NCBI RefSeq assembly: GCF_000234805.1
Contig: NC_016645.1
Span: 310,001-374,000, forward strand
DNA length: 64,000 nt
Direction: 5' to 3'
Source of the DNA: Pyrobaculum ferrireducens
GTDB taxonomy: Archaea > Thermoproteota > Thermoprotei > Thermoproteales > Thermoproteaceae
Part shown: positions 1 through 64,000 of the stretch, in pieces
Position numbering within the stretch: position 1 is the first letter of the stretch
How the letters are laid out: each line of letters opens with the position of its first letter
Position numbers and translations under genes: made by a program
Notes under the pieces: generated by a model
What the model was told of the DNA's origin: nothing
Databases searched by the model: none
The model's input: only the letters and a program-made list of their open reading frames with translations

Positions 1-379
1 TTAGGTAGGGTTTTATAGGGACTATCTCCAGCACCTCCTCCAGCTTGTCTCTGAACCTCTCGGCGTCTAGGGTGTAGGCGGCCATTCTGAGGTTTTCTAG
101 TACTGTGAGGTTTTGGAAGACGTTTTTTGTCTGCTGTAGGTAGGCTAGGCCGAGCCTGGCCCGTTCATGTGCGGGCATCTTGGTGGCGTCTCTGTCTCCT
201 ATGTAGACGCGGCCTCCGAAGATCTTTGCGATACCTGCGATGGCTTTGAGGAGGGTGGATTTACCGCTTCCGTTTGGCCCCACGACTGCGGTTATCTCGC
301 CGGGCCTAGCTTCGAGATCCACCTCGTAGAGTATCTGCAACTTTCCGTAGCCCGCGTTGAGGGATTTCGCGGCGATCAT
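1..379 (-). CDS. livF: LivF-type branched-chain amino acid ABC transporter ATPase (C-terminus beyond window)
   Basis: Second ATPase of a Liv-type importer for branched-chain or related amino acids, acting at the inner face of the membrane. Reading leftward from ATG at 379, 126 codons are visible: Walker A GPNGSGKST at about residues 34-42, then a Q-loop region (YLQQTKN) near residue 80. The signature motif and Walker B lie beyond the window edge. The start codon overlaps the livG stop (ATGA, 376-379), showing translational coupling. The frame is fully open and looks functional; only the 5' part of the gene can be judged. Confidence 0.93.
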   Translation of the reverse strand, partial: MIAAKSLNAGYGKLQILYEVDLEARPGEITAVVGPNGSGKSTLLKAIAGIAKIFGGRVYIGDRDATKMPAHERARLGLAYLQQTKNVFQNLTVLENLRMAAYTLDAERFRDKLEEVLEIVPIKPYL

Positions 380-1119
380 TCCCCTAGGTATATCTGGGCT
401 ACTAGGGGGTTTGTGAAGACTTGCTGGGGCGGCCCCTCGAGCACTACTTTACCTTCGTGCATGAAGTAGGCGTAGTCAGCGTAGTCTATGGCTAGGTCGA
501 GCCGGTGCTCCACGACTAGGAGCGCCACGCCGCTCTTGGCCAGATCTCTGAGCCTCTTGAAGAGGTCTAGGGCGAGGCTCGGGTTTAGCCCCGCCGCCGG
601 TTCGTCTAGTAGGAGGACCTCCGCCCCTGACATCACCGCCCGGGCCAGCTCAAGTAGCTTCATCTGGCCGCCGCTGAGCTCCCCCGCGGGCCTGTCCCAC
701 ATGTGGTCTAGCCCCACTAGTTTCAGCAACTGGAGGGCCCTCTCGGCGAGTTCCCTCTCCCCCCTCTGCCACCCGCCGAGGGTCGGCCTCTCCTGCTGGA
801 GGTGGCCCACCACCACGTTGTCTAGGACTGTGAGCCTATGCGCAATGCGGGGGGTCTGGAAGGTTCTGAATATGCCGAGCCTCCTCCGCTCGTGGGGCGG
901 CACCTTTGTTATATCCCTCCCGCCGTAGTATATCCTCCCCCCGTCTGGGGGGATTACGCCGGTGATTACGTTTATGAGTGTCGTCTTCCCAGAGCCGTTT
1001 GGCCCGGCTAGGAGGGTGAAAAAACCTGGTTTTACCTCGACGGTGGCCCCGTCGAGGGCCTTGACCCCACCGAAGCGCTTGACTACCTGCTCAGCTCTTA
1101 GTAATGGCCCAGATTTCAT
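376..1119 (-). CDS. livG: LivG-type branched-chain amino acid ABC transporter ATPase
   Basis: 247-aa nucleotide-binding subunit of the Liv importer. Walker A GPNGSGKT is at residues 39-46, Q-loop Gln at about 88, signature LSGGQ at 148-152, Walker B VLLLDEP at about 168-174, and the switch His in VVEHRLD near 205. The length is normal for LivG. The start lies inside the end of the upstream binding-protein gene (29-nt overlap) and the stop overlaps livF by 4 nt, so binding protein, livG and livF form one leftward operon. Confidence 0.95.
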   Translation of the reverse strand: MKSGPLLRAEQVVKRFGGVKALDGATVEVKPGFFTLLAGPNGSGKTTLINVITGVIPPDGGRIYYGGRDITKVPPHERRRLGIFRTFQTPRIAHRLTVLDNVVVGHLQQERPTLGGWQRGERELAERALQLLKLVGLDHMWDRPAGELSGGQMKLLELARAVMSGAEVLLLDEPAAGLNPSLALDLFKRLRDLAKSGVALLVVEHRLDLAIDYADYAYFMHEGKVVLEGPPQQVFTNPLVAQIYLGE

Positions 1120-2509
1120 AATCGGCGCTGTCTCTGTCCCCCGCCTCGTTTAGCTTGGTGTATCCCGAGGCGCCGAAGTACCTGCCGGCGACTTCGGGGA
1201 ATATCTGCTGTATCTTCTGGGTGTCTGTGGTGCCGGCTTGTAGTATGGAGTATGTGATTAGCCAGATGGCGTCGTAGGCGTTGTATGCATAGGAGTCTGG
1301 CTCTCTGTTGTAGTTCTGGAGTATGTAGTTGCGGACTCTGTCGTAGTAGGGGCTGCGGGCCGGGGCGAACTTGGGGCTGACAAACCCGCCGACCACCGCG
1401 GCGAACTCGGCGGCGTCGGGGACTAGCAACTCTTTGAGTCCGGTGGAGCCGTCTGCGCCGTACCATTTGACTTGCCTCAGCTCGGGGTATTTGGCGGCGG
1501 TGATGAATATGGTCTGCAACTCGGCGAATCCAAAGGCGGCGACGGCTACCTTATCTGCGCCGTATTTAGACACGGCGTCTCTAACCCTCTGGGCCAAGAC
1601 GCTTACCTCAGTGGAGAACTCGCCTTTCTGGGGGTCGTAAGTCGCGGCGCGGACCACCTCGAAGCCTCTGGACTGGACTAGGGACTCCAGGCCCTTAACG
1701 AGGCCGTTGCCCCAGTCGTCGTTGCGCCATATCACCACGACGGCCTTCACCCCCGCGTCCTGTAGAATCTTAGATATGGCCCTCACCTGTTTGTTGTCGT
1801 CTGGCGGGAGTCTGAATATGTAGTCGTTAGGTATCGCCAGCGCCGGCGCCGTGGAGGATATGGATATTGTGACCAGCTTATTCTCGTCGGCGTAGGGCTT
1901 CATGGTCCTAACCTCGCCGGAGGTCCTCACCACGTAGAACTTCACGCCTCTGCTGTGGAGAGCCTTCATCTGGTCAAGGGCCTTTGTGGGGTCGGCCGCC
2001 GTGTCCGCCACCACTACCCTAACTCTAAAAGTGGCGTTTATCTTGGTCAGATACGCGTTTACGTCTTGCTCCGCCAGCCTAGCCGCGGCGGCGGCCAACT
2101 CGCCTAGGGAGGCGAGGCGCCCGCTGAGAGGCTGCAGCACCCCGATCTCGACGACGTTCGGCGCCTCGGTGGGCTTGACGTCGACTATGACTGGGGTGAG
2201 GTAGCCGGAGGGGGGCTGTTGCGCGGGGGGCTGTCCCTTCACCACCTTGTCGTCGGCCGCTATGTACATCCCGATAAGTGTCCACTTGTAGCTAGGCGCG
2301 GCTGACGTGGTGGACGTCGCTGTCGGCGATGTGGTTGCCGTTGTCTGTGTAGTGGTTGCGGCGGGGGGCGTCGTCGCTGTGGAGGTGGTGGCTGGGGGTG
2401 TCTGTCTGGGTGTTGTGGTTTGTTGAGGCGGGGCGCTGGCGTAGTAGAGAAGCGCCGCCACTGCCACTACAACAACAGCTATGATTATTCCCATCACCGT
2501 CTTATTCAT
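1091..2509 (-). CDS. Liv-type ABC transporter substrate-binding protein (type I periplasmic fold)
   Basis: 472-aa extracytoplasmic binding protein of the LivJ/LivK class. A hydrophobic N-terminal segment (about residues 5-24) is followed by a Thr/Pro-rich linker to about residue 75, typical of archaeal proteins tethered outside the membrane. The ligand domain follows, starting with VEIGVLQPLSGRLASLGE, characteristic of type I periplasmic binding proteins. It is the first gene of the leftward livJ-G-F operon and diverges from the permeases livH-livM. The TATA element at 2527-2537 is centred about 24 nt from the ATG. Substrate is inferred as branched-chain or other neutral amino acids and is not proven. 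Confidence 0.92.
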   Translation of the reverse strand: MNKTVMGIIIAVVVVAVAALLYYASAPPQQTTTPRQTPPATTSTATTPPAATTTQTTATTSPTATSTTSAAPSYKWTLIGMYIAADDKVVKGQPPAQQPPSGYLTPVIVDVKPTEAPNVVEIGVLQPLSGRLASLGELAAAAARLAEQDVNAYLTKINATFRVRVVVADTAADPTKALDQMKALHSRGVKFYVVRTSGEVRTMKPYADENKLVTISISSTAPALAIPNDYIFRLPPDDNKQVRAISKILQDAGVKAVVVIWRNDDWGNGLVKGLESLVQSRGFEVVRAATYDPQKGEFSTEVSVLAQRVRDAVSKYGADKVAVAAFGFAELQTIFITAAKYPELRQVKWYGADGSTGLKELLVPDAAEFAAVVGGFVSPKFAPARSPYYDRVRNYILQNYNREPDSYAYNAYDAIWLITYSILQAGTTDTQKIQQIFPEVAGRYFGASGYTKLNEAGDRDSADYEIWAITKS

Positions 2510-2566
2510 GCTTGGATGTTTTGCTGTATTTTTAAGCTTTTTAAAAGCTGGTTTAGTCTCGGCTTT
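2510..2566. promoter_or_regulatory. Divergent promoter of the two liv operons
   Basis: 57-bp gap between the binding-protein start (2509) and the livH start (2567). A leftward TATA element (GCTTAAAAATA when read on the minus strand, 2527-2537) and a rightward one (CTTTTTAAAAGC, 2537-2548) lie back to back, each about 24-25 nt from its start codon. Both transcripts are therefore expected to be leaderless and probably co-regulated. Confidence 0.75.
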
Positions 2567-3529
2567 ATGAAGATAATCTACCTAGTGGGGGGCGTATTCG
2601 CCGCGTGGGTAGCCGTGTCTTGGCGTTTCTGGCCTAGGGAGGTGGCGGACGCCGTGGTGTACGCCTCTATTCTAGTGCTGGCCTCAATCGGCTTGACGCT
2701 CGCCTATCTGACCACGAAGGTGCCCAACTTTGCCCACGGCGTTTTTATCAACATCGGCGTGGTCTCAGCCCTCTCGGTGGCGCAGATTTACAAAACCGCG
2801 CCGTACGTCGCACTGCCCCTCGCCGTTGCGCTGTCCACCGCCGCGGCGCTGGGGCTGTACTTCTTCCTCCTGCCTCTCTACAGGCGGCAGAGCTCGCCGG
2901 AGGTTATGATGATGGCCACCATGGCCTACAACATTGTGTTTATAGGCGTCTTAAACGCCTATGCGGACTGGGCCGGGAGGGCGTACGGCATATTTACAAG
3001 AGGGATTACCCTGATGCCGTATGACGTCTCCATAGGGGGCCAACCCGGGGTCTACCTCCTGGCGCCGCTAGCCGCGGTCGCCACCTCGGCCGCTCTACAT
3101 CTTTTTCTCAAGACTAAGGTGGGGGCGGCTTTGAGGGCCGCCGTGGAGAACGAGGAGCTGGCCAGGTCTCTGGGGATAAATGTGGAGAGGATGTACGCCA
3201 TTGCCTGGGCCATAGCGGGCGCCGTGGCGGGGATAGCTGGGGTCTTTCTGCCGCTCTACATCGAGGCCACGCCGGACGTGGGGTGGTTGCTACTCGCCAG
3301 CTTCTTCGCGGCGAGTATAGTGGGTGGTCTTAGCAATATCTACGGGGCCTTGGCCGGGGGGGTATTGATGGGTTTTGTGGAGGTGCTGGGGACTGTTCAG
3401 TTCGCCAGCCTCCTCTACCTATTGTTTGGAATCCCCCAGTACCAAGTCACTGCCTACAGGCCGCTGGTGCCTCTCCTTGCGATCGCCGTGACGTTGCTTA
3501 TCTCTCCGCGGGGCTTGTTGGGGAGATGA
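2567..3529 (+). CDS. livH: LivH-type branched-chain amino acid ABC permease
   Basis: 320-aa polytopic inner-membrane permease with the conserved LivH features: an early KVPNFAHG segment and the cytoplasmic coupling region AAVENEELARSLGINVERMYAIAW at about residues 190-212. ATG 2567 is chosen over the much longer upstream-open frame because a TATA box sits about 25 nt before it and the upstream residues are Arg/His-rich and unlike the family. The stop overlaps livM by 4 nt (ATGA). Confidence 0.93.
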   Translation: MKIIYLVGGVFAAWVAVSWRFWPREVADAVVYASILVLASIGLTLAYLTTKVPNFAHGVFINIGVVSALSVAQIYKTAPYVALPLAVALSTAAALGLYFFLLPLYRRQSSPEVMMMATMAYNIVFIGVLNAYADWAGRAYGIFTRGITLMPYDVSIGGQPGVYLLAPLAAVATSAALHLFLKTKVGAALRAAVENEELARSLGINVERMYAIAWAIAGAVAGIAGVFLPLYIEATPDVGWLLLASFFAASIVGGLSNIYGALAGGVLMGFVEVLGTVQFASLLYLLFGIPQYQVTAYRPLVPLLAIAVTLLISPRGLLGR

Positions 3530-4626
3530 GGCCCTACGTCGGACTCGTAGCGTATCTGGCCAGCGCCGCGCTTGTGTGGGCCACTGGACGCGACGCGGCT
3601 AGCTACCTACTCACGACAGTGGTTGACATATCTGTATATCTCCTCATAACTCTCTCACTTAACCTAGAGGCTGGCATCGCCGGCATCCCCAACTTCGGCA
3701 GGGTGCTCACCGTTGCCTTCGGCGCCTACATCGCCGGCGGCGTCGTGGGGAGAGCGGCGCTGTGGATAGCCGGCCTTAACTACGACTACGTGGCCGATAA
3801 CCCCTCCGCTGTGTCTGCCCTCGCGAGAGGCTTATCACAACCCCAAGCCGCCCTCCTCCTACTCATGGGGCTGGCCGCCAGCGCCTTGGTCGGCGCGGCG
3901 CTGGGCGCCCTCACCTCTCTACCGGCGAGGAGGCTGTCGGCTGACTACCTGGCGATCACGTTGCTCGCCTTTGGCGACGTGGCTTACTACGTGGGGCTCA
4001 ACTACGAGCCGCTTGTAGGCGGCACTCTAGGCGTGGCGACGCCGCCGATATACGAGAGGCTTTTTGGAGGCGGCGCCGCGAGGGCAATCGGGGCCGCGCT
4101 GGTGTCAGCCGCCGTGGCGGCCGCCGCCTACGTCCTATTACTGAGGCTGGACAGATCGCCCTTTGGCAGGATTTTGAGAATACATAGGGAAGATCCCGAA
4201 CTGGTCTCTGTGCTGGGGAGGGACCCCGCGGTGCTGAGGGCGTGGACCATGGCTATCGGCGGCGCCGTGTCGGCTGTGGCGGGTCTCCTCTACGCCCTCT
4301 ACGTGGGGGCCGTGCATCCGAGGGGTTTCGAGAGGATAACCTTCACCTTCTACCCGTGGCTTATAATGGTGATGGGAGGCATGGGCAACAGCCGCGGGGT
4401 GGTGGAGGGCGTGTTTATATTTATAGTGATATACCGCCTCCTCGATATATACAAATACGAAGTGGGCGCCGTGGTGGGCTTCGACCCGGTGTGGCTTGGC
4501 TACATACTGTTCGGCGCCATGGCCATGGTGATCATATTGACAATGCCCAGGGGGATACGCCCAGAGGAGGTAAAGCCCCTAGCCGCGGGGCTGGCAACCG
4601 CCAGGCGGGAGGGGCAGGGCTCATAG
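3526..4626 (+). CDS. livM: LivM-type branched-chain amino acid ABC permease
   Basis: 366-aa second permease of the Liv importer. It has multiple hydrophobic helices, the early segment NLEAGIAGIPNFG (LivM hallmark) and the conserved coupling loop RSPFGRILRIHREDPEL at about residues 210-226. A GGMGNSRGVVEG segment near residue 285 matches the family C-terminal helices. It is translationally coupled to livH and is the last gene before a hairpin at 4648-4672. Confidence 0.93.
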   Translation: MRPYVGLVAYLASAALVWATGRDAASYLLTTVVDISVYLLITLSLNLEAGIAGIPNFGRVLTVAFGAYIAGGVVGRAALWIAGLNYDYVADNPSAVSALARGLSQPQAALLLLMGLAASALVGAALGALTSLPARRLSADYLAITLLAFGDVAYYVGLNYEPLVGGTLGVATPPIYERLFGGGAARAIGAALVSAAVAAAAYVLLLRLDRSPFGRILRIHREDPELVSVLGRDPAVLRAWTMAIGGAVSAVAGLLYALYVGAVHPRGFERITFTFYPWLIMVMGGMGNSRGVVEGVFIFIVIYRLLDIYKYEVGAVVGFDPVWLGYILFGAMAMVIILTMPRGIRPEEVKPLAAGLATARREGQGS

Positions 4627-4647
4627 GCGCCAACTGGGGCGTGTCGA

Positions 4648-4672
4648 GACGGCGCGTACGCCGGGCGCCGTC
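4648..4672. terminator. Perfect 8-bp inverted repeat after livM
   Basis: GACGGCGC and GCGCCGTC (4648-4655 and 4665-4672) can form a GC-only stem with a 9-nt loop, 22 nt after the livM stop. No U-run follows directly, so a terminator role is only a guess; crenarchaeal terminators are usually T-rich. It may be an RNA stabilising stem. Nothing else was recognised in 4627-4790. Confidence 0.35.
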
Positions 4673-4793
4673 CTAGTCCGACCTTGCTTTCCTGTATGCC
4701 GCTACAATGCCTGCGGCTCTCCACGAGCGGTTAGCGCAGTCCGCACGATTTCTTCGATTTAGTGTTGTTAGAAGTTGCTTCGGAGTAGAAACG

Positions 4794-4803
4794 CTTAAAA
4801 ATA
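4794..4803 (+). promoter_or_regulatory. TATA box of the peroxiredoxin gene
   Basis: CTTAAAAATA centred near 4798 lies 25 nt before ATG 4823. An alternative upstream ATG at 4805 falls almost on top of the TATA box and cannot be on the expected leaderless transcript, so 4823 is preferred. Confidence 0.7.
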
Positions 4804-4822
4804 CATGTTCAGCAGTAGAGAC

Positions 4823-5476
4823 ATGACAGAGATAAAGGGTCCATACCTCGGAATGAAGATCCCGGAGGATCTGTGCTTCAACACCGACCACGGCCAGAAG
4901 TGCTTCAGAGACTACAAGGGTAAGTGGCTGTTGCTCTTCAGCCACCCCGCCGACTTCACGCCGGTGTGCACCACGGAGTTCGTAGCGTTTAGTAGGAAGT
5001 ACGAGGAGTTTAAGAAGAGGGGTGTCGAGTTGCTGGGCCTCAGCGTCGACACCACCTACAGCCACATAGAGTGGAAGAAGCAGATTGAGCAGGCCTTCGG
5101 CGTCAAGGTGCCGTTCCCGATAATCGCCGACGTGGATATGAAGGTGGCCAGCATCTTCAACGCCGTGCCGCCGGGCCAAAACCTCACTGTGAGGACCGTC
5201 GCTTTGATAGATCCCGACTTGAAACTGGCATGGTTCGCCGCCTATCCCTACACCAACGGCAGGAACATCGACGAGATACTGAGAGTCATCGACGCAATTC
5301 AGTTCTCCTACAAGTACGGCTACGCCACCCCCGCCGACTGGAAGCCCGGCGACCCGGTCATCGTGCCGCCGCCGGCGACGGCGGAGGCCGCCGAGAAGAG
5401 GCTTAAGGAGCCTGACATCGACTGTAAATACTGGTGGTTCTGTACAAAGAAGTACGAGCTAGTCGTCAAGGCCTAA
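4823..5476 (+). CDS. Peroxiredoxin (archaeal Prx6-like thioredoxin peroxidase)
   Basis: 217-aa peroxidase that reduces peroxides through a cysteine thiol. The active-site block HPADFTPVCTTEF places the peroxidatic Cys at about residue 49. Two further cysteines near the C-terminus (CKYWWFC, about 201 and 207) match the resolving pair of archaeal hexadimeric peroxiredoxins such as that of Aeropyrum. The start is set by the TATA spacing. A short internally deleted copy of this gene exists at 7031-7126, left by a local tandem duplication. Confidence 0.93.
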   Translation: MTEIKGPYLGMKIPEDLCFNTDHGQKCFRDYKGKWLLLFSHPADFTPVCTTEFVAFSRKYEEFKKRGVELLGLSVDTTYSHIEWKKQIEQAFGVKVPFPIIADVDMKVASIFNAVPPGQNLTVRTVALIDPDLKLAWFAAYPYTNGRNIDEILRVIDAIQFSYKYGYATPADWKPGDPVIVPPPATAEAAEKRLKEPDIDCKYWWFCTKKYELVVKA

Positions 5477-5865
5477 AACCAGTCAACAAGCTTTTTCCAA
5501 GTCTCCACCACATATTTCATCCTCCTATACCTGCCAGGGATTTATTTTTCAAGCTCCCCCTCTATAGGCCGCTTTCCACATTCGCCAAGGCAACCCCACG
5601 TCAGCATATATACAGCTTGCAGACGGCCGCCGACTTGTCCAACTAACATCCCCATGTCTAGCTTGAAGCGGTAGATAAATCAATCAAAAGCGGCGAACGT
5701 CGCAAAGAACCATGCAGTTCTCTACTTGAGAGATATCTTCACTGCGCCGCCTTATGCCACTTATTTAAACTCGGCGCCTTTTTCTTCATCTCCTACACGT
5801 ATTTTTAAAGAGCCTCTTATCTCAACTCTGGAGCGTGGCTCCACACGTCTCTAGTTGTGTGGAAG
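5473..5865 (-). pseudogene. Decayed copy of the 177-aa hypothetical gene found intact at 7123-7656
   Basis: Read on the minus strand, the 3' end still encodes RRMKYVVETWKKLVDWF-stop, against RRRVRYVYETWKKLADWF-stop in the intact gene. Further nucleotide matches occur around 5660-5740 and 5810-5865. The frame is broken repeatedly and the region is AT-enriched. It keeps the same tail-to-tail overlap with the peroxiredoxin stop as the other copy. It is a relic of a tandem duplication and has no coding capacity as it stands. Confidence 0.85.
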
Positions 5866-5990
5866 ATTTATCTATACCCCAGTTTACATCTATGTAGGTG
5901 CTACTGGCGAAAATAGCAATTACCACAGCCACCTCTTCGGGCCTCCCCACGCGCTTCATGTCTAGTTCTCGCCTAAGCCTCTATGTCGAT
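5866..5990 (-). pseudogene. Decayed 3' remnant of an SDR gene
   Basis: The minus-strand sequence is clearly related to the 3' end of the intact SDR gene (7644-7770): both share the segments around ATTACC...CAGCCACCTC.TCGGGC and the end region near the downstream gene start. Only roughly the last 40 codons are recognisable, with indels. Together with the preceding remnant it fills the 570-bp stretch between the peroxiredoxin gene and the next ORF. Confidence 0.75.
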
Positions 5991-6044
5991 GTTTTATCTT
6001 TTTGCTGTAAGTAAAATACAAAATAGGTGTGAAAGTGTAGTTAC

Positions 6045-7019
6045 ATGGTCAATAAATACACGGTGTATATCGCCGTAGTTGCTGTGGTTGTATTAGCAAT
6101 TACTGGCTATATGGCCTACGCAGGTAGAGAGGCCGCTGAAAGCTTCTACCCCACGGAGGCGGCCGGGCAGAAGGTAGAGTTCAATAGTTATGAGGAAGCC
6201 ACTCAATATATAAACAATTTCTTGAGGGGAGTGTCTGATTTTCTCAGTTCAAGGTTAAGAGCCGCGTTGTCAGAGAGTAACGTTAGGTATCTGAATAGGT
6301 CTAAGCTACGCGGCACCGCTGTTGAGCATCTTTTAAATCGCACAGTAGCTGTTGTAGAAGCTAATGGTAAAACGTATGCGGTGGCGCTTCCACAGGGCGT
6401 AACAAACCCCACTGAAAGATTTGAAGTGTATGATGTCGAAACTGGTAGGAGAGTGCCGTCTAGGACAGTTGTAAAAAGTAGAGTAACTGGTGAATATAAG
6501 GTACCTATAGATCAAAACACAACTATAGTAATAAATATACGCGGTATCATATATAAAATTAATATAGATGATCAATCACAAGTTCAACCGCTAGCAGTAG
6601 TCACCGTATACAACTACTACGGCGTTACGTGGTACTTCGGCAACCAATGGGCAACATCGGTATACGCCGCTGGCTACTTTGCTATAGATATGCAGACAGG
6701 CGTAAAGGATATACTACCAGCTGGCTGGTTAGACACAAATTACAATATTGGGCTAACTGTATGTTACAGAGATGCGCCAGGTAAGGCTTATTATTCGGCT
6801 AATTATAGATACGGAGCAGTGCAGACAGTGGCGGTCCACTCTAATTTCATGTGTCCGGGCGCTACATGGCTTTACAGCTATCCATGGATAGGCATAGACG
6901 GCGTAACTGGGCAGTGGATATATCCAAATGGGATTCCAGCTGACAAATCGTGGAGTATAACAAACTGTCAATGTAATAACGTACAAACTGTCTATCCTCC
7001 TACGTTTCCCGGTAAGTAA
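6045..7019 (+). CDS. Unknown membrane-anchored extracytoplasmic protein
   Basis: 324 aa, no family recognised. The N-terminus has a single hydrophobic helix (about residues 5-25) followed by a long extracellular-type region rich in Tyr, Trp, Asn and Gly, with three Cys in the last third. It resembles an exported, N-terminally anchored beta-rich protein. A TATA-like AAAATACAAAAT stretch lies about 28 nt upstream of ATG 6045. The gene is visibly AT-richer than its neighbours and lies exactly at the junction between two tandem duplicate segments, suggesting later insertion. It could be a surface or virus-derived protein, but nothing in the sequence settles that. Confidence 0.7.
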   Translation: MVNKYTVYIAVVAVVVLAITGYMAYAGREAAESFYPTEAAGQKVEFNSYEEATQYINNFLRGVSDFLSSRLRAALSESNVRYLNRSKLRGTAVEHLLNRTVAVVEANGKTYAVALPQGVTNPTERFEVYDVETGRRVPSRTVVKSRVTGEYKVPIDQNTTIVINIRGIIYKINIDDQSQVQPLAVVTVYNYYGVTWYFGNQWATSVYAAGYFAIDMQTGVKDILPAGWLDTNYNIGLTVCYRDAPGKAYYSANYRYGAVQTVAVHSNFMCPGATWLYSYPWIGIDGVTGQWIYPNGIPADKSWSITNCQCNNVQTVYPPTFPGK

Positions 7020-7030
7020 ATCCCCCAGTG

Positions 7031-7126
7031 GCATTTAGCCGAAAGTACGAGGAGTTTAGGAAGAGGGGCGTCGAGTTGCTGGGCCTCAGCGTCGACACCA
7101 ACTACGAGCTTGTCGTCAAGGCCTAA
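7031..7126 (+). pseudogene. Internally deleted fragment of the peroxiredoxin gene
   Basis: In frame, it reads AFSRKYEEFRKRGVELLGLS then VDTNYELVVKA-stop. The first part equals peroxiredoxin residues about 56-80 and the last seven residues equal its C-terminus, joined at a TAC codon present at both break points. The 5' third of the gene and about 130 internal codons are missing. It lies directly upstream, tail to tail, of the intact 7123-7656 gene, exactly as the full gene lies next to the decayed copy at 5473. Confidence 0.9.
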
Positions 7127-7656
7127 AACCAATCCGCAAGCTTTTTCCAAGTCTCATAGACGTACCTCACTCTCCTTCTAAATCGCCTTGGTAGCCACTT
7201 CTCCAGCTCCTCCAGCCCTCCTCTGTAGGCGGCGTAGGCGGCCCTCCACATGTACCCCGGCAGGCCGGCGTCTGCGTATACACAGCCCAGGGGCGCCGTG
7301 CCCCTCGCCGTCTTCTCCACCTCCATGCCGAGGTCTAGCTTGAAGCGGTAGACGAAGCGGTCGAATGCTGAAAACGCGGCGAAGAACCACGCAGTCTTGT
7401 CTTCTAGGGCTATCTTCACCGCGTCCTGGAACCACTGGTTTTGCCAAATAGTCCCTCTCCTGACCACCTCCCCCAGCTCTCTGAGGCTGACCTCCGCCGA
7501 GATGACCGGCCTACTTCTCCACACGCCGCCGTACGTCACCTCTGTGAAATACGCTGCCCTCTCCACCTCGGCGACTCTTATCTTCAAGACTCCCCTTATC
7601 TCAGCCCTAGACCTCAGCTCCACGTAGAATCCGTGTGGCAGATTTAACCATACCAC
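7123..7656 (-). CDS. Conserved hypothetical protein next to SDR
   Basis: 177 aa, GTG start, not recognised. It looks soluble and rich in aromatic residues and Arg, with an N-terminal half that could form a beta-rich domain and a helical, strongly basic C-terminus (RRFRRRVRYVYETWKK). The start overlaps the SDR stop by 13 nt, so it is probably co-transcribed with and coupled to that gene. That it was a real gene is supported by the diverged relic at 5473-5865, whose best conserved parts align in the same frame. Confidence 0.75.
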   Translation of the reverse strand: MVWLNLPHGFYVELRSRAEIRGVLKIRVAEVERAAYFTEVTYGGVWRSRPVISAEVSLRELGEVVRRGTIWQNQWFQDAVKIALEDKTAWFFAAFSAFDRFVYRFKLDLGMEVEKTARGTAPLGCVYADAGLPGYMWRAAYAAYRGGLEELEKWLPRRFRRRVRYVYETWKKLADWF

Positions 7657-8375
7657 CCGCCGTTGACGTCTATAAAGGCCCCGTTGATGTAGGAGGCCCC
7701 GTCGCCCACAAGAAAGGCGATTACCTCAGCCACCTCCTCGGGCTTCCCAACCCTCCTAATATATACCATGTTCCTCGCCCAGGTCTCTATATCCCCGGTC
7801 TGCGCTTTTTCGTGAAACGGCGTGTCTATAAGGCCGGGCAACACAGCGACGACTCTAATCCCCCGCGGCCCCAGCTCCTTCGCGAGGGCTCTGGTTAGGC
7901 CTAGGAGCCCCGCCTTGGCGGCGGCGTAGGCAAAGGCGCCTCTGCCGCCCCCCGTGTAGGCCGCCACCGAGCTTACATAGATCACGGCGCCCCCCTTCAT
8001 CAATGGCACGAAGAGCCTCGTCGCTATGTAGGCGCTGGTGAGGTTGAGATCTATCAAAGATCTCCAGTACTCCAGATCTGACTCCTCCAGCGTTCTGCGT
8101 TGCGGCAGGCCCCCGGCGTTGGCCACCAGTGCGTCTACCCTCCCGAAGGTACGGCCCACCTCGTCGGCGAACATCTTCATATCGTTCCACGACGTGGCGT
8201 CTGCCCTGCGGTAGAGGACGCGGACTCCGTGGCCCTCCGCCTCTTTAGCCACGGCGCGGGCCTGGGCCTCGCTCCGTAGATAGGTAAACGCGACGTCGTA
8301 GCCCCTCCTAGCCAGGGCCTTGACTGTGGCGGCTCCGATGCCGGTGGAGCCCCCCGTCACCACTGCCACGGGCAT
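7644..8375 (-). CDS. Short-chain dehydrogenase/reductase (FabG-like)
   Basis: 243-aa NAD(P)-dependent oxidoreductase with a classical SDR fold: cofactor motif TGGSTGIG at about residues 7-14, NAG motif (VANAGG) near 86, and catalytic Tyr/Lys in YAAAKAG at about 155-159 preceded by the Ser of VSSVAAY. The length is typical. Substrate cannot be read from sequence; 3-oxoacyl or sugar/alcohol reduction are the usual options. It diverges from the DUF429 gene across a 28-bp gap and is followed by the 177-aa gene in the same transcript. Confidence 0.9.
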   Translation of the reverse strand: MPVAVVTGGSTGIGAATVKALARRGYDVAFTYLRSEAQARAVAKEAEGHGVRVLYRRADATSWNDMKMFADEVGRTFGRVDALVANAGGLPQRRTLEESDLEYWRSLIDLNLTSAYIATRLFVPLMKGGAVIYVSSVAAYTGGGRGAFAYAAAKAGLLGLTRALAKELGPRGIRVVAVLPGLIDTPFHEKAQTGDIETWARNMVYIRRVGKPEEVAEVIAFLVGDGASYINGAFIDVNGGWYG

Positions 8376-8403
8376 ATACTCTATAAACTGGTTGTTTATT
8401 TAC
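8376..8403. promoter_or_regulatory. Crossed divergent promoter, SDR / DUF429
   Basis: Only 28 bp separate the two start codons. A rightward TATA (CTATAAAC, around 8380-8388) lies beside the SDR start and serves DUF429. A leftward TATA (GTAAATAAAC on the minus strand, around 8393-8401) lies beside the DUF429 start and serves the SDR gene. The two boxes are interleaved, so both promoters can hardly be occupied at once. Confidence 0.6.
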
Positions 8404-8904
8404 GTGATCGTCGCCGGTATCGACCTGGCGGTTAACAGACCCACAGCTATAGCCGTCTTTAGAGACTGCACGCCGCTTTACTACGGACTGGCGCAGACGG
8501 ACGTCGACATTGTGTCTGTCGCCTCGTTGCTGGGCCCCTCGATCGTAGCTATAGACGCGCCGCTTTCCAAGCCTGAGGGGGGCGGGGGGCTGAGGGATGT
8601 CGAGAGGGAGCTGAGGCGCCTTGGCTACAGGCTACTGCCGCCGCTCATGGGGCCGATGCGGGGGCTTACGGAGCGCGGGATTAGGCTCAGCAAAATGCTC
8701 GGCGGAAGGGTTATAGAAGTGCATCCACTGACCAGCCTCAGGGCTATGGGGATGTCCAGGGAGGAGCTCTCTCGCGTTTTGGGGCTGAGGCATAGAGATC
8801 TTCTCGACGCGGCGGCGGCCGCGCTGACCGCGGTGGCCTACGCCAGGGGCTTCTACCGGGAGATCGGGCCCTTCATACTCCCCACGGCGAGGGTGTGCTT
8901 CTAG
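8404..8904 (+). CDS. DUF429 family protein (predicted RNase H-fold nuclease)
   Basis: 166 aa. The N-terminus VAGIDLAVNRPTAIAVF carries the first acidic residue of an RNase H-like strand. IVAIDAPLSKP gives the second, and VIEVHPLTSLRAMG plus RHRDLLDAAAAALTAVAY supply the conserved EvHP and DalDAaaaA-like elements of DUF429. GTG 8404 is chosen because it directly precedes the first conserved strand and fits the TATA spacing; the longer upstream frame would overlap the SDR gene antisense. The stop overlaps the convergent FAD oxidoreductase stop by 4 nt. Nuclease activity is inferred from the family only. Confidence 0.8.
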   Translation: MIVAGIDLAVNRPTAIAVFRDCTPLYYGLAQTDVDIVSVASLLGPSIVAIDAPLSKPEGGGGLRDVERELRRLGYRLLPPLMGPMRGLTERGIRLSKMLGGRVIEVHPLTSLRAMGMSREELSRVLGLRHRDLLDAAAAALTAVAYARGFYREIGPFILPTARVCF

Positions 8905-9992
8905 CGGCGGAAGCGGCCGGCGGACAGCGCCTCTATGCCCCGCCTCCCGAGGGCTAGGTCCGCGGCCAGCTTCCCCAGCGCCGGGCCGTATGTCCAGCCC
9001 AGTCTGCAGGCCCCGGTCACGACGACCACGGAGCCCATCCTGTCCACTACCGGGAAGCCGTCGGGGGTGCACGGCCTGTAGCCCACCGCCATGTCTATCA
9101 CGTCGAAGTCCCCCAGCACCTCCCTCGCCCTCTCGAGGACTTTCTGCGCGGGGCTGTGGTCGCCGCTACCGTCTAGGTCGAAGCGTCCCGTTACCTTTGT
9201 CCACTTTGAGAGGGGCACCACCGCGACGCCCTTAGCCATTTCTATAAACATCTTTTGAGACTTGGCCGTCGTCCTGAACCCGTAGCCTTTGAAGGGGGCT
9301 ACGGGTATGCCGAACTTCCTCGCCCAGTAGCCCGCCGCCACGACTACGGCGTCGCCTTGGACCACGTCTCCCCCCTCTAGCCACACCTCTCTGCCGGCTA
9401 CCTCCGTGGCCCTTTTGTTGACTATCTGCACCCCACGCAACTCTCTCAGCATCCTCTCGATGAAGGCGTCTGTGGAGAGCTTGGCGGCGTCGAGGTACAC
9501 CAGCGCCTCTCTGCCGCAACACTCCCCGGCCTCCACCTTAGGCGACAGGGGGTCTCTCTTGGCCTCCTCCAGCGCCTTCTCGACGTCTACGCCAACTTCG
9601 TAGAGGGGCTCCTCGGCGTAGTCGAAGTCGTTCTCCGCCTCGGCGAGCGCTCTGTACTGCCGTTGCGAGAAGTCGCCCAGCGCCTTTACGGCCTCCCACA
9701 TCTCCTGGCTCGGCTCCCTGCCCCAGACCTTTAGGTATGTGGAGATCCAGCCCCAGTCCCAGGTCTTTACCCTGGCGTCTCCCCGGAGCATCATTGTAAG
9801 ATACCTCTTGGGGTAGGACTTGACGTTTATCCGGTTGATTACAAAGCGTGTAAATTCGAGAATTCCGGCGGCGGCGCGGGACAGCTCCCCCGGCTTGTCC
9901 TGCTCTACTATAACCACCTCCGCGCCCTCCTTTACGAGGTAGAAGGCGGTGAAGAGCCCCACGACGCCGCCGCCTACTACGACAACTTTCAT
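8901..9992 (-). CDS. FAD-dependent oxidoreductase of the DAO family (amino-acid dehydrogenase-like)
   Basis: 363-aa flavoenzyme. The dinucleotide-binding motif GGGVVG is at about residues 7-12, followed by a Glu-ended strand (VVIVEQD). A second FAD segment (DAVVVAAGYWARKFG) is near 215, and the C-terminal MAVGYRPCTPDGFPVVDR with GWTYGPALGKLAADL is typical of D-amino acid oxidase/dehydrogenase relatives. Dye-linked D-proline dehydrogenases of Pyrobaculum are similar in size and architecture, so oxidation of proline or another amino acid is a reasonable guess. It diverges from an amino-acid-type binding protein, which supports an amino-acid substrate. Confidence 0.85.
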   Translation of the reverse strand: MKVVVVGGGVVGLFTAFYLVKEGAEVVIVEQDKPGELSRAAAGILEFTRFVINRINVKSYPKRYLTMMLRGDARVKTWDWGWISTYLKVWGREPSQEMWEAVKALGDFSQRQYRALAEAENDFDYAEEPLYEVGVDVEKALEEAKRDPLSPKVEAGECCGREALVYLDAAKLSTDAFIERMLRELRGVQIVNKRATEVAGREVWLEGGDVVQGDAVVVAAGYWARKFGIPVAPFKGYGFRTTAKSQKMFIEMAKGVAVVPLSKWTKVTGRFDLDGSGDHSPAQKVLERAREVLGDFDVIDMAVGYRPCTPDGFPVVDRMGSVVVVTGACRLGWTYGPALGKLAADLALGRRGIEALSAGRFRR

Positions 9993-10027
9993 CGCTAACA
10001 GTTATAAAGACGTTTAAATGTATTGGC
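9993..10027. promoter_or_regulatory. Crossed divergent promoter, FAD oxidoreductase / amino-acid binding protein
   Basis: A 35-bp gap. A rightward TATA (AGTTATAAAG, about 9999-10008) serves ATG 10028, and a leftward TATA (ATTTAAACG on plus, about 10010-10018) serves ATG 9992. Each box is nearer to the other gene's start, so the promoters overlap head to head. Confidence 0.6.
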
Positions 10028-10927
10028 ATGAGAAGCGTAGCGCTATCTGTAGTGGCGTTGGTCCTCGGCATAGTCATAGGCTACCTGGCGGGGATGTACA
10101 CAGCGCCGAAGGCGGCTCCATCCCAGACGGCGGCGCCTCAGGCCACCGCCCAGGCCACCACTGTGGCCACAACCACGACGGTGACGGTTACCCAGACGGC
10201 GGCTCCGTGCCGCGTGTCTGTGGAGGCTATTAAAAAACGTGGTAAGCTTGTCGTAGGCACAGACGCTACTTGGCCTCCCTGGGAGTGGGTCATGGGGGAC
10301 AAGATCGTGGGCTGGGACGTGGATATCGCCAGGGAGATCGCCAATGCGCTTGGTGTACAGCTGGAGATCCGCGACATGAGGTTCGCCGGGCTTCTAGAAG
10401 CTGTGAGAAACGGAGACGTCGACCTCGCCATCAGCGCCATTACCTGGACCACCGAGAGGGAGAAGGTGCTGGAGTTCTCGATGCCCTACTACCTCGAGTC
10501 TATCGTGGTGGTGACCAAGGCCACCCGCAATGATATTAACAAGGTGGAGGATCTCTACGGCAAGACCGTGGGGGTGCAGATAGGGACGACCCACGAGGAG
10601 TGGGCCGCCGCCAACCTGGAGAAGCCTGGCAAGGCCTCCGTTAGGAGATACGACAAGGTGTATCCCTACATGGTGGAGGTGCTGAGGAGGGGCGACGTCG
10701 ACGCTATTATACTAGACCGCTCCATCGCCACCGCGCTTGTGAGGAAGTTCCCAGATCTCAAAATCGCCTTTGAGCTCCCCGGATCCGCAGGATACATATC
10801 CGTGGCCATGCCAAAATGCGCCCAGGACCTGAAGCTGGCTGTTGACCAGGTTATTGAAAACCTGATGCAGACCGGGAGGCTTGATGAGATAATGCAGAAA
10901 AACTTCGAGCTGTTTCTCCAGTCGTAA
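10028..10927 (+). CDS. Polar amino acid ABC transporter substrate-binding protein (SBP family 3)
   Basis: 299 aa. It has an N-terminal membrane anchor (about residues 5-25), a Thr/Ala-rich linker to about residue 55, then the family-3 binding domain: GKLVVGTDATWPPWEW, then VGWDVDIAREIANALG and DLAISAITWTTEREKVLEFS. The final helix region also fits. No permease or ATPase for this class (HisM/GlnQ type) follows, so its partners must be elsewhere. The divergent amino-acid-type FAD oxidoreductase suggests uptake and oxidation of the same compound. Confidence 0.88.
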   Translation: MRSVALSVVALVLGIVIGYLAGMYTAPKAAPSQTAAPQATAQATTVATTTTVTVTQTAAPCRVSVEAIKKRGKLVVGTDATWPPWEWVMGDKIVGWDVDIAREIANALGVQLEIRDMRFAGLLEAVRNGDVDLAISAITWTTEREKVLEFSMPYYLESIVVVTKATRNDINKVEDLYGKTVGVQIGTTHEEWAAANLEKPGKASVRRYDKVYPYMVEVLRRGDVDAIILDRSIATALVRKFPDLKIAFELPGSAGYISVAMPKCAQDLKLAVDQVIENLMQTGRLDEIMQKNFELFLQS

Positions 10928-10957
10928 AATTTTAAATACAAACCCCTTTTTCGCACC

Positions 10958-11122
10958 GTGCCCTCCATAAAACCACCAAAAGAGAGGCCGTTCGGCAAGA
11001 GCAAGATAAGATGCCTCAGATGCGGCACGCGGGAAGCCGTTATACGCAAATACGGCCTATACCTCTGCAGAAGGTGCTTCCGCGAAGTAGCGCCGCAGCT
11101 AGGCTTCAAGAAGTACTACTAA
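10958..11122 (+). CDS. rps14: 30S ribosomal protein S14 (uS14), zinc-binding type
   Basis: 54-aa protein starting at GTG 10958: [20 protein letters not shown], followed by a zinc finger with the four cysteines in CLRC...CRRC and the C-terminus GFKKYY, typical of archaeal uS14. It binds 16S rRNA in the 30S head. A TATA box (ATTTTAAATA, 10928-10937) is 25 nt upstream. The last 17 nt overlap the convergent ABC exporter gene. It is short and easily missed but unmistakable. Confidence 0.95.
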
Positions 11123-12719
11123 GGAGGGGCCGGGCCTCCACCAGCCTCGCAGCGCCGCCAGACACCTCTACAATTTTCGTGGCGTACCTCGCCGGGGTTT
11201 GTCTATGGGAAATCACCACGGCTATTGGGACAACCCTCCTCAAGGCGTCCAGCACCCTCTCCTCAACCTCCTGGTTCAGGCCGGAGGTAACCTCGTCCAG
11301 CACAAGGACGCGCGGCCTCCTCAGTAGGGCTCTGGCTATCAACACCCTTTGTCTCTGGCCTTCGGAGAGCTCGGAGCCTCCTTCGCCGCATTTTTTGTCT
11401 AGTGGGAAGTCTATCTGGGCGAGCTCGGCGGCTCTCCTCACCTCCTCCTCCGGGAACTCCTCCCAAAGCGTGATGTTATCCCACACAGAGGCGTCGAAGA
11501 CGTAGTCGTCGTTGCCGACGTAGATCGCCCTCGGCGCCTCTATCTCGCCCTCCAGGGGCTTCACCAAACCGGCCAGTGCCTTCCCAAGAGTGGACTTGCC
11601 GCCTCCGGTGGGGCCGCGCACCCAGACAAAATCCCCTGGCACAAAGACAAGATGTACGCCGCGCAACACCACGTTGCCATCGTAGCTCAGCGTAACTTTC
11701 TCCACCTTTACTACCGGCGCCTCCCCGCGCGCCGGCTCTTTAGATACGACGGCGTCGAGGTAGGGGGCCACCCTCTCAAACGACCTCTTAAGCTGGTAGT
11801 ACGAGCCCGATTTCATCATAATTTGGGCAAGCGGCTCAAACGCCTCTGCTAGAAGCGTCCTCATTGCCACGGCCGTGCCTACGGTGGCAACCCCCTGGAG
11901 GGACAGAAGAAGTCCAAGGCCGAAGGCTAGGTTGGGCACGCCGAATGTAATGGCGTTGGCCCCGAAGCCGAGGGATTTTGAATACAGCTCGTACTTTCTA
12001 TACCCCGCAAGCCACTTCTCCGAGGCCTCCAGTAGGATCTTGAGGAGGGCTCTTACCCCGGCTCTGTAGAGGCTGTGGGCCCCGTCCACGACCTCCTTTA
12101 CCCGTCTAAACCACTGGCTGTAGAGCTCCCTCTCCCTCCTCCCCCACTCCAGTATGGGCGGACCCAGCTTCTTCGCCACTAGGAAGTACACAGCTATTAA
12201 AGGCGCTACGAAGAGGGTAATCTCCGGCGATATGTACAGCGACGCGGCCACCACGGCTATGAACCTCGCCGCCTGTAGGGCCACGTCCAGCGGCAGGGCT
12301 AGGTACAACACGACGTTTAAAACGTCGCCGCTTATCCGCGACAGCGCCTCCCCCCTGTTGTGGGCGGGGGATAAGACCACCGAGTGGACGATGCGGTGCG
12401 AAATGTCTATGATGGCTCTCTGCGCCCACACCGCGGCTCTGTACTCCGATAGGAAATTAAGAATGGGTATGAGAAAGGCGATGCCGACGACGGCGGAGAT
12501 CTGGAAAACTAGCGTCCCCGCGTCCCCCGCCCCGTAGACAACTTCGTCGACAATCTGCTTTATGAGCAGAGCCTGGGCGACGCCGAGTATAATCATGGCG
12601 CCCCACAGCGAGAAGATCACCGCCTCGTCTACCCAGTACCTCTTAGCGAAGCCAAGGGCGTAGTGCCAGTAGCTCTTTACACCCCCGCCTCTGGTAGCCG
12701 CCGGGGATGCGGCGTTCAT
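11106..12719 (-). CDS. ABC transporter half-molecule (membrane domain fused to ATPase), exporter type
   Basis: 537 aa. The N-terminal half is an ABC exporter transmembrane domain with several hydrophobic helices (first at about 30-50, second about 70-90). The C-terminal ATPase has Walker [10 protein letters not shown] at about 366-374, signature LSEGQRQR near 450 and Walker B VLVLDEV near 472, followed by a VVISHR switch-His region. It probably works as a homodimer, since no second half-transporter is adjacent. Substrate is unknown. A TATA box at about 12737-12747 fits ATG 12719. It overlaps uS14 tail to tail. Confidence 0.88.
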
Positions 12720-12784
12720 ACGCCTCTACCGCTTCTTGGCTTAAATACGCCGCTTTGCAGGTGCTGATGTAGTTGATATTGTAG

Positions 12785-13543
12785 CTACAAGCCGCCGGCC
12801 GCGCCGCCGCTTTTATGGAGCCGGCACGCCTTCTCCATACCCTCTATCACCCTGTCTACAAGTCTCTCCACGACGCTGTCCCCCCTCCTCGTCTCTTCTA
12901 CATATTCTCTTATCAGCTGGGCGGCCCTGCAGTACGCCTCCTCCCAGCTCAGCCCCGCGGCCTTCCTCAGGGCGTAGAGCAGGAACGCAAAGAAGCCGTA
13001 GGCCGGCTCGTAGTAGCCGAGGCTCTCCAGCCCTCTTTCACTTATCCACCGCCTTCTTAAGTCGTCTTCAGGCGCCAGGGCTATGCGGTAGAAGAGGAGG
13101 CTGAGCCTCGGCCACTCGCCCAGCTTGGCAAGGTAGGGGTCCATGAATTCCCTAGCCCTTAGGTCGAGCTCTGCGAGCTTGGCGTGGGCCTCGTGCCTCT
13201 TGATCTTAAAGGGGAGGGTGACGTAGAGCTCGTCGCTTAGATAGACGCCGTTTTTCCGGGCCATTACGGGCGTTATATAGCCGAAGTTCTCAGCCACGAA
13301 CTCCTCGTCGAGATACCCCCTCTCCAGCGCCTTGGAGACGTCCTTCAGCCTTACAATATACTCCCGCTCCAGCCTCAGCACCTCCACTACCCCCTCCGCC
13401 TCCAGCCTATGGACCACGTCGCGGATTGTGCTGTAGGGCTCCCCCAGCTGGCGGGAGAGGTTGCGTATCGACGTGTCTAAGTCGTGATGTTTTAGAAAGA
13501 GGTGCCTCACCACCTTTTTCTCAATGGAGTCTCTACCCCCCAT
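12785..13543 (-). CDS. Winged-helix transcriptional regulator-like protein
   Basis: 252 aa. Residues about 8-55 form an HTH: IEKKVVRHLFLKHHDLDTS, then SIRNLSRQLGEPYSTIRDVV and HRLEAEGVVEV. The remaining 190 residues are helical, Arg/Glu/Leu-rich, and not recognised; they may bind an effector or mediate oligomerisation. The start overlaps the stop of the upstream small regulator by 11 nt, so the two form a two-gene regulatory operon. Target genes are unknown; the upstream operator repeats at 13848-13871 suggest autoregulation. Confidence 0.7.
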   Translation of the reverse strand: MGGRDSIEKKVVRHLFLKHHDLDTSIRNLSRQLGEPYSTIRDVVHRLEAEGVVEVLRLEREYIVRLKDVSKALERGYLDEEFVAENFGYITPVMARKNGVYLSDELYVTLPFKIKRHEAHAKLAELDLRAREFMDPYLAKLGEWPRLSLLFYRIALAPEDDLRRRWISERGLESLGYYEPAYGFFAFLLYALRKAAGLSWEEAYCRAAQLIREYVEETRRGDSVVERLVDRVIEGMEKACRLHKSGGAAGGL

Positions 13544-13853
13544 GGCCGGCCAGCGATCTGCAGATCTCCACCGCGCCGTCTCTAACGCGGTAGAACTTCG
13601 CCCTGCCCATGTTCACCTCCTCGACGAGCCCCAGCCCCAGCAACGAGTCCTCCCTCCTGTACCTCTCCCCAAGCCCTCTCAGCGCCCCCACGACGTTTTC
13701 ATAGCTCGCCCCCACTGCGTCTGCGATCAACGCGGGGTACGCCGACTCTGGGTAGATGGAGCATAGGTAGTTCAGCACATCTCTCTTGACTCTGCTCCTC
13801 CTAAGCGCCCTCAACACCCTCCCAATGCCCTGTACTGCACTTGCCAGAATCAC
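13533..13853 (-). CDS. Small winged-helix DNA-binding protein
   Basis: 106 aa from GTG 13853. The central region SRVKRDVLNYLCSIYPESAY then PALIADAVGASYENVVGALR is a typical archaeal HTH, followed by a wing-like strand pair (GLVEEVNMGRAKFYRV). An in-frame GTG at 13865 would give four more residues, but the TATA box (TTTATAAAT, about 13870-13879 on minus) is centred about 23 nt from 13853, favouring the shorter form. First gene of a two-regulator operon. Confidence 0.78.
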   Translation of the reverse strand: MILASAVQGIGRVLRALRRSRVKRDVLNYLCSIYPESAYPALIADAVGASYENVVGALRGLGERYRREDSLLGLGLVEEVNMGRAKFYRVRDGAVEICRSLAGHGG

Positions 13854-13871
13854 GTGATCAATCACATGATT
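13848..13871. promoter_or_regulatory. Tandem palindromic operator candidate at the regulator promoter
   Basis: Two adjacent 12-bp units, AATCACGTGATC (13848-13859) and AATCACATGATT (13860-13871). Each is a full or near palindrome around ATCACGTGAT, spaced by slightly more than one helical turn. They lie between the TATA box and the start codon of the small regulator, where a bound repressor would block RNA polymerase. Autorepression is inferred. Confidence 0.55.
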
Positions 13872-13919
13872 ATTTATAAACTTTTCGCTGGAGAAACACG
13901 CCGCGATGTACGCAGGGAG

Positions 13920-14270
13920 CTAGAACAGCAGAGCTCTTATTACCCTCCTCGCAACCGGCCTTCTGATCTTCGCGACGTAGAGTATCAAGGCGGCGGTGAA
14001 GGCGATGTTTATCCCCCACGACGCCGCCCGTAGGAAGTGGGCCAGAGGCCCGAGCTCTATCGGGGGCCTCGCCGCGCTTGTCAGTACGCTGAGCGCCGTC
14101 TCGTAAAGCGCGGGCCCCGCTAGTGGGACTAGCGAGACGGCGAGGGCTAGCGACAGGAGGGCCCCCACGACGCCGTTCCAGACCAATGCCTGCGCGTCCG
14201 CCGTAGCGCCGAACGTCGTGGCGACGGCGTAGACGGCGGTGAACACCGCCAGAGCGGCGTATAGCCTCAT
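13920..14270 (-). CDS. Small integral membrane protein
   Basis: 116 aa, about four hydrophobic helices (roughly residues 4-22, 30-52, 55-70 and 85-103) and a basic C-terminus (KIRRPVARRVIR), giving a predicted cytosolic tail. No family recognised. The start codon overlaps the stop of a 33-aa upstream ORF (14267-14368) as ATGA, so the two are probably translated together. Confidence 0.65.
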   Translation of the reverse strand: MRLYAALAVFTAVYAVATTFGATADAQALVWNGVVGALLSLALAVSLVPLAGPALYETALSVLTSAARPPIELGPLAHFLRAASWGINIAFTAALILYVAKIRRPVARRVIRALLF

Positions 14271-14368
14271 AGCTCTTCAAGCCTCTTGATGAGCCACTCA
14301 ATTATGTGGCTGTGCGCAGTCCCCGGCCTCCTCGGCATCTGCTCTAGACACCTCTTTAAATTTTCCAT
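14267..14368 (-). CDS. 33-aa micro-protein upstream of the membrane protein
   Basis: ATG 14368 encodes MENLKRCLEQMPRRPGTAHS then HIIEWLIKRLEEL-stop: one amphipathic helix, a basic turn and a second helix. It overlaps the next gene start as ATGA and has a TATA-like box (TATAAATT on minus, about 14388-14395) about 23 nt upstream. The C-terminal 17 codons are repeated, mostly with conservative changes, after the polymerase gene at 16770-16822, which argues it is or was a real coding unit. Confidence 0.6.
   Translation of the reverse strand: MENLKRCLEQMPRRPGTAHSHIIEWLIKRLEEL
14272..14319. repeat. Direct repeat flanking polB3, copy 1
   Basis: About 48 bp covering the 3' part of the 33-aa micro-ORF. 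Over the best 42 bp (14278-14319) it differs from copy 2 (16781-16822) at only five positions. Confidence 0.8.
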
Positions 14369-14409
14369 TGACTCCACTGGGTAATTAATTTATAGGCGTT
14401 TTAAGTATT
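14369..14409. promoter_or_regulatory. Crossed divergent promoter, micro-protein operon / PolB3
   Basis: 41-bp gap. An AT-rich block TAATTAATTTATA at 14382-14394 provides a rightward TATA about 24 nt before ATG 14410 and a leftward TATA about 23 nt before ATG 14368, on overlapping bases. It is the only AT-rich element in the gap, so both genes must share it. Confidence 0.55.
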
Positions 14410-16767
14410 ATGGAGATTAAGTTCTGGCCTCTGGACGCCACCTATACGGTCGTAGGCGGCGTCCCGGAGGTGAGGATCTTCGGCGTGGCTGAGGGGGGAG
14501 GGAGGGTCGTGCTGGTGGATAGGGGGTTCAGGCCCTACTTCTACGTGGACTGCCCCTCCTGTGACCTCGCCGTTGTCAAATCCCAGCTTGGGAGGGTCGC
14601 CCCAGTGGAGGGGGTCGAGGTGGTGGAGAGGCTCTTCCTCGGCAGGCCTAGGAGGTTTGTCAAGGTGGTGGCCAGGGTACCGGAGGATGTGCGTAGGTTG
14701 AGGGAGGCGGCGGCCTCTCTGCCGGGGGTGTCGGGGGTGTACGAGGCGGATATCCGCTTCTACATGAGGTATCTGGTGGATATGGGTGTGGTGCCCTGTA
14801 GCTGGAATGTGGCTGATGTGGAGGATGCTGGGGAGAGGCTGGGCCGCCTGCCGGTCTATAGAGTGGCTGAGTGGAGAGGCGTGGTGGGGGGCTTCCCGCC
14901 GCCTCTGCGGGTGCTGGCGTTTGACGTGGAGGTGTACAACGAGCGGGGGACGCCGGACCCGTTGAGGGACCCCGTCGTGATGTTGGCTGTGCAAACCAGC
15001 GATGGGCGTGTGGAGGTTTTCGAGGCGTCTGGGCGCGACGATAGGGGCGTCCTCCGCTCTTTCGTGGACGCCTTGAGGGAGTTCGACCCAGACGTCGTCG
15101 TTGGCTACAACTCGAATAAATTCGACTGGCCGTATCTGTCTGAGAGGGCTAAGGCGCTGGGGGTCCCGCTGAGGGTTGACAGAGTCGGCGGGGCGCCTCA
15201 GCAGAGCGTATACGGCCACTGGTCTGTTGTCGGGAGGGCTAACGTAGATCTGTTTAACATAGTGGAGGAGTTTCCCGAGATTAAGCTAAAGACCTTGGAC
15301 AGGGTGGCGGAGTACTTTGGCGTGATGCGGAGGGATGAGCGGGTGCTGATCCCGGGGCACAAGATTTACGAGTATTGGAGGGACGAATCTAAGAGGCCCC
15401 TGTTGCGTCAATACGTTGTAGACGACGTCAAGTCTACCTACGGCTTGGCGGAGAGGTTGCTCCCGTTCTTGATTCAGCTCTCCTCCGTGTCGGGCCTGCC
15501 TCTAGACCAGGTGGCGGCGGCGAGCGTGGGGAACCGTGTGGAGTGGATGCTCCTCCGCTATGCGTATAAGATGGGCGAGGTGGCGCCGAATAGAGAGGAG
15601 AGGGAGTACGAGCCGTATAAGGGGGCCATTGTGCTAGAGCCGAAGCCAGGCCTCTACAACGACGTATTGGTGCTCGACTTCTCCTCAATGTACCCCAACG
15701 TGATGATGAGGTACAACCTCTCCCCCGACACCTATCTAGAGCCGGGGGAGCCGGAGCCGCCGAGCGGCGTCTACATAGCGCCGGAAGTGGGGCACAGGTT
15801 TAGGAGGGAGCCCCCCGGCTTCGTGCCGCAGGTGCTTAGGCAATTGGTGGAGCTTAGGAGGCTGGCTAGGGAGGAGATGAAGAGGTACAGCCCAGACTCT
15901 CCGGAGTACAGAGTTCTGGACGAGAGGCAGAAGGCGTTGAAGGTCATGGCCAACGCCATGTATGGATACATGGGTTGGGTGGGCGCTAGGTGGTACAAGA
16001 GGGAGGTGGCGGAGTCCGTCACAGCCTTCGCCAGGTCTATCCTAAGGGACGTGATCGACTATGCGAAGAGGTTAGGGGTTGTGGTGGTGTACGGCGACAC
16101 AGACAGCCTATTCGTCAAGAGGGGCGGCGACGTCGAGAAACTCGTCAAGTACGTAGAAGAGAAGTACGGCATCGACATCAAGGTGGATAAAGACTACTCT
16201 ACAGTCCTCTTCACAGAGGCGAAGAAGAGGTACGCCGGGCTGTTGAGAGATGGGAGGATCGACATAGTTGGATTCGAAGTGGTCAGGGGCGACTGGAGCG
16301 AGCTGGCCAAGGAGGTCCAGCTTAGAGTTATCGAGCTGATACTCAAGTCCCGGGACGCGGCTGAGGCCAGGCGTAGGGTGACTCAATACGTCAGGGAGGT
16401 GGTCGACGCGTTGAAGAACTACAGATTCGACCTAGATGACCTGGTTATATGGAAGACGCTGGATAAGGAGCTTGATGAGTACAAGGCCTACACCCCGCAT
16501 CTCCACGCGGCGTTGCTCTTAAAGAGGAGGGGCTACAAGGTTGGGAAGGGCACGACTGTGGGCTACGTCGTTGTGAAAGGCGGAGAGAAGATCTCGGAGA
16601 GGGCTGTGCCGTACATCCTCGTCGACGATGTGAAGAAAATCGACGTGGATTACTACATCGAGAGGCAGGTCATACCCGCGGCGCTTAGGATAGCCGAGGT
16701 AATCGGCGTCAAGGAGGCCGATTTGAAAAGCGGTAGAGTTGAAAAATCACTGCTCGACTTTCTATAG
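14410..16767 (+). CDS. Family B DNA polymerase, PolB3-type
   Basis: 785-aa DNA polymerase with 3'-5' proofreading. Exo I FDVEVY is at about 173-178, Exo II YNSNKFDWPYL near 232 and Exo III YVVDDVKSTYGL near 335. Polymerase motif A is DFSSMYPN near 423, motif B KALKVMANAMYGY near 508 and motif C YGDTDS near 561. All catalytic acids are present. Size and motifs match the cloned Pyrobaculum family-B enzymes of about 783-785 aa. A separate PolB1 gene lies at 53745-56312, so this is the second replicative or repair polymerase. The flanks carry copies of a micro-ORF 3' end (direct repeat 14272-14319 / 16775-16822). Confidence 0.97.
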   Translation: MEIKFWPLDATYTVVGGVPEVRIFGVAEGGGRVVLVDRGFRPYFYVDCPSCDLAVVKSQLGRVAPVEGVEVVERLFLGRPRRFVKVVARVPEDVRRLREAAASLPGVSGVYEADIRFYMRYLVDMGVVPCSWNVADVEDAGERLGRLPVYRVAEWRGVVGGFPPPLRVLAFDVEVYNERGTPDPLRDPVVMLAVQTSDGRVEVFEASGRDDRGVLRSFVDALREFDPDVVVGYNSNKFDWPYLSERAKALGVPLRVDRVGGAPQQSVYGHWSVVGRANVDLFNIVEEFPEIKLKTLDRVAEYFGVMRRDERVLIPGHKIYEYWRDESKRPLLRQYVVDDVKSTYGLAERLLPFLIQLSSVSGLPLDQVAAASVGNRVEWMLLRYAYKMGEVAPNREEREYEPYKGAIVLEPKPGLYNDVLVLDFSSMYPNVMMRYNLSPDTYLEPGEPEPPSGVYIAPEVGHRFRREPPGFVPQVLRQLVELRRLAREEMKRYSPDSPEYRVLDERQKALKVMANAMYGYMGWVGARWYKREVAESVTAFARSILRDVIDYAKRLGVVVVYGDTDSLFVKRGGDVEKLVKYVEEKYGIDIKVDKDYSTVLFTEAKKRYAGLLRDGRIDIVGFEVVRGDWSELAKEVQLRVIELILKSRDAAEARRRVTQYVREVVDALKNYRFDLDDLVIWKTLDKELDEYKAYTPHLHAALLLKRRGYKVGKGTTVGYVVVKGGEKISERAVPYILVDDVKKIDVDYYIERQVIPAALRIAEVIGVKEADLKSGRVEKSLLDFL

Positions 16768-16769
16768 CT

Positions 16770-16880
16770 TTATACTTCTTCAAGCCTCTTGATAAGCCAC
16801 TCAACTATGTAGCTGTGTACAGCACGTGTTACTTTTAGCTCGTGTAACGTAGAGGCGACGGGGGTGTAGCGACACGGCGA
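16770..16880 (-). pseudogene. Truncated copy of the 33-aa micro-ORF
   Basis: The minus strand encodes TRAVHSYIVEWLIKRLEEV-stop, matching GTAHSHIIEWLIKRLEEL-stop of the micro-ORF at 14267-14368. Upstream the frame continues as VASTLHELKV without the conserved N-terminus and without an obvious start codon. It is likely a relic left by duplication around the polymerase gene. The remainder up to 16880 shows nothing else. Confidence 0.65.
16775..16822. repeat. Direct repeat flanking polB3, copy 2
   Basis: Second copy of the repeat, in the same orientation, immediately after the polymerase stop codon. See copy 1 at 14272-14319. Confidence 0.8.
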
Positions 16881-17225
16881 TTATCCCCTCTTTCTCGCAC
16901 CCCTCCCCTTCTTGACTCCCAGCTTCCCCTCTCCCTCCACCACGGCTTTGTACATCAAAACGGCGGCTTTTAGAGAGGGGAGCCAGCTGGCTGGCACCAG
17001 CCAGCCGCCTGCCAGCTTCACCACACCCTCCACAAGGCCCCTCTCCACGGCCCACTTCACCGCGCCGCGTATCGTCTCTATACATGAACCGCTACCACCA
17101 CAGATGTCGTACGCCACTCTAAACGCAGAACCCCTAGGCGCAATTGCAGAAAGCCGCTCCACAAAAGCCTCTAGAGGCCGCGGCGCCGATGCCTTGAAGA
17201 CCCCGCGCCAGGACGTTTGGAGCAC
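16881..17225 (-). CDS. PaREP2-module small protein (possibly PaREP2a-like)
   Basis: 114 aa, GTG start, with a helical centre (CIETIRGAVKWAVERGLVEG) that could be a winged-helix-like fold and a Lys/Arg-rich tail. Its N-terminal part (SAPRPLEAFVERLSAIAPRG) is repeated as a remnant at 61976-62060, again divergent from a PaREP2b gene, so the pair travels as a module. I suspect kinship with the small PaREP2a family of Pyrobaculum but cannot confirm it. Function unknown. Confidence 0.55.
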   Translation of the reverse strand: MLQTSWRGVFKASAPRPLEAFVERLSAIAPRGSAFRVAYDICGGSGSCIETIRGAVKWAVERGLVEGVVKLAGGWLVPASWLPSLKAAVLMYKAVVEGEGKLGVKKGRGARKRG

Positions 17226-17320
17226 TCAGCGACGCGGCCCGGCGCGCGGCGTCTAGAGAGAAGCTGGAGAAGTGGCTCGGCGAGTGGCTTGCAAAGGCCC
17301 CTGGCCTCAAGGGGCACCGG

Positions 17321-18901
17321 GTGTTCCACACACTGGTGAACGTCCTCAGAGAGCTGATGCAAGGCGAACAAGATGCCGAAAAGCGCGAGGTTGCGAAGAG
17401 ACGCGCCGTGGGGATGCTCCTACACGACGTGCTGGGAGATGGGACCGTGACCGCTAAGGAGGTTAGGCTGTACGTCGGCGGCGGGGAGGAGGATGAAGTG
17501 CCGGCGGAGGACAAGGTGGATCTCTACTACTCGCTGTTTAAGAGAATTGGATATGAGCCAGAGATGTACAAAGAGAGAGGCGTCGTCCACATAAAGCTGT
17601 ACGGCGGAGAGGCGAAGAAATTCGCCCGGGAGGCTCTACCCTATCTATTGGCTCTCGAGCGTATGCTTGAGGTGGTGAAGAGCGACGAACAAATTTATTC
17701 AAAGGTGGCGAAGCTTACTGAGATGGCCAGGGCGGAGAAAGTAAAGGCGCGGGTGGAGGGATTTACCGTAGGAAAGAGGCCGAGGGCTAGGCTTGTAGTT
17801 GAGGCAGACGGCGCGGCGGCTGAGTACCAGATACGCCTTGTTAAAGGTAGTGCTGTGAAGTTGCGGTTCATAACCACCGACCGCGCCGAGGCTGAGCGGA
17901 GGATTGCCCTCCTTAGGGCCGTTGGCGTGAGGGCGGAGGTGAAGAAGGAGTGTAGTCGCGACGTGTGGTATATAGACGTCTCGACAAACGCCCTCGCCGC
18001 CGACTCTGTCCACGAGGAGGTTAGAAAGGCGGTGGTGGAGTTCCTCAAGCAGTGCAGAGAGGCCGAGGCCCTCGAAGAGGATGCATACAGATACCTCGCC
18101 GGGAAGTTCGAAAGGGGCATGCCAGAGTGGGGCGAAATTAGGTTCTCCGTAAAGCTGACAAAAGACGGCACAGTGGTAGTGCAATATAGACCCAGCGATC
18201 CCCAGTCCTTCAACAAGGCGGTAAACTTCCTACGGGAGCTGGGCATGCGGGATAGCTGTGAAGGAGAGTGGTGCTTTGTCCACTTCACGGCGAGGGAGCC
18301 GGAGGGCGGCAGACCGGGCCATGTCTACATCACAGCCGACGGCCTTAAGTACATCGGCTGGCTGGCAAGCCGCGGCGACGAGAGGGCGCAGTGGCTGAAG
18401 GAGACGCTTTTGAAGGAGGCAGAGAGGAAGGGCGTGGAAGTGCGTGAACGCCTAGAGCAGTACTTCCGCGAAGGCGAGATATGGGGCTCCGTAAAGCCGC
18501 CCATTGAGAAAGAGGTGGAGGTAGAGGGTAAAAAGGTGAGGGTGCGCGTCGAAGAGGTAGAGGCTTGGAGAGAGAAGGGCGAGAAGAAGGAGCACCTAGT
18601 TGTCAGGATAAGAGCAAAGGTGGTTGAAGGAAACAGCGAAGTAGCAGTGGAGAAAGAGGCAAAGTTCTACAAAGAGAGCGGCGGCAGGGTCTACGGCTAC
18701 GTCAACATACACGACAACGCGGAGGGTGGGCGCGAGGCAGACTACGCGAGGACAGCCGCCGTGCTGGAAGTCCTTGGAATAGAGGAGTGGTCGGTAACCA
18801 AGGAGAGAGGAAAACCAAAGCAGATAAAACTCACAGGCGGCGCCCTGCAGAAGCTAATGAACTTGGAACCCGTATGCGCCGCCCTGGGCATATGCCGGTA
18901 A
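17321..18901 (+). CDS. PaREP2b-family protein, copy 1 (probably 5'-truncated)
   Basis: 526 aa from GTG 17321. The frame stays open back to about 17196 (SDAARRAASREKLEKWLGEW is encoded) but contains no start codon there, so the N-terminus may have been lost. The first third holds a hydrophobic helix ending in LGDGTVTAKEVRLYVGG followed by helix-strand segments (SLFKRIGYEPEMYKERGVVH), reminiscent of a LAGLIDADG core. The middle and C-terminus closely match copy 2 at 62071-63820 (KPPIEKEVEVEG, GGREADY.RTAAVLE, LEPVC..LG). PaREP2b proteins are described from Pyrobaculum as variable and often frameshifted, with no known function. Confidence 0.75.
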   Translation: MFHTLVNVLRELMQGEQDAEKREVAKRRAVGMLLHDVLGDGTVTAKEVRLYVGGGEEDEVPAEDKVDLYYSLFKRIGYEPEMYKERGVVHIKLYGGEAKKFAREALPYLLALERMLEVVKSDEQIYSKVAKLTEMARAEKVKARVEGFTVGKRPRARLVVEADGAAAEYQIRLVKGSAVKLRFITTDRAEAERRIALLRAVGVRAEVKKECSRDVWYIDVSTNALAADSVHEEVRKAVVEFLKQCREAEALEEDAYRYLAGKFERGMPEWGEIRFSVKLTKDGTVVVQYRPSDPQSFNKAVNFLRELGMRDSCEGEWCFVHFTAREPEGGRPGHVYITADGLKYIGWLASRGDERAQWLKETLLKEAERKGVEVRERLEQYFREGEIWGSVKPPIEKEVEVEGKKVRVRVEEVEAWREKGEKKEHLVVRIRAKVVEGNSEVAVEKEAKFYKESGGRVYGYVNIHDNAEGGREADYARTAAVLEVLGIEEWSVTKERGKPKQIKLTGGALQKLMNLEPVCAALGICR

Positions 18902-18955
18902 AAGCCAATTGGAAAAATCATACCTGAGCTTTCAAGACATTTATTCTAGACACTT

Positions 18956-20185
18956 TCACGGCGTCGACCGCGTAGATGAAGTAATTATTTGATCAAATGT
19001 GACGATTTTCATCTCCTCAGGCACCTTGGTCAGCGGACCTGTGCGGGCTGTGACTATTAGCTTGACTCCCTTTTTCGCGGCTAGGTCTACGATTCGTTGT
19101 GTCGTAATGCCGTCGAGTATTATGGCGTGTATGGAGTCCGCCGACGTCGCGAGGTAGTCGGGGAGCTCCCTAACTGGGAGCCGTTTTATGGGGGTCCAGC
19201 TGGCGTCGTAGAGCTCGGCCTCGAGCGTCCCCAGCATCTCTTCAATTTTTTTATTTACGTCGAAGGGGAACTGCGGAGCCGGCGCCTCCTCCTTCGCCGC
19301 CTGTGTGGGGGGCGGCTGCGGGGCCGGCGCTTCGGCTTTCTCGCCGGCGGCTTTCTGCTGGGCCAGCCACTCCTCCAGCGTTACCTTATTTCTTAGGGCT
19401 TTGGTGATCTCCTTCGCTGTGAGTTGTTCTACTTCTTTGCCTGGTGGTGCCCTGGCTATGTAGTCTACGTGGGCGACTTTGAGTAGCTCTTTGAGGACTA
19501 GCTCTCCGCCTTTGTCTCCGTCGATGAATACCGTGACGTTTTTCTTCTTGCTGAGATCTATTATTGTCTGGGGCACGCCTCTGCTGATGCCTTCGAGGGC
19601 TATGACGTTTCTGTAGCCATGTTTTACTAGGTTGACGACGTCGGCTCTGCCCTCGACTATTATTATGGAGTCTGACTTGTCTATGTCGGGGCCGGCGGGC
19701 AGACGTTCGGGGCCGTATTCGACTATCTCGGCTTTTGCCACGTCTTCTTTCAGCTTTTCGATGATTTCCTTGGTGTCGGGTAGTATCTCCTCTTCTATTA
19801 GTTTTACCAGCTCTTTTGCTTTTTCAATGATTTTCTTTCTTTTTTCCTCTCTTAGGTCTTTTATTTCTATTACCTTGATGGTGGCGGGGTAGGGCCCTAC
19901 TCTCTCGATGCTTTCTATCAACGCGGCGACGAGCGCCGTTTCGTATCTATCGAGGTTGCTTGGTATGTGTATCTTTGCTTTTGTTTTTCCGTTTTTTTCG
20001 AATATGTCCACCTCAATTCTCCCTATTCTGCCCATCATCTGTAGCTCTCTGAGGTCCATGTCTTTTCCCAGTAGTCCCTCTGTCTGTGAGAAGAGGGCTC
20101 CTATTATGTCTGATTTGTCTACGCCGCCGTTTACCTCTATCTGTGCGACTATCATGTACTTGGCTACTATTGTTAGGGCGCCCAT
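18956..20185 (-). CDS. dnaG: Archaeal DnaG-type primase / exosome-associated protein
   Basis: 409 aa. The N-terminal domain (YMIVAQIEVNGGVDKSDIIG) is specific to archaeal DnaG. The Toprim domain has the catalytic Glu in IIIVEGRADVVNL (about 174-186) and the DxD-like IDGDKGG (about 225). An Ala/Pro-rich linker (about 285-310) precedes a C-terminal helical/Rossmann-like part. In Sulfolobales the homologue is a stable exosome subunit as well as a primase-like enzyme. A TATA box at about 20203-20212 fits ATG 20185; it diverges from methionine aminopeptidase. Confidence 0.95.
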   Translation of the reverse strand: MGALTIVAKYMIVAQIEVNGGVDKSDIIGALFSQTEGLLGKDMDLRELQMMGRIGRIEVDIFEKNGKTKAKIHIPSNLDRYETALVAALIESIERVGPYPATIKVIEIKDLREEKRKKIIEKAKELVKLIEEEILPDTKEIIEKLKEDVAKAEIVEYGPERLPAGPDIDKSDSIIIVEGRADVVNLVKHGYRNVIALEGISRGVPQTIIDLSKKKNVTVFIDGDKGGELVLKELLKVAHVDYIARAPPGKEVEQLTAKEITKALRNKVTLEEWLAQQKAAGEKAEAPAPQPPPTQAAKEEAPAPQFPFDVNKKIEEMLGTLEAELYDASWTPIKRLPVRELPDYLATSADSIHAIILDGITTQRIVDLAAKKGVKLIVTARTGPLTKVPEEMKIVTFDQIITSSTRSTP

Positions 20186-20266
20186 GGATGGGGTCTACTA
20201 TTACCTTTATAAACTCTCTCCTCTAGGCATTTTAAAGATTTAAACACATTGCCCTTGGGGTTGGCG

Positions 20267-21142
20267 ATGTTGAGGACGTTGAGGCAGGTTGGCGACGTTG
20301 TTCATAAGTCGCTGAAGTACGCTATGGACTTGGCGCAGCCGGACATGCCTGTGCTTGAGCTCTGCGAGAAGGTGGAGGCTTTTATTAGGTCTAGCGACGC
20401 CAAGCCTGCTTTTCCGGTGAACGTAAGTATTAACGAGGTTGCGGCTCACTACACGGCGAAGAGGGGGGACCAGCTTAGGATTCCGAGGTCGGGTCTTGTT
20501 AAGATAGACGTGGGGGCTCAGCGTGATGGCTATATTGTCGACGCCGCTGTCACCGTGGCGCTGGGATCGGTGTTTGTAAATTTGCAGAAGGCGGCTAGGG
20601 CCGCGCTGGAGGCTGCTTTAAACACGGCGAGGCCTGGGGTCAAGGCGTGGCAGATCGGCGACTCTGTTGAGAAGGTTATTAAGAATTTTGGTTTTAACCC
20701 GGTGTACAACCTCACCGGGCATAAGATAGAGCGGTTCATTCTCCACGCCGGCTATGTAATTCCTAATTATCCAGATAAGTCGGCTTCGCAGGCGCTGGCG
20801 CCGGGGGATGTGTACGCCATTGAGCCGTTTGTCACTAATGGGGAGGGTTACGTCGCCGACGGCCGGGAGGTGACTATATACCGGTTGTTGAGGATGCGGC
20901 ATAAGAATCTGCAACATGTTATCGATTTGGTGAGCGCCGAGGTGGGGCCTCTGCCCTTTACCCCTAGGTGGTTTCCCCAGCTGGACGACTCCACCATAGC
21001 TACGGCTCTGAAGGCCGGCGTGTTGCACGGCTACGAGGTTTTGGTGGAGAGGTCCAGGGGTTTTGTGGCTCAGTTTGAGGACACGGTTTATGTGGGCGAG
21101 GGCGAGGTTGTGCCGCTGGCGCGTACTCTGGAGTTGCTCTAA
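20267..21142 (+). CDS. map: Methionine aminopeptidase, type II
   Basis: 291-aa cytosolic metalloprotease removing initiator Met. Metal ligands are visible: Asp in VKIDVGAQRDG and IVDAAVTV, His in LTGHKI, Glu in AIEPF and the C-terminal Glu of AQFEDTV; a further His (VAAHY) is the substrate-side residue. The insertion before the C-terminus is typical of type II. ATG 20267 is preferred over an upstream TTG (20249) because a TATA box (ATTTAAAC, 20238-20245) lies about 25 nt before it and the protein then begins MLRTLRQVGD. Followed by the thermosome gene. Confidence 0.94.
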   Translation: MLRTLRQVGDVVHKSLKYAMDLAQPDMPVLELCEKVEAFIRSSDAKPAFPVNVSINEVAAHYTAKRGDQLRIPRSGLVKIDVGAQRDGYIVDAAVTVALGSVFVNLQKAARAALEAALNTARPGVKAWQIGDSVEKVIKNFGFNPVYNLTGHKIERFILHAGYVIPNYPDKSASQALAPGDVYAIEPFVTNGEGYVADGREVTIYRLLRMRHKNLQHVIDLVSAEVGPLPFTPRWFPQLDDSTIATALKAGVLHGYEVLVERSRGFVAQFEDTVYVGEGEVVPLARTLELL

Positions 21143-21180
21143 GCGGAAAAGTTTTTATATACACAATTTTTGTCAAAGCC

Positions 21181-22830
21181 ATGAGTCAGGCAGTGTTAAC
21201 TCAAATTGGCGGCGTCCCGGTATTAGTGTTGAAGGAGGGTACCCAGAGGGCGTTTGGAAAGGAGGCTGTTAGGCTGAATATTATGATTGCCAGAGCTATT
21301 GCGGAGGTTATGAGAACCACTCTCGGCCCGAAGGGTATGGATAAAATGCTCATCGACTCGCTCGGCGACATCACGATAACTAACGACGGCGCCACCATCC
21401 TCGACGAGATGGACGTGCAACATCCCATTGCCAAGTTGCTTGTTGAGATTTCTAAATCGCAGGAGGAGGAGGCTGGCGACGGCACCACCACAGCTGTGGT
21501 CCTCGCCGGCGCGTTGCTGGAGGAGGCTGAGAAGTTGCTTGAGAAGAACATCCACCCGACGGTAATTGTGAGCGGCTACAAGAAGGCTCTCGACGTCGCC
21601 GCCGAGCACCTCCGCAAGTCGGCGGTTCCCGTAAACCGTAGCGATGTCGATACCTTGAAGAAGATCGCCATGACGTCGATGGGTGGGAAGATCTCGGAGA
21701 CTGTGAAGGAGTACTTCGCGGATTTGGCTGTGAAGGCTGTGTTGCAGGTCGCCGAGGAGAGGAATGGCAAGTGGTATGTGGATCTTGACAATATCCAGAT
21801 TGTGAAGAAGCACGGCGGCTCTCTGCTAGATACGCAGTTGGTCTACGGGATTGTTGTCGATAAGGAGGTCGTCCACGCCGCTATGCCTAAGCGTGTTGTA
21901 AATGCCAAGATTGCATTGCTGGACGCGCCTCTGGAGGTAGAGAAGCCGGAGATAGATGCGGAGATTAGGATAAACGACCCGACTCAGATGAGGGCGTTTC
22001 TAGAGGAGGAGGAGAAGATACTCAGAGGCTATGTTGATAAGCTGAGGTCCCTCGGCGTCACGGCGCTGTTCACCACTAAGGGTATTGACGATATTGCGCA
22101 GTACTACCTAGCCAAGGCGGGTATCCTCGCCGTGAGGAGGGTGAAGCGTAGCGACATTGAAAAGCTGGTGAGGGCCACCGGCGCCAGGCTGGTCACAAGT
22201 ATCGAGGACTTGACGGAGGCGGATCTGGGCTTCGCCGGCCTGGTGGAGGAGAGGCGTGTAGGCGATGAGAAGATGGTGTTTGTGGAGCAGTGTAAGAACC
22301 CGAGGGCTGTGTCCATCCTAGTGAGAGGCGGCTTCGAGAGGCTTGTTGACGAGGCTGAGAGGAACCTCGACGACGCGCTTTCCGTGGTGGCCGACGTCGT
22401 AGAGGATCCGTATATACTGCCCGCGGGCGGCGCGGCGGAGATCGAGGCGGCTAAGGCCGTGAGGGCCTTCGCCACCAAGGTCGGCGGGAGGGAGCAGTAC
22501 GCAGTGGAGGCCTTTGCAAGAGCTCTGGAGGCTATTCCAAAGGCCCTCGCCGAGAACGCAGGTCTCGACCCAATTGACATACTGACTGAGCTGACTCACA
22601 AACATGAGCAGGGCGATGGCTGGAGGTACGGTTTAGATGTGTACCAGGGCAAGGTCGTGGATATGGTCTCCCTGGGCTTGATAGAGCCTCTCACAGTTAA
22701 GCTAAACGCGTTGAAGGTGGCGGTGGAGGCCGCCTCAATGATTCTCAGAATTGACGAGATCATAGCCGCCAGCAAGCTAGAGAAGGAGAAGGAGGAGAAG
22801 AAAGAAGAGAAGAAGGAGGAGTTCGACTAA
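21181..22830 (+). CDS. Thermosome subunit (group II chaperonin)
   Basis: 549-aa ATP-dependent chaperonin subunit. It carries the signature TLGPKGMDKML at about 43-53, nucleotide-binding NDGATIL and GDGTTTAVVLAGALL near 100, and the C-terminal GGGAAE-like LPAGGAAEIEAAKAVR. It ends in a charged Lys/Glu tail (EKEKEEKKEEKKEEFD). It assembles into the double-ring folding machine of the cytosol. A strong TATA (TTTTTATATAC, about 21149-21160) lies at the leaderless distance from ATG 21181. The stop overlaps the convergent membrane gene by 4 nt. Confidence 0.97.
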   Translation: MSQAVLTQIGGVPVLVLKEGTQRAFGKEAVRLNIMIARAIAEVMRTTLGPKGMDKMLIDSLGDITITNDGATILDEMDVQHPIAKLLVEISKSQEEEAGDGTTTAVVLAGALLEEAEKLLEKNIHPTVIVSGYKKALDVAAEHLRKSAVPVNRSDVDTLKKIAMTSMGGKISETVKEYFADLAVKAVLQVAEERNGKWYVDLDNIQIVKKHGGSLLDTQLVYGIVVDKEVVHAAMPKRVVNAKIALLDAPLEVEKPEIDAEIRINDPTQMRAFLEEEEKILRGYVDKLRSLGVTALFTTKGIDDIAQYYLAKAGILAVRRVKRSDIEKLVRATGARLVTSIEDLTEADLGFAGLVEERRVGDEKMVFVEQCKNPRAVSILVRGGFERLVDEAERNLDDALSVVADVVEDPYILPAGGAAEIEAAKAVRAFATKVGGREQYAVEAFARALEAIPKALAENAGLDPIDILTELTHKHEQGDGWRYGLDVYQGKVVDMVSLGLIEPLTVKLNALKVAVEAASMILRIDEIIAASKLEKEKEEKKEEKKEEFD

Positions 22831-23375
22831 ACAAGTCTTTTTTCAAGTGACAATATAACTAATACTAATGTAAATATTATAATTTCTATATCTTGGCTTA
22901 TTAATACGTGTGGGAGTATAATTGACGACGCCGTGACTAATATGACCAGCCTATTCCTCGTCCTTAGTGATGTGTAGCCTTGTGCAAAGAGTGACTGCGC
23001 CGCCTTAAGCCGCTTTCTTTCGCCGCTAATTACCGGATCGTCGATATGAGGCTCTGTGAATATTCTAGCTATGTAGTCTCTGGGATCGTACCGGTCTTTG
23101 AGCACGGCGGTGTACCTCTGGGCTAGTAGCTCTCTATCAAAATGTGTCAATATTTTTCTTATTTTTCTCTCCCCCGCTCTGAGGATACGTTTAGAGACCA
23201 TTATTCCCAGGGCCAGCACGGCGAGTGCTATATATTTGTAGGCAGGGTTGAAAAACAGTGCGATGCCGCTGAACATTACGCTTGTCGTTGAGGTTACGGC
23301 CAGCGCCACCACTAGCCTGTGGTAGGTTTTTTCATGTATCTCGGCTACTCTCCGCGCTATGTACTCACTCAGCAT
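22827..23375 (-). CDS. Membrane protein of the secretion-ATPase operon
   Basis: 182 aa with two hydrophobic helices in the first third (about 22-42 and 46-62), a basic cytosolic loop (RILRAGERKIRKILTHFDRE) and a hydrophobic C-terminal stretch (about 140-175). It is shorter than a TadC/PilC platform protein, but its position directly after a secretion ATPase (11-nt overlap at 23365-23375) suggests it is the membrane partner of that ATPase. No family recognised. Confidence 0.65.
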   Translation of the reverse strand: MLSEYIARRVAEIHEKTYHRLVVALAVTSTTSVMFSGIALFFNPAYKYIALAVLALGIMVSKRILRAGERKIRKILTHFDRELLAQRYTAVLKDRYDPRDYIARIFTEPHIDDPVISGERKRLKAAQSLFAQGYTSLRTRNRLVILVTASSIILPHVLISQDIEIIIFTLVLVILSLEKRLV

Positions 23376-24396
23376 ACAGCTCTACTACCCTCCTCTCTAT
23401 TGTGCCGGCGTATTTCTTGCCTAGCTGGACAATGCCGAGGTTTTTGACGTCTATCTCCCTCCTCCTCAGCCGCGTAACTGCGTCGTTTACGTTTACCGAG
23501 TGCATCGTCGCGAGGGTCTGCAACCCTATCTCCACCGCGGTTTTAAACGCGGCGAAGTGTTCCTCGTATTGAAGCTCGCCGATGAAGATTACGTCTATAT
23601 TGCGATTGAGGGATGCGTAGATCTCCTTCACCTTGTTGACATTTCTAATCTTTATCTGGTTCTTCTGAGGATCGTCCTCGAACTCGTCCGCCTCGTCTAT
23701 GTAGACCCTCTGCCACTCACCCGGGATTAGGTCATCAAGCGCAGACAGTAGCGTGGTCTTGCCCGAGCCGGGCGGTCCTGTGACTACTATGTGTCTGCCC
23801 TCTCTAACCCATCTATATATCTCCCTGAGCTGATCCTCGGTGAGGAAGCCGGATCTCAGTAACTGGGCTAGGGTGATTCTACCCCTGTGTATCCTCAAGT
23901 AGGCCTGGGGTAGCGGCACTATCGGCGGGAGGTCTAGCGAAATTCTCAGCCTAAGGGGGCCGATCTTGAGGCCGTATCTCAGCGAAGGGGTGGAGGTGGA
24001 GAGCTCAACAGATTTGAGGTGGGCAATTTTGAGTATGGCTCTTATCGCCTTTCCTTTACACATCTTTCCGCTGTTCTCCTTCCCCCACTTGCGCGTTATG
24101 TATATCGGCCTGCCGGGGATCAGAGCCACGTCCTCGACATCCTCGTCTTCTAGAAACTCGGCGATTTCCACTAGGCCGACTGTGGCCAGCGTCCATCTCA
24201 GCGCCAGTTCTTTATTTATCTTCTTCAACACTCCGTATCTAAAATCGAGAGTGTCATCTATTGTCTTTTTGTATATACGTGAGAGTATCTTCAGCACTGC
24301 GGGTAGCTCGCTTGCCGAGAAGTCGCAGAACCCCTTCTCTACGCAAGATGAGCGGCACTCTGCGCACTCAAGAATTTTCAATAATACGTGGTACAT
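23365..24396 (-). CDS. Type II/IV secretion (pilus/DNA-transfer) ATPase
   Basis: 343-aa VirB11/PilT-superfamily ATPase. Walker A is GPPGSGKTT at about 205-213, the Asp-box region is YIDEADEFED, the Walker B-like segment is IDVIFIGELQYEE and the His-box is LATMHSVNV. An N-terminal region with two Cys pairs (CAECRSSC, CVEKGFC) may bind metal. The protein is shorter than flagellar FlaI/ArlI. The start overlaps the mini-TFB gene by 29 nt and the end overlaps the membrane gene by 11 nt: a tight three-gene operon. Role is likely powering pilus assembly or DNA exchange. Confidence 0.88.
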   Translation of the reverse strand: MYHVLLKILECAECRSSCVEKGFCDFSASELPAVLKILSRIYKKTIDDTLDFRYGVLKKINKELALRWTLATVGLVEIAEFLEDEDVEDVALIPGRPIYITRKWGKENSGKMCKGKAIRAILKIAHLKSVELSTSTPSLRYGLKIGPLRLRISLDLPPIVPLPQAYLRIHRGRITLAQLLRSGFLTEDQLREIYRWVREGRHIVVTGPPGSGKTTLLSALDDLIPGEWQRVYIDEADEFEDDPQKNQIKIRNVNKVKEIYASLNRNIDVIFIGELQYEEHFAAFKTAVEIGLQTLATMHSVNVNDAVTRLRRREIDVKNLGIVQLGKKYAGTIERRVVELYAE

Positions 24397-24847
24397 ATCT
24401 ACGGAGGCGCGACGCGGTGTCTCTTATACTGAACTTACTGATTCCCAGAATTTTTGCAATAACTTGCTTATGTACGTAAAAGCCTATCTGCTCAGCCGCT
24501 AGGTAGGAGAGGGCCGCCGCTATCACTCTGGGGGATTTCCCTTGGTAGATCCTCTTGTCTAGTTTTCTAAATATCTCCATGGCTACCTTTCCTACGTCTC
24601 CTCTACCCAGCTCATTTGCAATTTTAGTAATGTAAAACTCCACCACTTCGCCGTAGCGCCTCTTCACGTTCTCTTTAGTCTCTTTCTCTAGTAGAATAAG
24701 CACGACGCGGCGTCTAAGAGCTACAGCGCTGATCTGTTTGACGCGAGGCGGCACTACCTCAGGCCCTATGACGCTACCACAATCTTTACAAACATATTCG
24801 CCATCTACTAATACTATATTTTCTGACTTGCAGTATGGACAGTTCAC
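24368..24847 (-). CDS. Mini transcription factor B (zinc ribbon plus one cyclin repeat)
   Basis: 159 aa from GTG 24847. The zinc ribbon has Cys at about 3, 6, 20 and 23 (CPYC...CKDC), followed by a short linker and a single cyclin-fold repeat with an HTH-like end (KQVIAKILGISKFSIRDTAS). Ordinary TFB is about 300 aa with two cyclin repeats, so this lacks one, as does Sulfolobus TFB3. A longer frame begins at 24937, but a TATA box (TAATAAATATAG on minus, about 24860-24871) lies inside it and fits 24847. It is the first gene of an operon with a secretion ATPase and membrane protein. Confidence 0.82.
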   Translation of the reverse strand: MNCPYCKSENIVLVDGEYVCKDCGSVIGPEVVPPRVKQISAVALRRRVVLILLEKETKENVKRRYGEVVEFYITKIANELGRGDVGKVAMEIFRKLDKRIYQGKSPRVIAAALSYLAAEQIGFYVHKQVIAKILGISKFSIRDTASRLRRYVPRIIENS

Positions 24848-24982
24848 GTAAGGGAGAAACCTATATTTATTAAAACAACTACTTATATTTTTTCTATGGA
24901 GAGAGTTAATCAAAAGTTTTGAACCAGTAGACGCCAAGAGCCGGGCTTAAAACTTTAATAAAGCCACCATAGGCCAAACCTC

Positions 24983-25297
24983 ATGGAGTTCTCACTGCGC
25001 GTCGTTGAGGTCGACGACAATTTTCCAAATACAATAAAATTAAAGGGTGATGTGGAGGCCACGCTGGAGCTACCTCTTGATAAAATAGGTGTAAGGCTAG
25101 CGGCGGGTGACCAGGTGAAGTTAGTAATCCGGAAGGAGAAAGACGGAGATCTTAGCCAGTACAGGATCTACATGTGGGGCCTTGTATACCACGTCGGGGG
25201 CGGGGTTACGCGTATATCAATCGGCGGGCTACAACTTGATATACTGACGGAGCTACCGCTAAAGGTGGGGGAGAAGGTTTACATAGGTATAAAATAG
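24983..25297 (+). CDS. rpo8: RNA polymerase subunit Rpo8 (RpoG)
   Basis: 104 aa of mostly beta structure: VEVDDNFPNTIKLKGDVEAT, then LELPLDKIGVRLAAGDQVKL and GLVYHVGGGVTRISIGGLQL. Length and the terminal isfGGLqL pattern fit the crenarchaeal RNA polymerase subunit Rpo8, counterpart of eukaryotic RPB8. The leaderless start is supported by a TATA box (ACTTTAATAAAG) about 25 nt upstream. Identification is by pattern, so another OB-fold protein is possible. Confidence 0.68.
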   Translation: MEFSLRVVEVDDNFPNTIKLKGDVEATLELPLDKIGVRLAAGDQVKLVIRKEKDGDLSQYRIYMWGLVYHVGGGVTRISIGGLQLDILTELPLKVGEKVYIGIK

Positions 25298-25359
25298 CTG
25301 GCGGAGCCCCGTTGACGCCCCCGCCTTGTAAATTTTAATACTTGGGCACTGTCCCCCAT

Positions 25360-25791
25360 ATGGCGAGCACACTGGCGGAGGCCAGCAAGCGATTCGTTGC
25401 GGAGCTCAACAACGTATTAGGCAGAGAGGTGCAGGTAGTTCTTTCAAACGGCGAGGTTTACAGAGGCGTGCTACACGCCGTGGACAACCAGCTGAACATC
25501 GTCCTCGCAAACGCCGTGAATAAATCCGGCGAGAAGTTCACTAGAGTCTTCATAATGTATAGATACATCGTCCACATAGACAGCATGGAGAGGCGCATAG
25601 ACATGAGAGAATTCGCCAAACACGCGGAGAAGATATTCCCAGGCATGGTGAAGTACGTAGAGGAGACCAACACAGTCTTAATAGGCGACAAGGTCCGGGT
25701 TAGCGAAATCGGCGTAGAGGGCGTAGGGCCTGTGGCGGAGCGGGCAAAGAGGCTATTCGAAGAGTTTCTAAAATCCCAGGGATTTACCTAG
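25360..25791 (+). CDS. Sm-like RNA-binding protein with C-terminal extension (SmAP3-type)
   Basis: 143 aa from ATG 25360. The N-terminal 75 residues are an Sm/LSm domain: Sm1 GREVQVVLSNGEVYRGVLHA with DNQLNIVL, and a degenerate Sm2 (RYIVHID). An additional C-terminal domain of about 65 residues follows, as in SmAP3 of Pyrobaculum aerophilum. It forms ring-shaped oligomers that bind RNA. The start follows a TATA box (AATTTTAATA, 25331-25340) by 25 nt; the longer frame from 25342 would start at the TATA box itself. Confidence 0.85.
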   Translation: MASTLAEASKRFVAELNNVLGREVQVVLSNGEVYRGVLHAVDNQLNIVLANAVNKSGEKFTRVFIMYRYIVHIDSMERRIDMREFAKHAEKIFPGMVKYVEETNTVLIGDKVRVSEIGVEGVGPVAERAKRLFEEFLKSQGFT

Positions 25792-28535
25792 TCCCAGAAG
25801 GCCCTGGTCGCCGCGAACTGTTTTTCCGCATCTATTATAGCCACCCAGAGATCGGCGCCCTCGAGAAACTTGTTTAATATCTTCACCGCGGTTTTAGGCC
25901 CAACCCCGTGGGCTAGTTGCACCAACACGCCCAGCTTGCCGTGTTCCAAGACGAGGGATGCGCTTAGCTGCAGGTTCTCCAAAACCCTCCTCTCGTCGGG
26001 GCCCAGCCTCTGCCTAATTTTAAACTTGTTAACCACAAGCCTCGCCTTTTCCAAATCAATGTTTTTAACAACCGCCAGCGCCCTCACGCCACAGCGCTGG
26101 CACTGTACATCCTCCGGAAGCATAGACGCCCTAGAGGCGTAGACCCAGCCACAGTTTAGACACAGCAACGTGACGTATTTATTCAAAATCCTCCTCCTCG
26201 CCAAGTCGGCCAGGGACTCCCTCGACAGGCCCCTAAAGGAAAAGTCGAGGCGCAACGCCTCCTCCAAGATGGGCTTCTCCAACGCCGTAGGCCTCGCCAG
26301 CCTCTTCACCACTAGGGGCACCTCCCCACTGGACACTCTCCCGAGCAGTTCCGTAAGCGCCTTGACATCCAGCCTCTCTACAAACAACTCGTTTAGAGCC
26401 TCCACCCCCGGGAGATCGTCGGCGTACACCTCTGGAAGCCTAGCTGGCACGTCCTCGGCGTCTTTCGACACTAGGCCAACCCGCCTAGCCACCTGTAGAA
26501 ATCTATATCTAGACATCTTCGAGCTCCTCACCGCGTTTCTAATTGTTGTGTATACGAAAGACTGCGGTTTTTTAAACACCTCCTCCAAAGCCTGCACCGG
26601 TACGAACTCCCTGAAGATTAGGAGCACTCTATACGCATCGGATCTATACCCCACAGGCCCCACGTAGCCAGAAAGCGCATGAGAGAGATACGCCCCAAGC
26701 GCTTCGTTGCCCTTGTGCCCAAGACAGCTGTGGACAACCGCATATCTATTCTCAACGACGTGGATGTGGAGCCTCTCCGGCTCTGGAATTAGGTCTGGGG
26801 TGAGCCCCTCTGTGTCTACTGGAAGCTCCTCCTCGCCACTGAGCGATCTGCGGAGAACCTCGGCACGCCGCCTGCAGACCTCCTGAGCCACCTCGTAAGG
26901 CACTGGGATCTGCTCGCCAAGCCACGCCGGGAGGGCCCCGGTGACGTCGTAGTCGGGGTATAGGTACACCACGTCGCCCTCGCGCCTGGCGAAAGTCCAC
27001 ACGCGGCCGGACAAGACAATTTTCGTGCCCGGCTCTATGGAGTATACAAACTCTCTATCCAGCTCCCCAACCACCCTCCCAGTAGTGTCATCCATAGCTC
27101 TGTAGCTCTTCTCGTCTGGGATAGTCGAGACATTTTCAAAATAGTAGCGGATACTACCCCTCCTCGGCCGCATCCCCCTCATCAAGCCGTGCCTCTCGGC
27201 GAAGTCCAGCACCAGTCGGATATCCTCCTCAGTCAAGTTCCTATAGGGATGCGCCCTCTTCACCACCCTCGCCACGTAGCCAACGTCTACCTCCCTCCCC
27301 TCCAGCCTCGCCTCCAGCACAATACCCACAACTTGATGCAACAAGACGTCAAGCGCATTTTCATGGTACTCCACATCTCTCTCAAGAACTCCACCCGACG
27401 CCCACTCTGTAATTACCTCAGACTCGAGGTAGTCCTCCACGTCCGACGCCACTACGACGCCCCTAGACACCAGCCCCAGCCTATGGCCGCTACGGCCCAC
27501 CCTCTGCACAAGCTTAGACATCTGCCTCGGCGAGCCGTACTGCACCACCAAATCCACCTCCCCCACGTCAATCCCCAGCTCCAGGCTGGAGGTGGCCACC
27601 ACAGCCTTCAGCCCGCCCCTCTTCAACCTCTCCTCCACAGCCACCCTGTGCTCTCTGGAGAGCGACGAGTGGTGCACGTCCACCACGTCGCCCATGACGA
27701 ACTTAAGACGAGAGGCGAGAAACTCGGCCCCATCCCTAGTATTAGTAAAAACCAAGACAGAGCCCCTCGCGGATTTGACGTACTCAGCCACCTTCTTAAC
27801 ACGCGCCACCGCCTCAGGCGTCGCGTCAAACTTCTCAGCCTCTATATAATCCTCGTCGACAGGCGTCGGCAGAACCACCTCAATCTCAAATCTCTTCTCC
27901 CCCGAAACGTCGACAACCTCCACCTTCCTGTACCCACCCAGGAAGGCCGCCACCAGCCCCGGCGAGCCCACAGTCGCCGAGAGGCCAACCCGCTGAAACT
28001 CCCCCGCGAGCTCCGCCAGCCGCTCTAGCCCAACAGCCAGCTGGACCCCCCTCTTACTATTCACAAGCTCGTGAACCTCGTCAACTACGACAAACCTCAC
28101 ATTTCTCAAACTCTGCCTAAACCGCTTATGCAGAAGCAGAATTTGCAACGTCTCCGGCGTCGTGATGAGGACGTCAGGCGGCCTCGACGCCAACAGCCTC
28201 CTCTCGCCCTCAGGCGTGTCCCCATGCCTCACGCCTATAGACAGCCCCACCCTCTCGGAGAGGGCAACAAGGCGGCGAAGCAGATCGCGGTTCAGCGACC
28301 TCAGCGGCGTGATGTATAGACACCTAACCCCGGGCCCAGGCCCCGCCTCAAGAAGCCTAGAAAAAATCGGGAACAGCGCCGCCTCGGTCTTGCCGAACCC
28401 CGTCGGCGCGATGAGGAGGACGTGCGCCCCGCTCAAAATTCTGGGGATGCCAGCCGCCTGCGCCGGTGTGGGCTCTGTGTAGCCCAGCTCCCTTATCGCA
28501 TCTCGTAGCTCTGGATGTAGGAGGTGGAAAACCAC
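25788..28535 (-). CDS. lhr: Lhr-type superfamily 2 DNA/RNA helicase
   Basis: 915 aa. Q-motif region (YTEPTPAQAAGIPRIL), Walker A APTGFGKTEAA, the DEVH box VVVDEVHELV and motif VI QRVGRSGHRLG define an Lhr-like SF2 ATPase. A large C-terminal half includes a four-Cys zinc motif (CLNCGW...CQRCG). Lhr proteins unwind DNA or RNA:DNA hybrids in repair. GTG 28535 is chosen because a TATA box (TTTATATCC on minus, 28551-28560) lies about 22 nt upstream; a longer frame from 28580 would overlap the fumarase gene. Its stop overlaps SmAP3 by 4 nt tail to tail. Confidence 0.9.
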   Translation of the reverse strand: MVFHLLHPELRDAIRELGYTEPTPAQAAGIPRILSGAHVLLIAPTGFGKTEAALFPIFSRLLEAGPGPGVRCLYITPLRSLNRDLLRRLVALSERVGLSIGVRHGDTPEGERRLLASRPPDVLITTPETLQILLLHKRFRQSLRNVRFVVVDEVHELVNSKRGVQLAVGLERLAELAGEFQRVGLSATVGSPGLVAAFLGGYRKVEVVDVSGEKRFEIEVVLPTPVDEDYIEAEKFDATPEAVARVKKVAEYVKSARGSVLVFTNTRDGAEFLASRLKFVMGDVVDVHHSSLSREHRVAVEERLKRGGLKAVVATSSLELGIDVGEVDLVVQYGSPRQMSKLVQRVGRSGHRLGLVSRGVVVASDVEDYLESEVITEWASGGVLERDVEYHENALDVLLHQVVGIVLEARLEGREVDVGYVARVVKRAHPYRNLTEEDIRLVLDFAERHGLMRGMRPRRGSIRYYFENVSTIPDEKSYRAMDDTTGRVVGELDREFVYSIEPGTKIVLSGRVWTFARREGDVVYLYPDYDVTGALPAWLGEQIPVPYEVAQEVCRRRAEVLRRSLSGEEELPVDTEGLTPDLIPEPERLHIHVVENRYAVVHSCLGHKGNEALGAYLSHALSGYVGPVGYRSDAYRVLLIFREFVPVQALEEVFKKPQSFVYTTIRNAVRSSKMSRYRFLQVARRVGLVSKDAEDVPARLPEVYADDLPGVEALNELFVERLDVKALTELLGRVSSGEVPLVVKRLARPTALEKPILEEALRLDFSFRGLSRESLADLARRRILNKYVTLLCLNCGWVYASRASMLPEDVQCQRCGVRALAVVKNIDLEKARLVVNKFKIRQRLGPDERRVLENLQLSASLVLEHGKLGVLVQLAHGVGPKTAVKILNKFLEGADLWVAIIDAEKQFAATRAFWD

Positions 28536-28563
28536 GGAGCGTAAAAAACCTGGATATAAAGTC

Positions 28564-29169
28564 CTAATGAGGCCACTCAATTGCAGAGAGGATTTCTGGT
28601 ATCTTTGCCCTCGCCGCCTCTCTCAACTCGTCGTAGTAGTTTCGACCCGTCGGGTCGATCATCACTGTGAGGGGGCCGAAGTTCTCCACCTCCAGCACCC
28701 ACATGGCCTCCGCGATGCCTAAGTCAAGCCAGTGGACGTCTACCACCCTCTTAATCGCCTTGGCTGCGAGGACCCCGGCGCCGCCCGTGAATATGGCGTA
28801 GGCCGCCACATGCCTCCTCATGGCTTCCGCCGTTTTCTTCCCCATGCCGCCTTTACCCACCACGAGCTTGACGCCGAGCTTCTCTATCACCTCGGCTTCG
28901 AACGCCTCCATACGTGCAGAGGTGGTTGGCCCCATGCTCAGGATTTCCCACGTGCTGTCTCTCTTTCTAGCCACGGGCCCCGCGTGGTAGATAACCCCAC
29001 CCCGCAGATCCACCGGGAGTCTGTTGCCTCTCTCCACGTACTCCAGCATCCGCTTATGCGCCGAGTCTCTTGCACTGATCACCACCCCTGTGACGTACAC
29101 CGTATCTCCAACCCTTAGCTTAGAAACCTCCTCAGCCGTGAGAGGCGTCTTTAGGTAGTACGTAGGCAT
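28564..29169 (-). CDS. Class I fumarate hydratase, beta (C-terminal) subunit
   Basis: 201 aa. Together with the alpha subunit encoded divergently at 29277 it makes the oxygen-sensitive 4Fe-4S fumarase that interconverts fumarate and malate in the citric acid cycle. Diagnostic segments are KLRVGDTVYVTGVVISARD, VIYHAGPVARK, MGPTTSARME, GGMGKKT and FTGGAGVLAA. ATG 29169 (MPTYYLKTPL) is preferred to a longer frame at 29211 because the extension covers the promoter TATA. Similar subunits serve L-tartrate dehydratase, but fumarase is the expected role. Confidence 0.92.
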   Translation of the reverse strand: MPTYYLKTPLTAEEVSKLRVGDTVYVTGVVISARDSAHKRMLEYVERGNRLPVDLRGGVIYHAGPVARKRDSTWEILSMGPTTSARMEAFEAEVIEKLGVKLVVGKGGMGKKTAEAMRRHVAAYAIFTGGAGVLAAKAIKRVVDVHWLDLGIAEAMWVLEVENFGPLTVMIDPTGRNYYDELREAARAKIPEILSAIEWPH

Positions 29170-29276
29170 GTCTCTAAGTGTCTGGCATATTAAAAAAATG
29201 AGTAACGACAATCCACGTAAATAGACTAGATAGGGGGTCCAGGAAAAATATTTTTAACATGAATAGGGAAATTGCC

Positions 29277-30143
29277 ATGCTTGAGCAAATCCTCCTCAAA
29301 GTTGCTAAAGATGCGATTATACGCGCGAGCATAGGCCCAGCCTTTGATATAAACAACGCGCTTAAGAAGGCCCACGAGGCGGAAGAGGGCGAGGCCGCCC
29401 GGATACAGCTAAGCGCCATATTAAAAAACATAGAGCTGTCCACCTCAGAGAAAATTGCGGTCTGTCAAGACACAGGATTCCCAACTTTCTACATAAAGCT
29501 CGGCGACGGCTTCCCCCTCAGAAGCAGGGTGTACGACATACTAACCCAGGCGGTGCGAGAAGTCACCAAAGAGCTTCCCTTGAGGCCTAACACGGTGCAC
29601 CCCTTCAGCGAGAGGAATCCAGGAGACAACACGGGAATAGGCGCACCTTGGTTCGACGTGGAGCTCTTCGACGGCGACTACATAGAGTTCTACTACGTGC
29701 CGAAGGGAGGCGGCACGGAGCTACCGAGCAAAGCCTTTACGCTACCCCCCGGAGTCGCCATGAAGGAGCTACCGCGCCTAGTGCTGGAGGCTGTCGTAGA
29801 CGCGGGGCCTATGCCCTGTCCCCCGGTGATAGTGGGCGTCGGCATAGGGCCCTCCGTCGACATAGCCGCTAAGCTGGCTAAAAAAGCCGCAACCATTAGA
29901 CCCGTCGGCTCGAGGCACCCAGAGCCGGAAATTGCAAAGATGGAGGAGGAGCTTCTGAGGGCGATAAACAAGCTCGGGATGGGGGTACACGGCGTGGGCG
30001 GGAAGGTCACAGCTCTCGACGTACACATCGAATACGTATACCGCCACCCAGCCACGTTCTCCATCGGCATCGTGTTCTCCTGCTGGGCCACGAGACGGGC
30101 CGGGGCCAGGGTGTACCCAGACGGTCGCTACGAGCTAATCTAG
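29277..30143 (+). CDS. Class I fumarate hydratase, alpha (N-terminal) subunit
   Basis: 288 aa, carrying the three cysteine ligands of the catalytic 4Fe-4S cluster in AVCQDTGFP, PMPCPPVIVG and VFSCWATRR. SERNPGDNTGIGAP and GGGTELPSKA are family signatures. It pairs with the divergently encoded beta subunit. The start at 29277 (MLEQILLKVAKD) is favoured over ATG 29259 because the TATA box (AAAAATATTTTTAA, centred near 29250) is 27 nt upstream of it. The 3' end overlaps a small antisense RHH gene by 9 nt. Confidence 0.93.
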   Translation: MLEQILLKVAKDAIIRASIGPAFDINNALKKAHEAEEGEAARIQLSAILKNIELSTSEKIAVCQDTGFPTFYIKLGDGFPLRSRVYDILTQAVREVTKELPLRPNTVHPFSERNPGDNTGIGAPWFDVELFDGDYIEFYYVPKGGGTELPSKAFTLPPGVAMKELPRLVLEAVVDAGPMPCPPVIVGVGIGPSVDIAAKLAKKAATIRPVGSRHPEPEIAKMEEELLRAINKLGMGVHGVGGKVTALDVHIEYVYRHPATFSIGIVFSCWATRRAGARVYPDGRYELI

Positions 30144-30296
30144 GGATCCCTCGTACTTTTCCAACAACTTCTCTACAGCATACCGCACAGCCTCACATCT
30201 ATTTGGAAAAAACCCCCTAGAGACAAGCTTATCAACTTTTTTTACAAGAGACGCGGGAAGTGTGACGGTGGTCAAGACTGCCCTCTCGGCCTCCAT
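30135..30296 (-). CDS. Small ribbon-helix-helix (CopG/Arc-like) DNA-binding protein
   Basis: 53 aa: TTVTLPASLVKKVDKLVSRG then FFPNRCEAVRYAVEKLLEKY. This is one N-terminal beta strand followed by two helices, the exact layout of an RHH repressor that works as a dimer. A TATA (TTTAAAAAG on minus, about 30313-30321) is about 22 nt from ATG 30296. It overlaps the fumarase alpha stop by 9 nt and diverges from the flavin-reductase-like gene, so autoregulation and control of that neighbour are plausible. No toxin partner is adjacent. Confidence 0.78.
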   Translation of the reverse strand: MEAERAVLTTVTLPASLVKKVDKLVSRGFFPNRCEAVRYAVEKLLEKYEGSLD

Positions 30297-30325
30297 GTAT
30301 ATTAACTAGGTCCTCTTTTTAAAGA
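30297..30325. promoter_or_regulatory. Crossed divergent promoter, RHH / flavin-reductase-like
   Basis: 29-bp gap. A rightward TATA (TATATTAAC, 30297-30305) is about 25 nt from GTG 30326 and a leftward one (CTTTTTAAAG, about 30312-30322) is about 22 nt from ATG 30296. Each box is adjacent to the opposite gene. Confidence 0.6.
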
Positions 30326-30748
30326 GTGTGCGAGCGCTCCCCCCTCCCCACCCCCGTCTTGGTGATCGTGGCCTCTGGCCACGGGGCAGTGGTGGGGTGG
30401 CCTCTGGTAATACCCGGCGACCAGCCCCTTATAGGGTTGCCTCTGCATAAGGCTAGGAAGACGCTCCAGGTGGTTAGAGAGGCGCGCGTCTTCTCTATCA
30501 ACTTGGTTCAAGACGCCGAGAGGGCCTACGAGATATTCGGAAAGCCGGGGGAGAATAAGCTGGATAGGTGGGGTAACGCGGCCGAGTGTAAAGTCGTGCC
30601 CTGTCGGAGGCTGGGCGACGCCTCGAGAGTTGTGGAGTGTATATACAGCCACGAGGTTGAGGTAGGCGACCACGTAGTGGTTTTCTGCAGAGCAGTTGCA
30701 ACCTACGGATGCGGCGAATACGCCGTGTGGGACCCCTGTTCAAAATAG
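30326..30748 (+). CDS. Flavin reductase-like (split-barrel FMN-binding) protein
   Basis: 140 aa. LVIVASGHGAVVGWPLVIPG, then HKARKTLQVVREARVFSINLV and AERAYEIFGKPGENKLDRWGN, resemble the flavin reductase/FMN-binding split barrel, in which R-x-F-x-(I/V)-N-x-V leads into the flavin site. Two Cys pairs late in the protein (CKVVPC and C..AVATYGCG) are unusual. Electron partner unknown. The 3' 46 nt overlap the convergent MoaD-like gene. Confidence 0.7.
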   Translation: MCERSPLPTPVLVIVASGHGAVVGWPLVIPGDQPLIGLPLHKARKTLQVVREARVFSINLVQDAERAYEIFGKPGENKLDRWGNAAECKVVPCRRLGDASRVVECIYSHEVEVGDHVVVFCRAVATYGCGEYAVWDPCSK

Positions 30749-31026
30749 CCCCCCGCGGCGGGGGGTATAAACACCACCTCGTCGCCGTCTTTAAGCTCAG
30801 TGTCAAGCCCCCTGAGCCACTCCACAGCCCTGCCGTTAACCAAGATGTTGTACATAGGCCTCAGCTGGTCGCCATTCTGCAACAACTCGGACTTAAGCCT
30901 GGGGAATCTCTCATCTAATATATCGATGAGCTTCCTAACCGTGACGCCGTCGGGGACCTCCACCTCAGTCTTCAACACCCCCGTTAAGTCGAAGAGTGTG
31001 GCGAGGAACTTAACCCGGATTTTCAC
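30703..31026 (-). CDS. MoaD/ThiS-like ubiquitin-fold protein with C-terminal extension
   Basis: 107 aa from GTG 31026 (VKIRVKFLATLFDLTGV). The beta-grasp core ends with LKDGDEVVFIPPAAGG, as in MoaD or archaeal SAMP sulfur carriers, but the protein then continues 14 residues (YFEQGSHTAYSPHP) instead of stopping at Gly-Gly. It would need trimming to be adenylated by MoeB/UbaA, or it has another role. The longer upstream frame from 31152 is rejected because a TATA box (CTTATAAAG, about 31043-31051 on minus) lies about 22 nt from 31026. Confidence 0.82.
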   Translation of the reverse strand: MKIRVKFLATLFDLTGVLKTEVEVPDGVTVRKLIDILDERFPRLKSELLQNGDQLRPMYNILVNGRAVEWLRGLDTELKDGDEVVFIPPAAGGYFEQGSHTAYSPHP

Positions 31027-31055
31027 GTCTACACCGCGTGTCTGCTTTATAAGGC

Positions 31056-31436
31056 TTATCTCTCGAAATAGAAGCAAGGTGACCATAAGCCGGACTCGCA
31101 CACCCTTACCCACGTCGCTCCGATCAGCTCGGCTATGTGCCTCGCCAGACACTCCCCGCTGACCCCCGCCAGGCCGCAGGGCACTACGTATACCTCGTCC
31201 CCGCCGAACTGCGTGGGCTCGGAGCTAGATGCTAAGTATCTGCCGTCCATCCTGGCTAGAATTTCTCTAAACCTCTCCCCGACCTCGGCGGCGTCCGCCA
31301 CCAGTTCGTGATAGCCGTCTCTACAGAAGCCAGCCGTGATGTGGTAGTCGTGACCGTGAACACGCCCCCACGCCGGCGAGAAAGCCGGTCTATGAGCCAC
31401 GGAGATGCTTCCCCTCAACTCGACACATGTACGCAT
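31056..31436 (-). CDS. 6-pyruvoyl-tetrahydropterin synthase / QueD family protein
   Basis: 126 aa. Zinc-binding His residues are seen in VAHRPAF and VHGHDYH, and the late Glu motif VCESGLWSPCFYFE corresponds to the substrate-anchoring ETctagciY region of QueD. The usual catalytic Cys before L/VHGH is replaced (PAWGRVHGH) and the catalytic DHH is MDGRYLA, so the canonical proton-relay residues are missing. It may make a different pterin or deazaguanine product. Located between MoaD-like and glycosylase genes, with no queuosine or archaeosine genes nearby. Confidence 0.8.
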   Translation of the reverse strand: MRTCVELRGSISVAHRPAFSPAWGRVHGHDYHITAGFCRDGYHELVADAAEVGERFREILARMDGRYLASSSEPTQFGGDEVYVVPCGLAGVSGECLARHIAELIGATWVRVCESGLWSPCFYFER

Positions 31437-31476
31437 AGTGGACGCATTGCTTTAATCCCTTTTTATACACACGCCC
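31437..31476. promoter_or_regulatory. Crossed divergent promoter, QueD-like / HhH-GPD protein
   Basis: 40-bp gap. GCTTTAAT (31449-31456) is a rightward TATA about 24 nt from GTG 31477. TATAAAAA read on minus (about 31458-31466) is a leftward TATA about 26 nt from ATG 31436. The order is again crossed. Confidence 0.55.
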
Positions 31477-32370
31477 GTGGCCGCGATAGACGTAGACGCG
31501 GCAGAGGCTGTGGCCAACATTCTGAAGGGGCTGGAGGTGAGGCGTGATAGCTACACAGACCAGAGGTTCTACCCCCCTCCCGGCGACGCAGTCGAGGACC
31601 AAGTAGCGTACTTCGTCTCGATGGTGGCTGTAGACCACCGCACAAGTCTGTGGGAACCCTTCGAGGGGGTGATAGAGGGGGAGTTTTTCCACGGCACCGA
31701 CGCCCTATACCGCCTAGGCAGACTAGCATATGACAAAGGGTTTTTCAAGGCAAGAAGACTAGCCGAGCTAACGCCAGCGGAGGCAGAGCCCCTCTTCACC
31801 TTGGGCGGGAGAAGGCTGTGGGATTTCCACACCAGGGTCCTCCTTCTGAGAGATGTCGGGAGGAAGGCGGCGGCGAGAGGCGGGTTCGAGGCTCTTATCT
31901 CTGTAGACAGCGTAAAGAAGCTTCGGGACGCCCTCTCCAGCTTCAGAGCTTACGAAGATCCGGTGGGTAAGAAAGTCATGCTCCTCGCAAAGTTTCTCGA
32001 GGGTAGGGGCCTGGCGAGCTTCAGAGACTCGGCGGAGGCCGACGTGCCGGTCGACAACCACCTAAGTAGAGTGGCGTATAGGCTTGGGATTGTGGAGATA
32101 GACTTCGGCTTTCTGGAAAGCGGCGTGGAGGTGACGCGGGAGGAGGACATAAGGCTGAGAGAACTGGTAAAGACCGCGTGGAGAATAGTGGCAAAATTCG
32201 CCGATCTGCACCCCTTTGCGCTTGACGACTTCCTCTGGAATTTCGGTAGGAAAATATGCAAAAGAGAGGGGCCGCAGTGCGGGATCTGCCCCTTTAGAGA
32301 GGTCTGCAGGGCTCATAGACTGGGCAGATACCCACCTGAACACCTCCACCTATTGACGTGGTACTATTAG
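31477..32370 (+). CDS. HhH-GPD-type DNA glycosylase-like protein with 4Fe-4S cluster
   Basis: 297 aa. The centre contains VPVDNHLSRVAYRLG, where Asp takes the place of the catalytic Asp of the HhH-GPD loop. The C-terminus has Cys spacing C-x6-C-x2-C-x5-C (CKREGPQCGICPFREVC), the same as the endonuclease III/MutY 4Fe-4S loop. The N-terminal 130 residues are not recognised. It is likely a base-excision repair enzyme, but the damaged base cannot be inferred. GTG start supported by TATA spacing. Confidence 0.78.
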   Translation: MAAIDVDAAEAVANILKGLEVRRDSYTDQRFYPPPGDAVEDQVAYFVSMVAVDHRTSLWEPFEGVIEGEFFHGTDALYRLGRLAYDKGFFKARRLAELTPAEAEPLFTLGGRRLWDFHTRVLLLRDVGRKAAARGGFEALISVDSVKKLRDALSSFRAYEDPVGKKVMLLAKFLEGRGLASFRDSAEADVPVDNHLSRVAYRLGIVEIDFGFLESGVEVTREEDIRLRELVKTAWRIVAKFADLHPFALDDFLWNFGRKICKREGPQCGICPFREVCRAHRLGRYPPEHLHLLTWYY

Positions 32371-32426
32371 CTGTTTAATGGCGGCGTCGGGGGAGGTAGA
32401 TATATACCTGTGCCTCGGGGGTGGCT

Positions 32427-33389
32427 ATGAAGGTTAGATCTGTAACTTTGCACTTGATGTGGAACGACGACTTTTCCTTAGTAGACCAGTTTCTGCAGAG
32501 GGCGGAAGCGGCGTCGCCTCTGACTATACGCGTCTCGGTGTCGCCGCCTCCTCCGCATGAGGCGGAGAGAGTGATAGCCAGTCTGAAGGAGCGCGGCGTT
32601 AAGTACATATCAGTGATTCACCTCTACTACGACGCTGATGAGGTCTACCGCTACGTATCGCAATACAATGTATTCGCCTCCTTAAGTGACGTTGGTGAAT
32701 ACATAAAATTCTTGCAGAAAATATACACCAAAGGCGAGGTACACCTCTCCCGCTACGTCTCCCTAATGCTTGGGGGAGCTGTTTTCAACTCGCCCTACTT
32801 CCCCGCATCCATCACCACGCAGAGGGGAGTCTCGGTGTCGTTGTTGTATCCAAGCGACCTAGAAAGCCTAGACGACGTGGACAGAGTCTTAAAGAGGGGG
32901 GAAGAGATCGGGAGGCAGATCGCCTCTTCGCTCGGCGTCGAGTTTCTCGGCGTCGACGGTTCTCTATCTCCATGGGGCGAGGAGAGCGTAGCCAAGGCGT
33001 TGGAGCGGCTGTTTCAGATAAGACTGGGAGAGCCCGGCTCCCACCATGCAATACGTCGGCTAAACAAAGCTATTGAATCCGCCCGGGCTAGGAAGGTGGG
33101 GTTCAACGAGGTGATGCTACCCCTGGCAGAGGACGAGGAGTTGAAGCGGCTGGTTAGGGCAGGCGCGCTGGGGCTGGACAAATTCGTGAGCTACACATCG
33201 GTGTGCATCCCAGGCCTCGACATGGCCCCGATAAGGGTGAGGGATTGGGGAGCGTTGAAGAAGATGTTGTACGACCTTGCCGCAGTTGCAGAGGCCAAGG
33301 GGAGGCCGGTAGGCGTGCGGATATTCCCCGTCGACGTGGATGAGTACGACGTCGAGGGCTTCGGCGCTACTCCGTCGCTCCGCCTCTAA
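32427..33389 (+). CDS. DUF711 (UPF0210) family protein
   Basis: 320 aa from ATG 32427 (MKVRSVTLHLM). Conserved segments LGVEFLGVDGSLSPWGEESV, VGFNEVMLPLAEDEEL and FVSYTSVCIPGLDMAPI match the DUF711 family, whose fold is related to pyruvate formate-lyase/ribonucleotide reductase barrels. Its activity is unknown; the conserved Cys in SVCIPGLD is notable. A TATA box (TAGATATATAC, about 32396-32406) lies about 26 nt upstream, which excludes the GTG six bases earlier. Followed closely by the ASCH gene. Confidence 0.85.
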   Translation: MKVRSVTLHLMWNDDFSLVDQFLQRAEAASPLTIRVSVSPPPPHEAERVIASLKERGVKYISVIHLYYDADEVYRYVSQYNVFASLSDVGEYIKFLQKIYTKGEVHLSRYVSLMLGGAVFNSPYFPASITTQRGVSVSLLYPSDLESLDDVDRVLKRGEEIGRQIASSLGVEFLGVDGSLSPWGEESVAKALERLFQIRLGEPGSHHAIRRLNKAIESARARKVGFNEVMLPLAEDEELKRLVRAGALGLDKFVSYTSVCIPGLDMAPIRVRDWGALKKMLYDLAAVAEAKGRPVGVRIFPVDVDEYDVEGFGATPSLRL

Positions 33390-33416
33390 GATTTAAATTG
33401 CAGAGTGGGAGGGGTC

Positions 33417-33980
33417 GTGATTCGCCACCTCATGCTGTCGCAGAGGTATCTCAAGGCGTTGCTGGAGGGAAGCAAGAAGTCCACGATTAGGCCGGGGGTC
33501 TTGAGGGTAGCCGAGAGAGTCTACATACACAGCGGAGGGAAAATCGTCGCCGTGGCTGAGGTGGCTGAGGTGGTGTACAAGCGGGTTTCCGAGCTGACCG
33601 AGAGAGACGCCCTGCTAGACGGCTTCAGCTCCCGGGAGGAGCTGGTGGCTTACCTAAAAAAGAGGTACCCCGGCCTGCGGGACGACGCGGTGGTCACAGT
33701 TGTAAAATTCGGCAAGGTGAGCAGGTTGGAGATGCCAGAAGACGCCCACTACGGAGGGCTGACGCCGGTGGAGATAGCGACGCTGGCTTTGAATAAGCTT
33801 AGGCTAAGCCCACGCGAGCAGAAAGTGCTGAAAGCCGTGGTGGAGACCGGGAGCCTCAGAAAGGCGGCGATTAAGCTCTACGGAACAGTGGAGAAGAGGG
33901 GGGTGATTAGGAAGATTTTAAGAAAAGCCGCGTCGCTACTCATGAATGGAGGCCTGGACCGCGAAATTAAAGACTATTAA
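33417..33980 (+). CDS. ASCH-domain protein with C-terminal HTH
   Basis: 187 aa from GTG 33417. The N-terminal ASCH/PUA-like fold is MLSQRYLKALLEGSKKSTIR, with VYIHSGGKIVAVAEVAEVVY. It is followed by a C-terminal helix-turn-helix (LSPREQKVLKAVVETGSLRK with AAIKLYG). ASCH domains bind RNA or modified nucleobases; the HTH suggests nucleic-acid-dependent regulation. It overlaps the radical SAM gene by 35 nt, so they are co-translated. A TATA (GATTTAAAT, about 33390-33398) is about 24 nt upstream. Confidence 0.8.
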   Translation: MIRHLMLSQRYLKALLEGSKKSTIRPGVLRVAERVYIHSGGKIVAVAEVAEVVYKRVSELTERDALLDGFSSREELVAYLKKRYPGLRDDAVVTVVKFGKVSRLEMPEDAHYGGLTPVEIATLALNKLRLSPREQKVLKAVVETGSLRKAAIKLYGTVEKRGVIRKILRKAASLLMNGGLDREIKDY

Positions 33981-35019
33981 GACATTGGAGGAGAGGCTGG
34001 CCAGAGAGGAGACTCTAGAGGCTAGGAGAGACCACCACGCAAAGAGGCCGCCCAGGCCCTGTGGCATAACTATACACACAGGTGTCGGTTGCCCTCTGGC
34101 GTGTGCGTACTGCTACATATACGACATGGGTTTCCCCGGTGCCGCGTCGCCCTACAGACTAACGCCTCTACAAATGGCATACGCCATTGCGGCGAACCCC
34201 CACGTGGCGGTGGGGGAGTGGGGCACCTTGGTTGCTGTGGGATCTGTTACGGAGCCCTTTCTCCCAGAGACGAAAGAGCTGGCGGTGGGCTACATGAAGG
34301 CGGTGGCCGCCTACCTAGGCAACCCGATCCAAGTTTCGACAAAAATGCCGCCTCCCGCCGAGCTCGCAGATGTTCAGAAGGGGCTTGACGTCTTGATAAG
34401 CGTCACCGACTTAAGCGGTAGACTGGAGCCGAAGGCGCCCAGCCCGGCGGATAGGCTCAGGGCGGGTGCTGAGTTGCTGAGGCGGGGCGTCAACGTCACA
34501 CTTTTCGTCCGGCCGGTGGTGCCCGACGTCACGGATAGAGAGCTGACACGGCTCCTAGCTTATGCACGTGAGCTGGGCTTCCGCAGGGTTGTTTTCGGCA
34601 CCCTCCGAGTGACGGCGGGAATAGCCGCCAGGCTCAAAGCTTTCGGGGTCGACGTTAGGCCGTATGTCAAGGAGCTACATCCGAGGCGGCAGACGGCGAT
34701 TAACTACCCCAAGAGCCGGGTCGTGGCTACGGCGAAGGAGCTGGGATTTGAGGTCTTGCCAGCCTCCTGCGCCTCCAACGTAGTCGCCCACGGACAGGCG
34801 TGTGCCCTGTGCCGCTGGGGGCCATGCGGCGACTTAAAGAAGCTGAGAGCCGACCCCGAGGAAATTAGGGAGTATCTAGAGGCGCGTGGTTACAGAGGCG
34901 CGGGCGTGGCTGTGGAGGGGCTACGCATCCGCCTCAACATAAAGATATCACGTGTCGACAAGATATTCCTAGAGCAGGCGACGAGGCTACCGGTGAAGGA
35001 GGGGGCTGGACGCAACTGA
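33946..35019 (+). CDS. Radical SAM protein (SplB-like)
   Basis: 357 aa. The radical-SAM cluster motif C-x3-C-x2-C occurs as CPLACAYC at about 49-56, after HTGVGCPL. VAVGSVTEPFLPETKEL is typical of the SplB/archaeal radical SAM subgroup. A second Cys set near the C-terminus (CASNVVAHGQACALCRWGPC) may bind an auxiliary cluster. Substrate unknown; coupling to an ASCH/HTH protein hints at RNA or nucleobase chemistry. Confidence 0.85.
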   Translation: MEAWTAKLKTIKTLEERLAREETLEARRDHHAKRPPRPCGITIHTGVGCPLACAYCYIYDMGFPGAASPYRLTPLQMAYAIAANPHVAVGEWGTLVAVGSVTEPFLPETKELAVGYMKAVAAYLGNPIQVSTKMPPPAELADVQKGLDVLISVTDLSGRLEPKAPSPADRLRAGAELLRRGVNVTLFVRPVVPDVTDRELTRLLAYARELGFRRVVFGTLRVTAGIAARLKAFGVDVRPYVKELHPRRQTAINYPKSRVVATAKELGFEVLPASCASNVVAHGQACALCRWGPCGDLKKLRADPEEIREYLEARGYRGAGVAVEGLRIRLNIKISRVDKIFLEQATRLPVKEGAGRN

Positions 35020-35030
35020 GGCGTTTGTCG

Positions 35031-36197
35031 TCAGTAGCGGCTGGCTAGCCTCTTCTGCATATTCGTAGGCCACATGAGGTGTGTGAGCGACTCCGGCGTT
35101 TTCGACAGCAGAGCCGTCAGCACAGCCTCGACGAGGTCGGGGCTCACCCTCACGTATTGATCCACGGCGTCGAGAATCTGGGGGTATCCGGTCACCGTCG
35201 AGGTGGTGGACGCCAGGTAGGACACTATCTCCCCCACGCCCAGGCCCCCCATATCTAAGACCTCTACTCGCACCGCCGTTCTGTGACCCGGCGGCATGTA
35301 GTACACGACCTCCACGTCGCCAAGCAGACGCAAGTGGGGATACGTCGAGGTGGTGAGCACCGCGTTAAAGTTCTGGCCGAACTCCACCAGCCTTCTACAA
35401 AGCCTCTCGCCCTTAGGACTGAGGCCTACCCGCTCCCCCTTGTAGCATTTCAGAATAGCCTCCCTCTCCGGACCTCCCTCGCAGTCTGCATAGTGTATAG
35501 AAACCCACCTAGGCAGAAGATCTCGCAACTTGCCTAGGCTGAAGTATTCGCCGGGCCTCAGCATCGCCGAGGCGGCGACCTTGTCGTTTACAGGTAGGCA
35601 CCTCCCAGCTAGTAGGGATAGATACCTCGACCTAACCCTCTTTGCCACAGCGACGATGCTGGCGCCGCTCCTCGCGGCGTAGTTGAGGAGTCTATCCACC
35701 ACCTTGTTGACCTCCTCGAGGCGCCCTCCCCTCACGGCGAGGTTGAAGGGCAGGGGGTGGATAGCTATTTCGCCATCCAGCACCAGAAGATCGAACCTCT
35801 TCTCCCCCCTCAACCTACCCGCTAAGAGCCTCGCCGCGAGGCGCTTCTCCAGCAACGCCGCATATCTCGAAACATCGCCCTCTCTGCTGTCGGCGAAGTA
35901 TAGCGTCCCCGTTAGAAACCTGTCCTGCACCCCGCCGGAGACGCCTACGTAGCCGTAGGCGATGACGGTGAAGACGCCGCCGACAAGCTCAAGGGAGGGC
36001 GAGCCGTAGGAGGAGTCCACGGCGTACACGTCGAAGCTCCGCGGGGGGCCGATCTGCCTCACCTCAACTGCGTTTCTTAAAGAAGCGAGTTCCTCCAGTG
36101 TTTTGCGTAGCCGCGAGATTTTCTCGGCGTGCCTCTCCACGTCGTGTCTTAAGGCGATTATCAGATCGGGCTCTAGCCAGTAGTCGAGGGTCTCCAT
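35031..36197 (-). CDS. nurA: NurA-type nuclease
   Basis: 388 aa. YAVDSSYGSPSLELVGGVFT (about 58-77) carries the first catalytic Asp of the NurA fold and DLLVLDGEIAI (about 135-145) the second. NurA degrades DNA ends together with HerA in archaeal homologous recombination. The start abuts the HerA stop without a gap, consistent with a HerA-NurA pair. Mre11/Rad50 are not adjacent here. Confidence 0.83.
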   Translation of the reverse strand: METLDYWLEPDLIIALRHDVERHAEKISRLRKTLEELASLRNAVEVRQIGPPRSFDVYAVDSSYGSPSLELVGGVFTVIAYGYVGVSGGVQDRFLTGTLYFADSREGDVSRYAALLEKRLAARLLAGRLRGEKRFDLLVLDGEIAIHPLPFNLAVRGGRLEEVNKVVDRLLNYAARSGASIVAVAKRVRSRYLSLLAGRCLPVNDKVAASAMLRPGEYFSLGKLRDLLPRWVSIHYADCEGGPEREAILKCYKGERVGLSPKGERLCRRLVEFGQNFNAVLTTSTYPHLRLLGDVEVVYYMPPGHRTAVRVEVLDMGGLGVGEIVSYLASTTSTVTGYPQILDAVDQYVRVSPDLVEAVLTALLSKTPESLTHLMWPTNMQKRLASRY

Positions 36198-37556
36198 CTA
36201 CGCCACCTCTTTTGTCTTTATCAACACGGGCCTCCTCAGCGGGTTCATAAGCCCGGCGACGAAAAACTCCCTGGGCTGTAGCTGGGCTAACACGCCTTCG
36301 TTTATGTCGGCGAGATCTAGGTATGTGGATATTTCCCTCACGTCGGTGGGGGCCGTGAGGCGGGAGAAGAATACGGTGCCTAGATTTGCCCTTATCGACG
36401 GGTCGATGTCGCCTACTATTCTCTGACTCGCCAGGATTATGGAGAGGCCCCACTTACGGCCCTCTCTGACGGTGGTCTCTATGGCGTCTTTTGAAATTGT
36501 CCAGGTCTGTGGCGCGTAGTTCTGCGCCTCGTCAACCACAAACACTAGGCGGGCCGGGGCCTTTCCGCTCTTCACACTCGCCCAAGCCGCTTCGATGACT
36601 GTGGCAATTATGGCTTGCTTTACCGAGAGGTCTGTGTCGTAGCTTAGATCCACAACCACGGGAGAGGCGTCGAGAGAGAGGATGTCCTCGGGAGTTTTAA
36701 CTCTGTTGTTTAGCTCTTCAAAAAAGGCGTTGTCAACAAGCTGCCTCAGGTACAGCTCCACCTTCTCTATAGTGGAGTCCCGCGCGTTCAGCCTCTTCAT
36801 AACTCTCCGCAGATGTGCCACAAACGCATCTTTAGACCACTTCCCTTCATACGTCATGGTGGCTATTTCGAGATACTCCCCGTGCGTCTGCCACTGAAGC
36901 TGAGCCACCCTGGCTATCACAGAGGCGAGGATGTTCGGCGGTATCTTAACCTCGGTGGACTTTATAACAGCGCCGTAGTAGGGGGCGTAGTCCACGCCGG
37001 TGTGGTCGAAAACAATCACCTTGTAGCCCCTCGCCGAGAGCTCGTTTATCAACGCCCTCACCAGCCTAGACTTGCCCATGCCCGTGGCCCCGAAGACCCC
37101 CACGTGGTGCGTCACGTAGCGAACGTCAAGCGGAAGAGCCCACCCTGAGTATTTGTGCGCCCCCACGTAGATGTAGTCCCCCTTGAAGACGCCCTCCAGC
37201 GCCGAGGCGTCTAGGAGGTACACTTTTGAGCCCGGCGTCACTACGTTTGTCACCTCAGTCAATCTGCCGTCTCTAATCGCCACGTAGGGCTTAACAACCG
37301 CAGAGGTGTAGGGGAGGAGTATGCCGTAGTCCACCATCTCAGGCCTATCCACATACGGAGTCCTCACCCTGTCGCGTATCACAGGCTCCAGCTTGGTCAC
37401 GCGCCGCAGAAAACCCACGATGACCTCGCCCGGGTTTTCCCGATCCACAACCCCGACTAGCTGCTCCTCGACGGCGTAGCGCTCGGCAGAGCGGTAAATC
37501 TGGACGGGTATGGAGCCTATAGTGGCGCCGCTCACAACTATCCCCAGCTCCTTCAC
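36198..37556 (-). CDS. herA: HerA-type DNA helicase/translocase
   Basis: 452 aa, GTG start. An N-terminal HAS-barrel-like region is followed by Walker A GATGMGKSRL (about 172-181), Walker B LVFVVDEAQNYAP (about 333-345) and an Arg-finger region near the C-terminus: the HerA/FtsK-type hexameric translocase. It works with NurA to resect DNA ends. A TATA (CTTTTATAAACG on minus, about 37573-37584) fits the start. Shorter than some HerA proteins but motifs are intact. Confidence 0.87.
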   Translation of the reverse strand: MKELGIVVSGATIGSIPVQIYRSAERYAVEEQLVGVVDRENPGEVIVGFLRRVTKLEPVIRDRVRTPYVDRPEMVDYGILLPYTSAVVKPYVAIRDGRLTEVTNVVTPGSKVYLLDASALEGVFKGDYIYVGAHKYSGWALPLDVRYVTHHVGVFGATGMGKSRLVRALINELSARGYKVIVFDHTGVDYAPYYGAVIKSTEVKIPPNILASVIARVAQLQWQTHGEYLEIATMTYEGKWSKDAFVAHLRRVMKRLNARDSTIEKVELYLRQLVDNAFFEELNNRVKTPEDILSLDASPVVVDLSYDTDLSVKQAIIATVIEAAWASVKSGKAPARLVFVVDEAQNYAPQTWTISKDAIETTVREGRKWGLSIILASQRIVGDIDPSIRANLGTVFFSRLTAPTDVREISTYLDLADINEGVLAQLQPREFFVAGLMNPLRRPVLIKTKEVA

Positions 37557-37576
37557 AGTAGGTACACAGCCACCGT

Positions 37577-38209
37577 TTATAAAAGAACCTCCACTTCCAC
37601 AATATCGCCGTCTTTCACGTTCAGCACGTCGCGGAGCCTCACAGGCGCGATGACTTCGATGACGTCAGTTGGGTGGTGAGTCCGCTCCGGCATAACGACT
37701 GCGCCCTCGACGCCGTTGACCCTCGCTCTAAATGCCTTGACGCTTCCATAAGTCCGCAGACCGTTTGAGAACCCAGGTATTACGACGCCAGGCAACCCGT
37801 CTAGATACCTCCTGTATGGGAGGTACTGCGGATCCAGCTTTACGTTAAGCGTACCCGGGTAGGGCGCAAAGCCAAGCTTGTCCTCTATAGCCCTCTTGTA
37901 GCCTTCTAGCGATATGTAGAAGGCGCCCTCGCCGAGGCCGCTTACGACGCGCCCCACCAGCCTAATAGAAGCTATGTTAAAGTAGCGTAGGAGATCTCTA
38001 AGGACAGAACTCAGGAGATCTCTCCCCTTTGGGGTAAGCTTGACCACCGGACTCTCTGCCACGTAGCCCTCTTCCCTCAGCTGTTTTAGCAACTTGTATA
38101 AACCCTGGCGTGTGACGCAGAGCCTCCTAGCCGCCTCGGCTACGGGCAACCCCTCCACCGAGGCGAGCGCTATTAGATCCCCCACTAGTCGCCTCTCTTG
38201 GCACTCCAT
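37577..38209 (-). CDS. Archaeal CTP-dependent riboflavin kinase fused to HTH (RbkR-type)
   Basis: 210 aa. The N-terminal HTH (PVAEAARRLCVTRQGLYKLL) is followed by the archaeal riboflavin kinase barrel: GRVVSGLGEGAFYISLEGY, GFAPYPGTLNVKLDPQ, GAVVMPERTHHP and VIEVIAPVRLRD. It makes FMN from riboflavin using CTP and probably also represses riboflavin genes. ATG 38209 is chosen over GTG 38224; both overlap the aldolase gene end. Translationally coupled to the aldolase. Confidence 0.88.
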   Translation of the reverse strand: MECQERRLVGDLIALASVEGLPVAEAARRLCVTRQGLYKLLKQLREEGYVAESPVVKLTPKGRDLLSSVLRDLLRYFNIASIRLVGRVVSGLGEGAFYISLEGYKRAIEDKLGFAPYPGTLNVKLDPQYLPYRRYLDGLPGVVIPGFSNGLRTYGSVKAFRARVNGVEGAVVMPERTHHPTDVIEVIAPVRLRDVLNVKDGDIVEVEVLL

Positions 38210-38784
38210 AACTCCATTACCCACTTGTAGAACGTGGCCCTCGCCAGATCAGCCACGACCTCTATCCTGTTCACAGCCTCGGCTAGGTCTCTGCCCACGG
38301 CCACCACGCCGTGTCGCTTCAAGATAGCCACGTTGCTCTTCTCAAGCGCCGCGGCGACGGCCTCGGCGAGCTCGGCAGTCCCCGGCTGGATGTAGGGCAC
38401 CACGGCTATCCCCGACCCCAGGTAGGCCTCGGCCTCGGAGAGGAGATCCGCCTCTATCCTCTCGGCGAGTAGCGTAGGCAATACGTCATGGGTATGGACG
38501 ACGGCGCCGACATCCCTCCTCCTTCTATATATTGCGACGTGCATACGCCACTCGCTTGTGGGCCTGAGCCTCCCCTTGACCACCTCTCCCTCGCCGTTGA
38601 TCCACACCAGGTCCCCCGCCTCGAGAAACGGCTTCGGGTAGGAGGTCGGCGTGACGACAAACAGCCCGTCCACAGACACAGAAACATTACCAGAGAGCAG
38701 AGTCAAATGCCCCCTCTCATAAAGCAGACGAGTGTATCTAACCAACTCATCTACCACAGACACACGCAGAAGAGGTATAGACAT
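38185..38784 (-). CDS. Class II aldolase/adducin family protein (fuculose-phosphate aldolase-like)
   Basis: 199 aa. LLSGNVSVSVDG, then TPTSYPKPFLEAGDLVWI, PTSEWRMHVAIY, VVHTHDVLPTLLAE and ILKRHGVVAVG contain the zinc-binding His residues (H-x-H in VHTHD, later RHG) and catalytic Glu of the class II aldolase fold. It cleaves or forms a sugar-phosphate C-C bond with dihydroxyacetone phosphate or lactaldehyde. Overlap with the riboflavin kinase suggests a role in cofactor-related carbon metabolism, but this is inference. Confidence 0.85.
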   Translation of the reverse strand: MSIPLLRVSVVDELVRYTRLLYERGHLTLLSGNVSVSVDGLFVVTPTSYPKPFLEAGDLVWINGEGEVVKGRLRPTSEWRMHVAIYRRRRDVGAVVHTHDVLPTLLAERIEADLLSEAEAYLGSGIAVVPYIQPGTAELAEAVAAALEKSNVAILKRHGVVAVGRDLAEAVNRIEVVADLARATFYKWVMELWSAKRGD

Positions 38785-38890
38785 ATTTGTGCTTTATGTC
38801 CTCTTACACTAGCCGGCGACGCCGAACTCTCAATGGAGTCGGATTCGACGCGGAACAACAATTCTAACCTTTAAGTTGCCCATGTCGAGG

Positions 38891-38905
38891 GAAGCCCTCG
38901 GCTTC
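38891..38905. repeat. Short hairpin in the intergenic region
   Basis: GAAGCC and GGCTTC separated by CTC form a 6-bp stem. The surrounding sequence (about 38880-38930) looks like neither gene nor promoter. It could be a transcription stop for leftward transcription or the end of a lost insertion element. No other feature is seen in 38785-38931. Confidence 0.35.
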
Positions 38906-38931
38906 TATGAACCGCGGCTTTAGCTGTTGAC

Positions 38932-39498
38932 TTATTTTCCATGCCTCTTCATATACCGTTCTATGTAGTAGAACGCAAATCTAAGTAGAATGACGTCGTG
39001 GATATAGCGAATCCAGCTCAGCCTAGCGTATTCAGGCGGAATTCCTAGATGAGCCAGAAAATTAGGCGACACTACGAGGCCGGCGGTGTAGGGAATTGCG
39101 GAGAGAGGCGTAATCAATATCATTGAAATGAAGAAAGGCTTGTAGAAGAGCCGCCGGGGTCTTATTCTGAAGGCGGGTAGTATAAGCAGGTAAGCGACGA
39201 GATAGATCAGCCAGAATAGTAAGAAGTACCAACCCCCAATTCCGATGAATATAGATAGGTAAGGCACGAGCAGATGGACTAGAGAAAGCCAGCGTGGAGA
39301 TCCAATAATCGGGCTGGCGATCCAGGCAACTGCAAAGCCGTATGCGGAGAGGGGCGCCGCCGCAAGGAGAGTCGGTGCGTATGGGAAGAACCTAGCTGAG
39401 AAGAGGGAGAAGGCCCCAAAAAATGGCGTGAGTTCAGTTATAAGCCAGCGGGATAATGACTCCGCCCGTGGAGCCATATGCATAGAACTCGCGGGCAT
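38932..39498 (-). CDS. Polytopic membrane protein, copy B
   Basis: 188 aa with about four to five hydrophobic helices; APLSAYGFAVAWI, IPYTAGLVV, GIPPEYARLS and RYIHDVILLRFAFYYIERY are its best conserved parts versus copy A (41957-42400). The start region overlaps the end of the secreted-protein gene by about 65 nt; internal alternatives lack start codons, so translational coupling is likely. Not assigned to a family. It pairs with the secreted protein in both duplicate units, suggesting a membrane anchor or export partner. Confidence 0.72.
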   Translation of the reverse strand: MPASSMHMAPRAESLSRWLITELTPFFGAFSLFSARFFPYAPTLLAAAPLSAYGFAVAWIASPIIGSPRWLSLVHLLVPYLSIFIGIGGWYFLLFWLIYLVAYLLILPAFRIRPRRLFYKPFFISMILITPLSAIPYTAGLVVSPNFLAHLGIPPEYARLSWIRYIHDVILLRFAFYYIERYMKRHGK

Positions 39499-41702
39499 CG
39501 TTAAATAAGTTCTGGAAGTCGTAAGGCGAGGCCACGGGCGCCTTGAAGGTCGTGCCTATTACATAATTTGAATCGTCGTTATTGTTGCGGTAGTAGTAAA
39601 CCCTTATGTAGTACGTAACCGTAGTGGATCTGATGCCACCTAACGAGCCAGGCACAGACTGTGCCAAGAACATGCTTCTCACAGCTCCATTTGTATCGAC
39701 CCCAGCCGAATATCCCGGCCCGCTGTATGCGACTCCGTTTACCGTCACGGAGCAACCGCTGTAAGCCGGCCCTTGCACGCCGGAAAGTATTATGGAGAAC
39801 GCAGTTAGGCCTAGTCCCACCAGCGGGTTTGTATAAAGTGCAACCCACCCTAACAACACGGCCAACTCGCTATACACCTGTATACCTGTGGTAAGTTGGG
39901 CGATGGAAATTAAGAAGTTTACAGGCGTCCAATAGCCCGTAGAGCTGGCCGCATTTACATATAATTGTTTAAGTGCATTTGACGGCGACGCCCAGCATAC
40001 GCTCATTAGATAGGTCTTGCCTGGCAAGTCGTAAGTCGCATGGGTGTACGACACCCTGAATATCCAATCTGCAGATGACACTGGTATACCATGAAGAATT
40101 TGCGAGGCTAGCTCGGCCTTGGCCATTATGTGTGGATTTGTTTCACCGCGGTTTTGCGTGGGGTTGTTGGTTAGATGTGAAGACGCCGTTTCTCCAGATA
40201 TTAACAAACCTCTCGTCTCCCGTGATGTTAAACAGAAGGAAGCCGCGTCTAAACATGTATTTGCCGTATACCCACGTGGATGAGTTGTGTAGCCATATCT
40301 CGGCCCATTTATAGCCACTTAGCTTCAAGGTGCCCATCTTAATGTAGGGGTAGTAGGAACTCCCGCTGAGGGGTGTCAACGGCGGATCGAATTCCAACAC
40401 TATGGGGACCAAACTCGAGTTAAACTTAAACAGTGTAAATCCACCTTGCGCTGAGAAAGTGGTAGCCGAAGATTTAAATGTCTGACAGAGACCGGAGTTG
40501 CTCGTCAGAGTCATGTATAGTGTTCCAGCAAGATACCCACCAATATATATCCTTACCGTTTGACTCGTCCTTCCCGCACAGTTATATAATTCCAAATCTC
40601 CAATGTATAATGATGTAAAATCTACTGAAGCTCCTTGAGGAATTTTTCCGATGAAGAGAATACGCCTTGTCTTGTAGAAATATGTTGAGTAGAAGTTATC
40701 CTCCACTAAAGCGCTGACGTAGTCAAACACTATATTGCCCCATGTGGGGTCAAATGGGCAGGGGCGTTCGTACTCTAAGGTCACTGTTGGCTCAAAGAGT
40801 ATCGTCACATCCCACGGACCTGTGAACACGTCTACACTGATGAATAGATATTTAGAACGCAACTGTGTAGGTATCTGGAATGTGTAGATGTAGCCAAAGT
40901 TCGTGGTGACGTAGGACGTCGCCGTCATGACGTATGTCTGGCTGGGGAGTGTCTGGGTGGGAATGTCGCTGTAGTGCAACGTTAGACGTACGGAGGAGGC
41001 AGGCGCGCCGCGTACGGCCACGTTAATGGCAGTAACGCCACGGCCGACATAAGCGTATGTCTGTGTGGTGTAGCTGTATGTTTTTGCGGCTGTGTTGAAA
41101 TCCGTGGCGTATGTGAATCTCACCGAGAAACTGCCCCTGGTGGATACTGGCGGTGAATGAATTCTGAATATATATCTTGAATACGAAGACGCCGTAGCGG
41201 CTACCGAGACTTCGGGAGGTGACTGCCACCTCCCCCTTAAAACCCTAATGACGGTCTTGTTAACCTCATAGACGTCAGGAGAAATTTCGCGGCCACTCAG
41301 AATAATTGTAGCTGATGCAGATGGTAAGCCGTCTTTCTCGGGATTATCGCTGTACAAAATCTCAATCTTTCTATCACCCACCACCAACACAGCCCTTTTG
41401 CCCTTGTTTATGTGTACTCTTTCTGCCTTTTTAGGAATTGCCAGGAATGGGCCTGAGAACACGGGCACGGTGAGATTCACGGGCCTCCGTGGATCAAAAC
41501 TACCCTCAGCCCATACGGCGTCTTTAAACTCAAGTATATGTACCTTGATGAGGGGAACCGGCGTGCCGTTTATTACAACGTATATATGTTCCGGTATTCT
41601 ATCCACAGCAACGAGAACTACGTCATCAAACGAATTTGATATCGCCATGGCTATGGCGGACACCGCCAACACAACTATTGTCGTCACTTCTGCCCACCTC
41701 AT
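39434..41702 (-). pseudogene. Large secreted protein, copy B, split by a frameshift
   Basis: Starts at ATG 41702 (MRWAEVTTIVVLAV, signal/anchor helix) with a TATA box (ATATATATAC on minus, about 41718-41729) 24 nt upstream. Frame 1 runs to about 40160 and stops. A second frame, continuing the alignment with copy A from NPTQNRGETNPHI, runs from about 40170 to 39434. The break lies in AACCAACAACCCC around 40160-40180 and needs a one- or two-base indel. The whole would be about 755 aa. It could be a real pseudogene, a sequencing error or a programmed shift. The protein looks extracytoplasmic, Tyr/Ser/Thr-rich and beta-type. Confidence 0.78.
41017..41174. repeat. 158-bp identical tract, copy B
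   Basis: Base-for-base identical to 44043-44200 although the paralogous genes around it are clearly diverged. It encodes the stretch from FRIHSPPVSTRGSFSVRFTY to GRGVTAINVA of the secreted proteins. Confidence 0.95.
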
Positions 41703-41775
41703 ACCATGCCAGGCGAATTTGTATATATATATCGCTGGACAATAACCGATAAGTTTATTTGTCAAATCATGAAAA

Positions 41776-41888
41776 CTATATAGTTGGTTGAGGCCCTAGC
41801 CCTATCTTCTCTCTATACTCGTCGTAGCGCTTGACCACCTCGGCGTGCCACCTCTCCGAACCAGACCCCTCTTGGGGATATACGAGAG
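41776..41888 (-). pseudogene. 3' remnant of a geranylgeranyl reductase gene
   Basis: The minus strand encodes YPQEGSGSERWHAEVVKRYD then EYREKIGLGPQPTI-stop, against YPESQSDLDKWHAEVVKKYN then EFREKIGLGPLPLA-stop at the end of the intact gene (44781-46142). Only the last ~35 codons remain. It marks the breakpoint of the tandem duplication that created the copy B unit. Bases 41889-41956 between it and copy A of the membrane gene show nothing. Confidence 0.88.
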
Positions 41889-41956
41889 ATTAATTTCTCT
41901 ATATGCGTAAAAGAACATCTTTAAGACACAGAGACTTAATTTTACACATTTATGCC

Positions 41957-42400
41957 TTACTCTTCGGCACCGTGATTTCTCACGTAACGTCCCACGTAGC
42001 AGTATACAGCCCTGAGCAGAGCTACGTCGTGAATGTAGCGTACATAACTCAGCCGGGCGTACTCCGGCGGCACACCTATGTGCCAGAGGAAGGACGGCGG
42101 CACTAACAACCCCGCTGTATATGGAAACGCCGCCAATGGCGTTACGAGAATTAGAGCAGTTAGGAAAGGCTTGTAAAACACCCTGGCTGGCTTGATTACA
42201 AATAGCGGCAGAAGAAAGATGCATAGTATAAGATATAGAAGCCAGAAGAGGAGAAGCCACCAGCCCAGAGAGCCAAATAGGAGGGAGAGGTAGGGCGCCG
42301 ATAGATGTACTAATGCCAACCAGCGGGGGAGTCCCAATAGCGGGTTCGCTATCCACGCCACCGCAAAGCCGTAAGCCGAAAGAGGCGCGGCCGCCAGCAA
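41957..42400 (-). CDS. Polytopic membrane protein, copy A
   Basis: 147 aa from TTG 42400 (LAAAPLSAYGFAVAWIANPL), about four hydrophobic helices, and the same conserved C-terminus as copy B (GVPPEYARLSYVRYIHDVAL). The reading frame is open further upstream through NSPFFCVFSLYIAKFFIYAP directly after the stop codon of the preceding secreted-protein gene and in the same frame. The true N-terminus may therefore start nearer that stop with a non-standard codon, and homology to copy B supports a longer protein. Confidence 0.7.
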   Translation of the reverse strand: MLAAAPLSAYGFAVAWIANPLLGLPRWLALVHLSAPYLSLLFGSLGWWLLLFWLLYLILCIFLLPLFVIKPARVFYKPFLTALILVTPLAAFPYTAGLLVPPSFLWHIGVPPEYARLSYVRYIHDVALLRAVYCYVGRYVRNHGAEE

Positions 42401-42463
42401 CTGGGGTGCGTAAATAAAGAACTTAGCAATATAGAGGGAGAAAACGCAGAAAAAGGGACTATT

Positions 42464-44722
42464 TCAGGGATAAACGAGCGGTATGATAACGCCGCCGACA
42501 GAACCATACGCATAGTACTCCCTTGGACCATTAAAATACTCCTGCCAATAATTTAGTGAAATGACAGGCGCTTTAAACTTAGCGTCAATGAGGAAATTTG
42601 CACTATCTTCGTTATCTCTGTAGTAGTAAACTCTTACATAGCTGGGAATAGTGTAAGAGGTCAGGCCGCCCGTGGTGCCAGGCGCTAGCAATATCACGAA
42701 GGCGCTTCTAACGGCTACGTTAAGGTCGACACCAGCGGAGTAGTAAGGACCATTATACGTGACGCCCCCAACTGTGACCGAACACCCGCCATACGACGGC
42801 CCTTGAACCGCGGACAGTATTACGGATAAAGCAGTAAGGCCAAGCCCAACAAGTGGGTTTGAGTAAAGTGTAGTCCATCCCAACAACACTGCTAATTCAT
42901 TATAAGCTTGAATACCTGTTATAAAGGCCTGGGTGGCGGCTATAAGGAAGTTGATTGGCGTCCAGTAGTCAGAAGAACTCTTAGTATTTGGAAACAGCAC
43001 TGCAGGCGCCGTGGTGGCCCAACATATCGATAACAAATAAGTGTTGCCTGGTAGGTTGTAAGTCACATGGGTGTAGGTAGCCCTTAATGGCCACTCACCA
43101 CTCGTTGCATATATGCCCGTTGGGATCTCCGATGTGAGCTCCGCCTTGGCTAGAATATGAGGGTTGGTTTCGTTTCTATTCGTCTTTGGATCATATACGC
43201 CGCCGCCGGCCGTGGTTCTCCATATGTTAACTAGTATTTCATCCCCAGTTATATTGTAAAGGAGCAGGTTGCTTCTAATCATGAACTTGCCAAGAGACCA
43301 CGTGGTTGAGTTATGCACCCAGATCTCTGGCCATTTGTAGCCGTATAGCTTAAGCGATGTCATCTTCACATAGGGGTAGTAGTTGCTCCCGCTGGGTGGA
43401 ATTAGCGGCGGATCGAACTCAAGAGTAATGTCCGTCAAGCTTGAGTTGAATTGGAATAACCTCAGCGCGCCGGCGGCGTAAAATAACATGGCAGGAGATT
43501 TAAAGACTTGACAAAGCCCCCCGTTTTGGCTTAGGATCATGGATATAGTCCCCGCAAGCGTTCCTCCTACATAAACTCTCACATACTGATAGGTCTTTCC
43601 GGCGCAGTTGTATACCTCCATATCGCCGATATACAACGTCACATAGCTAGGCGCGGCGCCTTGTGGCACTTTGCCTATGAAAAATATGCGCGATGTCTTG
43701 TATTGGTACTTTGAGTAGAAGTTGTCTTCGACTAAGGCGCTTATAAAGCTATAAACCATGTGGCTCCATGTGGAATCTAAGGGACTAGGCCTCTCGTACT
43801 CCACTGTTACTGTAGGCTCAAATGTCACGGGTAAATCCCACGGGCCTGTAGAGATGTCTACAGATATCCATAAGTATTTTGAGCGTAAACTTGAGGGTAT
43901 TTGGAAAGAATAGATGTACCCATAGTTTGTGCTCACAATGGCGTTTGCTGTAAGCGATTGTGTGTATGCCGGTGGCTGTGCCGTCGGGGTGTCGCTATAG
44001 TAAATGTTCAGGCGAACAGAGCTGACGGGCGCGCCGCGGATTGCCACGTTAATGGCAGTAACGCCACGGCCGACATAAGCGTATGTCTGTGTGGTGTAGC
44101 TGTATGTTTTTGCGGCTGTGTTGAAATCCGTGGCGTATGTGAATCTCACCGAGAAACTGCCCCTGGTGGATACTGGCGGTGAATGAATTCTGAATATATA
44201 CCTGTCAAAGGCCGGGGTAGCAACGGTTGCGGTTGACGCCTCTGGCTGGACGCGCCACCTACCTCTGGCAATTGCCACAGTTCTATTATCTATCTCATAG
44301 ACCCCCGGCTGTATTTCACGCCCTTTTATAACTAGCTCAATGCGCGTTGGCGGGAGCCCGTCTCTCTCCGGGTTGTCAGTGTATAATATTTCATAAGCCT
44401 CCCCGTTGATTTCCAACACCGCCTTCTTGCCCCTTTCTACATTGACCTTCTCGGCTCTCTTAGGCACAGCGAGGTAAGGCCCAGAGAATATGGGTACAGT
44501 TAAATTAATTGGCTTCTTAGGGTTGTAGGTGCCCTCGGCCCAGATGGCGTCCTTTAACTCAAGGATATAGACTTTTGGAAGTGGCACAGGCGTGCTGTTC
44601 AAGATGACGTAGACATGGTCTGGAATTTTGTCAACAGCCACGAGCAAGACATTGTCCAACGGGACTCCCAACGCTAGGGCAGACAGCGCCAGTATGGTTG
44701 TTACCAGACACGCCTCCCGCAT
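42464..44722 (-). CDS. Large secreted/surface protein, copy A
   Basis: 752 aa. N-terminal hydrophobic signal (about residues 5-20), then a beta-rich, Tyr/Ser/Thr/Pro-rich extracytoplasmic protein with many N-x-S/T sequons (NLT, NSS, NSTT, NIT, NET) and few Cys. A more hydrophobic stretch (about 575-650, PVLGLGLTALSVILSAVQGP-like) could insert into membrane. No domain family recognised. It is followed by the membrane protein gene and preceded by geranylgeranyl reductase. Copy B is a frameshifted paralogue. A surface-layer, adhesin or secreted-complex role is possible but unsupported by motifs. Confidence 0.82.
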   Translation of the reverse strand: MREACLVTTILALSALALGVPLDNVLLVAVDKIPDHVYVILNSTPVPLPKVYILELKDAIWAEGTYNPKKPINLTVPIFSGPYLAVPKRAEKVNVERGKKAVLEINGEAYEILYTDNPERDGLPPTRIELVIKGREIQPGVYEIDNRTVAIARGRWRVQPEASTATVATPAFDRYIFRIHSPPVSTRGSFSVRFTYATDFNTAAKTYSYTTQTYAYVGRGVTAINVAIRGAPVSSVRLNIYYSDTPTAQPPAYTQSLTANAIVSTNYGYIYSFQIPSSLRSKYLWISVDISTGPWDLPVTFEPTVTVEYERPSPLDSTWSHMVYSFISALVEDNFYSKYQYKTSRIFFIGKVPQGAAPSYVTLYIGDMEVYNCAGKTYQYVRVYVGGTLAGTISMILSQNGGLCQVFKSPAMLFYAAGALRLFQFNSSLTDITLEFDPPLIPPSGSNYYPYVKMTSLKLYGYKWPEIWVHNSTTWSLGKFMIRSNLLLYNITGDEILVNIWRTTAGGGVYDPKTNRNETNPHILAKAELTSEIPTGIYATSGEWPLRATYTHVTYNLPGNTYLLSICWATTAPAVLFPNTKSSSDYWTPINFLIAATQAFITGIQAYNELAVLLGWTTLYSNPLVGLGLTALSVILSAVQGPSYGGCSVTVGGVTYNGPYYSAGVDLNVAVRSAFVILLAPGTTGGLTSYTIPSYVRVYYYRDNEDSANFLIDAKFKAPVISLNYWQEYFNGPREYYAYGSVGGVIIPLVYP
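44043..44200. repeat. 158-bp identical tract, copy A
   Basis: Partner of 41017-41174. Identical over the full 158 bp, with divergence resuming abruptly on both sides; the pattern of a recent gene conversion. Confidence 0.95.
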
Positions 44723-44780
44723 AGTATCTCTAAAACTAAGACTTTTTTCGTTTGGTAGCTAGCTAATATCAATAGATTAA

Positions 44781-46142
44781 TTACGCCAGTGGCAACGGGC
44801 CGAGGCCTATTTTTTCGCGGAATTCGTTATACTTCTTGACTACCTCGGCGTGCCACTTGTCGAGGTCTGATTGGCTCTCTGGATACGCCAGGTAGAGGTC
44901 GCCGATTTCCTTGGCGTATTGTATCGAGATGCTGAGTTTTTTCAAAAGCGCGGGTCTGCCTAAAAACTGCATCATAACCTTGAACTTGTCCATGAGGGAT
45001 AGGTTGGTCCCCTTGGCCGCTAGGTGGTATATCTCGTCTTCGTTTAGAATCTTGCGGGAGAGGCCGAAGTTGAGGTCGTCGTTGTCGAGGGTTTGTAGCA
45101 TAAGCCTAAGCACGTCGAGCTGCGCCTGTCTATGGCCCCACTCCCTCATGTAAAGCACGTTGTACTCCCACAGCGTCTTCTCGGAGAAGTCGCCCTTTTC
45201 AAAGGCCTTTGCTATAACCCTGGAGGACAGCTCGGCGGTTAGCAACGCCTGCCCGATGCCGCCGCCGTGGATGGGGTTTACGGCAGCCGCGGCGTCGCCA
45301 AGGGCCACTATGCCGTTGCCCACTAGCGACTTCAACGGCCTCCTAGTGGGTATAAAGCCCCCTCCTATGTGGTACTTCTTGCTGACTCTGAAGCGTGGGA
45401 GTATGTACTTCTCGTAGTAGTTCCTGGGGTTCTGCTTCAAAATGCCCCAAATGCCGAGGCCTACGTTGAGCATAGTGGCGCTGCGCGGAAATATCCACCA
45501 GTAGCCGCCCGGCGCCACCGTCATGTTGAGATAAATCTTGATGTACTGGGGGCTCTCAAGGGCCTCGTCTACGTACACAATCTCCCTATATGCGTGGGAC
45601 ACGTCTTCGGGATGCAGCGGCTCGGATATGAGCCAGCCCGCCAACTTGCTACGGAGGACCGCGGCTGAGCCCGTGGCGTCCACCACAACCCTTGACCTAA
45701 ACTCCTTAGCCATGCCGCTTCTCCTCTCCACAGCCTTCACGCCGACAACCGCGCCGTTTTCTACAATAGGCTCCGTAGCCGTGTGCCCCTCAAACAACGC
45801 GGCGCCCGCCCTCACCGCCTCCTCGACTAGCCACTTACCCCACGCAAATCGATCCAGCACATAGCCCTCGCCCTTGATTATCAACCTCGTCTTTTCATCT
45901 GGACTTATCAGCTCCACCCCCTCTATCTTGTTCTGGAACACCCTGGGGTTGGGCGTTAGATACTTTGCCATCCTCTCCACGTGGTGAAGGCCGAGGCCGT
46001 CGCCGCAGGTCTTTACGCCTATCTGCTCGCCGCTTTTAGACTCCAGAAGAGCCACCTTGAACCCAGCCTTGGCGAGGAGGTACGAGGCGTATGCCCCGGC
46101 CGTGCCGCCGCCGGCCACGACGACGTCAAATCTCTCAGACAT
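44781..46142 (-). CDS. Geranylgeranyl reductase family flavoprotein
   Basis: 453 aa from ATG 46142 (MSERFDVVVAGGGTAGAYAS). FAD motif GGGTAG at about 10-15; TCGDGLGLHH and YWWIFPRSATMLNVGLG are characteristic of archaeal geranylgeranyl reductases that saturate the isoprenoid chains of membrane lipids; GIVALGDAAAAVNPIHGGGIG is the second FAD-binding region. It fits the mevalonate genes at 56.8-60.6 kb. A TATA (TTTTAATAC on minus, about 46165-46172) supports the shorter start. A 3' fragment is duplicated at 41776-41888. Confidence 0.92.
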   Translation of the reverse strand: MSERFDVVVAGGGTAGAYASYLLAKAGFKVALLESKSGEQIGVKTCGDGLGLHHVERMAKYLTPNPRVFQNKIEGVELISPDEKTRLIIKGEGYVLDRFAWGKWLVEEAVRAGAALFEGHTATEPIVENGAVVGVKAVERRSGMAKEFRSRVVVDATGSAAVLRSKLAGWLISEPLHPEDVSHAYREIVYVDEALESPQYIKIYLNMTVAPGGYWWIFPRSATMLNVGLGIWGILKQNPRNYYEKYILPRFRVSKKYHIGGGFIPTRRPLKSLVGNGIVALGDAAAAVNPIHGGGIGQALLTAELSSRVIAKAFEKGDFSEKTLWEYNVLYMREWGHRQAQLDVLRLMLQTLDNDDLNFGLSRKILNEDEIYHLAAKGTNLSLMDKFKVMMQFLGRPALLKKLSISIQYAKEIGDLYLAYPESQSDLDKWHAEVVKKYNEFREKIGLGPLPLA

Positions 46143-46171
46143 GGAAATCACAGCGATTTGTGGTATTAAAA

Positions 46172-46849
46172 TTATATTTTCAAAACGTCGCCTGGCTTCA
46201 TCACGAAAACCTTCGTTCTTGACACAGCCTCCACACGCGTCTTGAAGTCCTCGGGGTCTTGTTTAATCAGCGGGAAGGTGTTGTAGTGCATCGGCACAAC
46301 CCTCCTAGGCCTCAGTAGTTGCGTAGCTATCGCAGCCTCCCGGGGTCCCATGGTGAAGACGCTGCCAATCGGCAACAGGGCCACGTCTATGTCGTACAGC
46401 TCCCCTATCAGCTCCATGTCTCTAAACAGCGCGGTATCCCCGGCGTGGTACACCGTACCCTCAGGCGTGGCTATTACGAAGCCGGAGGGGGCGCCTCTAT
46501 TCGCCGTGTGGAGGGCGGGCGTCATGTAGACCTCCACCCCGTCCCCCAGCTTAATAGTCCCGCCTATGTTCATCGGCATCGTCTGCGCCTCCGGTATGCC
46601 CTTCTCAGCCACCTCAAGCGTAAGCTCAAACGTCCCAACTATAGGCGCCTTCGCCGCCTTGGCGATGTCGACGGATTCCCCCAGGTGGTCAAAATGGTCG
46701 TGTGTTATCAAGACGTGGGTAGGCTTTGTGTTTATGACCTCCTGGGGGGAGGCGGGGGACAGCGGGTTGGTGATCCACGGATCTATCAACATCCTAAGCC
46801 CGCCGGTCTCTATTAGAAACGCGGCGTGTCCAAACCACTTGATCTGCAT
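46172..46849 (-). CDS. Metallo-beta-lactamase fold hydrolase (UPF0173)
   Basis: 225 aa. MQIKWFGHAAFLIETGG and the metal motif THDHFDHLG (H-x-H-x-D-H) near residues 50-58, then TPALHTANRG, YHAGDTALF and PMHYNTFP supply the remaining ligands. Size and order match the UPF0173 family of metal-dependent hydrolases of unknown substrate. TATA (GTTAAATAC on minus, about 46869-46877) is 24 nt upstream. Confidence 0.92.
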   Translation of the reverse strand: MQIKWFGHAAFLIETGGLRMLIDPWITNPLSPASPQEVINTKPTHVLITHDHFDHLGESVDIAKAAKAPIVGTFELTLEVAEKGIPEAQTMPMNIGGTIKLGDGVEVYMTPALHTANRGAPSGFVIATPEGTVYHAGDTALFRDMELIGELYDIDVALLPIGSVFTMGPREAAIATQLLRPRRVVPMHYNTFPLIKQDPEDFKTRVEAVSRTKVFVMKPGDVLKI

Positions 46850-46878
46850 ATAGCGGGACCTGTGTCTAGTATTTAACT

Positions 46879-47118
46879 TTAGCTCCTTTTCTTCAAGTCA
46901 AGTCTTATAGCGTTTGCATGGGGCGCGTATACCCTCACTGTGTAGCTCCGCTCCAGCTCCTTCACCACTTCGCTAAAGAGGCGCCACTCCACGGGACGCA
47001 ACAGGACTATCTTGACGTGGTGGGTGTCGGTGGCGGGGGAGTAGCTGTATTTCACATACTTCACGGATCCGGCGCCCAGCTTCTTCACAAGCTCAACCAC
47101 CCTTTCAATATCCTTCAC
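46879..47118 (-). CDS. Small conserved hypothetical protein
   Basis: 79 aa from GTG 47118 (VKDIERVVELVKKLGAGSVK); an ATG at 47130 would add four residues but lies too close to the TATA box (GTATTTTTAAAC on minus, 47138-47149). Predicted alpha-beta fold: helix, two strands with a DTHHVKIVLLRP segment, helix, strand (VRVYAPHANAIRLDL). It resembles a small RNA-binding or ferredoxin-like domain but no family is recognised. Lies after Hjc in the same direction. Confidence 0.65.
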   Translation of the reverse strand: MKDIERVVELVKKLGAGSVKYVKYSYSPATDTHHVKIVLLRPVEWRLFSEVVKELERSYTVRVYAPHANAIRLDLKKRS

Positions 47119-47139
47119 GCCGTGCGTCATGCCACCCGT

Positions 47140-47541
47140 TTAAAAATACTGATCTATTTTCTCAGAGAACAACGCCTCGACGAAGGCCCTCAGCTCAACC
47201 CCCTTTTCATACTCCTCTCTACCCACCCTCTCCGATACGCCCAGCACCTTCCACGGGCCCCTGCCGAACTTGACGAGTAGATACGCCTCGCCGCCAGCCC
47301 TCTTGGCAAACACTAGAAGCTTCTCCACCTTCTCAGCCTCTATCTTGACGGGGGCGTACTTAGCCCTGTACTTAACCTCAAACACGAGGACCCTCCCTCT
47401 GCACACCGCCACTATATCGGGCACGTACCTTTTCCTCACACCACCCCCCGACGAACACCCCCTCAAAACCGCACACCCACGCTCCCAAAAGTAGTTGGCC
47501 AGCTCCCTCTCCTTGGCGGAGCCCTTCCTCTTGACGCTCAT
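47140..47541 (-). CDS. hjc: Holliday junction resolvase Hjc
   Basis: 133 aa. The archaeal Hjc nuclease pattern is complete: basic N-terminus KRKGSAKERELA with the first catalytic Glu (about 11-13), RGCSSGGG, PDIVAV with Asp 42, and FEVKYR with Glu 55 and Lys 57. It cuts four-way junctions during recombination. ATG overlaps the previous gene's stop by 4 nt, so it is cotranscribed with that gene and TBP. Confidence 0.95.
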   Translation of the reverse strand: MSVKRKGSAKERELANYFWERGCAVLRGCSSGGGVRKRYVPDIVAVCRGRVLVFEVKYRAKYAPVKIEAEKVEKLLVFAKRAGGEAYLLVKFGRGPWKVLGVSERVGREEYEKGVELRAFVEALFSEKIDQYF

Positions 47542-48026
47542 AGCACCTCCACCTCTCTATACGGGTTGCACAACAACCTCTCGACCAGGCTACACCTCTC
47601 ACAGCCGCACGAAACCCTACCCTTCACAACGAGCTCAGTTAGGTGGGGGTCAAAGTGCCTCGCGTCTAGCAACAAGCCGGCCACGGACTTTCCCACCAAC
47701 AACTTAAGCCCCTCTCTATTCTTAACGTAGTACACCCCGTAGCCTCTGTATTCCTCAGCCCCACGTATGGGGACGATATTCCTGCCCCGCACGGCGGCCC
47801 CCCAGACGTATATCGTGAGATCTGGACGCAACTCCCGGGCGAGGCCTACCCACAGCCTCTTGGCAGTCTTTAAAACAACTCCACGGGTTGCTTTTTTAAG
47901 AGCGTTGTGGAGGCAGTGCAGATCTTCGCCTACCAACGGGATTAGCCTGGGATCGTGGACGTCGCAGATAGGCACCACTTGGGGAAGATCAACGTCTAGA
48001 AACTTTTCGCTGTATAGCAGAATCAC
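47538..48026 (-). CDS. Conserved hypothetical protein between TBP and Hjc
   Basis: 162 aa, not recognised. It looks like an alpha-beta protein with a Cys cluster near the C-terminus (CGCERCSLVERLLC) that could bind zinc or iron-sulfur. Overlaps TBP upstream and Hjc downstream by 4 nt each (ATGA), so it belongs to a TBP-unknown-Hjc operon and may act in transcription or recombination. Confidence 0.72.
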   Translation of the reverse strand: MILLYSEKFLDVDLPQVVPICDVHDPRLIPLVGEDLHCLHNALKKATRGVVLKTAKRLWVGLARELRPDLTIYVWGAAVRGRNIVPIRGAEEYRGYGVYYVKNREGLKLLVGKSVAGLLLDARHFDPHLTELVVKGRVSCGCERCSLVERLLCNPYREVEVL

Positions 48027-48631
48027 AACTCTTCTTCAAACTCCTCCTCTTCCACCAGCTCCTCTCCGCCCTCCTCGACGTACAAGACTCCTAAGTCTTT
48101 CAACTGGGCGTAGAGCTTCTGCACCGCCGTGGCCACGTCCTTTTCCGACTTGGCCCCGGTGCACACAATCTTCCCCGAGCCGAAGATAAGGATCACCACC
48201 CTGGGGGACGACATCCTATATATGAGGCCTGGGAACTGCTCCGGCTCATACATGGCGTTTTCCAGCATCAACACCGCCTGCTCGAGATCAACCTCGGCGT
48301 GGAGATTCCCGCTGGCAACGATGTTTTGGATCTGCACCTCCGGGTCGAAGGGCACGTCTGCCCCGTGGTCTTTAAGCAGTTTTACAAGAGCCCTCACCGC
48401 GTTTTTCAAATCCTCTTCGTTTTTAGCCCCCGTGCAGACCATTTTACCTGTTCTGAAAATGAGGGCGGAGATCCTGGGCTTGGTGAGGCGTAGGATGAGG
48501 CCTGGGAACTGGTCCGGGTTGTACTCGGCCATTGTCAACCTCTCTGCCAGCTGCTCAAGGTCAAGCTCGACGCCTAGGTTCACAGTTGCGACGATATTCT
48601 CAATACGGTAAGACGGCCCTGAGTGAGACAT
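48023..48631 (-). CDS. tbp: TATA-box binding protein
   Basis: 202 aa general transcription factor. Two saddle repeats each hold the signature NIVA(T/S)(V/G)NL near residues 12 and 104, then QFPGLI.R...P and KMVCTGAK / KIVCTGAK. An acidic tail (EEGGEELVEEEEFEEEL) follows, as in other Thermoproteales TBPs. ATG 48631 is 26 nt from a palindromic TATA (ATATTTAAATAT). Confidence 0.97.
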   Translation of the reverse strand: MSHSGPSYRIENIVATVNLGVELDLEQLAERLTMAEYNPDQFPGLILRLTKPRISALIFRTGKMVCTGAKNEEDLKNAVRALVKLLKDHGADVPFDPEVQIQNIVASGNLHAEVDLEQAVLMLENAMYEPEQFPGLIYRMSSPRVVILIFGSGKIVCTGAKSEKDVATAVQKLYAQLKDLGVLYVEEGGEELVEEEEFEEEL

Positions 48632-48635
48632 ATGA

Positions 48636-48664
48636 GAGTTTATAAACCCATATTTAAATATGCC
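48636..48664 (-). promoter_or_regulatory. TBP promoter with two palindromic TATA-like elements
   Basis: ATATTTAAATAT (about 48651-48662) sits at the normal leaderless distance from the TBP start. A second, perfectly palindromic GTTTATAAAC (about 48641-48650) lies between it and the start, where TBP itself could bind and block initiation. Autoregulation is an inference from position only. Confidence 0.5.
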
Positions 48665-48801
48665 TGAGTGGAAATATCACTAATACGGCACACAAGCAGG
48701 CTAGTGGCCGCCCACCCCCGCACCGGCAGTATACGGCCCGCGCTAGACGTGCTGGAGCCGCCACGCGCCTTGCGGCGTCTACACCCGCGGGGATTACACA
48801 C
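48665..48801. other. GC-rich intergenic stretch without recognised gene
   Basis: 137 bp between the TBP promoter and the TATA of the next gene. GC-rich in 48700-48790 with a small stem (GCCGC/GCGGC around 48760-48780). No ORF or tRNA pattern. Possibly an sRNA; not supported beyond composition. Confidence 0.25.
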
Positions 48802-48827
48802 GGGCTTTATATTTGACGTGGTTCTCG

Positions 48828-49322
48828 ATGGACGTGCTCCCGGTTTTAGACAGCGAGTTAAGAAAAGTTTTGTGGGGGCTGGCGTCGGAGTTTGCGTATC
48901 TGGCTGTGGTGGGTACCTCGGTGATTCCGCCCTGTAGCTTATTGAGGCGGCGGCTGGAGAGGGTGGTACGGCCGGAGCTGTTGTCTCTCCTCGCGACAAA
49001 GGTTGGGGGCGACGTTCCAGACGTCTTGTTAAACTCAGCGCTTGGGATGAGGCTGGGAGGCATCCCTAAGTGCGAGCTTATGTACGAGGCTCTGCCAGAG
49101 CTGTACCAGCTCTGCGTCGCCCTGCGGCTTAGAGGCCGCGAGCCTATGTACAAGGTGGTGTCTGAGGTGGTTGTGCCGCTGGCTGTGTCCGCCTCGGCGG
49201 CGGGGTACGAGGAGGGAGATGTCCTCCTGGCAAGCTACCGCGCCGCGGCATACAGAGGGGAGAGGGACCTCGCCGCCGTGATGAGGTATTTTGACAGGTG
49301 GCCCATTGTGGCTAGGTTTTAA
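48828..49322 (+). CDS. Conserved hypothetical helical protein
   Basis: 164 aa from ATG 48828 (MDVLPVLDSELRKVLWGLAS), predicted mostly helical and Leu/Val/Arg-rich; LPELYQLCVALRLRGREPMYK and LDSELRKVLWG look like a packed helix bundle. No family recognised. TATA (GCTTTATATTTG, 48801-48812) fits this start rather than an ATG at 48813. Eight bases separate it from the TrmI start, so the two are likely cotranscribed. Confidence 0.68.
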   Translation: MDVLPVLDSELRKVLWGLASEFAYLAVVGTSVIPPCSLLRRRLERVVRPELLSLLATKVGGDVPDVLLNSALGMRLGGIPKCELMYEALPELYQLCVALRLRGREPMYKVVSEVVVPLAVSASAAGYEEGDVLLASYRAAAYRGERDLAAVMRYFDRWPIVARF

Positions 49323-49330
49323 ATATCTGA

Positions 49331-50107
49331 GTGAAGCCGCACGTGTTTAGGAAGGGGGACTGGGCGCTGTTGGTGGAGGAGCGGGGGGGCTACAAAACTG
49401 TGGCTAGAGTGGGCGGCGGGAGGATCCAGACTATCAGAGGCTTTATAGACACCGATAAGCTCGTAGGAGCGCCCCACGGCTCCGAAATCACAACCTCGCT
49501 GGGCGTCAAGTTTAGAGCCCTTTCGGCTACTATTTTCGACGTAATTGAGAATAAGTTCGAGCTGAGAGCCCAAGCCATATACCCCAAAGACGCTGTTTAC
49601 ATCATAAAGGCAATAGGCCTAGGTCCGGGTTTTAGAGTGGCTGAGGCCGGCACCGGCTCGGGCTTCCTGACTGCCGTGCTGGCTTGGTACGTAAGGCCTT
49701 GGGGGGTTGTGTACAGTTTCGACAACAGAATAGAGCATATGAAAGTCGCTGTGCGCAATCTCGGAAGGATCGACCTACTGAACTACGTCGATTTACAGGT
49801 GAGGGACGTGGTAAGGACAGGCTTCGGCTCTATACGGGTAGACGCCGTCGTACTCGATATGGGAGATCCGTGGAACGCGCTGGACCGCGTCTCAGAAGCT
49901 CTAAAACCCGGCGGGGTTGTCGTGATCTTCGCCACGACTGTGGAGCACATGGCTAAGAGCGTCGAGGCCTTAAGAAAGAGGAACTATGTCAATATATCCA
50001 TAGAGGAGGTGCTGGTCAGGCGCTGGAAGAGCGTACCTGGCGAGCTGAGGCCAGAAACCTTCGATGTCACGCACACCGGCTGGATCATATCTGCGAGGTT
50101 GGTTTAA
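49331..50107 (+). CDS. trmI: tRNA (adenine-N1)-methyltransferase TrmI (position 57/58)
   Basis: 258 aa, GTG start. A small N-terminal beta domain (GDWALLVEERGGYKTVARVG) is followed by a class I methyltransferase: motif I VAEAGTGSGFLTAVLA, motif II (VVYSFDNRIEHMKVAVRNL), the catalytic Asp segment VDAVVLDMGDPW and GGVVVIFATTVE. TrmI tetramers make m1A57/58 in the tRNA T-loop and stabilise tRNA at high temperature. Confidence 0.93.
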   Translation: MKPHVFRKGDWALLVEERGGYKTVARVGGGRIQTIRGFIDTDKLVGAPHGSEITTSLGVKFRALSATIFDVIENKFELRAQAIYPKDAVYIIKAIGLGPGFRVAEAGTGSGFLTAVLAWYVRPWGVVYSFDNRIEHMKVAVRNLGRIDLLNYVDLQVRDVVRTGFGSIRVDAVVLDMGDPWNALDRVSEALKPGGVVVIFATTVEHMAKSVEALRKRNYVNISIEEVLVRRWKSVPGELRPETFDVTHTGWIISARLV

Positions 50108-50294
50108 GTTGTGAAGTAGGACGTCGACGCAGAACCTTGGCGGCATTATTCTCCAACCTATCTAGGCTCTGTTGAGCTACTTCGGCATTTTCGGCATCTC
50201 GTGGCGGGTGGTTAGGGCGGCGCCCGCCCTCCCGGATCTGTGATTAGTATCGTGTCTAAGGTGAAACTTTTTATTGCCGTTGTTAGAGGTCGCT

Positions 50295-51761
50295 ATGGAG
50301 CTTGTCAGAGGCGCGAGGCCTCATGGCCGTGATAAGCTGAGGAGCAACTTGATTGAGTGGTTTCACTGGCTCTTGAGAGAGGCGGAGATGTACGACGTGA
50401 GGTACCCCGTGAAGGGGGCATACGTCTGGCGTCCATATGGCATGAAGCTGAGGCGGAACGTCGAGAACTTAATACGACAGCTACACGACGAGGCGGGTCA
50501 CCAGGAGGTTTTATTTCCTGTTTTTATACCCTATGAGTACTTCGGCAAGGAGTCCCAGCACATCAGAGGCTTCGAGAAAGAGGTGTTTTGGGTTTCTAAA
50601 GGCGGCGAGGCTGGCGAGAGGCTTGTCCTGCGCCCCACTTCAGAGACCGCCATTATGCCGATGGTGAAGCTGTGGGTGCAGGACTACAAGGATCTGCCCC
50701 TCAAGCTTTACCAGATTGTCAGCGTGTTTAGAGCCGAGACCAAGATGACGCATCCAATGATTAGGCTAAGGGAGATCAGCATGTTTAAAGAGGCTCATAC
50801 AGTCCACGTAGATAGGGAGGACGCCGAGAGGCAGGTGAGGGAGGCTGTGGAGATTTACAAGAAGATCTTCGACGAGATGTGCCTAGCCTATATGGTGAAC
50901 AAGAGGCCTGACTGGGACAAGTTCGCCGGCGCCGAGTACACAATCGCCTTCGACACTGTACTGCCCGACGGCAGGACGCTCCAGATCGGAACTGTCCACT
51001 ACCTAGGCACAAACTTTACCGAGGTGTTCGAGGTCACGTACCTCGACGCCGATGGATCGAGGAAGCTGGCTCACACAACCTCCTACGGGATTTCCGAGAG
51101 AAGCATAGCCGCGATGCTTATTACCCACGGCGATGACGGCGGCACCACGATACCTCCAAAGCTAGCGCCTATACAAGTAGTCGTAGTTCCCATCTACTAC
51201 GGGGAGGAGGAGCTCTCTGTAGTGATGTCCTTCGTGAGAGAGGTGGTTAACTCCTTAGCAAGCGGCGGCGTGCGCGTCTACCTCGACGATAGAGCCGACA
51301 AGACGCCGGGCTGGAAGTTCTACTACTGGGAGCTCAAGGGCGTGCCCCTCCGTGTAGAAGTCGGTAAGAGAGATGTCGAAAAGAGGCAGGCTGTTGTCAC
51401 TAGGAGAGATACTCTAGAGAAATACGCAGTCGGCCTAGGTAATTTGGTAGACGCCGTTAGGGAGTTGATGAGGGCCGTCGAGGAAAACCTACGCAAGAAC
51501 GCTTGGGAGGAGCTGAGGAGGCGTGTGGTGAAGGCAGAGGGAGTGGAGGCGGCCAAGGCGGCGATAAGAGAGGGCAAGGTGGTGGAGGTGCCTTGGAGCG
51601 GCGATAACGAATGTGGGATGAAGATACAGGAGCTCGTAGGCGCAGACGCGTTGGGGGTGGCGATGGACGCAGATACATCAGTGGGCGGCTACGATCTACG
51701 CGACCTCGCGTGTAGAGACAAGCGAGCCGAGGTGTGGCTGAGGCTTTCCGAAAGGTACTAA
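50295..51761 (+). CDS. proS: Prolyl-tRNA synthetase (archaeal/eukaryal type)
   Basis: 488-aa class II aminoacyl-tRNA synthetase attaching proline to tRNA-Pro. [11 protein letters not shown] and [20 protein letters not shown] form motif 2 and the ATP site; [20 protein letters not shown] is motif 3; a C-terminal zinc-domain-like end has the Cys pair in NECGMK and LACRD. ATG 50295 ([14 protein letters not shown]) is chosen because the TATA box (CTTTTTATTG, about 50264-50273) is 25 nt upstream; a TTG at 50274 is too close. Confidence 0.95.
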
Positions 51762-51937
51762 CCACGCCGTGTAGAAGCCCCAGCCGCACTCGCAACGCAT
51801 CACATATGGCGGCGCTGTGAGGCCGTATCCTTACTACGCGCGGTCTGTAGTAAAGGTGAGTCTCGGTTTATCAACTCAGCAGAGGCGGCGCCTCTTTGGC
51901 AAAATTTTTTTAAATGGCTCGTAATTTTGGTCCCGCT

Positions 51938-52234
51938 ATGCCTAAAAAGAGGAAGAATCGAGGTAGGAAAAAAGGCGACAAGGGCCGGGAGCCCTATGTC
52001 CACTGCGATAACTGCGGCAAGGTTATGCCTAGGTCGAAGTCTGTGAGGGTAACAGTTCCGCATTCCCCGGTGCCTCCAGATTTGGCGAGAGAGCTGGAGA
52101 AACAGGGCGCCATAATCTCCCGGTATTTGGTGACCAAGACCTACTGTATAAACTGCGCCGTCTTCTTCGGCATAATAAAGGTAAGGTCTAGGGAGGAGAG
52201 GAAGAAGAAAATACCGCTTCAGCAAGTCGTTTGA
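51938..52234 (+). CDS. rps26e: 30S ribosomal protein S26e (eS26)
   Basis: 98 aa from ATG 51938 (MPKKRKNRGRKKGDKGREPY). Zinc-binding cysteines in HCDNCGKVMPR and YCINCAVFFG and the basic N-terminus are diagnostic of eS26. TATA (ATTTTTTTAAATG, about 51904-51914) lies about 26 nt upstream and excludes an ATG at 51914. The stop overlaps the TrmY-like start. Confidence 0.93.
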   Translation: MPKKRKNRGRKKGDKGREPYVHCDNCGKVMPRSKSVRVTVPHSPVPPDLARELEKQGAIISRYLVTKTYCINCAVFFGIIKVRSREERKKKIPLQQVV

Positions 52235-52713
52235 GCTTTTTAATAAAAAGCGACGTAGCTTGTCCCTGGTCGATAAGCCCGGAGGAGCTTGTGAAAAACC
52301 GACTTGACGTGTTAGTTGACTTCGTTGTTGAGTCTATCAGAGGGGGAGCCCGCGAGGTGTATGTAATGTTGTGCGACGGCACAACTTACCGGGTGTCTGC
52401 GGCGCCTCCGCTCAGGGCCCGCGAGGCGGCCAGGTGGTTGCTCTCGAATCCGCCTTTTAAAACCAACCTAAAGGCCCTCGTGGGGAGGTATAGAAACGTG
52501 TACTACCTCCATGAACGTGGCAGAGACGTCTCGGAGGTGAAGCTGGACGGCGAGGGGCTGTATGTATTCGGCGACCACGACGGGCTGAGCCGCGAAGACG
52601 AGGAGTTTTTGGAAAAACACGCCACCCGGGTCTCGCTGGGCGCGACGCCCTACATGTCTTGGCAAGCCGCGGCGTACTTGGCATATTTATTGAGACGATT
52701 AAGTTTAATATAG
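52231..52713 (+). CDS. TrmY-like SPOUT tRNA methyltransferase
   Basis: 160 aa from TTG 52231, overlapping the eS26 stop by 4 nt. The N-terminal strand FLIKSDVACPWSISPEELVK, NRLDVLVDFVVES, the middle EVYVMLCDGTTYRV and the C-terminal trefoil region LYVFGDHDGLSREDEEFL then RVSLGATPYMSWQAAAYLAY match the archaeal TrmY family, which makes N1-methylpseudouridine at tRNA position 54. Assignment is by pattern; another SPOUT methylase is possible. Confidence 0.72.
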   Translation: MSFLIKSDVACPWSISPEELVKNRLDVLVDFVVESIRGGAREVYVMLCDGTTYRVSAAPPLRAREAARWLLSNPPFKTNLKALVGRYRNVYYLHERGRDVSEVKLDGEGLYVFGDHDGLSREDEEFLEKHATRVSLGATPYMSWQAAAYLAYLLRRLSLI

Positions 52714-52729
52714 GGCAACCCCCAGCGCC

Positions 52730-53290
52730 GTGGTGTTGGAGCGGTTGAGGAAGAGAATTAACCTAGACGCCTTGGGTAGATACATCCCAGTAAACCCAAA
52801 CGTCTTAACTCTCCTGTCTGTACTTGCGGCCTGGGGTGGGGTCTTGCCGGTGTGGCTGTCCGCCGCGCCGCCTTGGCTCTTCATAGCGGCCTCCGGCGTC
52901 TTGGATGTGTTAGACGGCGCAGTTGCCCGTAGTAGCGGCAGGGCATCTAGAAGGGGCGCGTTCATAGATTCGTACCTGGATAGATATACAGACGCGGCCT
53001 ACATACTCTACTTCTGGAACTACGTAGATCATCTCGCCGCGTTTTTAGCCCTCTTGGGAACCTTCGCGATAAGTTACGCGCGGTGCAGGGGGGAGTCTCT
53101 GGGGGTGGAGGTCAGGGGGGTCGGCTTCATGGAGCGGGGAGAGAGAGTTCTCTATCTCCTAGCACTCTCGTTGGTGCTGGGTTTCTTCCCCCAGCTCGTC
53201 AACCCGTTGATGTACCTATACACGCTTCTGGTCAACTCCGCGGCGGCGTATAGAGGCTACGCCGTTTTTAAAAAACTGAAGCTCTCCTAA
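52730..53290 (+). CDS. CDP-alcohol phosphatidyltransferase (archaetidyl-inositol-phosphate synthase-like)
   Basis: 186-aa integral membrane enzyme. The CDP-alcohol phosphotransferase motif D-x2-DG-x2-AR-x8-G-x3-D-x3-D occurs as VLDVLDGAVARSSGRASRRG then AFIDSYLDRY at about 59-88, followed by hydrophobic helices. It transfers a polar head group to CDP-archaeol or to inositol phosphate; the exact acceptor is unknown. TATA (GTTTAATATAG, about 52700-52711) is 24 nt upstream of GTG 52730. Confidence 0.9.
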   Translation: MVLERLRKRINLDALGRYIPVNPNVLTLLSVLAAWGGVLPVWLSAAPPWLFIAASGVLDVLDGAVARSSGRASRRGAFIDSYLDRYTDAAYILYFWNYVDHLAAFLALLGTFAISYARCRGESLGVEVRGVGFMERGERVLYLLALSLVLGFFPQLVNPLMYLYTLLVNSAAAYRGYAVFKKLKLS

Positions 53291-53339
53291 ACCGGCGCCT
53301 ATGGAGAAATATTAATATAGCACACCTAGACGTGGATCA

Positions 53340-53753
53340 ATGAGCGTCGTTGCGCATATCACAAAAAACACAGTGGCTAAGCGCGAGGTTATTAATAAAG
53401 ATGTCATGGAGGCGGTTAAGGACGTCGCGATAGAACTCCTAAAGGCGTGGAACCCCGCGGTCTCCGACTTCATAATACTACGGGATTTCTACTCAGTCTC
53501 GTACCCAGCGCCCCTCTCTAAGGAGCTCCTCGAAAAAGTTCGGAAGTACTCGCCGAAGAGAATAGAGAATAGAGTGGAGGTAACCCTGCCGGTTTTTGAA
53601 ATTGTCCACGGGGCCCAGTGGGCTGGGGACAGCTTAAGCGTCGGAGACGCAGTTGTTGTATTCCCCCATATCGACGACGCCACGACTGAGGAGGTGCTGA
53701 GGGGGGTGGTGCAAAACCTCGCTGGCCAGGAGGAGGGGGAGGATTTAGAGTAG
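53340..53753 (+). CDS. Conserved hypothetical protein downstream of lipid enzyme
   Basis: 137 aa, not recognised; predicted alpha-beta with a Glu-rich tail (EEGEDLE). ATG 53340 sits 27 nt after a TATA (ATATTAATATAG, about 53307-53318). The last 9 nt overlap the convergent PolB1 stop. No membrane segment or catalytic motif seen. Confidence 0.68.
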   Translation: MSVVAHITKNTVAKREVINKDVMEAVKDVAIELLKAWNPAVSDFIILRDFYSVSYPAPLSKELLEKVRKYSPKRIENRVEVTLPVFEIVHGAQWAGDSLSVGDAVVVFPHIDDATTEEVLRGVVQNLAGQEEGEDLE

Positions 53754-56312
53754 CCTAGTAGCGCCGCGTAGCTCCTCGATAGAGACGCCCATCGCCTCCA
53801 GTATCTGTTCTAGCGACGTGTTTATGTACTCCAGGTACTTCTTCTCGTCTATCTCGTCTATCCTCGCCAATTGTATGGGCTTTACTCCAATTGCGTCTTT
53901 AGTCTTGATTAGGACTATGGCGTCTCCCCGCCCCACGTTAATTCCGTATTTCAACAGCTGCTCAGCCGCCTTGACGTGTTGAGGCTTGTTCTTCGTGTAT
54001 TCATTCAAGTTCTTGTTCAGAACGATTTTTATCCCGAGCTTATCCAGAGTGGTTTTCCTCTCCCTGATCTTGGTCTCCGTATCTTTAACCATAGCTACAA
54101 CGGCATCGCGAACCTTAGTGATGTCTTCCACCGTGTTTATATTCTTTAGACTTTCTATAATTTCCTCAACCAGCTCCTTCACAAGCGGCGGCGCGTTGCG
54201 TTTCTTCGCCACGATCCCCTTGACTATGACGCTCCCGTCGCTAGTCACGCCTAGGTAGTTCTTCTTGCGGCCGCTAAACATGACGAATTTATACACCTTG
54301 TCAAGCTCTATATCTATCCCCAGCTCCTCTGTGTAGGCCACGAGCTTCTTTAACTTCTCCTCGGAGACATTCCAGAGAAAGAGAGAGTCCGTATCCCCGT
54401 ATACTGGTATTAGGCCCAGCTCCGTCGCCTTGAGCACCGTGCTGGTCATTATGTACCTAGCCAGGGCTGTTGTGAGCTCGGCGACTGGCGGGCAGTATAG
54501 GGGAAATGTCTCGGCGCCGAAAACGCCGTAGGAGGCGTTTATAAAAACCTTCATGGCGCTCTGGACTACGTCGTACAGCTGCCTCTCGGCTGGCGTCGGC
54601 GCCTTCTTGGCTAGTTTCTTATAGACGTGCACCCTTAAGTCCCTTAAGATGCCCACCAGGGTGCTCGTGAGGCCGGGCTTGTCGCGGCAGACTGTGTGGG
54701 GTAGCTCCGGTATCGGCCTCTCCGCGTCTTGCCTACAGTTAACGGTCTCGTACGAGAGGTTCCACTTGCTGATTATCGAGGGGTACAGAGAGGCGAAGTC
54801 GAGGACGTACACATCGAAGAAGATGCCAAGCGGGGGGTCCAGCACCACGGCCCCCGCGTACTTCTTCCCCTTGATTATGGCTTTTGTGTGGGTCTGCCCC
54901 TTTACGTTTAGAATATCCTCCTTGTTTGGTATAAGCCACCCCCTCCTGCGGTGTTCGTAGTACAGCATGTTGCGGATCCACGCCGAGACCTGGGACCTGG
55001 TGATGTCCTCTATGGGCATTTTAGCTATCCTAGACAGGAGGATTATTAGCTTCATCACCATTTCGTTGTTGTACAGCGTGAAGTAGAGGGTAATGAGGGC
55101 GTCTCTGTAGTTGTACTCGGCGAGTTCCCAGTAGCCCATTCTAGAGACGTTTTTCTGCCTCTCCACCTTCCCGACGCCTAGAATTGCGTATGCTATCCCG
55201 TCTAGTCCCCTCTCCCCCCTGTACACGCCGCCAAAGGCGTAGGCCTCGATTGCCTTTATAGCAAAGAACTTGAACATGTCTATGTGGACGCCGGGGGCTA
55301 CACTGACGTAGTCCCGCTTGGCGGCTATTGGCAAGTCCTCCTTGGGTATGCCGAGCGCAATGGCTCTGTTGTAGAGGTAGGGAAGGTCGAAGTTGTCGCC
55401 GTTGAAGGTGATGACTATCGGGTACTGGACTATGGTTTTGAAGACCTCCATTAAGAGATCGTATTCGCTGTCGAAAAACAGAATCTCGTAGTCCGGCCTG
55501 TACCTCAGCTCGGCATCCCTGCCAGGGCGTCTAAGCATCAACACCCGCCTCAGCCCGTCGCTTCCCACCAGAGCCACCGAGATTATTTCATACTCGGCGC
55601 TCTTTGGGTCTGGGATTTTGTTTTCCTGCGGGGTGTAGACCTCCACGTCTATGGCGACCCTCTTGATGTGGGGGATGGGTGCCTGGAATAGAGGTATCCA
55701 CTCCTCTGCCACCTTGCCGTGTTCCTGTTTGAAGATGTTAGCGAGTGAGAACTTGACCTCCGTGGGTATTGAAATTTCGATGGGCGTGAGGCCGCCCCCG
55801 TTGGATCTATACCACATGCCTGGAATCACGTTTCTGTCGAAGAGGTAGCTGTGGTGGTACTTTATCCGCGACTCCCAAGTCTCCTTGAGGATGTCCCTCA
55901 GCGAGTTTCTGCCGCCGCCCACCGACAGAGGGTCTTTTGCATATACCTTAGTCACGAGAATCCTCCGGTCGTTTAGCGCGTCGTATTTCTCCTCTACGCC
56001 GAAGTGGCTGAACCCCGGGTGGCGCAGGACGCTGGGGAACTTCTCCATTATCTCCTCGGGTGTCTTTGTCGCTATGAGATACGGCTTGTGGCTGGTGGTG
56101 TCGTACCAGTAGTACACGTTATCCGTCACGGGGTCGTAGAGCTTTACCAAAGCCTTGCCCTCCGCCCCGTCGTAAACAACCGACAGCACGATAGAGGGCG
56201 GCGCCGTGGCAGAGACTATGCCCTTTATCTTCCCCTCCTCTATGGCTTCGCCCTCGTACTCTCTGACCTCTTCTTGTTCAAACTCTTCAAACTCCTCCTC
56301 AAACTCGGCCAC
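53745..56312 (-). CDS. polB1: Family B DNA polymerase, PolB1-type (main replicative)
   Basis: 855 aa. An acidic N-terminal leader (residues 1-30, Glu-rich) precedes the canonical domains: Exo I AIDVEVYTP (about 220-228), Exo II FNGDNFDLPYL (303-313), Exo III EYNYRDALITLY (about 399-410), Pol motif A DFASLYPS (505-512), motif B KVFINASYGVFG (588-599), motif C YGDTDS (638-643). All catalytic acids are intact, so proofreading and synthesis are both expected. TATA (GTTTTTAACC on minus, about 56329-56338) fits GTG 56312. A second family B polymerase is at 14410-16767. Confidence 0.96.
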   Translation of the reverse strand: MAEFEEEFEEFEQEEVREYEGEAIEEGKIKGIVSATAPPSIVLSVVYDGAEGKALVKLYDPVTDNVYYWYDTTSHKPYLIATKTPEEIMEKFPSVLRHPGFSHFGVEEKYDALNDRRILVTKVYAKDPLSVGGGRNSLRDILKETWESRIKYHHSYLFDRNVIPGMWYRSNGGGLTPIEISIPTEVKFSLANIFKQEHGKVAEEWIPLFQAPIPHIKRVAIDVEVYTPQENKIPDPKSAEYEIISVALVGSDGLRRVLMLRRPGRDAELRYRPDYEILFFDSEYDLLMEVFKTIVQYPIVITFNGDNFDLPYLYNRAIALGIPKEDLPIAAKRDYVSVAPGVHIDMFKFFAIKAIEAYAFGGVYRGERGLDGIAYAILGVGKVERQKNVSRMGYWELAEYNYRDALITLYFTLYNNEMVMKLIILLSRIAKMPIEDITRSQVSAWIRNMLYYEHRRRGWLIPNKEDILNVKGQTHTKAIIKGKKYAGAVVLDPPLGIFFDVYVLDFASLYPSIISKWNLSYETVNCRQDAERPIPELPHTVCRDKPGLTSTLVGILRDLRVHVYKKLAKKAPTPAERQLYDVVQSAMKVFINASYGVFGAETFPLYCPPVAELTTALARYIMTSTVLKATELGLIPVYGDTDSLFLWNVSEEKLKKLVAYTEELGIDIELDKVYKFVMFSGRKKNYLGVTSDGSVIVKGIVAKKRNAPPLVKELVEEIIESLKNINTVEDITKVRDAVVAMVKDTETKIRERKTTLDKLGIKIVLNKNLNEYTKNKPQHVKAAEQLLKYGINVGRGDAIVLIKTKDAIGVKPIQLARIDEIDEKKYLEYINTSLEQILEAMGVSIEELRGATRLL

Positions 56313-56391
56313 ATATGTTGTAGTCGAAGTGGTTAAAAACTAAAACGGCGTATTACCTCCACAGTATAAAAGCTTATAAAGAGCTCTATCA

Positions 56392-56811
56392 TTGAGTTTC
56401 GTGGTAATTTATGTTTCGCCGCATAAGAAGGACAACAAGATGTCCATGGCGACGGATCTCAAGCGAATTATCGTAACCGAGATAATAAACGAGGCGATCC
56501 ACGGCGTAACTATCCTCGACGAGAGAGGGGTCCCCATTATACACCACCTGCCAAACACCCTAACGGCAAAGACCCTCCGCCAAGTCTCAAACCTTATAGA
56601 GATCATCAACATAATTAGGCAGAACCAAGACGAGAGCCTCGGGGAATTTAACTACGTCACCGTCAAGTACGCCAACTACAAGGTGGGCATCTTCGAGCTA
56701 CCAAACAAAAGGGGCTGGCTCATAGTTTTCGTCAACCCCCTCTGGCATATTGAAAACTTGTTGCCAAAAATCCGGCAGTTTGCCCACAGAATGGCCCAGA
56801 GCCTCACCTAG
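56392..56811 (+). CDS. Roadblock/LC7-like protein
   Basis: 139 aa (or about 123 from ATG 56440). The core (LKRIIVTEIINEAIHGVTIL, DERGVPIIHHL, YVTVKYANYKVGIFELPNKR, GWLIVFVNPL) has the helix-strand-strand-helix-strand pattern of roadblock/LC7 (MglB-like) domains that regulate small GTPases. Two TATA-like elements (GTATAAAAG and CTTATAAAG, 56360-56385) make TTG 56392 or GTG 56401 the likely leaderless start. No GTPase gene is adjacent. Tail overlaps HMG-CoA reductase by 8 nt. Confidence 0.6.
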   Translation: MSFVVIYVSPHKKDNKMSMATDLKRIIVTEIINEAIHGVTILDERGVPIIHHLPNTLTAKTLRQVSNLIEIINIIRQNQDESLGEFNYVTVKYANYKVGIFELPNKRGWLIVFVNPLWHIENLLPKIRQFAHRMAQSLT

Positions 56812-57991
56812 CCCCCCTGCCCAGCCTCTGGTGCGCCGACGCGAGCTCGTTCCTGGCAAGTGCCACCAGCAAATTCAGCTCCCCCGCCAGCACGGTGGCC
56901 GCAACAATCTCGGCGAATTTCAACGCGTTTCTCCCCGGCGGATCGCCGGGGCCCGCCACGCCCAGGAGCTCCAGCGCCTCTCTCTGCGTGGGCAACCCAG
57001 TCCCGCCGCCTACAGTGCCCACCTCCAGGCTCGGCAGATATACAGCTATGTAAAGCCCCTCCTCCCTAGCCTCCGTGGAGGTTATCCCCATACTCGACTC
57101 CACAACCTGCGCCGCGTCTTGACCCGTCGCTATGAAAATCGCCGCGACTATATTGGCGAAATGCGCATTAAAGCCGTAGGAGTGGGCCAAGGCCGAGCCT
57201 ACTAGATTCTTCCTAACATTCACGTTGTGAACATCCTCGGGGGAGGTCCCCATCTTCTCCAACAGCTCCCTCTTGACCAGCGCCTCGGCCACCACAGTCT
57301 TCCCCCTCCCCAGTATGAAGTTGACGGCGTTAGCCTTCTTATCTACACACATGTTGCCGCTGAGCGCGACCAGCCTAGCCTTCGGAAAGTTCTCATGGAT
57401 GTACCTAGCCACGGCGTCTGAAGCTATAGTGACCATGTTCATCCCCATGGCGTCCCCCGTGGAGAAGACCAGCCTAAGCCACACGTAGTTCCCCACGACG
57501 AAAGGCTGCACCTCTCTCAACTTGCCAAACCTAGTGGTCGACTCGGCCACCTTCTTCAACTCCTCAAAGTGCTGCGTGACCCAGTCGACGAACTCGACGG
57601 CGTCGGTTAACGAGGGCAGTCTAAACAGGGGGGCCCTGGCCATGCCGTCTCTCAACACCTTCACCCTGGCGCCTCCCGACTCGGTCACTAGCTTGGCGCC
57701 TCTGTTGACCGAGGCCACGAGAGCCCCCTCGGTGGTGGCTAGGGGGACGTAGAAGTAGCCATCTGCGTAGTCCCCCCTGACGAGGAGGGGGCCGGCGACG
57801 CCTACGGGGATCTGCACGGCGCCAATCACATTTTCAATATTCCTCCCAACCACAGTGTTGAGATCTATCACCGTTTTGCCAATGTTCTCCAGCCTAGCGC
57901 CCGTGGCCTTCTCCAGATACTGCCTCCTCGCCTCGGCGGCTTTGTTTGCGTCGCCGTAAACCTTTTCAAACTCGTGTAGTTTCACTTCCAT
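56804..57991 (-). CDS. hmgA: HMG-CoA reductase (class I)
   Basis: 395 aa from ATG 57991 (MEVKLHEFEKVYG). ATTEGALVASVNRG holds the catalytic Glu, CVDKKANAVNFILGRGK the Lys, STGDAMGMNMV the Asp and SAHQRLGR the C-terminal His of NADPH-dependent class I enzymes. Makes mevalonate for archaeal isoprenoid lipids. It diverges from the thiolase-DUF35-HMG-CoA synthase operon across a 37-bp crossed promoter, so the whole pathway to mevalonate is encoded side by side. Confidence 0.95.
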   Translation of the reverse strand: MEVKLHEFEKVYGDANKAAEARRQYLEKATGARLENIGKTVIDLNTVVGRNIENVIGAVQIPVGVAGPLLVRGDYADGYFYVPLATTEGALVASVNRGAKLVTESGGARVKVLRDGMARAPLFRLPSLTDAVEFVDWVTQHFEELKKVAESTTRFGKLREVQPFVVGNYVWLRLVFSTGDAMGMNMVTIASDAVARYIHENFPKARLVALSGNMCVDKKANAVNFILGRGKTVVAEALVKRELLEKMGTSPEDVHNVNVRKNLVGSALAHSYGFNAHFANIVAAIFIATGQDAAQVVESSMGITSTEAREEGLYIAVYLPSLEVGTVGGGTGLPTQREALELLGVAGPGDPPGRNALKFAEIVAATVLAGELNLLVALARNELASAHQRLGRGAR

Positions 57992-58028
57992 TAGAAACAT
58001 TTTAATAAGTTGTCTTTATAACTCTTCG
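57992..58028. promoter_or_regulatory. Crossed divergent promoter, hmgA / thiolase operon
   Basis: A rightward TATA (TTTTAATAAG, about 58000-58009) serves ATG 58029 and a leftward TATA (GTTATAAAG on minus, about 58012-58020) serves ATG 57991, each about 25 nt from its start. The boxes are interleaved, so the two mevalonate operons probably compete for initiation. Confidence 0.65.
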
Positions 58029-59135
58029 ATGAGAGACGTATACGTTGTAGGCGGGGCGCTCTACCCGGCGGGGCGCCACTACGACAAGAACCACGACGAC
58101 CTCGCCGCCGCCGTGCTCGACAAGGCAATCGCCGACGCCAAGGCGGATATAGACGCCCTCTTCGTGGCCTCGTCCACTACCGAGCTCGCCAACAGGCAAC
58201 AAATATTGGGGGCCTACATACTGGAGTCCATTGGCATAGATAAAATACCAGTTTTCAGAATCGAAAACGGAGACGGCTCAGGCGGCGCCGCCGTGGCTCT
58301 TGCATACCACGCCTTGAAGTCTGAGGAGTACAACTGCGTCGCCGTGGTGGGCGTCGACAAGCCAAACGACGTCCTCAGCAACCAGCAACAAGATATCTAC
58401 ACCACAACCCTCGACACGTATTTCGAAAGATACTTCGGCTTCACGCCCCTCTCACTCGCCGCGTTAATGGCCAAGATGTACCTCAAGAAATACGAATACA
58501 AATACGAAGACCTAGCCAGGTGGGCTGTCTACATGCACGCGCACGGCGCGGGCAACCCCTATGCCTACTTTAAACGCCCAATAAAGCTGGAAGACGCAAC
58601 GAACAGCGAAGTGGTCAGCGAGCCCCTCCGCCTATACGACGTGGGCCCCCTCGCAGACGGAGCCGCCGCGGCCGTGCTATGCGCAAACAAGAAAGATGGG
58701 CCGAGGATATTGACCGCAACCACCGCAACCAACACAAGAAGCTTCAACGCCAGGCAGGAATACGACGTCTTGTACAGCCTCCAAGAGGCCTCAAGACGCG
58801 CCTTAGACAAGGCCGGCGTCACCCCAAGAGACGTGGCGGCGGCTGAGGTGCACGACTCCTTTTCAATACTCGGGGTGCTGGCCGTCGAGGGCCTCGGCCT
58901 CGTGAAGAGAGGCGGCGCGCTGGCGGCTTTGAGAGAGGGCGACCTGCCGGTGAACCTAAGCGGAGGCTTTAAAGCCAGGGGAAACATCCTCGGCGCCACG
59001 GGGGTATACCAGCTGGTGGAGGTGGCTTGGCAGTTGATGGGGAAGGAGTTCAAGCGCGTCGACGGTAGCCACGGAGTGATCCACAGCATGGGGGGCATAG
59101 ATAAGATATCGACAGTTGTTGTATTAGAATCATGA
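58029..59135 (+). CDS. Acetyl-CoA C-acetyltransferase-like (thiolase family) protein lacking canonical catalytic residues
   Basis: 368-aa thiolase-fold protein, first gene of the archaeal thiolase-DUF35-HMG-CoA synthase operon that condenses acetyl-CoA to HMG-CoA. The AEVHDSFSILGVLAVEGLGL block is conserved. However, the nucleophile loop, normally ACASG, reads ENGDGSGG, placing Asp 82 where the acylated Cys should be. The GHP loop is ARGNILGATG, with Asn for His. It may be a structural partner or catalyse a variant Claisen step; another thiolase may supply acetoacetyl-CoA. ATG 58029 agrees with the TATA spacing. Confidence 0.88.
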   Translation: MRDVYVVGGALYPAGRHYDKNHDDLAAAVLDKAIADAKADIDALFVASSTTELANRQQILGAYILESIGIDKIPVFRIENGDGSGGAAVALAYHALKSEEYNCVAVVGVDKPNDVLSNQQQDIYTTTLDTYFERYFGFTPLSLAALMAKMYLKKYEYKYEDLARWAVYMHAHGAGNPYAYFKRPIKLEDATNSEVVSEPLRLYDVGPLADGAAAAVLCANKKDGPRILTATTATNTRSFNARQEYDVLYSLQEASRRALDKAGVTPRDVAAAEVHDSFSILGVLAVEGLGLVKRGGALAALREGDLPVNLSGGFKARGNILGATGVYQLVEVAWQLMGKEFKRVDGSHGVIHSMGGIDKISTVVVLES

Positions 59136-59169
59136 CAATACATAAAAAGGATAACGAAAGAACAAAGAT

Positions 59170-59571
59170 ATGAGACACGAATCTGTGCCGATATATTGGA
59201 GAAACATACCGCAGTACTACCGCCTGGTGGCCAAGAGGTGTAGAAAATGCGGCTCTATACACTACCCGCCGGTGGCTAGGTGCGGATGCGGCTCCAAAGA
59301 TCTGGAAGACGTGGAGCTCCCCAGAGAGGGGAAGCTACTAGAATTCACCGTCTTGCACCAGGTGGGGACCGATTTCTTAAAACAGAAGCCGCTGATATTG
59401 GGCCTAGTGGAGCTGACAAACGGAGTCAAGATAGTGGCCCAGATAGTCGACGCGCAACCCGAGAAACTCGCCCCGGGGGTCAAGGTAGAGGCTGTATTTA
59501 GGAGAGTTGTCGTCGACGGCAAACACGGCCTCGTGATGTACGGATACAAATTCAGACCCGTGGGGGTATGA
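59170..59571 (+). CDS. DUF35 zinc-ribbon OB-fold protein of the HMG-CoA synthase complex
   Basis: 133 aa. An N-terminal rubredoxin-like zinc ribbon (CRKCGS...CGCGS) and an OB-fold ([34 protein letters not shown]). In archaea this protein bridges acetoacetyl-CoA thiolase and HMG-CoA synthase so the intermediate is channelled. Lies between those two genes and overlaps the synthase start by 4 nt. TATA (ATAAAAAGG, about 59142-59150) may give an internal promoter. Confidence 0.93.
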
Positions 59572-60620
59572 GCAGGGTGGGGATAGTAAGCTGGGGCGCC
59601 TATATACCAAAGTACCGGATTAGGACCGAGGAGGTGGCGAGGATCTGGGGCGACGACCCGCTCCGCATAGTAGACGTCTACCTAGTCGACGAGAAGAGCG
59701 TAGAGGGAATTGACGAAGACGCCGTGACGATAGCCGTCGAGGCGGCCAGGAGGGCCATAAAGAGGGCGGGGATAGATCCTAGGCGGATAGGCGTTGTGTA
59801 CGCCGGCACCGAGTCCAAGCCCTATGCTGTTAAGCCCATATCGTCGATACTAGTAGACGCCTTGGGCCTCAGCAACAACGTCTTCGCCGTGGATATGGAG
59901 TTTGCGTGCAAGGCGGGTAGCGAGGGGCTCGTAGCCGCCATGGGGCTGGTGGAGTCGGGACGCGTGGAGTACGGCATGACGGTAGGCACCGACACGTCCC
60001 AAGGCGAGCCGGGGGAGCACTTGGAGTACTCGGCGAGTAGCGGCGGCGCGGCTCTAGTAGTCGGTCGGGACGGCGTCGTCGCCGAGCTGGAGGCCGTGTA
60101 CTCGTACGTGTCCGACACGCCAGACTTCTGGAGGAGGGAGGGCTCCCCCTACCCAATGCACGGCGAAGGCTTCACCGGGGAACCCGCCTACTTCAGACAC
60201 ATAATAGGCGCGGCCAAGGGCTTAATGGAGAGACACGGCTACAAGCCCTCGGACTTCACCTACGTCGTGTTCCACCAGCCAAACGGCAGATTCCCAGTCC
60301 GCGCCGCGTCTATGCTGAACATACCAATGGATAAGGTGAAGCCCGGCATCGTCGTGACGCACATCGGAAATACCTACAACGCCTCGGCGCTGATGGGTTT
60401 CGCCAAGGTGCTAGACTCGGCAAAGCCGGGAGACAAAATACTACTAGTGCCCTTCGGCAGCGGCGCCGGGTCAAACGCCTTCGTATTCACAACCACAGAC
60501 TTAATAACAGAAAGGCAGAAAGCGGGCGTGCCGACGGTCGAGGAGATGCTACGCGACAAGATATACGTAGACTACGCCCAATACTTAAAAATGAGGAAAA
60601 TGATAAAGCTGTTCGACTAA
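59568..60620 (+). CDS. hmgB: Hydroxymethylglutaryl-CoA synthase
   Basis: 350 aa. Catalytic Cys 114 in [11 protein letters not shown], Glu of AGTESKP near 82 and His in [10 protein letters not shown] near 237 form the expected triad; [10 protein letters not shown] and [11 protein letters not shown] are family signatures. Condenses acetoacetyl-CoA with acetyl-CoA to HMG-CoA for the mevalonate pathway. Coupled to DUF35 by an ATGA overlap and divergent from HMG-CoA reductase. Confidence 0.96.
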
Positions 60621-60702
60621 ACCAGACACGAAAAACTCCAACATTACCCAGGTATTATCTTGATTAAACAACGGCAAAAAAAGCACACGTCCCGAGATAT
60701 AC

Positions 60703-60927
60703 ATGCCTAGAAGACAGACAGACAAGGTCTTCGAGAGAAAGGAGCAGGTAATAGAATACCTCAAGACCTACGGCGAGCTTACAACCAGCAGACTAATACA
60801 ACTCACAGGCCTCAGCCACTCCCAGATATTCTACATACTCAAACTCCTAGAAAAAGAAAGCATAGTCAAGGAGGTCAAAAGAGGCAAAATAGCCTACTGG
60901 AGGCTTGTAGAGACCAAGGAGGCGTAG
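60703..60927 (+). CDS. Small winged-helix DNA-binding protein
   Basis: 74 aa: ERKEQVIEYLKTYGELTTSR, then LIQLTGLSHSQIFYILKLLE and KESIVKEVKRGKIAYWRL, a compact winged helix with a classical recognition helix and wing. Probably a local repressor or activator; targets unknown. Sits between HMG-CoA synthase and a hypothetical gene; its own promoter is weak. Confidence 0.82.
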   Translation: MPRRQTDKVFERKEQVIEYLKTYGELTTSRLIQLTGLSHSQIFYILKLLEKESIVKEVKRGKIAYWRLVETKEA

Positions 60928-60957
60928 CTTTTTAACCCCCAAGCCCCGGTATAGACA

Positions 60958-61563
60958 GTGCTCTCGGAGCTGTACAAAACAGGCAAGGTGAGGCGAGAGG
61001 CGTTGGGAGTCCTCGCCAAAACAATAATATGTATAAAAACTGGTTGCCTCGCCTCAGGACCCGAGGTAACCTTCGCCGGCTCCACGATACAGCTCGCCGA
61101 GACGATAACCCTCACCCCCCAGACCCGGCCACCCCAGAAAGAAACAAAACAAGCCAAGCAAACCACCACACAACGCAGACAGCCCCAACCCGCGCCGAGG
61201 CAGGCCCCCAAGCAGGAGGCCCCCCGCCAGCCAGCAGAAAAGCCCCTACAGACCCCCCCGAGCCAAGAGCCGCCAAGAGAGACAACCAGCTGGGACACCC
61301 TCGCAACTCTACTAGCCAACGAGGCAAAGATAGACAAGTCAAAGGCAGAGTCTGTACTAGACGCCGTAGCGAACTACCTAGCCGTCTACCCCAGCGTAGG
61401 CGTAATTAGGCTAATAGAAGACGTAGCCCGCATCGCCAAAGCCGACCAGAGGGCGGTGAGAGCCACAATAGAAATCCTAAGATCAGCCGACGTAATTGAG
61501 CTAAAGGAGGAGGGCGTCGTAAACCTCAAAAAACCCCTAAAAAGAGGCGAAATACCACTCTAG
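60958..61563 (+). CDS. Hypothetical protein with Pro/Gln-rich linker
   Basis: 201 aa, GTG start. A short N-terminal segment with two Cys (ICIKTGC), a disordered Pro/Gln/Lys-rich linker (about residues 60-110) and a C-terminal helical domain (LDAVANYLAVYPSVGVIRLI, VRATIEILRSADVIELKEEG) that resembles a winged-helix. Probably a nucleic-acid-associated protein, but no family recognised. TATA (GCTTTTTAACC, about 60927-60937) is about 25 nt upstream. Stop overlaps the eS25 stop by 4 nt. Confidence 0.68.
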   Translation: MLSELYKTGKVRREALGVLAKTIICIKTGCLASGPEVTFAGSTIQLAETITLTPQTRPPQKETKQAKQTTTQRRQPQPAPRQAPKQEAPRQPAEKPLQTPPSQEPPRETTSWDTLATLLANEAKIDKSKAESVLDAVANYLAVYPSVGVIRLIEDVARIAKADQRAVRATIEILRSADVIELKEEGVVNLKKPLKRGEIPL

Positions 61564-61892
61564 CTACCCCTCGCCGGTATATAAATCTCAGTCCTGTGAC
61601 CCTTAGCCACCAGAACTAGATCCCCCCTCTCACGAAGACTTCTCAACACTTTAAACGCCACCGACATTTTGATACCGTACTTAGAGGCAATATCGTACGG
61701 CGTAATAACTCTCATATTCTGCACCTCCTTTGCAATAGTTTGAAACACCTTTTCATCAAGCGCTTGAATAGTCCTCTTAGCAGGGGCCTCCTCCTTCTTC
61801 ACCTCCTTCTTACCCTTCTGGGCAGGCTGAGCCTTCTCCTTCTCAGCCTTCTTCGCAAGCTGAGACAGCGTAGGCCTCTTCTTACCACCCAT
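61560..61892 (-). CDS. rps25e: 30S ribosomal protein S25e (eS25)
   Basis: 110 aa from ATG 61892 (MGGKKRPTLSQLAKKAEKEK). A Lys-rich, probably disordered N-terminus is followed by a winged-helix domain (VITPYDIASKYGIKMSVAFK, VLRSLRERGDLVLVAKGHRT). This is the archaeal eS25. TATA (GTTTTTAATAT on minus, about 61911-61921) is 25 nt upstream, which excludes the ATG at 61901. Confidence 0.92.
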   Translation of the reverse strand: MGGKKRPTLSQLAKKAEKEKAQPAQKGKKEVKKEEAPAKRTIQALDEKVFQTIAKEVQNMRVITPYDIASKYGIKMSVAFKVLRSLRERGDLVLVAKGHRTEIYIPARGS

Positions 61893-61975
61893 ACCCACCA
61901 ACGACGCAACTATATTAAAAACTTTACCCCCACCACAGATCTACGATCCGGCGTCTGCGAATAAGCACAGAAAAC

Positions 61976-62060
61976 TTAAAACGCAGACCCCCTAGGCTCA
62001 GCCGAGGAGAGCCGTTTCAGAAACGCCTCTAGAGGCCGCGGCGCCGAGGTCTTGAGTAGA
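61976..62060 (-). pseudogene. Remnant of the PaREP2-module small gene
   Basis: The minus strand reads LLKTSAPRPLEAFLKRLSSA then EPRGSAF-stop, the N-terminal part of the 114-aa protein at 16881-17225 (KASAPRPLEAFVERLSAIAP). It ends prematurely and is not preceded by a start in frame. It lies divergently next to PaREP2b copy 2 exactly as the intact gene lies next to copy 1. Confidence 0.8.
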
Positions 62061-62070
62061 TCCCCGGAAG

Positions 62071-63820
62071 GTGGCTGAAGAGGTGGTGCAAGAGCTGAGG
62101 AAAGCCTACGAGAAGGCGGCGAGAAAAGCTGGCATAACCCTCGACCGCTACACACAGCCGGGGGAGCACTGGGCCGGGGTGGTGCGGGAAATGGCCTTCG
62201 AAAACGCCTCTCTGACCCGCTACTTCCTCTCGTGGCTGTCTATGTACCTCTGGGCTGTGGAGGGCGACGAGAAGGCGGTGGCTGACTCCCTCACCGCCAA
62301 TAAGGCGGTAGCGGAGTTCCTCACCGCCGCGGTGATGGGAGACGGAAGCATACAGACTAGAGAGGTGACGCTGGCGGTAGGCAGATTCTCCGCGGATGAG
62401 GAAAAGACTGGGCCCGTAACCCACGTCCACAAGGCGGCGCTGGCGCTGGCCGTTCTGAAGGCGGCTGGGCACGAGCCGGAGAGGGTGTACGCCAAGGCCG
62501 ACGGGGGAGAGCCGGTGGTTTGAGCTGGCGTGGGGCGTCGACGCGGCCAGGGGCTTTCTGTCCAGCGCCTCTCTCTGGCTGTACGCGCCGGAGCTGGCCG
62601 GCGGAAGCGACGAGATAAGGATTAAGTACTCCAGGGCCCTGGAGGCCGTGGGCGTGGAGGCGAGGATAGAGGGCCTCACCGCCAAGGGCAAGAGGCCCAG
62701 GGCTAGGCTTGTGGTGAGGCTCGGCGGAGACGTGGCCGAGTACGCAATACGCCTGCGTGAAGGCAACGCTGTAGTGCTTGAATTCAACACAACTCGCCGT
62801 GAGGAGGCTGAGCGGAGGGCCGCCTTGCTAAGGGCTGTGGGGGTGAGGGCGGAGGTAGGTAGATATTACCACAAATCCCTCGGCCGCGACCAGTGGCACA
62901 TAGACGTCTCGACCAACGCCCTAGCCGCCGAGTCGGTACACGAGGCTGTTAGGAAGGCCGTCGCTGAGTTCCTTCAGCGGTGCAGAGAGGCCGGCGCCAT
63001 TGGAGAGGGGGCCTACAGACGCCTCGCCGCGAAGTTTGAGAGGGGCATGCCGGAGTGGGGAGAGGTAAAGTTCTCCGTAAAGCTGACAGAAGACGGCGCC
63101 GTGGTAGTACAATATAGACCCAACGACCCCCAGTCCTTTAACAAAGCGGTGGAGTTTCTGCTGGGGCTTGGCATGAGGGACACGTGCGAAGGGGAGTGGT
63201 GCATAGTACACTTCACCGCTAGGGAGCCGGAGGGCGGCAGGCCGGGCTACGTATACATCACCGCCGACGGCCTTAGGTACGTCGGCTGGCTCGCCCTACA
63301 CGGCGACGAGAGAGCCCAGCGGCTGAAGGAAATGTTGCTAAAGGAAGCGGAGGCAAGGGGGAGGGAGGTGCGCCGGCGGCTGGAGGAGTACTTCCGCGAA
63401 GGCGAGCAGTGGGGCACCGTAAAGCCGCCCATTGAGAAAGAGGTCGAGGTAGAGGGCAGGAGGGTGAAGGTACGCATCGAGGAGGTGGAAGCCGGCGTAA
63501 AGCAAGGCAAGACAAGGGAACACCTAGTCGTAAGAGTGAAGGCAAAGGTGTTCGACGGGAACAGCGAAGCGGCAGTGGAGAAAGATGCAAAGTTCTACAA
63601 AGCCAGTCGCAACATGATTAAGGGCTACGTCAACATACACGCCGGCGCCGAGGGAGGACGCGAGGCAGACTACATACGCACCGCCGCCGTGCTGAAAACC
63701 CTCGGCGTAGAGAGCTGGAGCAGACAGAAAGGACGGATACGCCTCACCGGAGGCGCCCTAGACACCCTCATGCGCCTAGAACCCGTGTGCACCACCCTAG
63801 GCCAATGCAGAAAAACTTAA
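62071..63820 (+). pseudogene. PaREP2b-family gene, copy 2, frameshifted in a G run
   Basis: GTG 62071 opens a frame (MAEEVVQELRKAYEKAARKA) that stops at 62523. The protein continues in another frame (FELAWGVDAARGFLSSASLW) to 63820. Removing one G from the run GGGGG at 62503-62507 restores a single frame of about 582 aa. The N-terminal half has LTAAVMGDGSIQTREVTLAVG, the counterpart of LGDGTVTAKEVRLYVG in copy 1. The C-terminal half is close to copy 1 at DNA level. Frameshifts are typical of this family, so true decay is likely, though a sequencing error is possible. It ends 23 nt before a tRNA gene. Confidence 0.82.
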
Positions 63821-63843
63821 AAACACACAAAAAATTGTAAAGG

Positions 63844-63974
63844 GGGCCCGTAGCTCAGTCAGGATAGAGCGGCGGTGGACCCGGCCTAGGTCCGCCGAGC
63901 CTCCTAAGCCGTAGGTCCCGTCAAGCCCCCGCGTGGGGGCTTGGGATAGGGTTCGAATCCCGGCGGGCCCGCCA
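63844..63974 (+). tRNA. tRNA-Arg (CCT) with two non-canonical introns
   Basis: Acceptor GGGCCCG pairs with CGGGCCC (63964-63970); D-arm GCTC...GAGC; T-loop TTCGAAT (63952-63958); CCA is encoded (63972-63974). The anticodon loop CTCCTAA gives anticodon CCT at 63903-63905. To form the stems, about 24 nt (63876-63899) must be removed at position 30/31 of the anticodon stem and about 29 nt (63921-63949) from the T-stem near position 51/52. The latter is a hairpin with a CCCCC/GGGGG stem. The spliced molecule is 75 nt plus CCA. Multiple introns at odd positions are known for Pyrobaculum/Thermoproteus tRNAs. Confidence 0.9.
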
Positions 63975-64000
63975 GAGGAATTTTATAAGTGTTGGAGCAG

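Follow-up and report, generated by a model that had tools for sequence, protein, structure and literature searches.

We found that two homologous units, each with a peroxiredoxin gene (Prx) set tail to tail against a 177-aa gene and an SDR gene on the strand of the latter, lie next to each other at 4823-5988 (unit 1) and 7028-8375 (unit 2) of a 64,000-nt window (positions 310001-374000 of the 2.468-Mb single-contig genome G000, whose nearest relatives are Pyrobaculum). The peroxiredoxin is intact in unit 1, and the 177-aa gene and SDR are intact in unit 2 (Table 1). This arrangement probably arose when another, divergent unit ended up next to the native one and the pair was resolved to one working copy per gene, with gene conversion in the peroxiredoxin part.

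The homology of the units is carried by four direct repeats, all collinear between them: 4982-5059/7028-7105 (90% over 78 nt), 5450-5526/7100-7176 (82%), 5647-5746/7324-7423 (73%) and 5916-5964/7717-7765 (78%). A protein search of the genome independently recovered the peroxiredoxin fragment of unit 2 (genome 317025-317114, window 7025-7114, E 2.6e-9), and a tblastn search recovered the decayed 177-aa copy of unit 1 (window 5476-5877, E 1.8e-19) with TGA, TAG and TAA stops; together these matches are far beyond chance, which rules out fortuitous repeats. Both units keep the CTAA stop overlap of the tail-to-tail genes (5473-5476 and 7123-7126) and a T-run after the peroxiredoxin stop. The first-pass annotation had described two repeated units (aligning 5473-5990 with 7123-7770), tail-to-tail overlaps kept in both, a full peroxiredoxin followed by a decayed 177-aa copy and SDR 3' end in unit 1, and intact versions of the latter two genes at 7123-8375 in unit 2. 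The repeats and protein matches confirm this description, with the remnant ending near 5988 and the intact genes read at 7123-7656 and 7644-8375. It had also given the peroxiredoxin fragment as 31 codons (7031-7126) with an in-frame internal deletion at a TAC common to both break points; the fragment measures 32 codons plus stop (7028-7126), and the deletion is as described, with 396 bp missing in frame and TAC at 5057-5059 and 5453-5455.

Table 1 Features of the two-unit locus, in window coordinates.
Feature	Position	Strand	Basis or remark
TATA-like element of peroxiredoxin, CTTAAAAATA	4794..4803	+	~25 nt before ATG 4823; read from sequence
Unit 1: intact peroxiredoxin, predicted 1-Cys type, 217 aa, PADFTPVC	4823..5476	+	Pfam, NCBIfam, PDB relatives
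Unit 1: decayed 177-aa gene copy	5473..5877	-	stops in all pieces, ~100 bp internal deletion; tblastn, alignment
Unit 1: SDR 3' remnant	5866..5988	-	matches SDR codons ~197-243; homology end same in G003
Gene between units: 324-aa protein, N-terminal hydrophobic segment, no family	6045..7019	+	
Unit 2: peroxiredoxin fragment	7028..7126	+	V54-Y79 joined to E212-A217, 396-bp in-frame deletion at TAC
Unit 2: intact 177-aa gene, no family or fold match	7123..7656	-	likely true start GTG 7623 (166 aa)
Unit 2: intact SDR oxidoreductase (FabG-like)	7644..8375	-	PF13561 1.1e-57
Unit 1 side of high-identity tail-to-tail block	5450..5515	.	identity to unit 2 drops sharply after ~5515
Unit 2 side of high-identity tail-to-tail block	7100..7165	.	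three linked sites, haplotypes swapped G000 vs G003

The intact peroxiredoxin matches Pfam AhpC-TSA (1.4e-29) and 1-cysPrx_C (2.5e-14) and, above its cut-off, the NCBIfam peroxiredoxin model NF009668. With its PxxxTxxC motif, it is assigned by these profiles to the 1-Cys/Prx6 type, and peroxidase activity is predicted; the spacing of the TATA-like element makes 4823 the preferred start over 4805. It matches the archaeal 1-Cys/Prx6-type peroxiredoxins PDB 5ovq and 2cv4 over nearly its whole length, keeps PxxxTxxC and shows nothing unusual, whereas a relocated copy in the sister genome G003 has K for the conserved Thr at position 46. A basic residue (K or R) replaces this Thr in extra copies of two separate lineages, namely the remote copy of G003 (L086:7406-8059) and the second peroxiredoxins of G004 (L097:7169-7816) and G009 (L098:6068-6715), while the Thr is kept in every other peroxiredoxin checked. 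These replacements possibly reflect parallel loss or change of function after duplication. G005 also has a second peroxiredoxin (L145, G005:C89:53500-55200), decayed and with many stops.

The 177-aa protein gave no Pfam or NCBIfam match and only a sub-threshold PHROG match. Its AF2 model is reasonable (pLDDT 77.5, pTM 0.79, with low confidence for residues 1-14), a comparison with the PDB returned no fold match (best E 0.17), and no relatives outside the genus were found among 31 genomes searched. In several species the gene is missing, truncated or relocated. The unit 2 copy of G003 has an in-frame TAG, and in G006 a single deletion at the tail-to-tail junction (L087:6680-6760) appears to shorten both genes, so that the peroxiredoxin would end near residue 191 and the 177-aa protein near residue 143; the 177-aa gene is thus dispensable in places. 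The unit 2 SDR matches PF13561 (adh_short_C2) over its full length (residues 11-241), and its NCBIfam subfamily matches fall below cut-offs. The AT-richer, unrelated 324-aa gene between the units had no place in the first-pass account; its product matched no family in Pfam and NCBIfam searches, and homologues are sited elsewhere in G006 and G015. A viral origin for it was considered and rejected: neither viral contigs nor phage records contain a match, and its PHROG match is sub-threshold only.

Comparison with other Pyrobaculum genomes gives the locus a polarity. The outgroup G006, which we take to be P. aerophilum (IM2), carries once each, in order, branched-chain transporter (liv) genes, the peroxiredoxin, the 177-aa gene, the SDR, a DUF429-like gene, an FAD oxidase and a binding protein, so that a single unit stands between flanking genes matching the outer genes of G000. 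This answers the earlier suggestion to look at this locus across the genus: one ancestral unit at the same site in G006 corresponds to two in G000 and G003. Locus L085 of G003 has the same two-unit layout and the same truncations as G000 at 93-96% identity, which rules out an assembly artefact and makes the arrangement older than the G000-G003 split. The event is therefore older than that split, and either younger than the common ancestor with G006 or hidden in it. G008 and G007 have one unit on the SDR side, and in G001, G004 and G009 the peroxiredoxin adjoins the DUF429-like gene directly, the middle two genes being absent. Other rearrangements were seen in G010, where the three-gene cluster is rearranged with the 177-aa gene inverted (L092:6714-9168), and in G002, where peroxiredoxin and 177-aa gene lie away from an SDR still at its native site (L090).

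The anatomy of the junction bears on how the genes were lost. In unit 1 the SDR is missing upstream of about codon 197, and in unit 2 the peroxiredoxin upstream of codon 54; the truncated ends point towards each other over the junction, at positions identical in G000 and G003. No peroxiredoxin homology was found before the position equivalent to 7028 in either genome, and the 194 extra nt that G003 has past the SDR break are not SDR (shuffled local alignment, p 0.12-0.37), which removes its longer spacer as a candidate for further SDR sequence. With truncations in this orientation, a complete peroxiredoxin and a complete SDR could remain without any decay, and from this anatomy the two losses may mark the breakpoints of the event and not a complementary decay that came afterwards. 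The 177-aa gene alone is present end to end in both units, decayed in unit 1, and is the only gene that clearly decayed as a full spare. The first-pass proposal of complementary loss, with a different gene kept in each unit, thus stands for G000 in that one intact copy of each gene remains and different genes are lost per unit, but the SDR and peroxiredoxin losses may be breakpoints; the tidy partition also fails in the sister G003, in which the unit 2 177-aa gene carries its own stop and a full unit-2-type peroxiredoxin sits elsewhere.

Divergence between the units is far from uniform along their length. The peroxiredoxin parts are ~90% identical and the neighbours ~64%: identity runs at ~85-95% in the peroxiredoxin pieces and the first 36 bp past the stop and then falls abruptly (18, 17, 16, 12 and 3 matches in successive 20-nt steps). 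For the 177-aa gene, unit 1 and G006 are 77.7% identical, unit 2 and G006 70.9% and the two units 63.6%; of the two copies, the decayed one is the nearer to G006. Among sites at which a single sequence out of three stands apart, G006 is the odd one at 11 and one of the 177-aa copies at 95; in the peroxiredoxin comparison, with window copy a and G003 copy b set against G006, the copies agree against it at 78 sites and the pattern is reversed at 53 (Fisher p ~1e-15 between the two ratios). Neither these ratios nor the sharp drop 36 bp past the stop are what equal divergence from a single event would give. The first-pass reading of a segmental duplication therefore holds as to homologous units and a single-unit outgroup, and fails as to uniform divergence along the unit and copies that have not exchanged sequence.

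The trees divide along the same line. In the peroxiredoxin tree the a+b clade has support 97/98, and a+G006 without b is rejected (AU p 2e-5). In the tree of the 177-aa gene and SDR 3' end, unit 1 joins G006 (support 85-92) and a clade of units 1 and 2 is 3-6 lnL worse; the AU test does not formally reject the latter (p 0.05-0.10), which makes any age for these neighbouring copies tentative. The SDR 3' piece alone shows no affinity of unit 1 with G006 (68.7%, against 84.0% for unit 2), as expected of a decayed piece. Faster pseudogene decay was rejected as the cause of the pattern, because the decayed unit 1 tract, at 3.8% difference between G000 and G003, has evolved more slowly than the working peroxiredoxin, at 6.6%, and because decay cannot move a copy closer to another species.

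Sequence exchange between copies leaves its own traces. At three linked sites just past the peroxiredoxin stop, units 1 and 2 respectively read G,A,A and A,C,G in G000 but A,C,A and G,A,A in G003; these three sites, and only these, indicate exchange between unit 1 and unit 2 at the window locus. In G003 a full peroxiredoxin of unit-2 type lies ~1 Mb away (L086:7406-8059) and carries ~114 nt of a unit-2-type 177-aa tail (87-88% to unit 2 vs 65-68% to unit 1). An AAG>AGG change at codon 64 is common to this remote copy and both fragments and occurs in no other copy. Against the native copy, the remote one has a dS of 0.53 in the first 240 nt and of 0.16-0.20 after, the latter below between-species dS. 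The two G003 copies (a and b) share seven successive derived sites at 531-559 (permutation p 0.006; maximum chi-square p 0.02), and an a-clade is rejected (AU p 0.002). From the dS contrast and the run of seven shared sites, conversion between the peroxiredoxin copies of G003 is well supported, the remote copy appearing to be partly converted by the native one. The remote copy also implies that a complete peroxiredoxin once stood beside a unit-2-type 177-aa gene, which weakens a pure breakpoint reading on the peroxiredoxin side.

The surroundings of the remote copy (L086:6707-10280) were also inspected. On one side of it is a ~600-nt stretch with many matches in the G000 genome, and on the other a TnpB-like gene that has several relatives there; ~2 kb away lies a tRNA-like sequence, and at the matching site G000 has a different, peroxiredoxin-free stretch.

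Under the history that we consider probable, a second three-gene unit would have been placed beside the native unit in the common ancestor of G000 and G003, either as a tandem copy dating from about the P. aerophilum split or as homologous DNA that entered from a related strain. The join would have truncated the SDR on the left and the peroxiredoxin on the right, with the 324-aa gene ending up in the junction, so that a complete peroxiredoxin and a complete SDR would have been present at once or shortly afterwards, the 177-aa gene being the only one doubled whole. The native (unit 1) 177-aa copy would then have decayed, and the peroxiredoxin remnant of unit 2 would have lost a further 396 bp. 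Conversion would have kept the peroxiredoxin stretch and the next 36 bp similar as the neighbouring genes drifted apart, lasting as long as there was enough sequence to pair. The end state would be one working copy of each gene, divided over two half-units. The data do not separate an old tandem copy from an incoming segment, and we lean slightly to deep divergence; no donor or ancient paralogue was found in any of 11 genus genomes.

A more specific form of the incoming source, in which a Prx-177aa-SDR segment of an unsampled relative introgressed through an unequal join, leaving native and foreign half-units, with the peroxiredoxin later homogenised, is a credible possibility that falls short of being probable. 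It would account for a unit 1-unit 2 divergence comparable with species level, for the grouping of unit 1 with P. aerophilum and for joins that cut opposite ends, and the G003 remote copy beside a TnpB-like gene and a repeated stretch shows that the gene moves. However, divergence from other species is no greater for the unit 2 SDR than for adjacent genes (dN 0.097 vs 0.091 for the FAD oxidase), this SDR keeps its native linkage to the DUF429-like gene, and the searches found no donor. Slightly more doubtful is a fuller version, in which the half-units stem from different lineages, the unequal join of a segment from an unsampled Pyrobaculum relative was enough to leave each end gene with one complete copy, and recombination went on swapping the short Prx/177-aa tail between the units without deleting the intervening 1.6 kb. 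If that were true, the geometry of a partial duplication or of an unequal introgression could produce, in a single step, what looks like complementary loss in prokaryotes.

The first-pass view, a plain tandem duplication of the complete unit after the P. aerophilum split followed by independent decay, of the peroxiredoxin in one unit and of the 177-aa gene and SDR in the other, appears unlikely. It fits the single-unit outgroup at the same site, the sister position of peroxiredoxin copies 90% identical, the persistence of a full unit-2-type peroxiredoxin in G003 and the AU result that keeps unit 1 and unit 2 as possible sisters. Copies of equal age should nevertheless diverge alike, and here the units differ by 36% and the peroxiredoxin copies by 10%, a contrast opposite to that between the unit 1 pseudogene and the peroxiredoxin across G000 and G003; the decayed 177-aa copy is nearer to G006 than the intact one, and the truncations face each other at the junction. 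It is most improbable that the peroxiredoxin fragment or the decayed unit 1 tract was kept for a function, such as a terminator or antisense RNA at the tail-to-tail overlap, as the T-runs and a fragment differing at 1/107 sites between G000 and G003 might suggest, because background divergence is ~4%, which makes 1/107 not unusual, and the decayed tract diverges at the background rate (3-7% per 150 nt), with no sign of constraint on it.

With a second, divergent unit and conversion in its peroxiredoxin part as the preferred history, the locus offers a small, well-preserved archaeal case in which three comparisons test a duplicate-then-lose story: with an outgroup that has one unit, with a sister genome bearing the same scar and with a third copy that has been relocated. 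It also carries two general cautions: genes cut short where duplicated units meet pass for reciprocal losses, and a repeat homogenised in part by gene conversion looks young there and old elsewhere.

Three known systems come close. In the duplication-random loss model of animal mitochondria (PMC5745709), a gene block is repeated in tandem, alternative copies are lost, and pseudogenes and spacer persist, all of which have counterparts here; however, gene order has barely changed at this locus, two of the losses may be breakpoints, and apparent age varies along the copies. The SNAP hypothesis of bacterial rearrangement (PMC7055797) holds that inactivation of a different gene per copy fixes a duplicated block, as the different inactivated genes of our two units recall; it concerns large blocks with essential genes under dosage selection, whereas the block here is ~1.2-1.9 kb. 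The archaeal paralogues mtrA-1 and mtrA-2 (PMC4632066) have a common part homogenised by gene conversion and adjoining parts that differ, as in our units, but both of those copies are functional and conserved, whereas one peroxiredoxin copy in the window is a 32-codon remnant. Set beside these systems, the locus is a fresh example of known duplication and loss combined with gene conversion rather than a new kind.
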